64,000 nt of DNA from Fennellomyces sp. T-0311 (lineage: Eukaryota > Mucoromycota > Mucoromycetes > Mucorales > Lichtheimiaceae): contig JALLLT010000015.1 in NCBI GenBank assembly GCA_025266875.1, positions 868,001-932,000 of the forward strand, in the 5' to 3' direction. Position numbers and translations under genes: made by a program. Under the pieces are notes generated by a model. It had not been told where the DNA came from and did not search any database. It was given only the letters and a program-made list of their open reading frames with translations. Positions 1-64,000 of the stretch are shown here, in pieces. How positions within the stretch are numbered: the first letter of the stretch is position 1; every line of letters starts with the position of its first letter.

Positions 1-310
1 AACCTACGGATCTGCTTCAAAAGTCCGCGTGAACGTCTCAAAACTTGTGTATGTACCCACGCCAAAGGTTCAGATGCCTGGCAAAAAAATGTGCGCAAAC
101 TGCACAGATTGGCACTACCATATTAAAGATCTTTATAGTTACACATCTGCGAGTTGGTTGCATTGTCAAGAGGTCACGGGTTCCTTTCTTTTATGTATTC
201 GTGTAGATTATAGATCGATCGTAAAGCATAATGTATTTGTCATTATATAGCATCTATATAAGAAAGCAATACTTCTATCATATACTAACCTAGTAGAAAG
301 GATATAACTA

Positions 311-405
311 TCGCCGAAGGTCTTGTCGAGTGGGCCACTCTAGTCCGGACACCCGAAATGCCGGGTTCGGTCCGAAGTCATGGCTCGCGCTGAGTGAGCC
401 CTATT
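311..405 (+). repeat. tRNA-derived, SINE-head-like sequence (degenerate)
   Basis: A good match to the Pol III A box (TTGTCGAGTGG, 323-333) is followed 30 nt later by a near-consensus B box (GGTTCGGTCC, 364-373), which is the spacing found inside tRNA genes. The arms do not fold properly: the T stem CCGGG faces CGAAG and there is no matching acceptor stem. It is therefore not a working tRNA. A degraded tRNA or the head of a tRNA-derived SINE is the best reading. No second copy was noticed in the window. Confidence 0.35.
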
Positions 406-1284
406 CACAATAGAACAAGCTCTCAAAAGTTTATTCAAGGCACTTCAATAGTTGGCGCTTCCCTTGTAAGAATTGGTAGTTCAAAAGTTATTATTTTTAT
501 TGGGAAGGCCACTGATCTGCGCCTTTAGGCATATGATCACTTAAGAACTATTAAGGCTACTATAAATGGAATTATCCAAAACCTCTGTAGTAGAAAAAAG
601 GATATAACTGTAAAGATAATGATAACAATAGCTATTACATAACTATTGCTATGGGAAATAGACTTGTTTCCATGTTTGCTACCAGATAATGGCGACGGAG
701 TATGGAGCTTTTCTGTTGAAATACACACAAAGACGACTTCATCATTTGCCTTGCTTTACAAATTTAACGTCTACATATCCTACCTTTTGGTCAATTCCTT
801 CCAAAGATGGTCTATTTTAAGCCGTAACTCGGTCTCAAGTTATGTTAGCAACACAAGCAAAACTGTCTCGTATTGTCCCTACCTGGAACTACGCACTGCA
901 AATAACAAAGCAAGCCCTCGTCTAGATCAATTTTTCTCTTATTCTTAGCGAAATGCGAAAGTCACACATGTCTACGTACACGCTTTCTCTGCCGCTAGCT
1001 TGACTTGCTGATGGCACCGTCGCTTACACTATTTCAAATACATTTCTCAAGCAACATACTTACTAATAGTTATAATCGATACCAAATGCAGCGGACGAAG
1101 TACTCGCGTAACCTTGGGGATTATTTTCATTGCGTTGTCACTACAGTACATGCATCCGAGGCAATGGGACACAATGCGCTGTCTTATAACGATGAGTCAC
1201 ATCTTATACATTGAAATCTTATCAGTTTAACATAATGAGCAGCAGTAATAAAGACAATGATACGGTAGTCATTAGGACCTAACG

Positions 1285-1292
1285 TATATATA
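1285..1292 (+). promoter_or_regulatory. TATA box of the first F-box/LRR-like gene
   Basis: TATATATA lies 47 nt before the ATG at 1339. The second paralogue has TATAAAA at the same distance from its ATG, which supports both starts. Confidence 0.45.
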
Positions 1293-1338
1293 CACGAGAC
1301 TATTTTGCAGCGAAAGAACATTACCAATCAACAACAAC

Positions 1339-1977
1339 ATGAGTGACAACAGAAACAACCATAATAACATGACCATTGGCAACAATAACATCATAAACAA
1401 CAATAGCAACGAGCCACAAGTACCGCGGCTACCACCTGAGATCCTGCAAACAATTGCGCGCGTTACGAATGATCGACAAACACTTTTGGAGCTCAGTTGC
1501 ATTGGTGTAACCCACTACGAGGCTACTTGTCAGCTTTGGCGACATGTCAACATCAGAGCTTCAAATATACAAAGTGTTCGCCTGTTCGCCGATATTATTG
1601 AGGATCTTACTTTAAGTGATGAAACAGTATTTGAAAACCTCGCATCTATCACGTTTCCAGCTGTAAAACGCTTACACTTGGATAGGGTAGACCACTTTCC
1701 CCAAATAATGAACCTTGGTCAAAACCTTGAGCTTATCGAGTTGAAGCATTGTCCAAACATACGTCTACATATGCCTGAAATTGCAGAAACACAGTGGATT
1801 ATGAATAGAATTTTTACACCCACGCTACGGATCGTTCAAATTCGTAGTCTACGTTTTGTATATCCGGAAGAATCTGTCTTTCTTTTCACACATTGTCCGC
1901 GGGCGGTACAAGTTTATATATCTGGTTTGAGCAGTTTTCAAGTTACGGAGAGGAGTTGGATGGGTACTGATATGTGA
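1339..1977 (+). CDS. Short F-box/LRR-like protein, paralogue 1
   Basis: Single-exon ORF of 212 aa. An Asn-rich leader (1-30) is followed by an F-box-like segment (about 32-75: PRLPPEILQTIARV, then a DRQTLLELS block). A leucine-rich part comes next, with the family signature of a HFPQIMNLGQNLELIEL segment (about 122-138) and a later WIMNRIFTPTLR block. Two more members of the same family lie at 2931 and 10923 and share these blocks in the same order. The F-box assignment is by pattern only. F-box proteins normally bind Skp1 and recruit substrates to SCF ubiquitin ligases, and short members like this could act as adaptors. No intron is needed. The TATA box at 1285 supports the start. Confidence 0.65.
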   Translation: MSDNRNNHNNMTIGNNNIINNNSNEPQVPRLPPEILQTIARVTNDRQTLLELSCIGVTHYEATCQLWRHVNIRASNIQSVRLFADIIEDLTLSDETVFENLASITFPAVKRLHLDRVDHFPQIMNLGQNLELIELKHCPNIRLHMPEIAETQWIMNRIFTPTLRIVQIRSLRFVYPEESVFLFTHCPRAVQVYISGLSSFQVTERSWMGTDM

Positions 1978-2930
1978 TGTTGCAATGCAAAAGAACATAC
2001 TAAAATAGCCTTACCTTTTTTCGGTGCCTATACCACACAATCTACACATAATCTACCGATATTACCCTCAACAGAGTTCTAGGCTTTATTGATACGTGAA
2101 ATAATATGAACACGTACGTATTTGGGCAATGAAGAGTGAAATAAAGCGGCACATAAACATTGTGTTAACCAATTACTTCCAATTAAAATATTTTCCTTTG
2201 AATTGAATCTCTTTTGCTGGTTAAGCCTTATAACTACAATATCTAAGATACATAACATGTCCTCTTATCATTTATCGCACTTCCGACTATTTCATGTTTT
2301 TGAACTCTTTACCATATACCGTTCGAAACCTATATTCTTTTCTTTATCAATAAAACTACGCGTTATATAGGTTGAATATGAGCATACACTGCATTATTAA
2401 TGTAAGAGTATTCTGTAGAGCATTTCACTTATAGAAAAATAGACTGTGCTTTAATTGCGCCAAGCAGCATGTTATTCTTCCTGTTCGGATCCGTGCAAGT
2501 GAGCATAGAAGAGCTATTGCCTCTTGATCGTTTATCAAACGCATTTTTTTACTGCGTAAACCAGCAAAAGATATCGGTGGTGTGTCCGTAGCACGTTTGG
2601 TTGTAAATTAACCAAGTCATTTGACAACACTTAGATCTGAATGTGGCATGTGCAGCTTGTAAGCGATACCACAAAAAGTTGCTTCTTAACGACTTCGCGA
2701 CTGAACGATTTCCGGGCAAACTTGAATGTTAGTATTATCATTAGTGCATTAAAATTCATTTGAGGTAATGACACCTAAGACTCTTTCTTCAATAATAATG
2801 AGCCATACTTTATAAGCCCAGGTGCTTATTAAAAGGGAGAAAACACAAAGGAACAATGAGTGATAATGGTTTAGGCAAATGTACATATAAAACGCGTTAT
2901 TTGCGACCATAATATACTAGTACTTTTTGC
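1978..2930. other. Intergenic, no gene seen
   Basis: AT-rich spacer between the two head-to-tail F-box/LRR-like paralogues. No ORF with coding character was seen. The last 50 nt hold the TATA box of the next gene. Confidence 0.6.
2886..2892 (+). promoter_or_regulatory. TATA box of the second F-box/LRR-like gene
   Basis: TATAAAA sits 45 nt upstream of the ATG at 2931, matching the TATA-to-ATG distance of the paralogue at 1339. Confidence 0.45.
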
Positions 2931-3485
2931 ATGGACAACAATAGCAACGACAACCAACGGCCACCACCACGAGTACTAAACATACCAATGAGGGTCTGGG
3001 ATAACATATTAAGATTTACTTACGATCGAGAAACACTCTTAGCGCTTATGCAAATCGGTCACCTAGGTGTTCGCGATGCAGCGGTCCATCGATATTGGAT
3101 GTATTACGCCGAGATTACGGCAGAAAATATACAAGCGGCTGCAGAGTATGCACCTATTATCCGATCACTCACTATACGCGACTTTAGAGTTCTAGACAGT
3201 CTTGCGCATATGGAATTTCAGCAACTGATATTCCTGCGGCTTGAAAACGTGGATCAGTTTCCCGTAGTTATGAACCTTGGTAGAAATATAGAGTTTCTTC
3301 AGTTAGTCGGGTGGAAAAGCATCGACTTTGACAATATTAGGCCGTGGCTTGCAGATAGAGTTTTCACAAGTACGCTCCAGGTTGTTCAAATGGCAGATAT
3401 CGGACATCCTTTATACTCTCATATTGACTTCATCCGCAAACATTCGCCGCAGGCGCTTATATTACATGACTATTTTAACTTGTAG
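2931..3485 (+). CDS. Short F-box/LRR-like protein, paralogue 2
   Basis: Single-exon ORF of 184 aa starting MDNNSNDN, much like the MDNSN start of the paralogue at 10923. The same blocks occur in order: an F-box-like helix pair (IPMRVWDNILRFTYDRETLLAL), a leucine-rich stretch with NVDQFPVVMNLGRNIEFLQL, a WLADRVFTSTLQVVQM block and a final HSPQ segment. It lies about 950 bp downstream of paralogue 1 in the same orientation, so the two look like an old tandem duplication. Function is unknown. The F-box/LRR reading is by pattern and its SCF role is inferred. Confidence 0.65.
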   Translation: MDNNSNDNQRPPPRVLNIPMRVWDNILRFTYDRETLLALMQIGHLGVRDAAVHRYWMYYAEITAENIQAAAEYAPIIRSLTIRDFRVLDSLAHMEFQQLIFLRLENVDQFPVVMNLGRNIEFLQLVGWKSIDFDNIRPWLADRVFTSTLQVVQMADIGHPLYSHIDFIRKHSPQALILHDYFNL

Positions 3486-3563
3486 ACTTTTTTTTTATTT
3501 ACGTATGCTGTTGGTGTAGCAAATCTAAAATATATACAGATTAAAAGTTTGGTATATATATTA

Positions 3564-5307
3564 TTAATCGTCACGTTCTCTTCTGTCATCATATGGTGGC
3601 CATTCATTTTCAACCGGAACAACAACAGTTGCTATCGTTGTGAATACTTGAGTGGTTGTGGTGTCATCTGTGGTGTCGGTTGTCGTCAAAGTGTCTGTCA
3701 CGGTGGTGAGAACTGTAGTCGGATCGATTGGCTGCACTGAGGTAGTCAAAACTCCCGAGGTTGTCTTTCTAGTAATTACTGATGTCGACCTATCGGTGGT
3801 CGTCAGCGTTCCAACAGTCGTTGTTGTGATTTTAGATATAGTTTCAGTAGTAGTTTTCGGATCACATGATCCTGTTGACGAGTCTGTTGACGAGTCTGTT
3901 GATGATTCTGTTGATGATTCTGTTGATGATTCTGTTGGCGATACTGTTGGCGAGATTGTTGACGAGACTGTTGACGATCCTGATGCTTCTTGGGAATTAG
4001 CTTCGTAGTCAGCAAGAATCATACAGCCTTCATAGTTGTCACAAGAACTGAACTGGTTGAATTGAGAGTCTTGTGCAGCTGTCAGAGAATATGTATATGC
4101 TTTTCCCGCAAATGTTTGGCCTGGAAGAATGTCAATCAGTGCTATAAAATGATTTTATATGAACATAAATTAAAGCGCGTTCCTTCGATATTTCTGACTT
4201 TGTTGTTACCATTCGGACCCAATAGCAAGCCTTCGAGTACACCGTATCCATTGGCAATGAAATTGACATTATTTCCATCCGACCACTCATTACTTAATTG
4301 ATCAACAGGATAGATATTAAAAATGGTACGGCATCCTGGGAATTTGGCGCTGATATTATTTGTCGTAGCTACGATCGTCGACTTAATTGTAATTGGAATC
4401 TACATAGGCAGCATTGTTACCGTTAGTGTTCATGTTAAAGCAGAGATAATGTATCATGAAAAAACCCTACATTAACCACAATTGTAAGATCGTCATTAAA
4501 TAGGCTACCAGCATCAGGTCCAGTCCATCCAGTGCTGTCAAAAAGAATGCCATCTGGGCTAGAAAGACTGTCCAAAGATTGTCCTGAGCATGTAGTCGCC
4601 TCTTCAGATAAACTGCAAGTGTTCAGAGTGAAAACATGAAAGTGACCATTCGATGGAATATCGGTAAGACGAGTTACTCGGCCCGTAGCATCAAACTTGG
4701 AGTCAGGAGGCATGTTGGCGAATTCCTTTGAGGCATATCTAAGGTCAGAGTAGAAACTGGGCCAATCAATCAGGCCCGCGATATTTGTTGTGGTACATCC
4801 GTCATTTTCATCTGCAATAACTTCGCCTTTTCCCGTGATGAAGTTAGAGTTGATGTTTCCAAGCACTGTGATCCCCACATCAGATCGTATGGTGTTTGCT
4901 ATCACTCCGTAGCTGTAAATATCGGTAGTTGGAAGTTTACAATCCGCAGGAGACGACTCGTCTATAAGTGAGCTAGTTGTCGATAGATCAGTATATGTCG
5001 TGCCAGCTGCTACAGCTCCCGGAACATTTGGAACTGTAAGAGTGAGCACATTTAGTGACATAGCCGAGAAATGATTGATCTATCGGAAACTGTGAGATTA
5101 TAGGCCATCTTTCACTTTATGTATGCTGCTTCTTACCAAATCCCCTGAAGTGCTAAGTCCTTTTGTTATCGAACACGCAGTCCTGTCAACGGCGGTTTGT
5201 CTTGCATATAATTGATGTGATGCTCTTGTGTTTGATGGAGCGATTGTGGCATGGCAAAGTGCACCGCCAGCAATAGATAAAAAGATTGCCGTGTCGATGA
5301 ATCGCAT
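3564..5307 (-). CDS. Secreted choice-of-anchor A domain protein with Ser/Thr-rich tail
   Basis: Four exons on the minus strand, 5307-5137, 5079-4471, 4399-4210 and 4141-3564, join in frame to 515 aa. Residues 1-20 form a signal peptide with a hydrophobic core. Residues about 64-335 match the choice-of-anchor A fold: SYGVIANTIRSDVGITVLGN early on, then a VVVN strand, RTIFNIYP and the closing LEGLLLGPNA motif. The tail (about 370-500) is almost pure Ser, Thr, Asp and Pro, is likely heavily O-glycosylated, and ends in a charged peptide with no GPI signal. The family is known mainly from surface or adhesin-like proteins, so a wall or extracellular role is inferred. The introns are 57-71 nt, and all splice phases agree. 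Exact splice choice at exon 3 is the least certain point. Confidence 0.75.
3874..3981 (-). repeat. In-frame 12-bp coding minisatellite (9 units)
   Basis: Nine tandem 12-bp units of the form GTTGAYGAKTCT (plus-strand reading) lie inside the last exon of the choice-of-anchor A gene. They encode runs such as ESST and DSST on the minus strand. Units differ by one to three bases, so this is an older array, and its 12-bp period keeps the frame when copy number changes. Confidence 0.85.
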
Positions 5308-5932
5308 GACGAAAAAGTATGAGGTTTTTTTTTTAATAAATCAAATATTGCCTAATTTTTATATAGACTCAGTTTATTCTACTGAATGTATGGCGTATGC
5401 AATAAGCTCGTGGAATGCTTCCAGGTGCTTTTGAAAGAAAAAACTAGAAAAAAAATACCTTGTGCACAAGTAGCATATTTGAAGTGCATGTCATTAATTA
5501 TGCAGGGTCTTTGCTATGCTGTTGTCTAGAGCTTGATGCCATTTCAGCTACAGCTAATCCTGGAATGCTCTGTATTATTAACATAGACAGCACGTTTCCT
5601 CCATCCCATTTATGGCGAATATGCTCTAATTAAACATACTTTGCTTTCATGTTCTCATTTAATTACATCAAGTTCGAGGTAGTGGTACACTCCCTGAGGC
5701 TCAGAGCATTATGACATTTCCACTACTACTACTACGCGTATCCGATTATCGACTACGCACGCAGTCCATCGCCCAAAAATAAATATGCAGCTTTAGCCCC
5801 TTAGTATGTCTTCCATATTGATTGGTATTGAACAACAAAAAACAGGAGATTTTTTTTATTTAGCATACGGCGGGAGGAGGATGTAACATAAAGTATTCAC
5901 AAGATGAGGTATTCTGAGGAAGGAGTGGAAGC
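5308..5932. other. Intergenic: promoter side of the anchor gene, 3' side of ALDH
   Basis: No ORF with coding character. It contains T-rich and A-rich runs and the likely 3' UTR of the aldehyde dehydrogenase at its right edge. Confidence 0.55.
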
Positions 5933-7738
5933 TTAAAGTTTCGAAGATCTGAGGATCTTGACGACCTTCACCTGGGTATATTCCTGGAGAGCGTACTCTC
6001 CTAGTTCTTTCCCTTTTAAAGTTGGCATCATTTGTTAGTTCAAAAACGTATTGCGACATCTCTATCACAGTTACTTACCGAAACCAGACTGCTTGTAACC
6101 ACCAAAGGGAGTGGATTGATCGAACACGTCGAAGCAGTTGACCCACATGGTACCGGTTTTGACTTCGTTGGTGACAGTAATGGCTGTGTCGAGATTAGTG
6201 GTGTAGACACCGCCAGCCAAGCCATATTCCGAGTCATTGGCGATATCGATGGCTTCCTCGATGGTCTTGAACGTAGCAATGGCAACGACGGGACCAAAGA
6301 TTTCTTCCTGCATGATACGCATGCTGTTCTTGCAGTTGGTGAACACGGTAGGCTCGATATAGTAACCCTTGTTTCCCCATCGCTTGCCACCATAGCTGAC
6401 GACAGCACCTTCCTTCTTTCCAATTTCAATGTAGTTCATAATCTTGTCGAACTGACCCTTGCTGATCTGAGGGCCCTGGTATGTGTCTTCATCAAAGGGA
6501 TCACCAAGCTTGATAATATTCTTGGTGTGCTTGATGAACAGCTCGACAAACTTGTCATGCACGGACTCATGTACGAGAATACGCGAGCCGGCATTGCAGC
6601 TTTGACCGTGGTTGTTGAAGATACCACCGCATGCCCATTCGGCAGCTGAATCCAAGTCAGCGTCAGCGCAGACGATCTGTGCAGACTTGCCGCCCAACTC
6701 AAGCTGGAGCTTCTTGAGGTTGCTCGAGGATGACGATTCCATGACCTTGCGACCGGTGGCAGTCGAACCCGTGAAGGCCATCTTGCTGATGCCCTTGTGG
6801 CCTGCAAGGTAGTTACCAGTAGTATGACCGTAGCCAGTGATAACGTTGATGACACCAGGAGGGAAACCGGCCTCCTTCGCGAGTTCGGCGAACTTGTACA
6901 AGGGCAAGGGCGTGATTTCAGAGGTCTTCATAACAACTATGCAAAACCTAATCAGTGTTCTCTCTCTTTCTCTCCGAAATGCCAAATACGTACCACAGTT
7001 GCCTGCTGCCAGAGCAGGTGCAAACTTCCAAGCTGCCATCATGGTTGGGTAATTCTACATTGTCACAATGAGACCGCTGAGCAACCTTTCCGTGACCTCC
7101 CGACTTACCCAAGGAATAACGGCACCGACAACGCCCAAGGCCTCATGGCGGGTATAGCACATTTTGTCAAAGGTTGTGTCAATGGTCTGGCCATGAATCT
7201 GTACAAAACGGTCGGGTCAGAGGAGCGCTGTGTTTACTTGACAGTATCAGCAATACCTTATCAGCCCATCCGGCAAAATAGCGATAGCAAGCAATCGAGT
7301 CAGTGATATCGACATCACGAGCGACGGTGAAAGCCTTGCCATTATCCAGAGCATCAAGCGTAGCCAACTCATCCTTATCACGCTCCATCAAGTCAGCAAG
7401 CTTGTTGATCAGTCGGCCCCTCTCGGCCGGGGCAACTTTGCGCCAGGTATCCTTGAAGCACTTGGTGGCTGCAGTAACGGCGGCATCGACGTCTTGGGCA
7501 TCAGCCGAGTGGACGGAGCAAATAACCTCTTCGGTTGCAGGGTTGATCGTCTCAATCAAAGGGCCGTGGCCGGGTACGAATTCATTATTAATGAAAAGCT
7601 GGGTGTGCACTATACAGACGCGTGCTCCGTTTAACCAAACTCGCATCCTCTTGAAAACCACTCTAACGAAACGTTACCCGTGATTTGCTTGCCGTTGGAA
7701 AGTCGGACGGTCTGGAGATCGGGTTGCTGCTGGGCCAT
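5933..7738 (-). CDS. NAD(P)+-dependent aldehyde dehydrogenase
   Basis: Six exons (7738-7678, 7609-7257, 7198-7109, 7054-6994, 6936-6079, 6012-5933) join to exactly 500 aa, the usual length of the ALDH superfamily. The catalytic base Glu268 (LELGGKS) and nucleophile Cys302 (GQSCNAGSR) fall at the same numbers as in mammalian ALDH2. The WNYP segment (exon 3/4 boundary), the FTGST dinucleotide-binding turn (243-247), EEIFGPV, and the closing PFGGYKQSGFGKELGEYAL are all present. It oxidises an aldehyde to the acid with NAD+ or NADP+. There is no clear targeting peptide at MAQQQPDLQT, so cytosolic acetaldehyde or general aldehyde detoxification is the likely role. Substrate cannot be read from the sequence. 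Confidence 0.95.
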
Positions 7739-8611
7739 GATCGAACAATGAAGGTAACAAGGAAAAGAGCAGCAACGACGTCGATCCATCCTCTTTATAT
7801 ATTCCACGTGGCCCGTGTTTTCTCAGCAGCATGCAGCCCTTCCCTTTGCCTCTGTAACAGATTGCAAAGCGTTATCAATAAGACCATCACTGGAATCGTC
7901 TGCCGTGCCTGCGCACCACCCGCCAATCCGAACACGATCTTCCATTATCCAGAATACCTTGACAGCCCATGGTTTTGAGTTATCAATGAGCAAAAAGCGA
8001 GGGTGAGATTCACTTGAGCTAGTTACAAATCTCGCACCAAAAAAGGTTCGCGTTTGTATAAATCTAGCCCAAAATGGAATGTTGGTGGAACAGCTGAAGT
8101 AATCTGCTTACAGTTGCCCGCAGCTAGTTGGCATTTATACCTCTTTCTTCCACAAAAACTTCATTTGATTACAAATGTACAGTCTCGTTCTCATCCAGTA
8201 CTTCTAATGTGACTGACGCGCTCACAAAAGCCCAAAAGCTGAGTTCGTTGCAAGCGGCACATTTATTTATTTTGGACTCTTGGTTACCGAGGCAACGCTT
8301 AGCATGCAAACACGGGACTCGCATGCGCCACATGCACAAATAAAAAGCCTCAACGGCCAGCTTGCAACATGCGTTTGTTTTAGTTTGTACCGTTGTTGCA
8401 ATGGGAAGTGGTAATCGTGCATAACGTGGAACAGAAGTATATGAGCACTTTACAGAAACCTATCGGCTCATTTACACGCAATTAAACTCGGCTAAATGGC
8501 TCATTTACTGCCAAACATTCACTGACACGTTGGTGTAACATGTCCATTGTTGCCGCCTGAGGCTGTAACCTGTACTGTTTTTTCTTTCACTTCTTTTTGA
8601 TCGTTGTAACC
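7739..8611. other. Divergent intergenic region between ALDH and TVP15
   Basis: Shared upstream region of two divergently transcribed genes. No ORF with coding character and no tRNA. A pyrimidine-rich run directly precedes the TVP15 start. Confidence 0.55.
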
Positions 8612-9428
8612 ATGGGTCTTGACATTTCGCTTGTCTTCCGTGTCGTGAATATTGTTGCCGCCGCCTGCATGGTGATTGGTGGTGTCGGGACCATCATTGA
8701 AGGTCTGTTGAAATGACGAAAGAATCTCGGTCGATGTAGTAAAAAGCTCATCGTTGTCTACTTTCTTTTTTTACGGTTCCTGCAGGAGGTAAAGTATAAC
8801 TTTGATCTACGCATGGATCCGCTCAATGCTATTTGATTTAGGTTTCCCGAATTTCATCCAAGGCATTTTCTGCATGTAAGTCGCATAGAGAACAGGCGGG
8901 TGCGTGGGTGATAACAGACTTCGTTAAAGCATCTTTGGTGTGGTCACTGGTGTGTTCGAATTCCGTCTTCCCGGTATGATTACGCAATACGCGTCGTTCA
9001 TGTTTTCGTTCCTCGGTCGTGGTATATGTAAGTGTGGTTGGGCAGGCGATAAGTGACGATGCGGATGGGCTGACAGGTCGCATTATGTAGTCTATATCTT
9101 GTAAGGTGTTCTGCCACTGATGCCTCTTGCTGCAATCTCACGCACTGTTTCAATTAGTATCGGATGTATCACGCTGAATTACCATGCAATCACCATCGCC
9201 TGCGGTGTCATTGTCATTGTTATTGGCGCGGCTTACGTGGTCCTCAACTTCATATCCAATGTCCAGGCACCATCCAACATGCAAAAGGCCGCATTCGAAG
9301 AGTCTCTGGGCTACTCCACCCGGCCGTACGATGAAGGGGGTGCAAACCCGTCGGGATCGTATCCTCCTCCCCAATCAGCGGGATCCTATCCAACCAAGAC
9401 CTACGTGTCTGATGGCCCTACCGTGTAA
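8612..9428 (+). CDS. TVP15: Golgi membrane protein of the TVP15/COPI-associated family
   Basis: Five exons (8612-8702, 8842-8875, 8930-9027, 9091-9100, 9158-9428) give 167 aa. The 10-nt fourth exon (TCTATATCTT) is required to join the conserved core SFLGRGIFYIFIGCITLNYH in one frame. Four hydrophobic helices (about 8-29, 35-52, 60-90, 92-116) precede a Pro/Ser/Tyr-rich cytosolic tail, as expected for this family. The yeast protein is a Golgi membrane protein linked to vesicle trafficking, which is the likely role here. The first donor (GTCTGT) is weak, but the frame and the GFPNFIQGIF segment after it are convincing. The gene is convergent with PAM17, whose stop lies about 120 bp away. Confidence 0.85.
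9091..9100 (+). other. TVP15: 10-nt micro-exon of TVP15
   Basis: The exon is bounded by TATGTAG on the left and GTAAGG on the right. It carries no complete frame of its own, but it supplies the bases for Phe-Tyr-Ile-Phe between RGI and IGC, residues expected in the TVP15 family. Confidence 0.75.
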
Positions 9429-9551
9429 ACCAAGCACGCCTCTCCCCCTCCCCTCCTCATCACCCACTGTAATGCATAATTACTTGCACATTGTTAAATC
9501 CGCCTTTATGGTAATAATATAAGCAACGGGGGCTGTCCCTTTCACTTTTCT

Positions 9552-10202
9552 TTACGACGTCTCGTCTACATTGCCACCAAAGACTCCCTTCCGGTAATGC
9601 TCGCGTTGCTTCCTCAGCCACGACCGATAGTCCGCCACGGAATTGATCTTTTCGCCGTAGTAGTCGGGAACAGGGTTGCGGATAGAGTTCAACCGCGCAC
9701 TGGATCGGTTACGTTTCACGTGTTCATAGAAAGCCTTGTCGCGTTCATCCATGGCGGCAACGTATTTGCGATTCATCAGCTTGAACAGCATGTCGCCAAC
9801 TACAGGGCCAAGCAAATATCCGCAGAATCCCTAGCAAAGGAAGCAAGTTTTCATTCGCCACCCTGTGGTGTTGCTTGTGTGTGGTCAACTTACTGCACCA
9901 ACAGTGGACAGGCCCGCGGCCATCAAAGGATCCATCCCCATAAACGTCGAAAAAGGATCGATTTGGAGCTGCATAAAGTACGTGCCCGTGCCTACCATCG
10001 GAACCAGTGTGCTTGGAAGGTACGAAGCTATCTCATACTTGCGCCGTTTGGACCGTAGTTTGAAATACGCATCCCACGTAGGAATCAATGGTTCCGTTTG
10101 GCTGGTGGAAGTTGCTAATGAACGACTAATGACGGCTGGTGCCGCCGATCGATGTAAGAATACGCTTGCATGCTTCAGTGTGGAAGGAGTGAGGAGAGTC
10201 AT
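9552..10202 (-). CDS. PAM17: Presequence translocase-associated motor subunit PAM17
   Basis: Two exons (10202-9894 and 9830-9552) joined in phase 0 give 195 aa, close to yeast Pam17. The N-terminus (about 1-30) is rich in Ser, Arg and Ala with no acidic residues, as a mitochondrial presequence should be. The family core follows: TWDAYFKLRSKRRKYE, then two hydrophobic segments (about 59-77 and 92-115) and a basic tail with VPDYYGEKINSV. Pam17 sits in the inner membrane and organises the import motor at the TIM23 complex. The intron is 63 nt with a standard GTAAGT donor. The gene is convergent with TVP15. Confidence 0.93.
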
Positions 10203-10922
10203 TGTGAGAAGAAAGCGTGAGTAAGTCAGCGTCAGCAGAAAGAACTTATGCCGCTGCGAAACTGGTGTGACCTTTTAATTCCTTTGTCTCAGGGTGCCCT
10301 TTTTTTGTATAGCGGACTCCTTCCCCTTCAGGGCATAGGGACCAGACTTTAGCTACCAGAACCACCATCAAAGATTGTTAGTGCATACATTGTTTCTTCA
10401 TTTTTTTTGCGGTTACATGCTGCTTACCTTTGTGGCCCAATATAACTGTACCCAACTTTTGCTAGTACCCCGCTAGTGAGTTGGACTGAAAGTCAACAGG
10501 CTGCTTTCCTATATACATGTTACGTGATAAGCACGGCAGCAGGTAGCTTTCATATGGTTACTGCCCAAAGCAACTAATACCTGGTTGCATATCACACTTG
10601 GCATAAATTTATTATCCACACTGTCGACGTTAATTTTTTTTCCCACCGCGCTTGCAGAGGGTCGTGGATGGAAAGTGCACGACCGATAAGTGCTGACGAA
10701 ATCAAATCATTCAGGTGAAAGAGGACATGTGAAAGTTAACCAAAGGCAGATGTCCTTTGTGAAAACCTTTTCTACTCACCATTGACTTTTAATGATTCCT
10801 TGTGCACAAGACGTATATGTTCACTCCTTTGTTTAGCTCCATCCTTTTAAGGTTTCAGATATGCCTTATAACCTTGGGAAAGTGATACAGATTTTTCGTT
10901 ATTAAGGGTTATCTTCCCTGGT
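10203..10922. other. Intergenic, no gene seen
   Basis: Upstream region of PAM17 and 3' flank of the third F-box/LRR-like gene. Only short, featureless ORFs. Confidence 0.55.
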
Positions 10923-11504
10923 TCAGGGTCGACGATCACTTCGCGTCCAAGTTCGTCGATATTGTTGTTGTAGTCGTAATTCAAAAATAGGAATCAGCGT
11001 CACTTGAGGGCAATGCATGTTGATAAAACCAAGTTCACCTTCTGTAAGAAGTCGGTTATTGTTTACCCGAATGGTATCGAGATCCTCCGTAAAAACTCTA
11101 TCCATTATCCAACCCGGAGGAGCAGCTTCGATATGCAAGTTATCACACTGCTCAAGCTCCAGGAATTGCAGGTTCCGATTAAGATTCAAGACATTTGGAA
11201 AGTGATTCACGCGCTCCAGGGTCAGCCGTATGAGTCCTGGAAACAATATGCCTGATAGATTATTTAAGGCCCCATCGCCACGTATGATAAGACCTTGGAC
11301 TGTTGGTGCTAGATGCCCCATCCCAGCCATATTATCCGCGAAGATCTCTGCAAAGTGTAGCCAGAGCTGAGAGATCGCAAAGAATCCGATACGTGGAACG
11401 GTGCTGAGACTTATGAGAGTCCGTCTATCATAAATATACTCTACTATTTGACTCAGAGTTTCATTCGGCAACCGTAGTATTGGCGGCAAATTGCTGTTAT
11501 CCAT
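10923..11504 (-). CDS. Short F-box/LRR-like protein, paralogue 3
   Basis: Single-exon ORF. The ATG at 11504 is chosen because it gives an MDNSNLPP start like paralogue 2; in-frame codons further upstream lack an ATG. The 193-aa product carries the family blocks in order: an F-box-like LRLPNETLSQIVEYI followed by YDRRTLISLS, a leucine-rich part with RVNHFPNVLNLNRNLQFLEL, then WIMDRVFTEDL and a HCPQV segment. It lies 7.4 kb from its relatives and on the other strand, so it was not made by a simple tandem step. Function is inferred only from the F-box/LRR resemblance. Confidence 0.65.
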   Translation of the reverse strand: MDNSNLPPILRLPNETLSQIVEYIYDRRTLISLSTVPRIGFFAISQLWLHFAEIFADNMAGMGHLAPTVQGLIIRGDGALNNLSGILFPGLIRLTLERVNHFPNVLNLNRNLQFLELEQCDNLHIEAAPPGWIMDRVFTEDLDTIRVNNNRLLTEGELGFINMHCPQVTLIPIFELRLQQQYRRTWTRSDRRP

Positions 11505-12405
11505 GTCCAAATCTGGATCCTTGTTATGATTATATACTTGCACCTTTTATATGTAATAGCAATCTGCCCTATATATGCATCTGACATCAATCGTCACTAA
11601 ACTACATTCTATCATTCTGCTAATGTTCTTTGTGCTTTACACCTCTGAGATAAACGCCTAGCTATAAAGCACTGTTCATTGTTATAAGGCAAAAGGCCCC
11701 GCGTGTATCATTGCTTCAAGTTCTTTATGTATTAGTAACAACGATGATAAAGCTTGTAATAATATTAGCTCTCCTCCTTATAAAAAAATAGTACCAATCT
11801 CTCTTTCATACGTTTGTGTTGTCTATTACGTACGGATATCTACATAACACTTCTTGAACCTATATACATAAGTCAATTCGTAGCTTGGGCGTAAAAACTT
11901 GGATAAACAGATCTGCTGTATTATTCTGGTTTCCTTTTTTGCCCTGACCATCGTGATATAGTCTTGTGTAGATTATAGCAGTGAAAACATATTACAACAG
12001 CGTGACAATAGTCCCCAGCCAAGAATTAATGCGTAAGTTAAACTTTTTCATAATCCGTAATCATCATCGTAAGCTATACACATCATGGTAGCTAATCCAA
12101 AAATTTATATATTAACTACACGTTTTTGCAGATCTCGTTGGAAGCTTTTTTATAACTTGCACATGCATAAAAGTTGCATCGACATGCAGCAGCAGCAGAA
12201 GGAATAAGAGTTCTTGACGTCCGAAAACAATTTCTCTGTTTGTCTTTTGCACACACATCTTCAAGACATACTTGCGTTTTGTAACTGCTCCTCTGACGTT
12301 TCCGTTCGTTGTGAAACATAAACGAGTTTAAAGCGGGTTCCAATTGTAAGTAAATAATCCTTCTTTATCTTTTTTTCTTTTCCCAGAGAAAAATAGCTAA
12401 TTACC
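11505..12405. other. Divergent intergenic region, no gene seen
   Basis: Shared upstream DNA of the third F-box/LRR-like gene (minus) and the MFS transporter (plus). It has a TATA-like ATATATAGGG about 60 nt upstream of the minus-strand start and a T-rich stretch just before the MFS start. A short Cys-containing minus ORF near 12.1-12.3 kb has no signal peptide or known motif and is not called. Confidence 0.5.
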
Positions 12406-14301
12406 ATGATGTTGACGAGAAAACAAAAGTGCTATATGGCAACAGTCAGCGAGACACCGTACCACACGACAGCGAAGCAAGAGCAATCATTTGCTAATCT
12501 CAAAGAAGGAGATAAGTATCACCGGGCTCGGTCGAGCCTTGAAGAACCGTGTAATATTGCTGAAGATCAAGAGAATGACGATAAGAATGATTTACCACCT
12601 ATTGACGGAAAGCAAGCTTGGATTATCATGGTGGGCGCCATTTTAATAACGGTACCTACGGGATTAAGTTTTTCTTGGTAAATGCCAAACCGGAATTCGC
12701 ACTTGACCATATTTGCTGATACCGACACTTTAAAGGGGTAACAAAAAAAAACGTCATGGATATGGGTAGGCAAAACGATTAAGTAAAGCTTTTGGCTTAG
12801 GCGTGATGAAAGATTACTATCAGAGAGAGCACACCTTCTCAGAACCAAGCGCACCCATGCATCTGACGATGATCGGCTCTTTATTTCAAGGGATCAGTTT
12901 CGCATTTATGTTCTTTACAACTCTTTTATACTCTATAATTGGAGTAAAGCAAATGGTAGTTCTAGGGGGATTCTTGATTTCTGGAGGATTATTGCTGTGT
13001 GGACAGGCAACTTCTGTAAGTGTTATGTCGAATACCTACCTCAAACAGAAACACTAACTATCTGATGTCAAAAGATTTGGCACTTGTACATAGCCTTGAG
13101 TTTATGTACCGGGACTGGAATCGCCACCATGCAAGTGGTAAGCAAGTTCGACTTTCGGAGAAGTGCGTACATTGCCTTAAAAAATGCTATGGAGTAGATT
13201 ACTTTCCGGTTGTTGCCAAGTTGGTTTCAAAAGCATCGAAATATGGCGTTCGGTATACAGACAACCATGATACCAATCGGTGGTTTGGCTTACCCGAATC
13301 TTATGGTTTATATTAACAAAACGCTAGGACCATCGTGGTGCGTATACCGTATATACATCGGAGCAAAAGTAGATATTGATGATGTTTTCAAAGGACATTT
13401 CGCATAATAGGAATTTTCTGCTGCTTTACTACCATCGCTGGGTTCATGATTCTGCGGGAAAGGCAGCCTATTACAAACACTGCGGAAGAGCGAAGGAACG
13501 TGCTTCAATTTCGCGTATTGAAAAATCTCAATTTTATTATTTTGATGGCAATTCACCCAGTCCAGCTTTACGCCCAGTACATTGCATCCACATTCATACC
13601 ACGTAACTGGGCCTATTTTACCAGATCTTCGCGTTAAATCTGCTAACCACTCATTTATCTAGTCAACGCCACGTATCTGGGTTTGTCCGATGTAAATGGA
13701 GCGGCTCTTGTCTCGATTATGTCAAGTACAAATATTTTTGGGAGACTCTGCGGAGGGTAATAGTTTACAAAAAAAAGAGGGATTGATAGCATGTTCTAAT
13801 ATCTATTGCGGTTTTGATTATGATTTAATATAGGCTATTAGCGGACAAAATTGGTGGCCTAAATATGTTCTCGATATATATGGCTGTATCTACTATTAGC
13901 CTTTGGGTAGTTTGGGTCCTAGCACGGGATTTCACTGCCCTGATTGGCTTTGCAATAATGAACGGGTTCGTTAACAGCTGCTTAGGTGTAATAAGTAAGT
14001 ACTTTGGTTACAATCATATACTACATAGCTTATTTAACATTGGTTTGAAAATTCAATAGGTGCCTCTGTAACCATGGCAATTACTGGACCGAAAGATTAT
14101 CCTGCAGCAACCGGGCTCAGGCCAGTTTTGCTTGTTGTGTCTGTTTTTGGACCACTGGTTGCCGATCTCTTGGAATCAAGTAATCACGCTGAACCTTTCC
14201 TCTACTGTAAAATTGTTGCTGGAGCAGGAGCGGCTATGGCTTGCATCCTTACGCTGATTTTGAAATTTCGCATGGACAAACGTCCTTTTGCAAAAGTGTA
14301 A
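12406..14301 (+). CDS. MFS transporter, monocarboxylate-transporter-like
   Basis: Eight exons (12406-12677, 12784-13015, 13075-13137, 13198-13348, 13411-13602, 13663-13756, 13834-13994, 14060-14301) give 468 aa in one frame. A hydrophilic N-terminus of about 65 residues precedes the first helix (AWIIMVGAILITVPTGLSFS). Family marks include LPSWFQKHRNMAFGI after helix 4, a long central loop with LRERQP and VLKNLNF, and GLSDVNGAALVSIMSSTNI starting the second half. These fit the MCT/MCH group of plasma- or organelle-membrane carriers for monocarboxylates or related acids. Substrate is unknown. The first splice junction (an acceptor in a weak context at 12783) is the least certain part. Confidence 0.82.
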
Positions 14302-15423
14302 TCGTTTCACTTAGTATCTAGCAGTAACAGCGAGATTGGATTATGGATTGGGATGTCTCTGGCAAATTGAACTTCAATTATATTTCTTTAAAAAAATAAA
14401 AGTTTACGTATTGATGAGATGCAATACACAGGACATCCATCGCCAACTAGATAAAGCGTCGACCTATCGCAGCTTACATTGTATCTTAATGATTTTACTA
14501 TTAGTTACCTTGTACGTACCGCATTTTTTTCATGTCGTCAAATTCTATTACTTATCATTACGTGTAGATATGTACTCACAAACAACATACAGTGGCTCTA
14601 ATATGTTACATTGCTAAGTTTCAACCACGAGAAATCCATAGAATTGATTTCCTCATTAAAACCTTTCACTTCAAGTATAGATTCCACCTTACGCACTTAA
14701 ATTACATATATTTACGCAATAATCTAACCTTTAAGAAAAATGGTGCCTTGTTCTCTTGCAGCCGCTGTTCCATAGTCTTTGGTTGACAACCAAGCAGTAC
14801 CAACAAGTCAGGCATGCTTTTACCGCGGAAGGCTGGCACACCAGAGGCATAGCAAAAGAGACAAATGGTAATGACATGGAACAATATTTCAGAAACCGGA
14901 CAAGTGCAAAAAAAAAAGTTTCGGAAATCGGTGTATGACAGCACAGAGTGCGTTGAACAATCCTTTCTTTAATTGCCCAATAAACCACGTACCACTTTTT
15001 AAAAACATTATCCGTCACATCGCATGGTTATAGAAGCATGAGGGAGTAGAAAACCTAAAATGTTAGACTTGGGAGTAGCAGAAGTGCAGTTGTTGAGTGG
15101 CATCTGCGTAACACCATTCGAGGCCTTTTTTTATAGCAAATTGCTTTTTATTACTACGTCGATGTTTACGTTTATAAAATAAAGGTAGATAGTTCAAAAG
15201 TTACATCTTACTTATGAGAGATAATAGACCTACTACTAAAGGTATTAGGTCTCTCCCTTGCGGCTCTAATGTTTTTAAATGTTTACAAAAGATTATGTAT
15301 TTATGCTTGAAAAAACCATGACGGCGGAAAAAAAAGCAAATCGGTGTGGCCAGAGTTGGTAGGTTGGGAGGATAGCAACTGCCATAGTTCCATTTAGTAC
15401 CTTGGAGAATCACGCACGTTAAG

Positions 15424-15880
15424 TGTGATTTCCTTGGTGGGAATCGGTCAAGTCTTGGATGAATAGTACGGTGCTTGATTCGCCGCTTTGCTTGTTGTCA
15501 TCTTGCGGGTGGATCAGATTGTCGAACTGGCGCAAAAATCCGAATAGCGCTAGCTAGGCATGCTCCCATTTACCACGGGTGAGATCAACGTCTGAACGCG
15601 AAAGGCATTTCAGTATATAGTCGATCGAGTGGGCGCTAGTATCGAGCACGGGGACAGTGCCGAAGCACCCAGCAATTCTTGCATTTGTGGCACTACGTGC
15701 GAGCAGGGGATCAAATCTTCCTTCTTGACCTTGTCTTATCCATAAGGAAATTATAGTAGATAAGTATGTTGAACACATGCCATCCATTTAGCTGCAATCG
15801 GCTCATCTGGGTTACTTACAGTAAATTTTCGAGCCTAGTTTGCTTGAGACACAGTGGCGATCAAAGTCGGCTTTACTGTC
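15424..15880 (-). pseudogene. Possible decayed coding fragments, unknown family
   Basis: Three minus-strand fragments in close succession look protein-like but have no start or joined frame: one around 15880-15825 (DFDRHCVSSKLGSKIYC), one at 15787-15554 (DPLLARSATNARIAGCFGT) and one around 15550-15424 (LRQFDNLIHPQDDNKQS). GT and AG pairs between them could be introns, but no clean model was found. They may be the relic of one gene or chance. No family was recognised. Confidence 0.2.
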
Positions 15881-17062
15881 TACTCGTGATGATCCCTAGG
15901 AAACTGGATGATGGTGGTCCAGGCTAGAGGTATGACATGTTTGATATTTATTAGACTTTAGCACCGCGGAGAAGTGTTTGTTTACTCTTGAAATCGATTG
16001 CACGGCATGACCACGGAAATGATCCGATACTGAGCTTGAATATGATGACGCGTGAAGGATTCTAAATGATCTGTGCACTTCCCATCTCTGACTTGTTCTT
16101 TCATTTCTATTGCGTCTAACATGCTTCTGTATCTAGCAGATTTGTGCTTCCTAATAATAAGACCATTTCTTTTTTGTATATTGAGTAGCTGCCTACGTAA
16201 CCAAACATTTGTACAATTTACATCCTACGTACTCGATTTCCAAATGACATGAACGGCTATACTTGACTGCTAACCGAATGTAATCGGTCCACTCGATAAG
16301 GAACGTTATATTCACTTGCGATATTTCAACTCGGTACGAAGGCAAAAGGATATCTGCATACTAATACATAAGGATTTACAATGTTAACCACTTGTGATGG
16401 AAGATCTATCATTGAGCACTAATTATTCGCCTTGACAACGCCTTCTATTTACAAGGCACTCATAACTTGGATGATAATTAATGAGGAAGGTTGACTATGC
16501 CATACTTCATATCGCCATGCCAATTTTTTCTTCAATATCTGCAGATGCGGCAAAAAGTCTAGTGCTAAACATACTCACAAAGCCCCTGCTTCTCACGCAG
16601 TAGGCAAGACTACTAGGCACAGTACCACTACAAACAATTGAATCGGTTACTTTGAAGGAAGCAGCAGTGAAGCTAGCAGCCTAGTGACAATACTCCGCAA
16701 GTAATCTGCTCATTAGACGACCACTTTAAGAACGATTACTTGTTTGGCAATTGCAACAGCCCCGTATTTCTTCTTGGCAAAGGTGTACACCAACACAAAA
16801 GCCGATTGAAAAAAAAACATATACAATAGCTGGTCCCGGTACACGAAAACAACAATTGCTTGGCATGAAAGAGGAACGTGTTTACAAACTAATCCAAAAA
16901 TAGTACGAGTAATGTGATTGGACCTTTCAAATGATCGACATCATTCTAAATTTTTCAGGTATAGTTTAACCGGTAAATCGCCAGAGCTTGAGCCGTTGCA
17001 CATGACGTAATATTGATGTTACACTCTTTTTTTTTTATCGGCGCAAGAAGTGTCGAAAAACC

Positions 17063-17070
17063 TATATAAA
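17063..17070 (+). promoter_or_regulatory. TATA box of the small hydrophilic gene
   Basis: TATATAAA followed by GGGG lies 70 nt upstream of the ATG at 17133. A T-rich stretch and CAATTCAAAG separate it from the start, a typical layout for a strongly expressed fungal gene. Confidence 0.55.
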
Positions 17071-17132
17071 GGGGCTGCATTTGCGTTTCTTTTTTTTCAT
17101 TCAATTCAAAGTACATTATCTATCTTTCAAAA

Positions 17133-17357
17133 ATGATGACAAGCAACACTCAATCACGCTCCAACAGCCTTCGTAAGGCTCCAAGAAAGTACAGTCTGAC
17201 CGATTCAGCCAAGCATCCTCATCTCCATCAAATCCACGAAACCCTTCATAACCTAAAGGAAGACGCCAAAGAGTCATACTCTCAACACCGTCAAGAAAAA
17301 CTGCAACGCCAGGATAGCAAGCGTCCGCAAGATGGCAAAACTAATCCAATGGAGTAA
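17133..17357 (+). CDS. Small hydrophilic protein, unknown function
   Basis: Single-exon ORF of 74 aa that is not recognised. It is rich in Ser, Gln, Lys, Arg and His, has almost no hydrophobic residues, and contains a predicted helix (HQIHETLHNLKEDAKESYSQ). The composition is that of a disordered or hydrophilin-like protein. It is called because a clear TATA box lies 70 nt upstream, an ATG pair opens the frame, and the codon pattern is regular. It is convergent with TMEM223, with stops about 100 bp apart. Stress or conidiation-type small proteins are possible matches, but this is a guess. Confidence 0.55.
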   Translation: MMTSNTQSRSNSLRKAPRKYSLTDSAKHPHLHQIHETLHNLKEDAKESYSQHRQEKLQRQDSKRPQDGKTNPME

Positions 17358-17453
17358 ATCTGTCCACCTTTATTTTGATACCCATTTCATGAACTTGATG
17401 TACATAATTACTCCATCATATGCTTTTGTATAAAATAAATTCTACTTTTTTTT

Positions 17454-18429
17454 TTATCTTGCAGAAGGATTGTACCATAAGCCATCAAATAGTTTAACAT
17501 CAGTGAATTTGCCTTTGCGATCCAACATGTAAGCCATGCGTTCACCCTGCGCACGTAAAAAGATATGGGACGAATTGGTCTTGCCAAGTGCGTCAACACC
17601 TTTGGTTCCTGCAAATGATCCGGGTTTAGACTGTGCTCATGATCTTGCAAAAAAAAAAAAACCATACCTAAACCCGTAAAAACCTTTTGCTTGCAGTATA
17701 GTTGATCGATTGGATACTCTCTATACTTATGTGAGTCCAAAAATCGTGCGTGCGTGACCAACTTGACTCGATTAGCGCCTCGGAGCAGAATGAGCTTATC
17801 GATATATCTTTTTTTTCATGTGCTTTTAGCAAAAATTGCATCATGTCAAACTAAGTTAACGTATTTTACCTCCATGGATACATGCACATTACGGTTGCGA
17901 TGCCAACACCAACGGACACCAATCCACCGGCAATGGCCATCCGTTGTCCTTTTGGTGCCAAGACAATCGGTGCGTCTTCGGCGTCGCTGCGTAGTAAAAC
18001 ATTTTACCCCAGTCAGCATAGCCGGTTAATATATACGATGCACTCTAACCTTTCTTTTTTGCTATAGCTCACATATGCCAAGCTGGCCAGATTCCCCCTT
18101 GACAGCCAAGTCAATATAAGCTTTCCACACGCGGCTTTTTTTTTACCAGAATAAGAGTTGAACACCAGCCGAGATGTACATAAACATAAACATACGTTTT
18201 ACGCCGTCTGGGGCTTGGTAAAACACCACATCCCGGCCCTGGAGCGCTTGTTTGATATGTTTACCGGAGTGCTGAATGGACTTGCGATCGAACGCTGTGG
18301 ATGAGGCCGACCGCGTAGCTTGCACAAGACAACGCGACGAACCTTTATAACGTTAGCTTTTTGACGCTGCTAATCCAGCTGCTTTATACCTTGCAGGAAT
18401 GAGGGCTTTGCCAACAAGGACCTAAGCAT
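17454..18429 (-). CDS. TMEM223: Mitochondrial TMEM223 homologue
   Basis: Six exons (18429-18390, 18342-18147, 18082-18050, 17986-17870, 17807-17668, 17608-17454) give 226 aa. The N-terminus MLRSLLAKPSFLQGSSRC is a likely mitochondrial presequence. Two membrane segments follow (about 64-82 and 101-122, ending YPWRYIDK). The tail matches human TMEM223: VKLVTHARF, a YPIDQLYC strand, and ERMAYMLDRKGKFTDVKLFD. Human TMEM223 is an inner-membrane factor in cytochrome c oxidase assembly, so a similar role is inferred. A TAA that seems to interrupt the frame at about 18144 lies inside intron 2. The gene ends up only 77 bp from the cactin stop and shares its strand. Confidence 0.8.
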
Positions 18430-18506
18430 TTCGAAATGTAAATGACAAGCGGAGACAAACACGCGCAGAAGCCACCGCTATTTTCAAAGGCATGAACGAA
18501 TTTATT

Positions 18507-20673
18507 TTACTTTCTGTAAAACTGGCGCTTAAAATGGAACCATAAACTAAGCACGCCTCTATCAAAGCTGCACTTGAATCCCTTTTTGTGGGAGTATTCC
18601 CACTCGCGATTGACGATCCGGAACGCAATATCCTCGTAGGGTGGGCCAGCACGGAACCGGATTAACACAGTTTCAGGTGATTCGGGATCCTTTTCGATGT
18701 AGTATGTGGGCGCCACCGACTTTTCGATCAGATCTGGATAGAATATGTTGAATTTGTATCCTTGCACAACTATCATACTTGTCAGTAAACGCCTATTGCT
18801 TCTACGCGTGTGCTATACTTCACCTTTCGGCGGCGGGTTATCGTGATCGTAATGGGTCTGGTTGTACTTGTTCCATTCGTAACCAGTGTGCACACGGTTA
18901 AAGTACCTTGGCTTTCGAGGTCTGTACTTGTCTTGCCACAGATATGTCTGCTTGGCAAGTTCTGCTTCGATGTTAAAGATGGCCTCGTCTTCATCCACGC
19001 CCTTTGCAGCTTCTTGCTCAAACAGCGCGGCGGATGCAATTGAATCGTCCTCTGGTTCTTCGGCCACAGGTTCTGGCTTTGGTTTCGTTCGAATGGGGAT
19101 AATCTTGGTTGCGAGCACTGTGCGCCGTTGTTCCATCTGTAATCCAAACGTCAGCAGCCTTTCTTTTCAATAAACAAAGTAAAATCTTACCAATTCTCGC
19201 AAGTCATCCACGGGATCCACGACTGCCAGTTCACGATCATCTCGACTGAGTTGTGGAACTGGCTCAGGACTCATGGAACGCTCATACTTCTCAAGCAAAA
19301 GACTCTGGCTATCGTCCTTTTTGGCAGATTCCGATTCGAACGCGCGATCCTGTTCCTCCATCAAAGACTGATCCACGGGTTCGACCTGGATACCTTCCCC
19401 CGCCTCGACACCGCGTCCATGGACCTCTGCACCTTCTTGCATGAGCACCCGCTGCAATTCCTCTTGTACCTTGAGAGCCTCTTCGCGCTGTCTTGACCGG
19501 AGTTGCTGCAACCGACTAGCGAGTAGCTCTTGATGCATGTCCGTCAGCTTCGCCTTTGCCTTGTAAACAACCAATTCACGCAGCAAGTTTTCCCAGTATT
19601 CAACATCGACAGGCTCGTTCGAGCTCAGTTTCTGCACGATCTGTTTTTGAAGCACGGTCAACTGGGCATAGGATTTGCCCGAAAGCACGCGATCGACGTC
19701 CCGTTGGACATCTTCGGCAACACCCGTGGCAGCACGTTGGGCATCATCCGCACGCAACTTGTTCAATCGATCGTCGGCCACGACAATCAGTGCCCGCCAA
19801 AACTCCAACGTCTTTTCGTTCTTTTCGAGGTTGAGATGCATCTGGATATCCTTGTGCAACTCGTCCGTTTCCTCCAAAGTCAAGTTCTGGACAACTACGC
19901 GTCAGCAAGCCTGTTCGTCGTGCGCGCATGTGTCTGAACACTTACATCAAATATGGTATAGGGTTCTTCCAGATCGATTTCGAGTTCGACTTCGTGTTCG
20001 ACCTTGTCGGGTTCATTGGCAAGTCGCAAATTCATGGCCAATATATCGATCGGTTTGGCTCGACCTTCCTTTATCCGAATCTCTGCGCGACGCTTCGCCT
20101 GCTCCAGATGAAACTCTTCTTCCTTGGCTTCCCAATCACCCATCTGAGCCAGCTCAGCTTCCCGTTGCATACGCATCGCCTCTTCTTCGCGCAACTGCAT
20201 TTCTATTTCACGCTCGGCTCTCCTTTTGTTGAGCTTTGCCAATTCATCCTCGGTCTCTCGCCGCCTTTCACGTTCGTTACGCCGAATCTCGTCCTTATCT
20301 TTGCCAAATGCTTTGCGATCGCGCTCCTTCTTTTTCGACCACACGAACTTTGACTCAAGATTAATGTCGTTGAACGGATTGTTTACGTTGGAATAACCCA
20401 GGTGTTCGAGTGATGGTCGTGAAGATTCAGGTTCATCGTCGCTGTCATCTCGATATCGATCTTTTTTCGATTTCTTTTCTTTGCGTCGCTTATGACGTTC
20501 GTCTGGTGATTCCGAACGATGCTTATGCCTTTAAATAGGCGTTAATTGTTGCAAGGATGAAAAGTATGGAATGCTTACTTGCGCTTTTTATCTCGTCTAC
20601 GTTCATCCTTGTGTCGATCGGGCGTTGGGCTTCGATGACGCCGTCTGTCAGGCGATCTTGAAGATCTGGGCAT
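18507..20673 (-). CDS. cactin: Cactin, spliceosome-associated protein
   Basis: Five exons (20673-20579, 20528-19946, 19886-19191, 19136-18824, 18769-18507) give 649 aa. The first 80 residues are an Arg/Ser/Lys-rich (RS-like) tail typical of splicing proteins. A long charged coiled-coil region (about 95-190, many Glu, Arg and Lys) and a helical middle domain follow. The C-terminus (about 560-649) is the conserved cactin domain with GYKFNIFYPDLI, PTYYIEK, FRAGPPYEDIAF and the ending GVLSLWFHFKRQFYRK. Cactin acts in the nucleus in pre-mRNA splicing and sister-chromatid cohesion through correct splicing. The gene follows PRP8 on the same strand with 175 bp between PRP8 stop and cactin ATG, so two splicing genes are neighbours. 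Confidence 0.95.
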
Positions 20674-20848
20674 TTTTTTTAGTGTATAAAGGAAAAAATG
20701 CTGCTGCGAAAATGACACCGCTGTAATTTCAAGCGCAACTGCTGTCAAGCTCTCCCGTTACCAAGTAACAGACTAGAGAATAATGGCAACTATGTTTTTA
20801 CTTTTTTATTTTTGATACAGAAAGCGAAAAGAAACAAAGAAAAAGGGA

Positions 20849-23800
20849 TTATGCAAAGTTATCATCAATGTCAGCCTCTGTAACGGCTTCTGTTTCACTG
20901 CTAAAGTTCATAAAGTGAGAAGCACGATGCGACTCGTGATAGAACTCCTTGGGAACGTCCAGCGTCAGGCGATAATTCATGTTGGCATTGAACTGTGCGC
21001 CCATAAAGTTGTAGTTCCACACTTCTGTAGGCACCATAAAGTATCCCAGGAAGCGATCTGAAAGCAAGATCTGGACCTTGTCCGCATGCGTTGGCAAATA
21101 GCCTTGAGGGTTGTTACCGGTATCCATGTTGGCCTTGCCCCATTCGAAACCGCCGGGCGTCAACTTGTAGGCCGTTAACGAGCAAGAACCAGGCGTGAAC
21201 GAGCAGGTCAACGTGATGGTCTTTTCGCCATCCCATGTTCGGTTGTTGGCAAGCAACTTGGCGTGCGTCGATACGTCTTGCGGCGAGATATTCATCAGTT
21301 CTTGAGGCTGCGTGTGGATCCAACCCAATGGTTCCATATCAGCAAGGTATTCATGGTCGGGAAGGGCGTTTGGCAAATGAACAGTTTGATGTGTGCCCCA
21401 TTGCGGCGGAATCACCACACATCGGATTTCTTTGACGTTGGGAGCATCTGGTGGGCTTACACCATACATGAATCCAGCAACTTGTGTTCGCAGATCAGAA
21501 ATCGTGATGAAGCGTTTGAGTACGTTCTTGGGCATGACGTATGTGTAGGTGTTTTCCTTGATATCATCCGAGTTGACATAAATATGGTTGGTACGCAAAT
21601 GAAGGTTAGTGGCGGAAATGGCTCTGATACGCCATTCGGTCTTGGATGAGAACGTGGCCGTTTCGTAATTGCTGGTTGTCGTAACAATCATCTCGTCACC
21701 ATGGATATTGCGAGTCTTGGTAGTAACCGCCGTAAGCTGCGATTGTTCCTTGGTCTGCTTTTCGATTTCGGCGATCTGTTGACGTTGAAGTGATGGTGCC
21801 TGAATCTCCATACCAAGAATGATATCACGGATTTCAGATTGAGTCAGCGAGGCAACGTTGACATTGTTTTTCTTGCCATAATCTGCCAGAATCAAGTCCT
21901 TCAACTGCACTTCAACACGGGCCCATTCTTCGTCCGTCAATGTGGGCCAGATATGATGAGGTTCGGTGATGGTATTGCGATCGGGTCGAAGAATCATCTT
22001 GGTCTTGTCGTTGTTCACGTGGAGTGCACGAAGAATCAGGACAAGACGAGAGAATGCAGTGTAGGATGAGAAGGTTCGCAACCAGTCATCGTACAAGTTG
22101 AACAGACACATCTGAGGTTCGGTGGCCTTCAAGATAAGATCACCGAACTTTTCGACCTTCAAACAAGCTTGGAAGGGCAACTGCAGCTCTGAACCCTTGA
22201 TGACAATGTTGGGGAAATCTAAAAGTCCAAAACTTATCAGTGGTTGCTAAATATATGTTGCAGGAAAACTTACCGAGCAAATGGACTTCGAGAGGATCCA
22301 ACATACCCTTTCGGGTAACAATGATCTGCTTGGGCTGTTCTTCCACAGGCAACGACCGAATCAAGGCGGCCACTTCTTCGGCGGTCTTCCATTTGGCCAA
22401 TTGACCAAGACGTTTCTGACCGGCCCAAACGGACGTGTGAATGATCTTCAAGAAGAGCTGACCGGTTCGAGGATTAAAGATGAAAATGGCACCGTTGATG
22501 GGTTTGGTCGTCAAATTGCCTTCAAAGGTCTTGTGGATGGTGACACGATAGACGTTGGTATCGTCAACGAACCAAATGATCTGGTTGCTGAACAATTCGC
22601 CATAGTTGGTGGACGACAAGTACGGTTCGGTGGGTTCCGAAGAGTACAATTGCAGGGCCTTTCGAATACGTTCACGCAAGACGTAGAGGGCAGGATTGGC
22701 CTTCATGATCTTGCCCATCGCTTGTTGGATCAATGGTTTCATACCAGGAATCCAGTTACCATATGCAGAGTACAGGTTGTACGCCAAATCAACACCCAAC
22801 ATGAGACCTGTGGGCGAAGGATAGATACTCATGTTGTCGGTGGTGTAGTCCAAGAACTTGGCACGCGTGTATCGTTCGATATCGTGAGAGTCAAAGTCAC
22901 CCCATCGGAGCTGCACATCCAACCAGTACTTGGTAGTCGTTGGGCCTTCCATCACATCCTTAGGATCGTTCAGCAGCGAAGGACGAGAGACGGGCCATTT
23001 GTACGCTGCGAACAACAGAATATCCTATAACAGCGAGTTAATTGTTGAGTTCACGTTGATCGCCGAAAAACTTACGCTTGCAGACGAGTTCATCTTGTAC
23101 GATTTACGAGGATGGATGGTTTCTTTCTGGACAGTCTCAATCTGCAACGCCTCCAGTTCGCGATCGAAAATCTGACAGCAATCCATGACAATACTTTCGT
23201 GGATCTTTTGCCACAAATGGGCTATGGATACAGCTGTTAGCATCGATGGTTATCACCAGAACAAGGATGCTTACCTCTGAAGATCTGAATCAACGAAATT
23301 TTGAGCGTGGGGATTTTACCGTGCATGAAGATACCCGTCAAATCCAATTGGACCTGGAAACCAACGTAGACATTACAACGACTAAATGATATGTTAGTTC
23401 AACGTTCGCATGGTCCAAAATAGATGACCTACTTGATGGTAGGCGACCACCACAAGGTGAATCGACGGTTAGGAATCTGGTTCAAACCACTTCGCTGGGC
23501 ATTCGTCAACTTTTTGTATCGCATACTCTCTTCGAAACCGCTGGCTTTTTCCCAGAAGAGACCCAGCCAAGAAGTGAAATAGGTTCCCTTGAACAGCGTG
23601 TGTTCCAGAATACCCTCGACACCACCGAGAGCCTGGATCATATCTGTGCGGTAATTGTTCAAGTTCCACAATTTACCGTCATGGCGACTGTGGGTCCAGT
23701 AGAATGGATTGTTCTTCAGCACCTGATACTGCTTAAAGTCTGTGCGCACACGCCAGCCCTTGTCATAGGCCAAAGTGTGTCTATCCTTTTGGAACAGCGT

Positions 23801-26800
23801 GTTGATTCTGGGAATACCGCGATCCCAAGAGTCTTCCAAATCTTCGAGCGTAAGACGACGGTTCTGGGCGTTGGCTTCTTGACGCTTGAGCGCGTATTCG
23901 GCCCACACGCGCTGCGAATCGATGAATTCAGACTCCCACGATTGAATGTAACGGTACAGGTTGGGAATCAGTTGGTCTTCGTCGTGACTCATACCCGAAC
24001 GGAAATGGGTGATGCCCGTTTCGGTTTGTTGCGACCATCGAAGATCGGATTGAGGAATCAGGACGTGACCCATGGATAACATACCCAAACCGCCCAATTC
24101 CTTTGGCGTATAGAATACGACGGGAGGGAAACGCGAAGGCATCTTGGAGTTGAGACCAATCTTGATACGGGTTTGGATCTTGTTTTCGCACTTGACCAAC
24201 AGATCGAGCAATTCGCGAGTATGTACCACAGCCTCACGATAATACGTCATGAGACCGATCAGAGCAGTGTTGTACTTGTTGGCGATCTTGCTGAAGGTGG
24301 TGCTACCCGAAGCCATCAAGATCTGACGAATACGGTTGTGGAAACGATCCATGGACTCTTGATCGACGCGAAGATAGGCTTGAGCTGTGCGTTCTTTGGT
24401 TTGTTCGTTGATCAAGTTCCATACACCGTCCTTGAGGGTGAACTCTTCATTCATGGAGCGGATCTTGGGCAAGATACGCACTTCGAAACCTGCCATGGAG
24501 AACAGCAGATTTGGATTATCCTTGGAATATACACTGACAAAGCTATCTTCCCAATCAATCGTCGTCAATGAACGAGGCAAGCGGTTCTTGATATCCCAGA
24601 ATACGGCACGACCCAAGTTGACGTCGTGTTTCATCAGACGCATGCGGCAATCACGAGGCCAGCACTTCTTGTTGTTGTATCCCACAATGTTTTCAAAATT
24701 GGGATCAGGATGTTCCGTCAAGTATCGTTGGATCAAATCACGTGCTTCGTCCGCAGTGAAGCGGAAGAACATGTGAATGCGATCAATGTAACGCGAGTAC
24801 AAACGGATCGGATGGCGTGTTTCGGTGTTGACATCACGGTACTGCAAGAAATCGTTGGGTAGCTGCGATGGGCCGGCCATTTCGCTGGCTCGGTGCAGAC
24901 CAAGGACGAGCAAATCAAGAACCAAACCGTAGTATTGGAAGATGAACGACGCGAACTGCAGACCACGAATAAGACCGAATGCGTTGACGTGGTTCATATC
25001 CTTGTAGTTGAGCACCACATTGTTCTTTGCAGTGGCATAATCCGCCAAGTTGTGATCCAGGATGAGACGCAAGAGACGGCCCAGCAGAGTCAAATCAATC
25101 TTTTCGTAGACGCGACTAAACTTGGTCTCCAGCATGACGTTGCATTGACCTTCGGAAGTGTCCCAGACCTCCGTAAGGTTGTTGATGCCTTGACACCACT
25201 TGTACACAAGAAGCGGTGGTGGTTCGGAATCCGATGGCTTGATCCATGCTGGGAACAGATGACGCTTGTCGGCCTCATACCACAAGTACTGGTCGAGGTA
25301 CGCGTCGGTAATCTTTTCGATAGGCTCGACGTCATATACGGGAACAAGATGCGAGTAAAGATCCATGAACTCGATGCCAACTTCCTTGAACGCACGCTGA
25401 GTCAACAGCAAACGCTTGATTCGAGACAATGCCTCGTGCGGATTGTCGTACGCTTGCTCGATCAATCCGAGTTCTTCACGCTGACTCTGGTTCAAACGAC
25501 CCTGCACGCTGTACGCCTCACGCAATCGTTCCAACGCAAGAATCAACAGCTTGGTGTCGTGCTTGTAGGAAAGCGGAGGGAACGGAATAGGCGAGAACTT
25601 GCGACTTTCGAGCCAGTGGACGGTGGATGTGTAGATGGCAACGGCTTCTTCAGCAGTAATGTACGGACCGTCCTTGAGGTAGTTGTGTTGACGTTCTTGC
25701 TCTGCCTTTAGCCAGAGACGAGTCAAACGACCCAAGTTCTTGCGACACACGGTCTTGTCGACGGTGGCACCACGTCGAATACGCTCACGATTGTAGTGGG
25801 CAACACTGGTCCACCAATCAGCCTTGGCCTTGACGTAACGAAGAATCATGTTTTCAATGGGGACAGGCAAGCCTGGAACCTTCCATGGAATATTGGCCTT
25901 CCATGCTCTCCATGCTTCCGACAAATGCTGCAAAATTGTTCGCGACTTGTTACCCTTGATACCTTCAGGCATGGCGTCCGTGATATCGTGAAGAACAGCA
26001 GCACGCAATTCTAAGTCGTAGTGCGAATCGATACGCTGCTTGGTAACGGTCTTGGCAATGCCTTTGGAGTGTCTGCCTTCGAACTGACGGGCAAGCAAGT
26101 TACCCAGCCAGCGTTCAAGCAATGGGACTATACCGCGCATAAAGAACAACCACACTCGCCAGCCAGGGGCCCAGAAACCAACACCGGGACCCTTACCAAC
26201 TGGACCCGTATTGAAACGGTAATCTGAAAAGAAACAATACAAGTCAGTCTAACGTTTACCACAGACATGTCCAATTCTATCACTCACAGATCAAATGTTT
26301 CAAATCCTTGCACATACGAATCTGTCGCATCAATCGGTACTTGTAACGGTACATGCCAGTCAGCTGACCCACGTGAGCAAAGATATACTGGAGACCATCG
26401 GCAAGTTGGAAGGCATCGACGTTGCCGAGACGATATTGGACGTGCGAGTCAACAATAAGCTTAGTCAGGCGGAGGATTTCACGACACAAATGGAAAGCGT
26501 TGCCGAATCTGGACTTTTTACGCTCCTTGGTTGTGAGGGTCTTGACGGGTTTCAAGTTAAAGTTGTAGTCCAAATGCAGATAGTTAAGATTCTTTCGGTG
26601 AATCAGCAAATTGAGCATATTGTAGCCCTGCCGACACACTTGAAGACCGGCTTCAACCCAATCCAGCTGAGTGGTCTGGAAGAACTTGGTCTGCTTCAAA
26701 CTTTTGAACAGGTACTTTTTGTTGAGCGACTTGGGCGGACGATGTTTGAGTGCGTTCAACACATAGCATTTGAGCAACTTTTGGTATGACACGCGCACCT

Positions 26801-28231
26801 TGACAGGTTGACCAGGAGGGCAGTGTTCCAGGTACCAGTTCTTGACGAGAGGAATGTCTTGCGCACGACGAGTGCGACCCGAGCGCTTGTCGAATGGATG
26901 GGGTGCCCAATACAATGCAATGGCATTGGCTGTGTTGTCTGTGTAGAGCTCGGTGTCCTCCAAGAATGACTTTACGTCCTTTGACAGACTGAATTCCGTA
27001 TCTTCATCCTCGTCTCCGAAAATAGAGTCTTCGTGTTCCGTGCCTGCACCTTCCATAGTACGCGACGAGATGGGGTTGATGATGGGATCAAAGTAGAACG
27101 CGGGAAGATCAGGGTCTTCGGCACGAACGAAAACGACAGTGGGATAGTGGTACCATGACACCTGCACGCTGCGTGGCAACGAATTGTACAAGAAGGGGAA
27201 TGCAATCTTGTATTCTGTGCGGACGGGTTGGCGGATGATGATCTTGTTGATGTCGTTGAACTCGTTCCAATCTTCGTCGGCCGTGTCCATATCACGATAC
27301 AAGGGCTCGAACTTGGGACCACCAGGAATGGCCATGTTCAACGCCTTGGCGGTAAAGAAGGATGGCAGATCAAACAAGTAAAAATAGTTCTTGTCGTTCA
27401 AATCCGTCAATAGCTGATGTGCCAATCGGTACAGTGTCGACATGATTGGCAGGTCGAGACGCCATTTTCGATATGACGAGCCATTGATATGCTTGGTATC
27501 GAGCAATGGTTTGGGGTCATAGAACCATTCATAGACCGCTGCATCTTCGTCTTCATCCAGCTCCATTTGTATTGCCTCTAACGGCTCGACGTCCATGATA
27601 TTGTCACCATAATCGAGCGGCGGTTCTTCGTCGTCGAATGGCGGGAATCGCATACGCTTAAAGTGCCGTCGATCACGCTTTTCACGTCGCATCATAATCC
27701 ACATGGTGCCCCACTGAGCAATATATACTGGTTCCACTACCCACGGGATTTCATTGACGAACGTAATGGCGCCAGTAATGTGATAGAGTACATCGACTTC
27801 ACGGACTTGTTCCCAAGGCATGGGCATGTTTTCCAACAGTTTGAGAACTGCGTGAGGCACATACTTAAGTGCACCCAGGTAGATCCGCTTGTCATGTCGA
27901 AACTTTTTGGCAGACATGTCGCCGTGATCCTTGATGATTTTGCGCAAGTGCTCTGGAGGCATGTCAGCTTTTTCATGTTCGATGAAACCTGCAATACGCG
28001 TGTAATCATTAGCTTCCTTTTTCGCTGTCGCAGAAAAACGTTAGATCACCCCTTACCGAACTTTCGTTTCTCGCCATAGCGCTTGCTTTGTAATTGCTGC
28101 CATTTCTTTGATTTTTCTAGAATCTTTTCTTCATTTGTTTTCTCTCGAGCTGGTGGTTGCTGGCTGTATTGATTGGGATCCACATAGCCCCCTCCGGCTG
28201 CAAATTCGCCTGGATGGTTATAATCGGACAT
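20849..28231 (-). CDS. PRP8: Pre-mRNA-processing-splicing factor 8 (U5 snRNP core)
   Basis: Seven exons (28231-28057, 27988-26288, 26223-23433, 23381-23275, 23221-23076, 23024-22274, 22218-20849) give 2346 aa, close to human PRPF8. Near-identity to the family is visible throughout: [17 protein letters not shown] and [14 protein letters not shown] in the N-terminal part, [14 protein letters not shown] at the start of the large domain, the RT-like and endonuclease-like parts ([25 protein letters not shown]), the RNase H-like part ([20 protein letters not shown]) and a C-terminal Jab1/MPN domain that binds Brr2. Prp8 forms the active-site cavity of the spliceosome. No intein is present, although fungal PRP8 often carries one. 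All splice phases agree. Confidence 0.98.
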
Positions 28232-29031
28232 GGTTGATCGAAGGTTTTTTCTCCAAAGAGGGTCAATCAACCGGTTGTCGCAGCAGAAAGCCAATCGTTC
28301 AAAGCTTCAACTCACTGCGTCGTATTTAGGTCCGCTCGCTCACTAGTGTGACGTGCTTTCGATCGATCGAGGCATTTCATGCTATCCTGCTGCGTTTCGT
28401 TGTATAGATCTCCACTAGGCACTCTCTTTCGACTTTTTTTTTCATTCAAATGTTATTCTTGATGGTCCTGTTTGTATTGGGACCATGGTTTTCTCTGATT
28501 GAAGCATTTATGTGGTGGAGCAATTACTGCTGTACATGGTACTATCAAGTCTCATCAAAAAACCACTTTAGACCATAGACTATTTCCCTTTATTGGATAA
28601 AGTGCTTATGTTTACCTAAAACCTTTGTATTCGGCTCTTGTGCTCTTGCTGCACTTCGGTTATGTACACATGATCTGCTCCAATCTTCAAAGTCCGGTCC
28701 TAAGTATCTTTATTTACGAACAAATCTCTGCTACTACATATCCAATCAATCCTATTCATTTAAGTACTAGAAATACGTTTGATTTCAGTAGCAGAAAATC
28801 AACATATTATATGTTGACCGTTCTCATTGGATTGTGATTAGATCTGATACTGCAGCATGTTTTCTGACCCAATGGATGGGGTTATTTCACACTTGAATAG
28901 AGTTTTAGAGAAAACACTGAATTTCGTGGCTTTTCTTCTACGGCACAAGGTACCAATAGTTACTGTATAGCCAGCGTATTTTCGCCACCAGATCCTTTGC
29001 GCTTTTGCAAAATTGTATGTCCTTAATGGTC
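28232..29031. other. Intergenic: PRP8 promoter side and left flank of the mariner
   Basis: No ORF with coding character. AT-rich, with nothing recognisable before the TA target site of the mariner element. Confidence 0.55.
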
Positions 29032-29033
29032 TA

Positions 29034-29061
29034 CAGTCACCCACAAAAAGTATTCAGACGA
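29034..29061. repeat. Left terminal inverted repeat of the mariner
   Basis: 28 bp starting CAGTCACCCACAAAAAGTAT. It pairs with 30357-30384 with one mismatch (C versus A at position 8). Confidence 0.95.
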
Positions 29062-29140
29062 CCTGCATATTTGGCGTAAATTTTGACACAACATCTTTTT
29101 CAAACCCTTTCTTTTCCCAAACTTTCTCAGTAAAACTACC

Positions 29141-30211
29141 ATGCCACTTAGCGACACAACTAATACACAGCGTGAAAAAAGTCAAGAGTACGACCAGTTC
29201 ACTTGTGGTCGCATCGTCGGCTTACACGAGCAAGGTCTATCATTTGGTGGCATAGCAACCAAACTTGGCATTCCCAAGGGAACTGTGTCAAGTATTTTCC
29301 ATCGTTGGGAGAAAACAGGGACAACGTTGCCCAAGAAGAGAAGTGGAAGACCATGTACCATAATTGAAAGAGGCCAAAGAGCGCTTGTAAAGTCTGTACG
29401 CGCTGATCCATTCAAGCCATATGCCGCGCACCAGGTCACTTTAGAGCAAGTTGGTATCAACGTCCACCGCAACACAATTATCAACTATTTGGGGAGGCTG
29501 GGGTTTGGTTCGTACTCTCCTGCACGTAAGCCTGCACTTACGACGGCGCACATGCAAAAGAGGCTGGACTGGGCTCGTGAACGTGCCAACTGGACCGTGG
29601 ATCAATGGCGCAATGTCATTTGGTCTGATGAATCGCGATTTACCATGTGGGGCAATGATGGAGGGGCCCGTGTACTTCGGCGCGAAGGCGAACGGTACGA
29701 CCGGAACCATATTGTACCAACGGTAAAGTTTGGCAAAGGTTCGGTTATGATCTGGAGCTGTTTCTGGGCAGGAGGCTTCGGACCTCTTGTAATTTTGGAT
29801 GGCGCCGTGGACCAGGATGCATATGTCAACTGTTTGTCAGACAATTTCCTTCCGTTTCTTCGCGCTCTGTCTGATGATCATCCAGAACGTGAATTCATCT
29901 TTCAAGAGGATGGTGCCAGCTGCCATACAGGGTCATACACAACCTGGTATAAGACTAGATGGCAGATTAGAGGGTTTGACACATGGCCCGCACAAAGTCC
30001 TGATCTGAACCCGATCGAACATGTTTGGTGGGCTCTTGAAAGGCGGATTCAGAGCCGAAGACACCACATCAAAAATAAGGAACAGCTAAAGGTCTGTCTC
30101 CAGGATGAATGGCGAAATCTAAGCCTTGAGCTTGCAGAAAGCCTCGTTGCTAGTATGCCATCTCGCTGTCAAGCTGTGATTAATGCCCAAGGTGGCCACA
30201 CCCATTATTAG
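29141..30211 (+). CDS. Tc1/mariner transposase, DD35E
   Basis: Single-exon ORF of 356 aa with no stop or frameshift. The N-terminal part (20-75) has a helix-turn-helix (GLSFGGIATKLGIPKGTVSS) and an SGRPCT linker motif; a second HTH lies at about 98-125. The catalytic triad is Asp163 (WSDESRF), Asp257 (FQEDGASCH) and Glu293 (SPDLNPIEHVW). The 35 residues between the second Asp and Glu make it DD35E by direct count, one more than the usual DD34E. It would bind the 28-bp ends and catalyse cut-and-paste into TA sites. The ORF starts 107 bp inside the left end. Confidence 0.95.
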   Translation: MPLSDTTNTQREKSQEYDQFTCGRIVGLHEQGLSFGGIATKLGIPKGTVSSIFHRWEKTGTTLPKKRSGRPCTIIERGQRALVKSVRADPFKPYAAHQVTLEQVGINVHRNTIINYLGRLGFGSYSPARKPALTTAHMQKRLDWARERANWTVDQWRNVIWSDESRFTMWGNDGGARVLRREGERYDRNHIVPTVKFGKGSVMIWSCFWAGGFGPLVILDGAVDQDAYVNCLSDNFLPFLRALSDDHPEREFIFQEDGASCHTGSYTTWYKTRWQIRGFDTWPAQSPDLNPIEHVWWALERRIQSRRHHIKNKEQLKVCLQDEWRNLSLELAESLVASMPSRCQAVINAQGGHTHY

Positions 30212-30332
30212 ACAATCTTATTTTTTTCTTTGATTATGCATCTATATAACATCATCTTTTATTCTTTGTTTTTTGAATCTTGTAGTGTGGTTGGGAAGGT
30301 TGGTTTTACATGGTTAAAGTTATCAGGTCCTC

Positions 30333-30354
30333 TTCAAAAATTTAAATTTTTGAA
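30333..30354. repeat. Perfect 22-bp palindrome inside the right end of the mariner
   Basis: TTCAAAAATTTAAATTTTTGAA centred at 30343/30344, immediately inside the right terminal repeat. The left end has no equivalent. Confidence 0.8.
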
Positions 30355-30356
30355 AA

Positions 30357-30384
30357 TCGTCTGAATACTTTTTGTGTGTGACTG
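30357..30384. repeat. Right terminal inverted repeat of the mariner
   Basis: 28 bp ending in GTGACTG, followed by the TA duplication. It is the inverted partner of 29034-29061. Confidence 0.95.
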
Positions 30385-30528
30385 TAGATGTGCGCATCAA
30401 GCTTTAAGCCAATGAAAAAACTTTGTAGGTCTTGCTGATTATAAATACTATAGCACACATTTTCCATAATACTATCCTCATTACCTAAAACTTATATACA
30501 GAAAGCTAGGAAAGAATATGCAGTTGTA

Positions 30529-30704
30529 CAGTGGAACCCCGTTTGTTTGCACAGGCAGTTCTTCAGAAAGTGTAGTGCAAAAAAACTGAAGGTGTGTAAA
30601 AAATCGTGGGTGAATTGCCGGAGAAGGTGGGCCGGTTGGGCGAGATTTTGATACAAAAACCGGGGTATGCAAAAAGCAAGAGTGCAGAAAACGGGGTTCT
30701 ACTG
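30529..30704. mobile_element. 176-bp MITE with TA duplication (pogo/mariner-like ends)
   Basis: The ends are inverted repeats: CAGTGGAACCCCGTTTGTTT on the left against CAGTAGAACCCCGTTTTCTG on the right when reversed. The similarity continues to a GCAC sequence. TA flanks both sides (30527-30528 and 30705-30706). The interior has no real coding frame; a minus-strand ORF across it is by chance. The TIR start CAGTRGAACCCC resembles pogo/Tigger-type elements, so an unrelated pogo-like transposase elsewhere probably moved it. Confidence 0.8.
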
Positions 30705-33181
30705 TACTGATATCTAAGATAGATACTCTAGAATATGCAACGTACATTATGTTTCTGCGATATCTAGGCCTGATAATTATCGCCTCCAATAATTCACCGC
30801 CCACATATATTTTATTTCAGCAAATTTGCTCGCTATCATACACACATCATTCAAGAGCATCTACAGTCTTTCAAGACGGCAACTTGACACTCTGATTTTA
30901 TAAGCAAATCCGGTTGATACGAAGTAAGAATACCAGTATGCACCTAAATCCTTTCGTCATGCTCTGGTTTATCAGAGAAATCTTATGCTACCGCTAACTT
31001 ATGCATACCAATCTGATCTGATTGAGGATATACATCATGGTAAGGATTTTCTCTAACAGAGCCAATAACACGATTATATCATTGTAAGCAACAGTTGTCT
31101 CAAAGACATATATTATATATGATAAGACAAGATGGTATTTATTTTGAAATCCTTTAAAGTAACTATATGTATATCTGGGAGCGAACTTGTATGTTCTGTC
31201 CTAATTTTTCAATCTTCACTTTTTTCCGTACGTAGATAAACGACCGTTCCTTGTATCATCTTGAAGCAAGGGCATCCAAAATCTCATAGAAAGTAATTTC
31301 AAGCTCTGTATTCTATGGTACAGATCTACAGAGATTAAGTCTTTGTAAAAGCTGGGGTACTTTATTATCGATGGAGAAACTTCACATACATAAGGCTTCT
31401 TCAATTTCATGAGAATACAATGGCATCACAAGGGATCTTTTTACATGTTATCAATACCCAGTGTTTACTGAAGAGCTGTGAAAGCTACTGCACGCACGAC
31501 GATACTGATGATAAGATCGCTGGACGTTTTGAATATATTGACAGAACTTGAAATGACATGAAGTCACTCCAGTTCTTCCTTGATGAGAAATCAAGACTTT
31601 GTGCACTCTATATTATCCTCTTCCGATAAAATTCGACAAACAAACCTGGTAACCCCACCAGTAAAGTTTACTTGAATATTATTGCTATTTTTTCTGATCC
31701 TGCATAGAGCGACACAAATACGTACCTTCAACATTTATCCTATAAGCATTTACGATTCAAAGTATCTAAAGCGGACATCACACCCCCATAATGTCGCTAC
31801 CTTAAGTGCTACTTCCAGAAAATGTTGCCCGTACGAATAGCTATACAAGTTATACTGCATACAACGCACTTTGAGATATGTTGATAATCACTTCTCCTCG
31901 TTGCGATTGTCACATTCGAGAGTTGAAGGCACATCACTGACCTTTGGTGTTCCTGCTTCGCCGCAACATACGAGCGGTGTACTTATTGGAGAAAAAAAAT
32001 AATTGTCCTGCTTTATACACTGGCTCTACCTAGATTTATCACGAACTAAAAGATGGACAACAGAATAGTACAGCAAAGTGGAAAGTCAACCTGGCAGAGA
32101 TCGCCATTCAATTGCTATTGAGGCGTCTCCCATCTTTGTTCTCGCCAATCTGGTTTCTCCAAAATTACAAAGATACTGACAATATTGTAGTCATGGACGG
32201 AGAATATATTGGAAGCGAAAAAAAAAATTACCAACCAGCACAATTACCACCACCACACTATATGCTCCCTTATCGGACTTTTTCCATGCAATGGCAGATC
32301 TATGATGGTGGCCGTGCTAAATGAGTAATCTTATGGTAAATTGCGTAACCCGAAACAATCAACCTCCAAGTGCCAAGAGGAGAGGAGAAATAACGTGTTC
32401 AATTAAGAATTAATTAACGTGCTATGGATGATGACTGCATCCCAATATCAGCTTGTTGATAGGTTCCACAAATGAGTGTCGACCCGTACCCTTACGGCAT
32501 TAGCACTTCTTGGAGAATAAAAATATGACCTTATCCTATGTGATTCGTACGTAAAAGTGATATGCCCAATGGAAATAACAAAGATCAAACAAGGCCATAA
32601 GCCAGGCCACCGAGAAAAGGAGCCCTTGATATCGCTGGAAAAGCAAGAAAGCATGGCTTGTGTTAGGAACTAAAGGAGTTCTGTAGCAATGACGTCAACT
32701 GCCAATAGGATCTTCTTTAGATTCAAAACTACTAATGTTAGTGCTCATTTTGGTTAAACTAGATATAAACAAAAGATTCCAGATACATATACGTGCTTTC
32801 CCCACAGATCCTTTCGGTTTCTAACCGGAAAAGTATCCCGAACGAACATGGTGCCATCGCAGGAGACAGAAGCAAATGCTATCCTCCGTTAAGAGCACAG
32901 TAGAGTTGCAGAATGCAGTTACAGCATACTTAAACGTACAATACAGTCAGCTTTGGCGTTCTAACCACAGCATTTTTCTTGACCATGCGGTGTTGAGCAG
33001 TTTCAGTTCATCTTTTTTCGCGTTTCCCACAGATTAGTTTCTGTTCAAGGTTTACTGTATTCATTGTACCCTATGTAAAAGGATGTTATATAGCAATTAC
33101 GCATGTTTTCTAACCCAATCCTAATATATTAGGTTTTCCAAATTGTATATGTAATCAAAGCATGGATCCTATTCTGTCCTT

Positions 33182-33300
33182 CACCGTAAAAAATCCTAGT
33201 GTAACGTAGCACGACGGTACTATAAAATTATACAAGGTCTTGTAAAATCCTGTAAAATCCTGTGAAAACTGCCATTTTACAAGAAAAATTTTTTACAGTG
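33182..33300. mobile_element. 119-bp MITE with 3-bp duplication (CACTA-like ends)
   Basis: The element begins CACCGTAAAAAAT and ends ATTTTTTACAGTG, so the inverted ends are CACYGTAAAAAAT. The trinucleotide CTT flanks both sides (33179-33181 and 33301-33303). A CACT(G) end with a 3-bp duplication is the mark of CACTA/CMC elements. Inside, the motif TGTAAAATCC is repeated. No coding capacity. Confidence 0.6.
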
Positions 33301-33506
33301 CTTTGGTACGAAGGAAATAAATATACAAATACGGTTGGTGTACAACCGAGATTACCTGAAAAATTGGAATTACATACTCATGTTATATCACGGACAGTGT
33401 GAACAAAGGAGCCGATGATGACGAGTATGACAAATCAGAGCTTCCACTATCACTGTTAAGCCTTGTATCCAGCATACACAAGTACCAATGTTGCTATCGC
33501 TTTGGT

Positions 33507-33956
33507 TTATTTCGTTCTACCGATAGATAGACATGAAGATTCAGAAGATTCCGCAAAGCAAGAATACACACCCTCGCCGCCCCATTCTCCAACATTAGAA
33601 AGTGACTTATATATCCGCGCCAAGAAGTCACTGCCGTGCTTCTTCCAGAAGAAAAGCAGCGGATAACCCGCATGTAAGCAGTTCTGCATCTCTGTCATTT
33701 GTATTCTTATTTCACCGGCTCGCAACATACATTTTACTTGATATGTTGGATGATTAAGATACAGTATGCGCCGAGGTTCGTAATATGCAAAAGCAAACAA
33801 AATGACAGCTTCGACTAACATCAACGTAGAAGGAACCAAGCTAATGAGCACTTGAGCGGTGTTCAACGTGCACCCAGCCTGATGGATCACTAAACCCTTG
33901 GTAGCAATTGATATCGCTAATAGCATTATCTGTTTCTGTATGCGATCGCCAGCCAT
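33507..33956 (-). CDS. ORF of unknown status, possibly a membrane-protein fragment
   Basis: A 149-codon minus-strand ORF. Its first half has two hydrophobic stretches (about 9-30 and 35-58, including PSTLMLVEAVILFAFAYYEP); the rest is featureless. A plus-strand frame over the same bases (33463-33666) also looks protein-like, with a Pro/Ser-rich tail, so the coding strand is uncertain. No family is recognised. It lies in the desert between transposon relics and is more likely a remnant than a gene. Confidence 0.25.
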   Translation of the reverse strand: MAGDRIQKQIMLLAISIATKGLVIHQAGCTLNTAQVLISLVPSTLMLVEAVILFAFAYYEPRRILYLNHPTYQVKCMLRAGEIRIQMTEMQNCLHAGYPLLFFWKKHGSDFLARIYKSLSNVGEWGGEGVYSCFAESSESSCLSIGRTK

Positions 33957-34602
33957 TGCTCACCAACGTTAAAACTTCAATTTACAAGCTCGCCCAGTCA
34001 TACCGAATACAATTATAGTCGCCTGAGATCAGTTCGAGCCATACTAAGTATCACCACTTCGAATGAACAAAGGGTCATGGTGCAATTAAGAATGAATACC
34101 AGTATATGGGAGGCTGGAACGTACTAAATCCACGTCAAAACTTCGTATATACTTGGTTCGTGTTGCATTCGACAGAAGCTACAAAGAGTACCTTGAAACT
34201 TAGTACACGGATAAAGCAATGAAGACGACACACAGTTACAGCGACAGTTCATTGAAAAGTTTGACTCGTATATTCTGACTACATTTTAGAAAACTCTGTC
34301 CAACACCAGTATCTCATTCCTTTCGTGGATTATGCATGTTCTACGCGTGAATCCAGGATTGCATTAGTATAAATCGAATTCCATTTAACTCACGATACTC
34401 CCACGCATATAATAGACAGTGCCAGATTTGTCAAAGGTATATGAAAAGAAGGCGTGCGGCAAATGTAGAAAGAGTATGCACACAGCCAACTTGCCCATCC
34501 ACTACGTTGTTTCTATTGCCATACCCATATGCAAGTTCCAACACAACCGCAACATTTGACATCACGTCTTTGAGCTCAAGCTGACGTCAAAATTATCCTG
34601 TC

Positions 34603-35134
34603 TTGCTTACCTTTTCTGAATCCAACCCTTTCAAAACGTGTAAGGAACTTACGGGTACGGTCGGCAAGTTGGTCGTGCGAGACGTTCAATATAAGTCACC
34701 TATGGTATATGCGTTTATTGGGATAAACAAATACGCGATACGGTTCACAATTGATAATCGAGTATATCTTAACGGTTCAGCATGGACCCTTGCAACTGCT
34801 AATCGTCACAGTCCGTAAGCGTGGCTGCTAACTATGCTGAGCTCAATGTACTTGCAATCTTTGTCAACCCAGACAATTGCTCTAACTATTGGGTGTTATT
34901 TCGATTGTTTGGGAACTGAGAACCGTCTCCACCCTTTCGATGCACGGCGCAAATTTTGTTGAAGTACCTAGTGCTTTTATGTTACGAAGGTCGCTATGTT
35001 TTCGTCAACGTAACAACAGCGGCTACAAGTACGAAACGATGAAGCTCCAAGTAGGCACTTTAACTTCGTGCATACCTGTCTTTGGTTCAAGCGTTCTAAA
35101 AGACGCATATGCGAAACGAAAAATTCGGGCATGA
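34603..35134 (+). pseudogene. Coding-like fragments, probably a relic
   Basis: Two plus-strand frames follow each other: 34603-34818 (with YAIRFTIDNRVYLNGSAWTL) and 34889-35134. A third frame between them reads VLAIFVNPDNCSNYWVLFRL. They look like pieces of one protein broken by frameshifts, but no intron model joins them and no family is recognised. Confidence 0.2.
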
Positions 35135-35243
35135 AGAACTGAGGTACTAGTCGCAACTTCATCACCCATGCATGGACGGTATCAACAGCGAAGAAGCATA
35201 CGGTGACACTGGTATATTGAATGAAATGACACGAACGTCAATG

Positions 35244-35790
35244 TATAAATAAATGGTCGACTGGGAGATAACATACCTCTACGTGGGCAGGCAAATAAGA
35301 TACAAATAATCTACACTCAAGATGATTTTTTAGATGCATTAGATACCAAAACAAAATACAAAACTGAGATTGTATTGGAGCACAGAAACCAGTACAGATA
35401 CAGAGGTAGTGAACGTATTCAGCAAACCGTAGCCACAGAAAAGACTCTAATTGTTCCCCCAGTGAAGATCAAAGTGCTGGAGAAGATCAATAAAGGAGAG
35501 AATTGGAAGTAGTGACAGTGAAATTGACAGTGCCAGAGACATCCATGGTAGTCCAACAATATACTAGCAGCAAATGTTTGTGGTGATGCTATAAGAGCAC
35601 AAGACTGTAAATTTTTAACCGAATCGCTCAAAACTGCTCGTATGGCGGTTATCAAGCTTTGGCGAACCAAAATCATGACTTACGGAAGAGGAGCACGAAT
35701 TTTAAACAAGTCTGCAACAATACAAACAATGGGTACTGGAAACAATGGACGCAGTGGTACCATTGTCAGGAACCACCCTTTGATCTACTG
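35244..35790 (+). pseudogene. Coding-like fragments without start codon, probably a relic
   Basis: A frame open from about 35244 to 35513 has no ATG but strong coding character (for example IIYTQDDFLDALDTKTKYKT and EHRNQYRYRGSERIQQT). After a stop, a second frame from about 35550 to 35790 reads ANVCGDAIRAQDCKFLTESL and TYGRGARILNKSATIQ before ending. The two could be parts of one ancestral gene or transposon protein that lost its frame. Not recognised. Confidence 0.25.
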
Positions 35791-37774
35791 AATAAGCGTG
35801 AACAATAGATGGTTTTAACAATTTTTGATAAAAAGATAACGTCATATATACTAAGCAAGATACACTGAATTTAACTCGAGCAACCTTGGGATCTGTACTC
35901 TAATGCACTGCAGCAAACAAAGAAAACCCATGGACCGAGAAGACACTAATCAAGTAATTCTTACAAACGTGGCACAGAAAAATGGGGTCTTCAATGATAC
36001 GGAAAAAAGAACCTGCTTCATCATCTGCTTGTTCCTCATCAGAAATAACTCAACAAGAGGAATTGAAGATCTAGAAAGTAGTTTATAATGCCTAATGTTT
36101 GTCTATACATAAAGTTTGGGCTCAGGGTTGGCGAGGAAAAAAAAGCAAGGCCCGTGACCGGAGCGCTGCTACTTGTTTTGGCAACGATTTGCCCAAATCT
36201 CAACTCAATTTACACTTTTGTGGTAGTGTCATGTGACGTGAACTTACATGATGATGTAGTTAGCCAGCTGATGAGAGTGATTTATGCGCTAGTTGTCGCT
36301 AATGCTTGAAAAGAGATATTAAAAATGTCAATGCATTTGTCCCCCAAAAAAGTACATACATCTCATACTGATAGTCCTTCAAAAAGCAAAGAGTGCTTAT
36401 CGCTGCTGTCCAACAAGTTTCGAATATGGAACAGGCTGTGCAGCGACAAAATAGGTAACAAAGCACATTCTTCCTGCGTGACGATGTTTTCAAAGAGTCG
36501 CATTAACTTTCAGCAATGCTGACCATGTGCATAAAAAGCACTCGGGTTGAACAGTTTTCATTCGGATGCACAACTCGTGTTGTCGGAGTAGTAATAGAGT
36601 GGAAACTACATCATGTTCAATGCGAGAAACGATCAGTTTCCAGAGTTTAATTCGAACGCGATAAGATTGATAGGTTCCGGTCAATTGCACTCCGCAGCAA
36701 TATGACCTTGTTTATACAGTCATAGATTGTACACTCCAAAGTCTGAAATATCAGGAGATGAAAGAAATAATCACGGGTTCCGGAAAAATGACGCGTTTAT
36801 GTAGGGATGGATATGCCAAGCACCGTCCGACTACTTGTTGGATACAACATTCATCGCGAATGGTAGACATATTCAATCTCTATTTTTGACACTTCACCAG
36901 AACGAACGTCATTTAATGTACTACAATACTTGTGCCTGCTCAGCGTTCTTTGTGCTGCGCATCTACCGAATTTGCATGCCAAGCATTGCGCTACCTTACG
37001 TAACCAATAGAATAATCTCGCACAGGTTGTCCATATACAGTATTGTGGAAAAGAGAGCAAAAAAGAAATAGCTGTCAATAAGCCCATTTCAATCTTAGCA
37101 CCGAATTCATCCCTGGGGCATCTACTCCGTAGAAAAAAAGTCTAAATATTTGTTTTATTTTGGGAATAATTGAACACGTTTAAATGGAAAGGTGGTAGAA
37201 TGGGATCTGAAACCAATCATTCGGAAACTCTTATTGATGATGAATTGCTAACCTACGAGGCTGTGGGAAGAACGATGGCAGATCGTGAAAAGCCTCGCTA
37301 ATGGTGATGCAGTTTATGCGACAGAATAACCTTTTTGGATTTTATCATTTACTTGTGCATATTTTAATGGGCCAAGCTAATGATGCATAACGCCACAGCA
37401 AGTGCCGATCACAAGAACCATGTATTGCCGCCCACCTCCTGGTTCTCTTGCATTATAACTCCTAAATGTCCCTTATTTTGAACGGCTGAAACGAGAGAAA
37501 AGACGCAAGGACAGGTTAAGATTTGGAGAAGTTAGGTTTCATCAGTTCTCCATCAGATCAAAACTCATTGAATAATACATTCTTAATGCAGTATGGCACC
37601 ACACGAGTAAAACGCGATCAGCTGCGCCATACTGCTTTCTTGACCCCCACATGGCCCATTTTAGAAGATGGTCGAAAAAAGAATAATAGTTTCTTTGGTG
37701 CTTATACTCGGAAATCAAAATAAGAGGAGAAGAAAGGGCTATTTATACAACAGTAGGGAAGAGAAATTAAAAGT

Positions 37775-38080
37775 CTAGGAAGATGCTTGCACATTGAAGG
37801 GCTTGCGAGTGAAGAGCTGCTCGACAAAGTCGGTTGGAGATGGGTCGTCAGGATTGGAAAAGGGTGCGTTTTGTTTACAGAAATGGGGCTAAATCACGAG
37901 GTAAGGTTTGGAATACAAGCCCGAAAACAACAACCAAACTTACGAGTGACATGGCAGAGTGGGATTTTTTCAATTGAGGCGTGGATGAATGCAGGCCTCT
38001 TCGTTCGGAGGTGGTTGCTACGGATTCTATTGTTGCCATGGTGTCAGAGATCACACGCACAGCATTTAGCCAAGCAAATT

Positions 38081-38115
<35 letters not shown>

Positions 38116-38860
38116 TTCACTTACCGACAGAGCGTTCATCTGACAGCGGCGAGCGGTCGCGTTGGTGATGCTGGTCGTCGAAGGTGGACTTTTGTGGTTG
38201 CGGTCTACAGTAACAAACAGCGGTTAAATCACAATGCCGAAGCGGGCTAAATATACCCACACTTGGAAATTTGTTCCGACGTCGGACTTTGGTTTCATAC
38301 GGACGGATAACTGTCAAATGTTGCACGAATGTCGTCAGGACCAACATTAAAGGAGTAAAGAGATAATACGGGGTTTTATATTACCTTGACCGTCGAATTG
38401 AACTTGCATTGATCGAGCAGGTAGCGGCGGGTCGTCACGCCCGAGTCGGCAAACTCGGACAGATTGATGCTCAAGCTGCCTATGGAGTGCGTCTCCTTGC
38501 CGCCGCTCAGCTCTTGGAAAATTTCAAGTTTCAGTTCACATGCGCCCAAGACATGCTGTTTGTTGATAACGAGTTGTGCCATGGTGTTGATGGGGTGATT
38601 CCAGAATATGGAATGGTCATTGATGGGCGCTCTGTTGCAAATGGTCATCAGTCAGCATTACTTTCCGCCGGGGTTGCATAGTGTTGCTAGTCTATCTATT
38701 ACCTTTCGGTCATTCCGCTGGCATGCGAAGCATTCTTTATTCGCCACTTGACGTAGTAGAGCCCACTGACCAGCGGCACATTGGCGAGATCCCGTATTAA
38801 TATACTGATTTCAAAGTCGACTTTGCGATGTTTGGAAATGAAAAAATGCAACAACGGCAT
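37775..38860 (-). CDS. NT-C2 domain protein (EEIG1/EHBP1-type N-terminal C2)
   Basis: Six exons (38860-38703, 38631-38385, 38310-38261, 38204-38125, 38026-37944, 37888-37775) give 243 aa. Residues about 10-155 form an NT-C2 domain: HRKVDFEISILIRDLANVPL, YYVKWRIKNASH, HSIFWNHPI and the later TRRYLLDQCKFNSTVKLSVR strand. The remainder is Ser/Pro-rich and disordered, with SERRGLHSSTPQLKKSHSAM and an ending of DFVEQLFTRKPFNVQASS. NT-C2 proteins link membranes to cytoskeleton or endocytic machinery in animals; the fungal role is unknown. The intron-3 donor (GT/GTGGGT) is chosen because it keeps the frame. The gene is divergent from the NEM1-type phosphatase. Confidence 0.75.
38085..38112. repeat. 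(CA)n microsatellite in an NT-C2 intron
   Basis: About 13 CA units (GT on the transcript strand) in intron 4 of the NT-C2 gene, starting 12 nt after its GTAAGT donor. Confidence 0.95.
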
Positions 38861-39066
38861 TAATGACACAATGAGGAAGGAAAACCGAAAAAAAGAGCGG
38901 GTGGAGCACTTAATAGCCGCATGGAAGTGACTTTTTAGCTGAGGTGTGTGAGGTGTTTCCTACGCACCAAAAATTGGGAACCCTTTTTTTTTTACAGAGC
39001 AACTGAACAGCAGCAGACCAGCAACCTCTTTCCCTCCCTTTACTTTTCCTTCTCTCTTTGACTTGC
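38861..39066. promoter_or_regulatory. Shared bidirectional promoter region
   Basis: Only 206 bp separate the start codons of the NT-C2 gene (minus) and the NEM1-type phosphatase (plus), so both must be driven from here. It contains a T-rich run and pyrimidine-rich leader sequence (CTCTTTCCCTCC-like) before the phosphatase ATG. No TATA box is seen on either side. Confidence 0.55.
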
Positions 39067-40219
39067 ATGTTGTCCATTCTGTCCTCGTCTGCTGCTGCCC
39101 AGTCGAGTCCTGTGTCCAACATTCCCACATCCACAATGTCTTCGCCAGCGACTGCCGGGTCGGCCTCACCCACCGGAATCTCGTCATTACGGCGACGACG
39201 AAGTGGACGATTGTTTTTCTCACACTTGTTCCAGTACTTTGCAATGGTGTACGAGTACATTTGTTCTATTTTCCACATGCGACAACGACGAATTGAGCCG
39301 GCCAAACAGCGATCAGCGTCGTCGTCAGCATCGTCAGCATCGTCGTCGTCCTCCTCCTCCTCCTCTTCCGCACCCTCCATACTCACCACGCCTCCCTCGT
39401 CAGCCAGCACTCTAGACACAGCACGCAATACCCAGCTTCCCAACGCCAAAAAGCTCGCGGCACTCCAGTATTACAAGGGTAAAACGCTGGTGCTGGACTT
39501 GGATGAGACGCTGGTGCATTCGGTGCGGTTAGGGTCGTATGCGGCCCGGCACAGCGTCAGCACATCCATTAAGCGCAAAAAGATCGAAGTGCAAGATGAT
39601 AAACAAAGCCTGCTCTACGAAGTCTACAAACGGCCTCACGTGGATTTTTTTCTGAAAACGGTACGCTGCTCCCACTCAAAATTGGGGCCAGTCATACGAG
39701 GAAGGGCCACAGCGCTTATTTAGACTTGTATAGATAAGTCAATGGTACAAAGTCGTCATCTTCACCGCGTCCATGGCTGAATACGCCGACCCCGTGATTG
39801 ACTGGCTGGACCAGGATCATAACGTTGTTTCGCAACGCTACTTTCGACAGGTACGTTTCATGGTCGCACAGCCCCGGAGGACTTGGCCGATTGATACATG
39901 TCTCGCCTAGTCGTGCATCGTCCGCAACGGCAACTTTGTCAAGGACATCTCGCTCGCCGAACCCGATCTGGCCAAGGTGTGTCTGGTGGACAACAGCAAC
40001 GCTGCGTTCGGCCTGTTTCAAGGTAAGCACAGAGCCACCCCAAAGCACACACGGCGCGCTCATGGCTGGCCACTGTTAGAGAACGGCATCCCGCTGCCTG
40101 GCTGGATATCCAACCCCAACGATGAGTGCCTGCTGGACCTGTTACCGCTGCTGGACGCATTACGTTTTACCGCAGACGTTCGGAGCGTTCTGCGGCTGCG
40201 ACTCATGGGCGTTTCGTAA
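39067..40219 (+). CDS. NEM1: NEM1/CTDNEP1-type nuclear-envelope phosphatase
   Basis: Four exons (39067-39660, 39734-39850, 39911-40022, 40080-40219) give 320 aa. A Ser-rich N-terminus with a membrane segment (about 49-69) and a poly-Ser tract (84-101) precede the FCP1-homology catalytic domain. The DLDET motif has Asp144 as nucleophile and Asp146 as acid/base. YKVVIFTASMAEYADPVIDW, CIVRNGNFVKD, and VCLVDNSNAAF follow. In yeast, Nem1 with Spo7 dephosphorylates the lipin Pah1 at the nuclear/ER membrane, switching phosphatidic acid towards triacylglycerol. The same role is likely here. The ATG at 39067 is the first in frame. Confidence 0.9.
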
Positions 40220-40586
40220 CGATATCGATACCTCCCCTATTTCCCTTCCCTTTGCTTTCTACTTCTTGTGTTTATAAACAAATGGCGCTAAAACAAGCTT
40301 TTTTCCCGTCTGCTGAACGCCGCCCTCCCCCGCACCATGAAACGCTCGGCGTGTGGTTTCATGCAAACTGGGCGATCTGCGACGAGCCCGCCCTTGTCCC
40401 ATTCGTGTAACGCGGAAGTTACACACGCCTGCTCCGCCACCCTAATTGCTGCATTCCTATTTAAAGCCGGAGCACATCACAAGAGCTTTATATAGAGATC
40501 GATGTTTGTTGAGCGTGTTGAATAGAATGCGGTTTCGGGTACATGTGTGTGTGGGTTCGTGTGGGAGAGAAGGGCTATATAATGCA

Positions 40587-41476
40587 TCACACAAGCCCGT
40601 CATACAGATTCAGCGCTTGGACGATCGTGGGATCCTTCTTGGACCCTTCTCTGAATTCCTCCATTGTTAAGCGACCGTCCTTGTCCTGCGCAAGATAGAA
40701 AAAGGCGTTAGAAAATCATGTCTGCCGTTTTTCCAACCGTAGAAGAAAAAAAACGCCGACCTGATCCATCATGTCGAAAATTTTGTTGACTCTCTTTTCC
40801 GGCGTGTCTTCGTCGGGCGGCAGCTTGACCATGCTGCCCACCATCTTGTATATGGCGTCCACAATGTGCAGCATTTCGTTCTGCGAGATATACCCGTCGT
40901 TGTCAATGTCATAGAGCTTGTTTTGATGTCACGCTGTTAGTTTCCATGTCAACAACCCCTCGCTTGGCCTCTTCTACCTGGAATGCCCCTAGCGCAACAA
41001 AAACAGTTAGCATCAAAAAGCGCTGGCCAACGACCCGCCCGCACTTACAGTACAGCTTCTCGTCCACCCGGCCCCGGCTGGTGATGGAGAGCGCGCATAT
41101 GAACTCTTTGAAATCGATCGTGCCGTTCTTGTCACCGTCGAATACGTTGAATACATAGTCGGCAAACCGGGAAGGGTCGCCGAACGGGAAAAACTGCTTA
41201 TAGATCTTTTGGAACTCGGTCTTGTCGAGCTGGCCTGAAGGGCAGTCCTTGAGGAACCCTTTGTACCTGCATAACGCTTCAGCATCTCAACATTGTCCCC
41301 GTTTTCTTTTTTTTTTTTTCTCGTTACCATTGCTGCAGCTCTTTCTTGTCAACTACGGAGTAAGAGAGGTCAATTCAAACAAGGTCGATGGAACCATGGG
41401 TTCCGAGCTTACAGTAAGTGCATTTCTGAAGGTCGCTAAGTTGCTCGGGGCTCAATTTACTCTGAGCTTTTCCCAT
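40587..41476 (-). CDS. NCS1: Neuronal calcium sensor 1 / frequenin
   Basis: Six exons (41476-41413, 41352-41328, 41266-41049, 40988-40978, 40916-40761, 40685-40587) give 190 aa, the exact length of frequenin. It starts [11 protein letters not shown], so Gly2 is a myristoylation site. [20 protein letters not shown] marks the degenerate first EF hand. Three calcium loops follow: [26 protein letters not shown] and [13 protein letters not shown]. The protein ends NLYDGLV. NCS1 binds and activates the phosphatidylinositol 4-kinase Pik1 and links calcium to PI4P and calcineurin signalling. Exons 2 (25 nt) and 4 (11 nt) are micro-exons; without the 11-nt exon the WAFQLYD motif cannot form. Confidence 0.95.
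40978..40988 (-). other. NCS1: 11-nt micro-exon of NCS1
   Basis: GGGCATTCCAG between a CTAG acceptor and a GTAGAA donor. It completes Trp and encodes Ala-Phe-Gln of the conserved WAFQLYD. Confidence 0.85.
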
Positions 41477-42388
41477 TGTGCTAAAACACGCTGACGAAAA
41501 TGAAGAGAAAGAAAGAGAACCTGGCGGCTGTTTAAAGCTGTTGTATTACTGCTGAGCCCGCACACCGGTTCCTTCACCTTCCATATTAGTGAGCGCGCTA
41601 GTGAGTATCCTCTTCCTGGAAAAAAGCGCTATGCGTGGACTCTATCGCTTTTACTCGTTCTAGCCGCACTGTGTTTATTTTTACACTTTATTGTTTGCCT
41701 CTTCCCCACCTATTAGCCGCCAAGCCCGCTCACTCGCTTTAAGCTACTGCGGTGCGTTCACCACCAGCGTGGTGCTATTGTTTTCTTGATCCCCATCCTT
41801 CGTTTATCCTCGTAGCAGACAATGAAAAGGCCCTTACTCAATGAACACTCCCGTTCTCCTTGTTTCTACCGTACTTTGATTATGAAGCGATATTGCTATT
41901 GCGCTTGTTTTGTTATTTATAACCAAAGTCTTTGGAGTAGGCTGCTATTTACAGGTAAGCATTGGCGGTGCTCCACTTGATTATGCATAGAACTCACTAC
42001 TAATTTGATGTCTCCACCTGTGACACCTGCCACCTCTCCTTTTAAAGGGTAATATTGATATGCCGCTAAAAAATATGCACTTTACTTTATTGACTGCTAA
42101 TGAGCTATGGGTAGCATTTCCCTTTAGTCAGCTTCAAACAGAAAGATGAGAAGTCCTGGTTGTCGACAACAGGGGAATCACGGGGCGACGAGGAAATTCC
42201 ATGCATCCATACATAGATGTTATTGGAAAAGTGGCTACATATATGCCAGGCCAGCGCGCTCAGGTAGAGCAAGGGCAACCCACTGCATACGCATGGTACC
42301 ACATGTTCACATTTCACCACATAGGAAAGGAACGAAGGCTTCAAAGTATTATATATAGATTGTAAAGCGAGCAAGTGCTCTTATAATG
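41477..42388. other. Intergenic, no gene seen
   Basis: Upstream region of NCS1 and 3' flank of the first TPR/F-box/LRR gene. No ORF with coding character and no RNA gene recognised. Confidence 0.55.
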
Positions 42389-44488
42389 CTAATTTTCGGT
42401 ACCCGCGCGCGCCTTTTTCTTTTGATTCAACTCCCCCATGATGCTGTATGATGTAAGAAGGCTTATCCTTGAACACGCAATGATGGAAAGGCTCTTGAGG
42501 TTTTCCATAACACCAATTAAGCACCTGACTGCGTCAGCAGTGATCTTGGGAAGTTTCCGAAGAGTAATACTCTGTAAGCTGGCGATATCAACAAGCTTAT
42601 GCAACACAAGGTCCGTTACTGTGTCCATATCCTGAAGATAGATGGTCCTCAATGTGTTGAACTTGGATACTTGCTCAACGAATGCCACAAGTCCATCAGT
42701 TGTTAATCCGTTGCATTTTTCGATCTTGACCAAACTTAGAGTTTGAATCTTCGATAATGCCTCGAGCAACGAGTCAGTGACATTGTCGCATTTTTCCAAA
42801 TAAACCTCCCGCAACGATGAGCCTTTGCCTCTGTCAGCGTGACAGTTCAGAAAGTATTCAAAGCCATCAACATTGACGGCTTCCATACTGAGTAATGTAA
42901 CTTGATTCAGATAAGGAAGTTTCAGTAATGCTTCCTCGAGCACATTTCCTGTAACATTGCTAAGGTCTTGGATTGTCACAGATTGCAGCGCCTTGCAGTT
43001 CTGCATCATCTTCGCAACGATCGTGTGCATATCCATGGAAACGCCGAAACAATAAGTCAAATACTCCAGTTTTTCCATTTTGATCTTGGTCAAGCCATTC
43101 CACCGCCGTGCTATGTTGTTCTTGTCGTCCGATAATGAAAGAACCGCAGACTGCGACGTCAATTGGGACTTTTCGATGAGAGGAATCATATGTTCAGGCT
43201 CCATATCCTCCGTATCGTGGATATAGAGCTCTTGTATACCAGGGATGTTGTCGTCAAACGCAGATAAAGTATTAGGTGCCGGGCCGTTGAAACCAAGGAC
43301 TTTGAGTTTCGGACAATATTCATTAATCAGCGTTAATGCGTCCGCTGAACACAAGCTTACACGCAGCTGTTGTAGATGTGGGCACCGGCGAATCATTTTA
43401 CCAAGCAGCTCGGTTGTGATGAGCGTTGATGTTTCCAGATCCAACGATTTGATGTTGCACTGGCTTGCAATCGGATTTGCGTCGCTGAATTCCATGTTCA
43501 CGGTATCTGTGTGATACCAGAGGTGTTCCAGTTTCGGGCAGGCAAGTAATATACTTTCCAAGTGGAGATTTTGACTGCCTTCGGAAACCTTGAGCATGAG
43601 CTCCGTGAGTGTATTTCCTAGGCGCGACAGGACAAGCAGGAGCTGGTCTCTACCTATGTACGAGGCTTTCGCGCAAAACAGGTTAGACTAATGCATGGAA
43701 AACTTAACATGACACTTACATCTCATATTGAGGTGTTGTACGCTGCTGAATTGTCCATTAATTAGGGCCTTGGTAGCTTTTTGCGATGTATCTTCGTCGG
43801 CATTGATCACCTCAAGCTTCTTGGTATGCTTCCCGACCATGGGGATAAAGCGAAAGATGGGGTTGTCTGCCATACTAAACTCCAAAGCGACCTCCTTCCA
43901 TCCCAGCGCATAATCTGCAAGGAGTTCACGCCACCGTTTCGATACATCCATGCAACATATATGACTGGCGGTGATGTCGAGTTGATCGATTATGATATAC
44001 ACAATATCAATTGGCAACGCCGTAAGGAAATCCACGCGCTTATCGAGCTGCTGTTGAGATGTTGCCTTGTACTGTTCTAGAGATGTGTATTGATTGTCGT
44101 CGATCGATACAGTCTCCAAGCCCTGATCATACACCTGTATTGCTTGACTGTGTTTCCCTTGCAGCGCAAGCGTATCACCGGCACGCAGGTACCCAGTAGC
44201 TGTCCGTGGTGTGCATTCGATCATTTTGTCCGCTGCTTGCATTGCTTTGCTGAACCTGCCCTTCATTGCGTATGCATAGGCGCAGTTGTCCAGGACCATT
44301 GTTTTGAAAGCGTCAAGATTGGTCAAAGCTTCCAACGAACTGTCGATCGCAGCATCGTAATCAGTAATCTCGAGCGATTGCAGACTTGACTGGTACAGCT
44401 GATACCACTTGTCATTCACGCCTTGCTGTGGATCGTGGGATTTTCGTTTTTTCGCGAGAGTGGGTTTTTCGTCTGATTTGCGTTTCAT
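42389..44488 (-). CDS. TPR/F-box/LRR protein, tandem copy A
   Basis: Two exons (44488-43720 and 43653-42389) give 677 aa. Residues about 27-150 form TPR-like repeats (for example AYAMKGRFSKAMQAADKMIE and GKHSQAIQVYDQGLE). An F-box follows at about 160-205 (LTALPIDIVYIIIDQLDI, then CMDVSKRWRELL). The remaining 450 residues are leucine-rich repeats with LxxLxL and CPxLxxL patterns. The layout resembles fungal Pof3/Dia2-type SCF adaptors (TPR-F-box-LRR), so substrate recruitment to an SCF ubiquitin ligase is inferred. Copy B next door has the same length, domain order, intron site and phase. The start at 44488 is the first ATG. Confidence 0.85.
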
Positions 44489-44851
44489 GGTGACAAGTGT
44501 GTTGTATGCCAAGATCGGCTCGCGCCCACCCCGCTTTTCGAGCTTAATTTCTGGTGTTTCTGTTGAACTGACAACATATGAGCTTCCGACTTTTGCAAAT
44601 CGATTTGTACTATTATATGTGATCTACAAAGCAGTTCGTCTGTAAACAGAACAAAAGTTTCTATCAAATGCTAAGTTGAGCGAAGTCGAGTCAACCTAGT
44701 CAATACACATATATAGACGATGCGAAATAGAGGAGAGTGGTATATACTATGTAGCATCCACTACACGTTCTTTAAAGAAACATAACAAACGGACAAATAC
44801 CCAATGGTTCTACAGAAAGACTATATAGTAGTATGACTTTATTCTAAATCC
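44489..44851. other. Short intergenic region between the tandem F-box genes
   Basis: Promoter side of copy A and 3' flank of copy B. No coding or RNA feature seen. Confidence 0.55.
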
Positions 44852-46935
44852 CTATGTTATAGCTCGTACTCTATTCCTAAAATTAAATCTCTCCATAATC
44901 TGATGGGATGCCTGCATGCTGATTTGGGAGCAACCGAGAATATTGAGCTCGTTGAGACTCTTCATACTAGCTGCTAAATCCTGGACTGCCTTGACAGTAA
45001 TGCCACTGAGTCTCACGAGACCAAGGCGCCGTAAGCTGTGTATGTCGTGAATAGAATGCAGCACTGTATCGTTAACTGCGTCCATATCAGATAGGTGAAG
45101 ATTGTCCAGAACGTTGGTGAGGGATATCGTCTTAATGAATTTCACCAATCCAAAAGTGGTTGGCCCGTTGCAGCTGTACATTGCAAACTCCTCTATTGTT
45201 TGAACGGTTGCTAACATTTCAAGCAAGGAATCGGAAAAGTCGTCGCATTGATTTATATGCACCTTCTTTAACGACGAAGCCTTGCCTTTGCGAGCGTGTG
45301 TGGTTAGAAAGCGATTGAGACCAACAACGTTCATCTTTCTAATAACAAGTAATTTCAATACCGCCAAGTCAGGGAGTGCCAGCAAGGCTTCTTCAAACTC
45401 GGACCCTGTCAGGTTTTCTAGGCTCCGGAGGGATACAGATTGTAACGCCTTGCTGTTTCGTATCATCTTTCCAACGGTTGCGTGCATATCCATAGAATTA
45501 GAGAAGCAATACGACACATGTCGCAAATTTTCAAACTTGATTTTAGTCAGTCTATCCCAGCGTTCCGTAATACTCGGCCCATTGTCAAACACCGAAAAAA
45601 CGAAGGATTGTAACGCAGACGGCGATTTCTCGAGGATCTGAATCAAGTGCGCAGGATCCATACCCACCGTTCGGTGAAGTGTGAACTGTCGCAAACCAGG
45701 TACATTGACTTTGGGAGGAGAAACCAAGTCCGGACGGATACCATTGAACCCAAGCAATTCCAAGTTAGGGCAATGGGTGACAATCGAATGCAATCCATCC
45801 GGCGGACATAATTTGACACACAGCTCTTGTAGTTGTGGACATCGACGAAGCGTTGCATCAAGGACCTCCGTTTTGACCACATCTGCGATAAGAAGCAACG
45901 ATTTGATCTTGCACATGTTTGCTGACGCACCCAAGTCACCATATTCCATGTCACCTTCACCAATAAAGTACCGGAACGTTTCCAACTTTGGGCAGATGCG
46001 TAATATGGTTTCAATAGGGTGCCCCAGGCTACTTTTGCGAATATCCAGCATCAGTTTTGTGAGCATGTTCCCCAGCTCGGTTAGAATAAGCAAGAGCTGC
46101 TGTTGGCTCACTTCGCATCCTTTTGTCTGACGTTAGATCAACAGCAATTCTACGTTAATTACCACTTACTATGCATGTGGAAGTATTGGACGTTACGGAA
46201 TACTCCGCTCATGATAGAGTTGGTCATCTGTTGCGATTTATCTTTGTCGAGGCCTAGCGAGCCAAATACCTCGGCATGTCTACCAACCGTTGGGAGCAAT
46301 CGAAAGACAGCACTATCCGATGAGCTGCGCAACATAATATCCTTCCATGCCAACGAGTAATCAGATAGCATCTGCTGCCATTTCTTTGACACATTCATGC
46401 ATTCTACGTCACGATCCGTTACGTCAAGCTGATCGATTACAATATTCGCGGCATTAGGTGGCAGTAATGTAAGGAAATCCACGCGTTTATCGATCTGGGC
46501 CTGTGATAATGCTTTGCGTTTCTTGAGAATTGTGTGCTGCTTGTCATCGGACGACACCTTCTCTATGCCTCGATTGTATACTTGTATTGCTTGTTTGTGT
46601 TTTCCTTGCAGGATGAGCGTGTTACCAGCGCGCAGGTACCCGGTTGCTTTCGTTGGCGCGCGCACGATCATTTCTTCAGCTGCTTGCATTGCCTTGTCAA
46701 ATCTGCCCTTCATTGCGGAAGCACAGGCGTAGGCATCCAAGAGCATTGTCTTGAAACTGTCGAGGTTGGTCAAAACTTTCAAAGAACCGTCAATCACAGT
46801 ATCATAATCGGCATTCGCAAGTGATTGTGAAATCGCGCGATACAACAGAAGCCACGCAGCTGACACATCGTTGTAAGGGTCCGGTGCTTTTTCTTCGGTT
46901 GACTGATTGGGTTTTTCTTCCGAGTTGGATGTCAT
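44852..46935 (-). CDS. TPR/F-box/LRR protein, tandem copy B
   Basis: Two exons (46935-46170 and 46119-44852) give 677 aa, exactly as long as copy A. TPR-like repeats (ACASAMKGRFDKAMQAAEEM and GKHKQAIQVYNRGIE), an F-box (LTLLPPNAANIVIDQLDV, then CMNVSKKWQQML) and C-terminal LRRs occur at the same places. The single intron sits at the equivalent codon in phase 1. The two proteins are clearly homologous but well diverged, so the duplication is not recent and both copies have been kept open. SCF substrate adaptor function is inferred as for copy A. Confidence 0.85.
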
Positions 46936-49900
46936 GTGGTAAATGTCAAAGTCGTATCTGGGCTCTTCGCGAGCTGAATAGGTATTGGAGATGAAAGAGG
47001 TGCCCAGTTACAACCAAAAAGGCTAGTGGCCATTATCTGGTGAATCTGTGTGTACCCCGTTATAGTCTTTTTCCTAAAAGAGAACCGAATAAAGCGCCTG
47101 TTTTCACGTAAATACACAGCTCCTGCACACGAGGGCTCTAACTTTCCTTATCTGTTAATCATCTCGACTGAATTAAGCTTCCATTTCATATGCTTTTAAG
47201 TATATCAACCTGCTTATCAGGCAGCGTAATATGCAGGTGGTGATCCTGTCAAGCATTCTTTCCAGCGATACGTATATCGTGACATAGTTCCAGGACGCTC
47301 TGGATATGTGTAAATATGTACTATTCGCACACCCGATCCATACGTTTACTCATTTGGTTTCACTGATGACACACTTTTTGCCCATAAAAGTAGCACCAAT
47401 GAATTTCCTTGTGCCGCCTGCCTTATCTTATCCGAAAAGTCGCTTCAGAATTGGACGTGTATACTTCAAGTAGTCGGTCGGATAGGGAAGTTTCAAATCG
47501 CCAAAGCAGCTACGGTTATGGCAGATCGAGATTGACACTCGCCATCAAGTGCCATAAGAACATAATAACTTTCTGTGTTGATGACGTGTTACTGGTCGTT
47601 CGTTTCGAATTGGTAATCGCATATATAAAAATAGATTTACATTCGATAAACTGTCCGTTCACTGTGTTTGTATTTCATTGCGAACCTATTTCTCAATTCT
47701 GCCATCAAGTAGTAACCATCCTACCTAGTAAAATTGTATTTTGAATGTAGATGTATCTCTCAGTACTCATTTCCATTTACATTCCCTATATAAGATTCCC
47801 CGTTCTGTACGGCGCATGATCTCGTTGCAGTCTGGAATTTTCCAATAATTTTGGTTCATCTTCGCTCATCTCTGTTGAAAAATGCTTTTTGTTTGTATTG
47901 CAAGGGTCGATAAGTACTTCTGCGAAACCATTACAGTATATCAAATTGCTGACCATCAGCTGAGCACAACTTTAGTACATATTCGATGATATATACACCA
48001 TGTCATACATTGGTTGCTACCAGTAGGTAAAAAAAACTTATCACGTATGCCTCCGTCGCTGCAGTAAGTTCTTCAAGGCATCAATAGACGTAAATATCTA
48101 TGGCTAGCAGATACTAGTTTACTTTTTTTTTGTTTGGCTTGGCGCTTGTGAGTCCATACGCCATGAGGAATTCTCATCTAGTTAAACCGACCTACTTTCG
48201 GATACTACTTTACCTCGATATGTATTGTAGATGCACAACCCAGTGTTTCCGTTCCGTAATCCTTTTGCTATTTACTTTGCACTTCTTATCTTTGCTTTAG
48301 CTAAGAATCAAGTGGCCAAGCTGATCGGCAATGTTTATTTTTGCTGGGTTCCAGTTCTGCACGAGATTCAATATGGTTTATTGTGTCAAGGATCCTTTCT
48401 GTTCGGACATTATTGTGCTCCCAAAATCTACCGCAGTAGTTCAAAAGTTATGGGAAGTATTGCACCTGCCCTTATGGGGATTATGTTGTCCCCTTGCGGT
48501 ACTTATGTTTGCTTGAATATTACAAAGAGACTAGGGCTCCATGCTTGGAAAAAAACCCATAAAGATGAAAAAAAGCAGGTCGGTGTAGAGGAAGATGACA
48601 GACAACGGGGATTTTTTTATGCTAAATTTATGACTGTGTGGTTTCCGTATGACGGTCCAGCTAGATCTTGGACGTTGCTTCCAGTACTTGTCTCACTATT
48701 TTGATCGTCAGCATTCGGATGGACCAGTTTGTTGATCTGTATCTACCGCAGTATGTAGCACTGGCCGACATACCAAATAGTCTCGTCTTTGAGAGTTATA
48801 TCTTTTTCTGATGCCCATGTACACACATTTGGATAATCTGTAAGCATATGTACTAGCCGTCTATTCACTAACCATGCCATGTTACATATAAATGACATGG
48901 TAACTAAATTTCACCGTGCAACTGAACATGGTCTTAGCAGCCAGATGTTATCTAGTAGTACGTAAAACATCATCTAGAAAGAACATCATCCCTTTCAGCC
49001 AAAATTTGTCATAACACTGTTATTATTCTACGTATTTGTAGTAAGAAACTTTAAATTATTACCGAAAAGCCGTCGCTGAAAGCTGTTGGAAAAAAACCCG
49101 TAATAATTATTCACATTAACTAAAACCAGATTGATATGTAGCTGCTTTTCTTAGACATCTATAGCATGCATTTAGATCTTCAAGTCGATTGCAGTCTGAC
49201 GAGAACTTTTCCTCGGTACTGGGGCAAGAATATTTACCTAAATGCCTTTTTTACAATGTAACCAGAGGACCAATGTCCAGAAGGACACCGTTCCAATCGA
49301 ATTGACAGAGTACAAGGCACTATAGCATCGACATTACATTATTCTACATGCATCAGAGCACTGAAAGTTCATATTGTTTGATGTACATAGGAAACTTGGT
49401 TTTTGCTTTTTGGTTTTTATACTGAATATTATTAATATTAGTTTGTTTATTAACACACTTATTGTCAGACATGGCGAACGTGGGTGCCACAAAGGATTAG
49501 ACCGAACCCAGTGTTGAGGCGAAACTGTATACTTTTACCTCAGACAGATCATATCCCGGTGTGTAAGTTATCATAGTATCACATTTCGCCGTTTGCTGAT
49601 ATGCTCAAAATCATCCATATCTTCTCGTAGCATGAAAGCGTGTATCTTTATTTTAATTATTTCACTTTTGCACTGATCAAGAGATCGCCTGAGATTCTGG
49701 TTCACTGTATGGGGTGCAAGATCACTGAGCATGATCGCCAAAAATGGTAGTGAAATGGTGTGGATCGTTGCCAACGAAGCAACAGCTTGCTCACGACGCA
49801 GACTACCGAGCAAAGTTGCATAGTCTGTTTACTAGCTTGTATGTCACTCTTGTAAAAGTTCGTAAGTACCGCAGTGTCCAATCAGATTTCCGATGCCATA

Positions 49901-50442
49901 TCCCAGCCGGCTTACTGAGCAAGACCACAGCATTCATTTTCCAAATCTGTCGCCGCGCAGTTTGGTGCTTTTTTGCTTGGAAACACACTCATTTTCCTGT
50001 CTCTCTCTCTCTCTCTCTTTTCTCTTCCTCACATTACTTATTCTTTGCATTTACACTCCTTTAATCTACACTTTTTCTCTCTTTATCTCTAGTGCTAGTT
50101 CGCTTATCTTAGGCCGAAAAAGAAAAAGCAACCGGTACGTAGGATGAGCAATTTGTCTCGGGCTCGAATTGCGGGTTTCATTGAGCTCTTAGCGATACTT
50201 TAAGAGTGCAATGGAAAACGATGATGTGACTCGGTCATCCCTTGTTGTCAAGGTGACAATCGAGCCACGTTTTGTTGAGCTGACATTACTGTTGCCACGT
50301 GTGGTGCGTTGTTGTATCTCGGTCCCGACTAAAAAGACTTTTTGTGTAGTCAGAGAAATCTTTTCCGATACCATTTACCCTATACACTATTACTACCCCA
50401 TATTCTCCCCCTTTGTTTACTCTATAGACCCAATTTAGAAAG
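46936..50442. other. Gene-poor interval upstream of the Ras gene
   Basis: About 3.5 kb with no convincing gene except an ORF of uncertain status at 48231. Pyrimidine-rich runs (CTCTCTCT, about 50001-50095) near the right end are probably the promoter or 5' UTR of the Ras gene. A short minus frame (49571-49813) has helical character but no recognised family. Confidence 0.5.
48231..48704 (+). CDS. ORF of unknown status, hydrophobic
   Basis: A 157-codon ORF with a hydrophobic first half (PFAIYFALLIFALAKN; later APALMGIMLSPCGTYVCLN) and a charged region (KKTHKDEKKQVGVEEDDRQR). No family is recognised and no promoter or intron structure supports it. An overlapping frame (48331-48516) is equally open. 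It could be a remnant of a transposon protein or a chance ORF. Confidence 0.25.
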   Translation: MHNPVFPFRNPFAIYFALLIFALAKNQVAKLIGNVYFCWVPVLHEIQYGLLCQGSFLFGHYCAPKIYRSSSKVMGSIAPALMGIMLSPCGTYVCLNITKRLGLHAWKKTHKDEKKQVGVEEDDRQRGFFYAKFMTVWFPYDGPARSWTLLPVLVSLF

Positions 50443-51279
50443 ATGATGCTCTATAAGTTAGTCGTCCTTGGAGATGGAGGTACAGAAGCAGTGAAAATTG
50501 ATGGCGCGAGGTGGTCTAATTGCAGTCGTGCTCGTTTAGGTGTTGGAAAGACAGCTCTAACAATCCAACTCTGTCTTAATCATTTCGTCGGTAAGTCTCG
50601 CTGGCTCAGTTGAATTCTGGTTGCTAACACGTGCTGCAGAGGTAGGCTTTTCGGTGGAGAGAGAGAGAAAAAGAGAGAAAGAAAGAAGCGGCGGCCGTTC
50701 AGTATTCTTAACGAATGAGGAAATAAATCTAGACCTACGATCCGACAATCGAAGATTCATACCGTAAGCAGGTGGTAATTGACGATCAACCATGCATTCT
50801 GGAAGTCCTCGACACTGCTGGCCAAGAGGAATACACGGCATTGCGCGATCAGTGGATCAGGTATGCTATCGGCGAAGGTGATGCTGAAATGAGGGTTATT
50901 TATGCATTTGCGTTACTGCAGAGATGGCGAAGGCTTCCTTCTTGTATACTCGATCACATCTCGCTCAACCTTTGAGCGCATCGAACGTTTCCGCGACCAG
51001 ATTTTCCGCGTCAAAGACGTGGATGATGTGCCGCTCATGCTTGTCGGCAATAAGTGTGACAAGGTCACCGAGCGTGAGGTGACACGCGAAGAAGGTTACG
51101 CCATGGCTAAGCGACTGGCATGCGACTTTATCGAGACGTCAGCCAAGACTTGCGTCAACGTGGAACGATCTTTCTACCAGGTCGTCAAGGTCATCCGTGC
51201 TCAGCGAGAGGGTCTGAACACGAGCCCTAAGCACAAAAAGGCCAAGAAGGAGAAGAAGAACAAGTGTTCGATCCTGTAA
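50443..51279 (+). CDS. ras: Ras-family small GTPase (fungal Ras2 type)
   Basis: Five exons (50443-50479, 50540-50590, 50640-50641, 50733-50860, 50922-51279) give 191 aa. Numbering matches human Ras: the P loop is GDGGVGKT with Gly12 and Gly13, switch I is [12 protein letters not shown] with Thr35, and switch II is DTAGQEEY with Gln61. NKCD and ETSAK complete the base-binding motifs. The tail is Lys-rich and ends CSIL, a CAAX box for prenylation. FVETYDPT is typical of fungal Ras2-like proteins, which signal to growth and morphogenesis. The third exon is only 2 nt (AG). It is needed to write Val-Glu-Thr; both flanking introns have good donors, branch points and acceptors. The gene is convergent with CYRI. 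Confidence 0.93.
50640..50641 (+). other. ras: Predicted 2-nt micro-exon (AG) in the Ras gene
   Basis: Exon 2 ends GTC G before GTAAGT. The 49-nt intron has CTAAC and ends GCAG. AG follows, then GTAGGC starts a 91-nt intron that has CTTAAC and ends CTAG before ACCTAC. Only G+AG+ACC restores Glu-Thr and the downstream frame; skipping the dinucleotide breaks it. Confidence 0.7.
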
Positions 51280-51576
51280 TATGCACGCACCTTTTTTTTT
51301 CGGGAGCCTTTTTCTGAATAAATTATTAAGCAAAACCTGCGGCGCGATTTTGGTTTATTAGGTGTCATTGCACTAACGGGCACTTTTTTAAATGGATTAA
51401 ACAAAGTTGGGACGGGCAGATAGAGCTCGAAATGTGTAGAAAGGATGCGTCCGCCGCGAGCGCGAAACGGGATAAGCGAATAGGTAGTATAAAGTAAATA
51501 AAAGGGATGGGAGAGATATTTTTTAGCTTCTTGCGAGGCGGTATAAAGGACGGGAGTGCATACGTGTGTCATCAGC

Positions 51577-52865
51577 TTAGACCGCCATCACCAGGTTCCT
51601 GACGCCCTTTGGCGTGGTGTCGTCGTTGAGGTGCTTCGAGTTGTACCGTAACGCAGACATGAGGTTGGATGCGCTGGACTCCTCGGGGATATTGAATACG
51701 CTGGAGTTTGCGCTTTGGATCATTTTGACCGAGTTCTTGATCTGCATGAAGATCGCGGTTAGTAACGATAGCATGCATCACGTAAGCGGCACCCTACATT
51801 GATGGGCGAGCTCTTGGAGAACACGCCGTTGGGGTCGATGTGGTCGTACAGGATGATGGACACGACCATGACCTTCAGGCAGAAGCCCACGAGCGCGGCA
51901 GGCAGCGTCCGTTTTTTACTGACGGTCTGGAAGCATGCTGCCCATAGAGCAGTCAGACAGTCACCGACGCTGCGCTGCAAGCGGTTTTGGGTCACGTATT
52001 CGGTTGTGGTATCAATGACACACTTGAGCATCGGCGTGGGATAGGCGATGAAAAGCGAGATGCGGTTTGCTTGGTCGTCCTCCACCATGGCGCTTCTCAG
52101 GTCGGACATGCTTTCGCCGTCTACAGCCATGGACTGGCGGCCGGTGGAGCTGTAGCGGCCGCGCTGGAGCATTCGACGGTAGTAAGAAAAGTCGTTCTGC
52201 AGCGTTGGACTGCGCATCTGGTCGACGTGCCAGAAAAGTCTTAGCGCTGGTTGACGATAAATTAAAGATTTCGCAGTGTGTTACCTTGAGATGGTCAAAC
52301 TCGAACACAAAGTCGAGAATGTCGGCAAACAGCTTGGTCAGGCCCTGGTGCCGTTCGAGGTTCTTTCCGACCTCGCCCTGGCAGAGCACGTTCAAGAGCC
52401 GTGGCACGCCTTCGCCTGCACGGTGCATATGTTTTGTTCATTAATTTAGCTTTCCAAGGAGCCAAAGACTCCGCTGTGTTTGTCACACGCCAAACTTACG
52501 CAGATCTGAAGAATAGTCGTGAAACTCGCGCAACATGTCCACAATGGGCAGAACGGCTCGCCAGGCGATGTCTTCGTTCTCGGGTGTCGGCGAGGCGATG
52601 GCTGTCCGCACCTCCGCCGAGGCTGATGTGTAGTTTCGCAGAGACGCCAGCAGGCTAGGACCGGGCTGAACCAGCAGCGCAGACAGTTCCTCGTACAGGT
52701 GGCTCTCCTCGGTGGATACAATGGTATCTAGTCATGGCTGTGTTGTCAGATCGTATGCGCGCATCTTGGAGCACCTCCCTGACGCTTACTTTCAATGTCA
52801 AAGCTAATCTCAGGAACCATCATTTCGCCTCCACGAAGGCTCAAGCTCGATAAAAGTTGCCCCAT
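51577..52865 (-). CDS. CYRI: CYRI/FAM49 family Rac1-interacting protein
   Basis: Five exons (52865-52790, 52727-52500, 52415-52285, 52217-51798, 51741-51577) give 339 aa, slightly longer than the 323-324 aa of animal CYRI. It begins MGQLLSSL, with Gly2 as a myristoylation site as in CYRI-B. Family blocks include AWRAVLPIVDMLREF, LFADILDFVFEFDHLKM, NDFSYYRRMLQRGR (the Rac-binding basic helix), LFIAYPTPMLK, FCLKVMVVSIILYDHIDP and LRYNSKHLNDDTTPKGV near the end. In animals CYRI binds active Rac1 and counteracts the SCAR/WAVE complex, limiting Arp2/3-driven protrusions. In a hyphal fungus a role in Rac-dependent polarity or endocytosis is inferred. A CA repeat directly precedes the ATG. Confidence 0.93.
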
Positions 52866-53383
52866 GTGTGTGTGTGTGTGCGCTGTGTGATATATATCCG
52901 TTAATTAACGAGGTGATCATTTTATCGCGCCAAGAATTTCTGGTGTCGCATACATACTGTCCTGATGCGCAAATCGAAGCGGATTGTGGGGCGGATGGCG
53001 TGAATCGTGAGAGAGACAAAGGGGGGAGCGACCGCCGATTCAAGGTCTTGGGTGGAAAGGAAAGGAAAGACGACAAAGAAGTTTTTTTTGCGGGGAAATG
53101 AGTTCCCAGATGCTCACGAGCCAAGATGGAGCAAAGAAGTGAAATTATAAAAAATCAAAAGGGGGCGGGGTTAAAGCTACTGGGGTAGACACCCATCCAA
53201 TGATATTAAAAGTTAAGCAACCTGCACTTTGGAAGTTAACGTCGGGGCTGGGTACCTTGTGTTGCCCTTGTGTAGCGCATATGCGCAGATTGTCACTGCT
53301 GGCGATAACATTTTTGACATGGGTTCTTTGCCTTGCACTTTTTTTCACTCGGTCTACTTCCTCCATATTCGACCAATACACGT
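52866..53383. other. Intergenic, upstream of CYRI
   Basis: Contains the short TG/CA tract touching the CYRI start codon and G-rich sequence near 53.0-53.2 kb. No ORF with coding character. Confidence 0.5.
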
Positions 53384-53769
53384 ATGAATAACCCTGATCA
53401 GCCTTCAAAACAAAAGCGCCGAGGTCCTGGCAGACTTCCAGGAAGCACGAGCAAGAGAAAGATGAAAACAATGGTAGCGATAATACTGGTGTTGAGGGCG
53501 ACGATGATCCCATTCCGGATGATGCACAGACTCTAAATGATGACGATCAAGCCTGCGGGGAAAAATACGGCATACTCGCGAAATACTTTTTGGATATTCA
53601 GAACCAAATCAAAGGCAAAGATGGTGGTTATTCATAGGAGCATAACTTGGATGAATTACGTAATGAACGCGAGACGTCTTGCGAAAATGAGCCATTTGTC
53701 AATTTATTTCGAGAAAATATAAGCACTCTTGGTGTGCATGGACGACCGTCAGCCTTATCCATATATTGA
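53384..53769 (+). pseudogene. Decayed ORF upstream of the Fanzor gene, basic then acidic
   Basis: An ATG at 53384 opens a frame reading MNNPDQPSKQKRRGPGRLPG, an AT-hook-like basic start. A shift of frame near 53455-53465 is needed to continue into an acidic stretch (DDDPIPDDAQTLNDDDQACG) and then KYGILAKYFLDIQNQIKG. A TAG at about 53635 interrupts that frame, which then stays open to a TGA at 53767 (HNLDELRNERETSCENEPFV). One frameshift plus one in-frame stop argue for a broken gene. No family is recognised. Its position directly before the Fanzor hints at a partner ORF of an old element, but that is speculation. Confidence 0.4.
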
Positions 53770-54207
53770 CACAATGCAAATGAGTGGCGCATCACTAAAA
53801 GCTACTTTCTTGGCGTTACGCGCTTTGTGGAGATGAGAATGGGCAATCGTGCACTTGACCACATTCATACCCTGCTTTTTTCCCACTCATGTTTCAAATA
53901 GGCAATGTACAGAGGAAGGAGAAAATGGAGACAATCTTTCACGCGTGTCCTTAAATTTGCATTGTGTCAAGAGCACGCAATTACCGCTTATGGTAAAGCA
54001 AGCATCGCCGCTTGCCGCCTTGTGCTACTCAAGGCGGATGATATCGAGTAATGTCATGCCGAGGATGAATAAAGCTCATGGATAATGATAGAAAAAAATA
54101 TTGACACTGTGAATCATGTGGTCATAAAACGTGTTTGGAAAGAAAATAAAACTTCGTTACGCGTTCTGTCTGTTTTCTTTCTTTGTTCTTCTTTCTTGCT
54201 TAACCCG

Positions 54208-57200
54208 ATGAATCCTGACGATCCCCCGCAACAAGTGCCATTTAATGGCTTCCTTGGTCTACAACAAAGGACAGTTACGCGAAACTGTGCCTTAAAGCCC
54301 TTGATCAGACCGCAGTACCGTTATTTGATCGTAAGCATGCACTGCTGTTTTACGTCATGATGCTCATTAAATGGGAAGCTCGAATTCCGTGCTTTAGCGA
54401 ATGTCAACTCAACCCTCCGCAAAGACGCGTTGAATATTGTGAACCTTCATGTGCGCAGGTTCCTCGAAGGCCACTTCCAAGCGATGCCGCCACTTTTCGA
54501 CCAAACTTTCTGGGTGAACGTGTACAAGCTTGCAGGACTGCACATTGGAGAGCAATTTCCCACCAGACTGAATATCGTGAGTGTTCCTGCATCCAACTGT
54601 AGGGCATTGCATACTAACGCCTATGCAGGACGACGACATCCGCCAGACCTTTGCATTTTTCAGGATTTGTCAAAGAGATCCCGATACGAACCAAGGTATT
54701 ACATGAGTATTCAACGCGAGTAAACTGCTAAAATATAAACTCTTCTACAGCTTTGTACCAACCAGACACTGTTGGTGACGGTACACTGAACAACGCCATG
54801 GGGAGTAATTTCGCCCGCCAGGCGATTCAGAGTAAGGCTTCCATTGGACTCATAGGCAAAAGTATGCTAACTATCGGATAGATGTCAAGGAACATCTGCG
54901 AAACACGCCCAAGTACATATCGAAATTCTGGAGCCAGCGTCTCGAAGGGTTCATCCGCAACAGAAACGAGCTGAAACGAGCCGTACGCCTGATTACAAGC
55001 AACATTATCAACCACATCCCAGAACCACCGCCACAAGTCGAAGCACTGAACATAGTGGAGGAGTATGAGTAAGTATCACGGACTGGTTAGGAAGACAAAG
55101 CTTAGCAGCATAATCATTAACGTAAACAAGAATGATGCACGAAGCTTTTGAGCTTTGGCTGGCTCAAGCTCCCAACATGTTTCATCTTTACGCCAGAGAC
55201 ATTACACTTGACTTGGCCGAGAGAATACTACGGTTCAGTCGTTGGTTACTGGCACTGTCAGAGCACTCGCTGCAACAGCACCGGTGGTCACTGCTTCCTG
55301 TCGCGAGCCATCGGGTCACTCACTTCTTAATCTGCACCCGGACACTTGCATACATAATTAGGCGGGCATGGCTTGCCAACAATCACGTACCTGTGCCGAA
55401 TCTGCTTCTCAGACCAGTAAGTACCTTTGCAAAGTCAAATCAAGATATTAACTGCAATATACAAAAGAACGGCCAGTTTCGGACCAACAACGAGATCATC
55501 AGGGACACGGGCCAGCAAAACATGAACATCCGTCAAGAAATTTGGGAAGAGGTTTTCAACATCGATCATGTCCAACGGAATCGTTGGGCGATAGGCGATG
55601 ATGGTAAGTGCGAGCAGACGTCAGCTGCTAGGATATTCTCAACAGTAACCCATATCTTGTACGGCAGTGAACCAGCTGTTGGACACGAACCCAATAACGT
55701 TCGACTACAGCATTCGCACCGACGGAGCCTTTACCCACGTGCACTTCAAGAAGCCGATGTTAGCCGATATTGGTGAGTAATTATAGCAGAGGATACTTGG
55801 GAGTCTGGCTAATCATTTTGTTCAGAACCCCAACCGTCAACAAGACGAGAAATACGACGGATGGCTGACAATGCTGACTTGGGAGAATGGACAAAAGGTG
55901 TTTACCTTCTCGACAAGGAGCCAAGAGGGTTGGGTGGGGAACGACTGAATAACTCACGGATTGTGGGAATCGATCCAGGTAGGTCTGATATGCTCTATTA
56001 TCGCATCATTCTGGTTCTTATCAGACATGAATAGGTGTCTCTGCAATGGTCACGGGCACAAGTACGCAAGAGGAAGAACCGCAACCAGGGTTGTGGATGA
56101 ACCAATTCTCCGTTCCAACCCGAAACTACCAGTAAGCAATTCGAGGTCATATTATTTGAACCTTGGTAACAAGCAAATCTATAGCGCAAAGACCAATGTA
56201 TTTTGGGAATATAAGCAAGAGCTTGTCAATCGTCGGAAGTTTCGAATTGAGCAGGAATACGATATACTTAGAAATAACTCTGCGAATGTATCCGAGTCTG
56301 CAGACTTTGCAAGGCATATCTTTGTGCTCAGCATGATACGCACACGGTAAGTTGATCCAAAAAGTGTTGATACGTATATAATTACTGAGAAAGGATACAG
56401 CATGAAAATGTTCAATGAACATTTTAAACATAGAGAGATCCGTCGGACTATGTTTTCAGCTCGCCAGAGCACAAAGCATCAGATAGTAAATCAGGTGCTA
56501 GGCGTAAACCCCCCAATTCCTCCAGTATGCCATATCCATCTAGGACGCTTTTAACTTGCTGACCTGACCAAACGTATTCTTTTTAGGGAATGAAGTTGTT
56601 ACCCATCCAGGTTACAACAAAAAGACAAAGAAAGCGTTGGCATGCCAATCGCCGCGACTTTGCCCGAGAACAAGGCTGGGAACAAAACGATCTGCCGACA
56701 ATCGCTTTCTATGGAGCGGGCGATATGCCTCTGATCCCCGGATTTGCCCCAATCCCTCACGTTGTAAGCCATAACGTCCACCTAAACTCGTTGTCGATAA
56801 TAACTACTAACCTATCAACTAAATAGGAACTTATCTTACTCCTTTCCAAATTCGCTTTGGTTATTTTAACCAACGAGCACAATACCAGTCAGGTGCACTC
56901 TTCATGCGACACACGGCTCCAACGGGTCCAAGGGACCTATATCCATTGTCCTCACATGTAAGGTAGGAACTTTATTCGGTGTTCCATTAATTAACAAGTT
57001 ATTACTAGCATCAAGAGACGTCGCGCTTTGACACTTGCTGGAAATCGGGGCAGGAAGGTCAAATGGTGTGTCGATGAAGCCGGCGTGTTTCTGCACCCAC
57101 AAGCAGATTGCGAACAAGGACAAGCGCGCAGTAAGTTTCAAGCATTTGGAATTCTGCTTTCTTCTTACGCATACTTTTAGATACAGAAATTTGGTCCATA

Positions 57201-57422
57201 AAGCAATGCAGGAACGAGCTTGCTCACGGGCGAGTTCTTGTAAGTGGGGATACAGTTGTACCAAGCTCAATCTGATGCCGCTTATTGTAGTTTGTCGACA
57301 GAGACAAGAACGCGGCGTGCAATATGAGACGCATTGGGATTCAATACATGCTTACGGATGGAGCCCCCAATTACCGCCCAAATGCTCTTGTACGGCCACC
57401 CCATGAAAATGAAAGGAATTAA
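54208..57422 (+). CDS. Fanzor: eukaryotic TnpB-like RuvC nuclease
   Basis: Seventeen exons (54208-54330, 54379-54576, 54629-54695, 54751-54831, 54882-55068, 55131-55416, 55468-55603, 55668-55772, 55826-55978, 56035-56131, 56185-56346, 56401-56524, 56587-56763, 56827-56957, 57009-57130, 57181-57239, 57291-57422) join with no stop to 779 aa. The N-terminal 440 residues hold helical parts, a WSLLPVASH block and FDYSIRTDGAFTHVHFKKP. Split RuvC motifs follow: GIDPG (Asp444), LTNEHNTS (Glu649) and DRDKNAACNM (Asp741). A Cys-rich segment lies between II and III, as in TnpB zinc fingers, but its first ligand position is His (QVHSSC). TnpB and characterised Fanzors are RNA-guided DNA nucleases, so that activity is inferred. 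It sits between CYRI and a 2H gene with no terminal repeats noticed. Confidence 0.88.
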
Positions 57423-57566
57423 TAAAGAATTCCACAGCTTTAGTTATTGCGTCTGGCGCATGTCTGGGGACTGGCCACCCCCAGGCATGTTAGCTGGGCC
57501 CAAAACTAGCTGGATTAAGCTTCTAGTCCGCAGGCAAACTGAAGGTGGCTCTTGGTTTTCCAACAA
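57423..57566 (+). ncRNA. Candidate guide-RNA (omega RNA) scaffold region
   Basis: TnpB and Fanzor guide RNAs usually start at or just after the 3' end of the nuclease gene. This 144-bp gap between the Fanzor stop and the next ATG holds an 8-bp hairpin with a 9-nt loop (57462-57469 with 57479-57486; core CTGGGG/CCCCAG) and a repeated TAGCTGG motif (about 57491 and 57507). Location plus structure make it the best candidate, but nothing in the sequence proves that it is transcribed. Confidence 0.25.
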
Positions 57567-58253
57567 ATGACGAACTCCTCGACAAGGGAACTCATTCTCT
57601 ACTTGGAACCTATGCATGGTTCCCCTTTCCGGATTCATGTCGACAATTTCATTGAAAATTCCCGTATGCGATTCCATTTTACCACAGCCTGCAAATACGA
57701 TTGCCATTCTAGTATGACAGGTTTCTTCAGCGTCCAGCAAAACGACCTACAGCAAATCATCGACACGTTGAATACGATTATACATAGCAAAAGTACGTTG
57801 CTAGGACGCGATACGCCCAAAGTAAAAACAACACCGTTACTCGTAAGAAAGGCGACCGCAATCATAGACCAAGGGACACAACAACCGCGGGTCATTAACG
57901 AGTTTCCTGTCCACCTTTTATTACCATTGGCAGCACCGGAACCATATCATAAAGTAGTGTCTGAATTTGCGGAAAAATATCCCGCCATTCGTCCCAAAGC
58001 AATCAACCACATCAGTCTTGGGTATTGGGATGAGCCACATGCAACACCCGAGCAAAACGCAAAGTGGAATCGGTTGGTGCTGGAAGATCGTTTGATGGAA
58101 CGTATGTATGAAGCTGCACGAGAGACGTTTAGAAATGATATTAGCCCTAACGAATGGGATATCGTGTTGTATGAGCGAACGCTGAAGGGTGTAAACGTTG
58201 GCAACCGACATGAATTCATGGAACGGGGCCGATGGCCAGCAACTCGCCAATAA
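57567..58253 (+). CDS. 2H phosphoesterase-like protein
   Basis: Single-exon ORF of 228 aa. The ATG at 57567 is the first in frame. Two H-x-S motifs with hydrophobic surroundings occur 100 residues apart: His47-Ser-Ser49 in YDCHSSMTGFF and His148-Ile-Ser150 in INHISLGYW. This spacing is that of the 2H superfamily (RNA ligase/cyclic phosphodiesterase-like). A basic tail with WDIVLYERTLKGV completes the fold. Such enzymes hydrolyse 2',3'-cyclic phosphates or related bonds in RNA metabolism; the exact substrate is unknown. It starts 144 bp after the Fanzor stop on the same strand. Its stop lies 4 bp from the ARMC7 stop, so the two transcripts must overlap at their ends. Confidence 0.65.
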   Translation: MTNSSTRELILYLEPMHGSPFRIHVDNFIENSRMRFHFTTACKYDCHSSMTGFFSVQQNDLQQIIDTLNTIIHSKSTLLGRDTPKVKTTPLLVRKATAIIDQGTQQPRVINEFPVHLLLPLAAPEPYHKVVSEFAEKYPAIRPKAINHISLGYWDEPHATPEQNAKWNRLVLEDRLMERMYEAARETFRNDISPNEWDIVLYERTLKGVNVGNRHEFMERGRWPATRQ

Positions 58254-58257
58254 AAAG

Positions 58258-59008
58258 CTATGTCTGAAAGTAATCCGTCAGAAACAGCGTCGCAATCGTG
58301 TTGATCCGCTTATCCGTTTGGGGATCCTGAAGACGAAGCAAGCCCTCTTTCAGTGCGGGCGTTACGATGACTAATTGTACATATGTTAGCAAAGGATACA
58401 GCAAGACTGAAACTCTTGCTACCTGGCCGAGAAGATTCATTTACAAGGAACATGAGCGCAACCATTGCATTAATAACGGCGTCGGTGGTACAAGGCCGTT
58501 GGCTGTTGCTCACAACGATAGCAGCAATCTTTTCAATATTCTCCGGCTTTGACAGGATATAGTGGCTGTGCTGTGGATCTATACCATCATCTGTCAGCAT
58601 AGTCTTCTGTGTTGCTAAAATAGAAACGAACCTCGACAAATATTGGTTAGGCCACCCATGCCGAACTCCTTCAAAAGTGGATCAGGTTGCTCTATGGCAT
58701 CTGTCCAACGAGTTCCGCGTTAAAATATAATTATATCCTGGTAGATGCGTTTATACTTACCAAGAAACACGTCGACTGCATAGACCTGCCAAAGCCAATC
58801 GTGATTGATCGCATCGTATGCAAAGTTCGCAAAGGGTTGGCCAGCACTTGCTGTTTAAGCCTCTAAACATGAGTAAGCACAATGCTAATAAGGTAGTTTG
58901 AAACAAGCATACCCAGATCTTTTGTCGAATTGTACTCTTGCACCAAATTGGCCAAGAAAACTGTTCGCGATCGGGACCGGGCTGCACACGATGTCGTTTA
59001 CGGGACAT
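58258..59008 (-). CDS. ARMC7: Armadillo repeat-containing protein 7 homologue, with an apparent frameshift
   Basis: Five exons (59008-58913, 58850-58761, 58700-58632, 58578-58423, 58370-58258) encode about 175 aa. ARMC7 blocks are clear: LANLVQEYNSTKDL, ANFAYDAINHDWLWQVYAVDVFLD, LLKEFGMGGLTNICRD, HYILSKPENIEKIAAIV, VINAMVALMFLV and INTIATLFLTDYF. ARMC7 is a small nuclear protein tied to the U2 snRNP/SF3b assembly. In exon 1 the ATG frame (MSRKRHRVQPGPDREQ) and the LANLV frame differ by one base; a T missing from the run at 58957-58960 would explain it. All later exons are in phase. Either the sequence has an error there or the allele is broken. Its ATG lies 55 bp from that of the divergent PPR gene. 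Confidence 0.8.
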
Positions 59009-59063
59009 AGGAAATAATTTCTGAGTTTGGCCAGGATACGCTTTTGTTGTTGTTGTCACGACA

Positions 59064-60879
59064 ATGCTTCGATCGCGCTTGATCTGTGCAGCATGTTGCA
59101 AACGTCTGTTCCTTACAGCATCAAAGAGTACGTGACAGCTTCCGATCATGACATGCAACTGCGATTAACATTGATCTTTATACAGCTCCTGCCACGCGAC
59201 CGCGTACAATATCATACACATCACGATTCAGGAACGTCGACGCTCTTACTCGTCCTTCTCCGCATTCAAGGAGCAACGTCAAGTGGCTACTAAAAACGCT
59301 GTACTAAACGAATATGCAAGCAATGAAGAGTTTCTGGAAGATATCAATAAAAAGATGCGACAAACGCTGGATATGGCATCTATCCTTAGTCTAACGGGAA
59401 AGTCCACCGTCAGCAAGATACTAGGTCTTGCAAAAAGACTGGATGAAGCAAACATTCCTTACGACGCAAACATCTACGAATGTCTCCTCAGCGCTTATTC
59501 AAAGGCAGACGATATCGACCAAGCAATGGCATTATTCGATCATATGCGAAACAACAACGTCCGACCCACTGTCAAGTTTTTCCACAACGCGCTTCAGGTA
59601 TAACAACACATCAGACACACCAGCTTAAACTGACACGTATGGATTAGCTCGCATCACAATTCGCCGATCCCAAACTGCAAGCGTGGATATTGGAAGAAAT
59701 GGAACGCGTGGGATATAATCCAAAGATGAGGCCCGTGTACGGCCATATGCTCACCTGCATGCGGAACAATGGCGAAATCGAACGGGCATTTGATACACTG
59801 GAAAGGATGAGGCTGGAAGGCGTCACCCCAACACTGCACATGTATCGCCAGCTGGTGGATATGTGTGTCCAATTCAACCATCCGGATATGGCTTATGATA
59901 TGCTGAAAGGAGCAGCAATACTGGACACCTTTGCTGGACGCTACAACTACATGTATATGAACCTACTACGGTCTGCGGCATTAAATAGCTCGGTAAGATT
60001 GGGCTGTGTGTTTCCGGTACAGGTACTAAATGCCTGTTGTAGCACGAGATTGTGAAGGATATGTGGAAAATTGCTGTTTTGGACCACAACATCGCGCCGG
60101 ACGAAGGGCTTTGTCACTATGTATTGCATGTTGCGGCGCACTATGGCGACTCAAGTTTGGGTAGCGACGTGATCCGCGTGATTGGGAAGCTTGGATACCC
60201 TTACAAAGAAAGCCACTTTGCACCACTGATTGAGGCGTTTGCTGCGACTGGGGACTGGAAAAGCACACTCAAGGTACTTCACTTGATGCGCGCGGCGGGC
60301 ATCACACCAAGTCAAGGCACCGCACGACCTATCGCCTACAAACTCGGGAAAGATGTAGAGGCAATACGACTTGCGCGGGATTCGTTGGCGCAGTTGAAAA
60401 AGGAGGATTCGCTCGATATTCTCGCTTTCAATCTTATCATCCATTCCTTTGCGTACAATAACGAATATGAAGACGCAATGGAAACATTTGGAAGGGCTGC
60501 TGAACTGGGAGTGACGATCGATCTTGAAACAATCCATGCCATCTTGGATGCATGTATCCACGCCGAAGAAGCCGTGATGGGGGCCAAGATATTTGACAAG
60601 TATGCCCATGGGAACCTCAGTCCCAATGCAACCACCTTGAGCAAGATGGTCACTCTCATGTGCACTCAGGATAACTATGAAGATGCGTTCAAGTATCTGG
60701 AGCAAATGAAGTCGATGGGTTTCGTGCCGTTACGCGGTTGCTACTATCGTCTTGTCAAAAAACTGGCAAGTAACCAAGATTCAAGACTTGCAATAGCGCT
60801 GGATGACATGAAGACATGTGGCTATGATGTAACCGCATATTTGCAAGAACATCTGGATAGACATGCTCCTCGTTACTAG
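59064..60879 (+). CDS. Pentatricopeptide repeat protein, probably mitochondrial
   Basis: Four exons (59064-59131, 59186-59597, 59648-59992, 60043-60879) give 553 aa. The start MLRSRLICAACCKRLF, with Arg, Lys and no acid, is a likely mitochondrial presequence. At least six PPR-like 35-residue helical pairs follow, for example IYECLLSAYSKADDIDQAMA, YGHMLTCMRNNGEIERAFD, FNLIIHSFAYNNEYEDAMET and LSKMVTLMCTQDNYEDAFKY. PPR proteins bind organelle RNA and control its processing, stability or translation. The first donor is uncertain: GTGACA at 59132 keeps the frame, but the stronger GTACGT four bases earlier does not. The remaining junctions are standard. Confidence 0.85.
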
Positions 60880-61075
60880 ACAAAGTGCCTCCTAAAATCT
60901 GTAAATAATATACATTTTGTTTATAAAGCGACCTCGTAATTTACGCGATACTATACCTTCCTATCTCCAAGCAGCATGTCGCGTGGGACACCAACGAACG
61001 AATCCCAGCTGTGGATGAAATTGAGGTCGAGGAAATCAAAGCTTCTTACGCGTCCAACAAAAAGAAAGAGTGGCA

Positions 61076-64000
61076 ATGGCGATGGTCAAGCATCGTTTTG
61101 CCGAGATTCACCAAGCATACGCTGCCGACGAAACCGAAAAACTGTGGACGACGTTAACAAACCCGGATTTATCAGTTATTGCGGTCTCTAGCGTCTGTGA
61201 CAAGATTGTTGCCAGTGTACAAGCTGGTTCTTTTCGATTCAAGGACACCATACTCCATTTGCAAAATCTTGTTTTGACCAGCAACAATCGGTTAAAGACT
61301 AGCGTATACCTTCGATCCATTACGTTGCTATTGCAATGCCATGCACAGCTAAAAGAGTTTCACGACGCGATCGACCTTGTTCTGACATCGTCGCCTACGG
61401 GTATTGTACACCCGTTCATTGTCATTTGTCGACAGCGACCCGAACTTGGCGACGATGTTTTCTTTGAGGTGGACTTTTTACTCGCGCAGTACGACGAATC
61501 TTATGACTACAGCTTGTTGGATAGCATGGGTACCTTTTTTGACAGCGTTCTACTGGCCGCGAGCAACGCACAGAGGATGGCACTTCTCCATCGCTTTGCA
61601 AACACTTATCCGTCAACAGCATTGCGCGCCGAGCTTTACTACTATTTAGTCGATGTGCTCCAACGATATCCGACACGAAGGGCCATGTCGTTTTATCTCC
61701 AGTTGGTCGACTATATTTCGACAGTGTTCACGAGCCCCGAAGTCCCGGAAGACGAGCTTCGATCGATTGCCACCACCGTTTTCTATCAGCTACTCTGTAG
61801 AGCATACGATGCTGCTACCTATGGGTACCCATCATTGCCCTATTTACAGCGTCTTGATCGAGTCTACGGAACGCGTGACATATGCAGCGATCAGCCACTG
61901 ACAGCACCCAACTTTTACTTGATATGGACCAGTTTATCCTATCTGTTATTGACTACGCAAACCGTTCATGATCAACAAGTTGTTCTAAAGATGATGCAAG
62001 AAGCTATTCGACGCAATAAATCCTCTGATAAGACTTTGCTTGTTGCGATTCTACCACTTCTCCAAACATGGACAGAAATTGTGGAGAACGATGCAGCAGC
62101 GAAACAGCGCAAGTCATCAACATTGGAGATGCTGGCTCAGGTGACGGAGAATGCATCTATCGAAGTGAAAGATAAAGCAGCAATCAAGAATGATGTAAGT
62201 TAATCGGAGGACTCCCTTTATGAGAGATGCTTGTATAGTAACCGTTGGCTTCAAAAGATGATCCAAGAATTGGAAGAATACGGTGTGACAGGCGCCATGG
62301 CTAATATGATACCTTACCTTTTTCACTTCTTGGACAATCAACTAGACGACACTGGTGTGCCGACAAACTCGGTATCTCATATCCATGCTCTTATGTTTAC
62401 GGCTCCATACGTATTCCACACCAACACCAACATCCGCCATTCTAATCTCAAACGCCTTGCTGACTTGTCGTCTGTTACGACAGGAACATACTCTTTCAAA
62501 TTTTCTGTTTTTTTGCTTACTCTATACCTGATGCGATCCAAGGATATCATGACGAGCGAAACATTCCTGTTCATCTATCATACTGTAATTCCTACACTTG
62601 TTGATGTTAACGATCCAACTACAACAGCGAAAATTCTCCAAACTGTACTCCCTATGATCCAAGGCTCCCATTCATCGCAGGCACGGGGCACAGCCATGGC
62701 CGCAGTTGGATTTAAGACGCTGGTAAGCATCTTTGAACGACAACCGCGAGTATGGCACGAAGTCAAAAGGGCGATGGCAAACTGGATTTTACACCGCAAG
62801 TCAACTCTCCGACCGGATGACAAGTTAGCTATCCAAATGGAACTAGCTGTTCTGACCAGCATGCGCGACCTTTGCAAGACACGCCCTCGAACTTGTGCTC
62901 AAGATATCCTTCCAATGGTGTCTCGCTGCTTCAGTCATCGTCTAATCTGAACGTAGCATCTTTGGCGCTTATCTTGGAAATCATGTGTGCCTGCATAGCA
63001 GCGGGACTTGCGGAACCTCGATCCATGTGGAATGTGGCAATAAGCTATATCGCAGCGTTTGCGATGGAGCGCGAGCAGGATATGATGGTAGTACTATGGA
63101 CAAAGATGTGTGATTTCTTTGCCATTGTGGGAGACGTTGATGAAGGTATGGACCCAAAAGATGGTACCGTTAGTTTTTGCTAACGTGTACTATTCTAGTG
63201 TCAGAATCATATTATGAGTTCAAGGATGATGTCCTTTTCAACTATATTGAACCTTTGATGTCGTCCGAAATCACCAGTATCCGATCATCTGCACTTACTG
63301 CACTATCACACTTTTCGGCTTCGGATATTATGTGTTCTACCGGAAAAGTCCAAGCAGTACACAGACGAAATCGTTGCGAATCCAATGATGCTGATACCAA
63401 GGTTCTTGCACAACTACTTTCGCACGAACTCGACCATATGCGTCGCAACTTGTTCAAGGAAGATGCTCCATCCAAACCAAAGGTAGAAGAAACAAAAGAC
63501 GTCAATACCAAGCGTTGCATAGGCACCAAAGAAGCGGATTTAGCGGGCCGCTTTGTCAAGGCATGGGAACAAGCAGGAACTGCTCCAGGTGTTCGGGCAG
63601 GGTATGCTATTGCAGTTTTGCATACTACCGCGAGTACATGAGTGATCCATCATCTTCATCTAGCGGAATCCATGACCAAAAGCTAAATGGTATCGTTGCT
63701 TATCCATCCGATTGGTGATATCGGTCTCACCGACCATTTGCTGTGTGCGTATATCTTGCCTTTCCGGTGGATATCTCTATTTGAAACGGCACTTGGCTTC
63801 GAAGAATTCGACGCTAGAGACGAAAGGAGCACGGATACTTGACGATTTACAGACACGACTGGAGAAAAGCACGGTACCTGGAACAACTTGCACAACTTTT
63901 TGGCGATAACCGGGTTCACATTGACAGCACATCGTCTGTCACCCTCATTTGGAGCATCATGCGCCGCCAAGCTTATCGATCTCCTGTGTTCAAAATATAT
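61076..64000 (+). CDS. FOCAD: Focadhesin (FOCAD) homologue, 3' end cut by the window; several frameshifts
   Basis: The first exon (61076-62194, 373 codons) is a long helical-repeat region. Further parts run from about 62231 to 63145 and from 63199 on. DUF3730/FOCAD features are visible: helical HEAT-like repeats, LCKTRPRTCAQDILPMVSSL, MWNVAISYIAAFAMERE, YEFKDDVLFNYIEPLMSSEI and ALSHFSA, then GTAPGVRAGYAIAV. Human FOCAD stabilises the SKI mRNA-decay complex. The frame breaks by one base at least at 62918-62924, 63331-63340, 63382-63383, 63616-63619 and 63690-63715, and the first intron (44 nt with TATAG) is out of phase. The 5' exon is intact. It is a real homologue whose 3' part is either badly sequenced or decaying. 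Confidence 0.75.

What the first reader, a model, noticed from the sequence alone, without database searches (positions are those of the whole stretch)
54208..57422. A 17-exon Fanzor nuclease in a probable Mucoromycota genome
Hand-joined exons give a continuous 779-codon frame. The three RuvC motifs are GIDPG (Asp444), LTNEHNTS (Glu649) and DRDKNAACNM (Asp741), in the order and context seen in TnpB and Fanzor proteins. Sixteen introns and a place between conserved genes suggest long residence in a eukaryotic genome rather than a recent arrival. With the catalytic residues intact it may still be a working RNA-guided nuclease, or one turned to a host use.
Basis: partly seen in the sequence, partly recalled or inferred. 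Interest (0 to 1): 0.92.

Follow-up and report, generated by a model that had tools for sequence, protein, structure and literature searches.

The report
Multicopy fungal transposon carrying a Fanzor
In what is most likely the fungus Fennellomyces sp. T-0311, this gene is one of about ten closely related copies of a DNA transposon that carries a Fanzor, a protein predicted to cut DNA under the guidance of an RNA; the same three bases lie at the insertion site of most Fanzor-bearing copies and would also finish the predicted guide RNA, so the Fanzor likely influences where its carrier can persist.

The parts
53156..53163 (+). left insertion footprint CAAAAGGG (8 nt before the element), preceded by AAT; candidate target motif TCAA
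   Evidence: copy comparison; the right-hand partner does not match in this copy
53164..57500 (+). whole Fanzor-carrying transposon, ends GGC...GGGCC
   Evidence: homology among copies stops near here; exact ends read from footprints
53164..53185 (+). left terminus GGCGGGGTTAAAGCTACTGGGG; imperfect inverted repeat of 57479-57500 (13 of 22 positions, counted by eye)
   Evidence: 25 genomic matches of a 28-base piece from here with up to 3 mismatches, 0 for the reversed control
53288..53631 (+). remnant of the 5' part of a DUF6729 + 3'-5' exonuclease gene
   Evidence: 76-77% DNA identity to L044 in two blocks; domains of L044
54208..57422 (+). Fanzor gene, 17 exons: 54208-54330, 54379-54576, 54629-54695, 54751-54831, 54882-55068, 55131-55416, 55468-55603, 55668-55772, 55826-55978, 56035-56131, 56185-56346, 56401-56524, 56587-56763, 56827-56957, 57009-57130, 57181-57239, 57291-57422
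   Evidence: same exons in C109 and C172a
55972..55974 (+). Asp444, RuvC-I (DPG motif)
56875..56877 (+). Glu649, RuvC-II in the alternative (E-alt) place, 7 positions before the first ribbon ligand
56896..56907 (+). His656-x2-Cys659, in place of the first CxxC of the zinc ribbon
57207..57227 (+). Cys726 ... His732, in place of the second CxxC
57303..57305 (+). Asp741, RuvC-III
57432..57503 (+). candidate guide-RNA scaffold: conserved CCACAGC box, long hairpin, terminal stem UUG (57447-57449) / CAA (57501-57503)
57504..64000 (.). right flank, duplicate of contig C114 at about 100% identity at the end of contig C57: possible misjoin or duplication

Best explanation
The gene encodes a Fanzor1-type protein, predicted to be an RNA-guided DNA nuclease, and is the cargo of a multicopy DNA transposon that is likely moved by a transposase supplied elsewhere. 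Shown by sequence: the 17-exon frame, the element's ends, repeated bases at both ends of most copies compared, about ten subfamily loci, and a conserved 3' hairpin. Inferred: the transcript of the right end (57432-57503) is the guide-RNA scaffold, and the guide is the flanking DNA just beyond it. The footprint is read as 8 bases; in 12 of 15 Fanzor copies its first three are CAA. On the left, CAA with the bases before it (TCAA in this subfamily, GCACAA in subfamily B) would be the motif beside which the nuclease cuts; on the right, the same CAA would pair with UUG and close the scaffold. When the element leaves, the nuclease would cut the healed site and repair from a remaining copy would restore it. 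Seven relatives with the same left end and no Fanzor found lack CAA at that place, so the motif appears linked to the Fanzor and not to the transposon ends.
Against: No RNA or cleavage data. The model has mean pLDDT 54.7, is of P0001 and not of the window's protein, and is under 50 over residues 385-480 and 538-775, where all three RuvC motifs lie. Sequence searches gave no PDB hit and PF07282 only below its cut-off (14.0 against 26.3 bits). The zinc ribbon is not C4. Five of 14 copies, the window's among them, have footprints that do not match. Of five Fanzor-less elements with both ends seen only two have matching footprints; the right flank of one (C151) begins with CAA, and its left CAA lies one base further out. 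If one base of shift is allowed the counts are 14 of 15 against 1 of 7 (one-sided p 0.0006 by hand). Compensatory changes are few: 2 of 23 pairs, and neither that number nor the number of pair types exceeds the shuffles. RNAalifold keeps 11 pairs and not the UUG/CAA stem. With the four dropped right ends added, 85.3% of cells pair. The structure counted was taken from one of the sequences, which favours it over slid versions. A hairpin near a transposon end could act as DNA.
Confidence: 0.8

Rival explanations
1. A long-resident, domesticated Fanzor serving the host.
For: Intact triad and dN/dS below 1; introns older than the subfamily split.
Against: About ten subfamily loci with a shared transposon outline and footprints; the same introns are present in the other mobile copies; the right flank is a duplicate.
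Confidence: 0.05
2. The CAA preference belongs to the transposase of the Fanzor elements, not to the Fanzor; the right-end CAA is part of the element or of a fixed target choice.
For: 12 of 15 Fanzor insertions have CAA, as a target-choosy transposase would give; the Mucor MCi-2 elements have patterned footprints ATAATTNNNN(N) (PMC3627910); C151 without a Fanzor match has CAA close to both ends.
Against: Seven of seven Fanzor-less left ends lack CAA at the expected place, and both Fanzor-less elements with matching footprints lack it; the bases before CAA change with the Fanzor subfamily while the ends stay alike.
Confidence: 0.35
3. Dead passenger: the loss of the C4 ribbon marks decay, and the gene is only carried.
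For: Ribbon ligands changed; 3 of the 6 copies examined are broken.
Against: The H/C pattern is conserved among diverged subfamilies where the region is present, the triad is intact in the window, and dN/dS is below 1 in 6 of 6 pairs.
Confidence: 0.12

Closest known systems
Fanzor1 proteins with solved structures (SpuFz1, GtFz1, PpFz1 of the Mucorales fungus Parasitella; PMC10432273, PMC11423790)
   Different: 11-14% identity in the structural alignment; H/C ribbon; other candidate motif (TCAA or GCACAA, against CATA, TTAA and ATN in those papers); I did not test for the FRI domain of PpFz1
MCi-2 Fanzor elements of Mucor circinelloides (PMC3627910, section 12 read)
   Same: Mucorales, near-identical copies, variable 5' regions with a conserved Fanzor-bearing 3' part, patterned footprints
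   Different: 11-12-base footprint ATAATTN4-5 and, in one subfamily, a partial Crypton gene, against CAAN5 and a DUF6729 remnant here; the sequences themselves were not compared
SfAV Fanzor1 element (PMC10711439, PMC3627910)
   Same: Non-autonomous DNA transposon carrying only a Fanzor1; footprint predicted to be part of the guide-RNA scaffold
   Different: 4-base TTAN footprint and clear inverted repeats there; here the inverted repeat is weak and only three footprint bases would join the scaffold
CRe-2/3 Helitrons of Chlamydomonas (PMC3627910)
   Same: Multi-exon Fanzor1 (ten exons) inside a mobile element
   Different: Helitron ends; 17 exons here

Membership tests
Fanzor (Fanzor1) | DPG motif in RuvC-I | tested here: met
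   D444-P-G; criterion from PMC10711439
Fanzor (Fanzor1) | RuvC-II glutamate about six residues before the zinc ribbon (E-alt) | tested here: met
   E649, first ligand position 656
Fanzor (Fanzor1) | TDG motif in the WED domain | tested here: met
   residues 377-379; criterion; that it lies in WED is inferred
Fanzor (Fanzor1) | C4 zinc ribbon in the long motif of Bao and Jurka (PMC3627910) | tested here: not met
   H656-x2-C659 and C726-x5-H732; the rest of the motif is present by eye; PMC10711439 says 'many' TnpBs and Fanzors have the ribbon, so I do not treat it as decisive
Fanzor (Fanzor1) | Fanzor fold | tested here: met
   paralog P0001 only, resting mainly on residues 20-345 and 481-537
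Fanzor (Fanzor1) | RuvC triad in the right geometry | tested here: inconclusive
   all three motifs lie in stretches with pLDDT under 50
Fanzor (Fanzor1) | Carried by a eukaryotic DNA transposon that is not IS607 | tested here: met
   ends and footprints; a serine recombinase was not searched for as such
Fanzor (Fanzor1) | Guide RNA from the right end, guide beyond it | tested here: inconclusive
   conserved hairpin up to the end; no RNA data
Fanzor (Fanzor1) | RNA-guided DNA cleavage beside a short motif | not testable with these tools
   needs biochemistry
MCi-2-like elements | Footprint ATAATTNNNN(N) | tested here: not met
   CAANNNNN instead

The most novel reading that the evidence does not exclude
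The Fanzor, not the transposase, decides where its transposon lasts: the transposase inserts widely, but only insertions beside CAA hand the element three host bases that both complete the terminal stem of its guide RNA and leave the cutting motif in the healed site. Each Fanzor subfamily has evolved its own extension of the motif (TCAA, GCACAA) on unchanged transposon ends.
Probability: 0.4. Interest if true: 0.75.

Novelty: new variant of a known kind. Interest (0 to 1): 0.55.

Why it matters
What Fanzors do for their transposons in eukaryotes is open. Here one genome holds Fanzor-bearing elements and elements with the same left end and no Fanzor found, which is a natural control: the difference in footprint can be read directly and then tested. 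If the CAA link holds, it shows a guide RNA built partly from host DNA at the insertion site, and gives predicted cutting motifs (TCAA, GCACAA) and a predicted scaffold of about 72 nt for a screen. The changed zinc ribbon, conserved over diverged subfamilies, is a further structural variant. The 16 carried introns show that intron richness alone is no sign of domestication.

Tried and rejected
Domestication: rejected for the copy number and footprints. Processed or recent gene arrival: rejected, introns shared across subfamilies. Direct sequence link to solved Fanzors: no hit with the protein or the profile; P0009 gave one unrelated row at E 0.52. Pfam: for the window's protein and P0001 only a sub-threshold PF07282 match; for P0008 and P0009 weak unrelated rows. 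Rfam over the window at gathering thresholds: no match. Tyrosine-recombinase (Crypton-like) insertion was considered because of the CAA shared by both ends; an identical five-base repeat on both sides in 8 of 14 copies speaks for ordinary target duplication. A five-base footprint with CAA belonging to the element was my first reading; the 8-base footprints of two Fanzor-less elements made me change it, but it is not excluded. In L044 the shared string is 11 bases by eye (GCCGTAGATCC), so 8 is a lower bound there. A search of the window for the expected right-hand partner of its own left footprint (CCCAAAAGG) found none. One extra A at the window's right junction against C114 is left open.

Right ends were found with a pattern that includes CAA, so they are not used as evidence for CAA, and its two-mismatch rows are mostly chance (77 matches in all against 56 for the control); the left ends were found without CAA. 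Dropped before the hairpin count: 4 of 30 right ends with a pattern match (C1, C79, C134, C35:371); of these C35:371 pairs at 19 of 23 places and C134 shares the 3' half of the hairpin, so the drop was partly unfair, and one search gives the figures with all four. The other 26 gave 22 distinct rows. Two more loci (C138:68, C99:154) showed no right-end match. Left ends not counted in the 15 against 7: C13, C102, C82, C132 (CAT, CAG, AAA, CAA), whose cargo I did not establish, and C46, C90, C133, C99, C138b, where none was found in the stretch fetched. The 7 are Fanzor-less in the sense that, whose counts are lower bounds, shows no match near them; DUF6729 was tested with Pfam only in L044. Paper searches: Fanzor with introns and fungi; with TnpB, eukaryotes and transposons; with Parasitella; with target site duplication; with intron; and DUF6729, which gave 0 papers.

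Full report
Observation. Splice sites re-derived from the sequence give 17 exons from 54208 to 57422 on the + strand, 779 codons plus a stop, with 16 GT-AG introns of 48-64 nt. Asp444, Glu649 and Asp741 sit in the motifs named.

Host. The close annotated proteins found are all from Fennellomyces sp. T-0311 (3 hits, 7), a Mucorales fungus, and five of their contig lengths equal contig lengths in the window's genome. One distant relative, P0009 from Rhizopus microsporus, was reached through P0008 (26% identity). In one search the window's protein had no annotated relative above 52% identity, so its own subfamily (A) seems not to be annotated; that search reaches only proteins sharing short words.

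It is a transposon. A search of the genome with the protein found 149 matched stretches, a lower bound: about ten loci of the window's subfamily (C57, C114, C109, C172 twice, C139, C95, C160, and partial ones in C90 and C118; 83-99% DNA identity over the Fanzor part, 78-94% in the separate 5' pieces) and a number of more divergent loci. Homology among copies starts near 53164 and ends near 57500, leaving a 4.3-kb element. Of six copies examined, three (window, C109, C172a) have the whole frame, one (C114) has a stop, one (C172b) a lost splice site, a stop and a deleted base, and one (C95) a 281-base insertion. Six of six pairs among four copies (window, C109, C172a, C114) have dN/dS of 0.18-0.32, on 7-19 synonymous changes. 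Fifteen of 16 intron places and phases coincide with those of a 52%-identical subfamily B gene by spliced alignment of a predicted protein, and the 16th by eye in the sequence, where the public gene model runs past it. The introns therefore seem older than the subfamily split and move with the element, which argues for DNA transposition.

Ends and footprint. The left end GGC[G/T]GGGTT[A/G]AAGCT[A/C]CTGGGG and the right end GGGCC are common to subfamilies A and B, with a few changed bases in single copies. Before the left end come eight bases, mostly CAANNNNN; after the right end comes CAA and, in 8 of 14 copies, the same five bases (one further copy 4 of 5; five copies do not match). The window's own copy is one of those five: its right flank is identical to that of C114, while 44 differences separate the element bodies of C57 and C114 between 54258 and 57294. 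Contig C57 ends 59 bases after the window. A misjoin at a repeat, or a recent exchange, is the simplest reading.

A natural control. Other elements share the left end and the 5' region, and no Fanzor match lies near them. One, L044, carries a gene with DUF6729 and 3'-5' exonuclease domains; L097 and L098 are about 97% like it over long stretches. The window's element retains a 76-77% identical remnant of that gene's 5' part. Of five such elements with both ends seen, two have matching 8-base footprints, GTAGATCC and AAAAAATT; C79, C151 and C128 do not match. Of seven left ends of this kind none has CAA at the expected place, against 12 of 15 Fanzor-bearing ones (p = 0.0007). The three Fanzor exceptions are C110 (CAT) and C95 and C139, where CAA lies one base further out; the Fanzor-less C151 also has CAA one base further out, and its right flank begins with CAA. 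Allowing that shift gives 14 of 15 against 1 of 7. The bases before CAA differ between Fanzor subfamilies: T in subfamily A, GCA in 6 of 6 of subfamily B, CCA in a further copy in C138.

Candidate guide RNA. The last 72 bases up to CAA are conserved from subfamily A through B to a third group. The window's 81-nt right end folds at -31.6 kcal/mol, z = -2.13, with 6 of 200 shuffles as good; the one Fanzor-less right end folded does not stand out (z = +0.93). Over 22 distinct right ends 90.2% of pair cells are kept, against at most 47.4% when slid; two pairs have changes on both sides and there are 16 further pair types, neither above the shuffles, while the paired cells, the number of doubly changed cells and the covariation score exceed all 500 shuffles. 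With four dropped right ends put back, 85.3% of cells pair. RNAalifold itself keeps 11 of these pairs and not the terminal UUG/CAA stem. In the window's fold UUG (57447-57449) pairs with CAA (57501-57503), and 21 of 22 rows can form that stem, one with a G-U pair. PMC10711439 predicts that footprints join the scaffold in Fanzor1 elements; this case fits, and adds that the footprint seems constrained only where a Fanzor is present.

Mechanism. Most likely the element moves by a transposase supplied elsewhere, perhaps the DUF6729 protein (inference from shared ends). The Fanzor would cut the healed site beside TCAA, guided by flank sequence, and repair would restore the copy; this follows the TnpB model (recalled) and is untested here. 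Selection for insertions that complete the scaffold would explain the CAA link without any guidance of insertion.

Known and new. Fanzors in Mucorales transposons, multi-exon Fanzors (ten exons in Chlamydomonas), patterned footprints in Mucor MCi-2 elements and footprint-in-scaffold have been described (PMC3627910, PMC10711439). I did not find this family, its ribbon or the Fanzor-linked footprint in the passages and searches named, which cover open-licence papers only.

Noticed in passing
57504-64000: Duplicates contig C114 at about 100% identity; contig C57 ends 59 bases after the window. A misjoin or a recent duplication; genes annotated here may be counted twice.
   Followed up: partly
L044 (C123), L097 (C154), L098 (C128): Multicopy elements; L044 carries a DUF6729 + 3'-5' exonuclease gene, and two of them have matching 8-base footprints. 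I did not assign them to a named transposon superfamily, and no paper in the library holds the word DUF6729.
   Followed up: partly
L001-L008 and nine further places: 17 matches of PF07282 in the genome; in the one that I read (L001) the context is NEYRSSKTCPKC with a canonical first CxxC: a second Fanzor-like or TnpB-like group.
   Followed up: no
29141-30211: Open 356-residue frame that looks like a Tc1/mariner transposase (by eye).
   Followed up: no
42389-46935, - strand: Two neighbouring pairs of similar frames that look like duplicated F-box and leucine-rich-repeat genes (by eye).
   Followed up: no
C106 (L099, L046): The public protein P0002, which maps here, reads into the 16th intron and so lacks RuvC-III, although the exon is there.
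   Followed up: yes
C46:562, C90:769, C133:225 right ends: A third right-end group with a UUGGGUC/GACCCAA terminal stem; its left ends were not found.
   Followed up: partly
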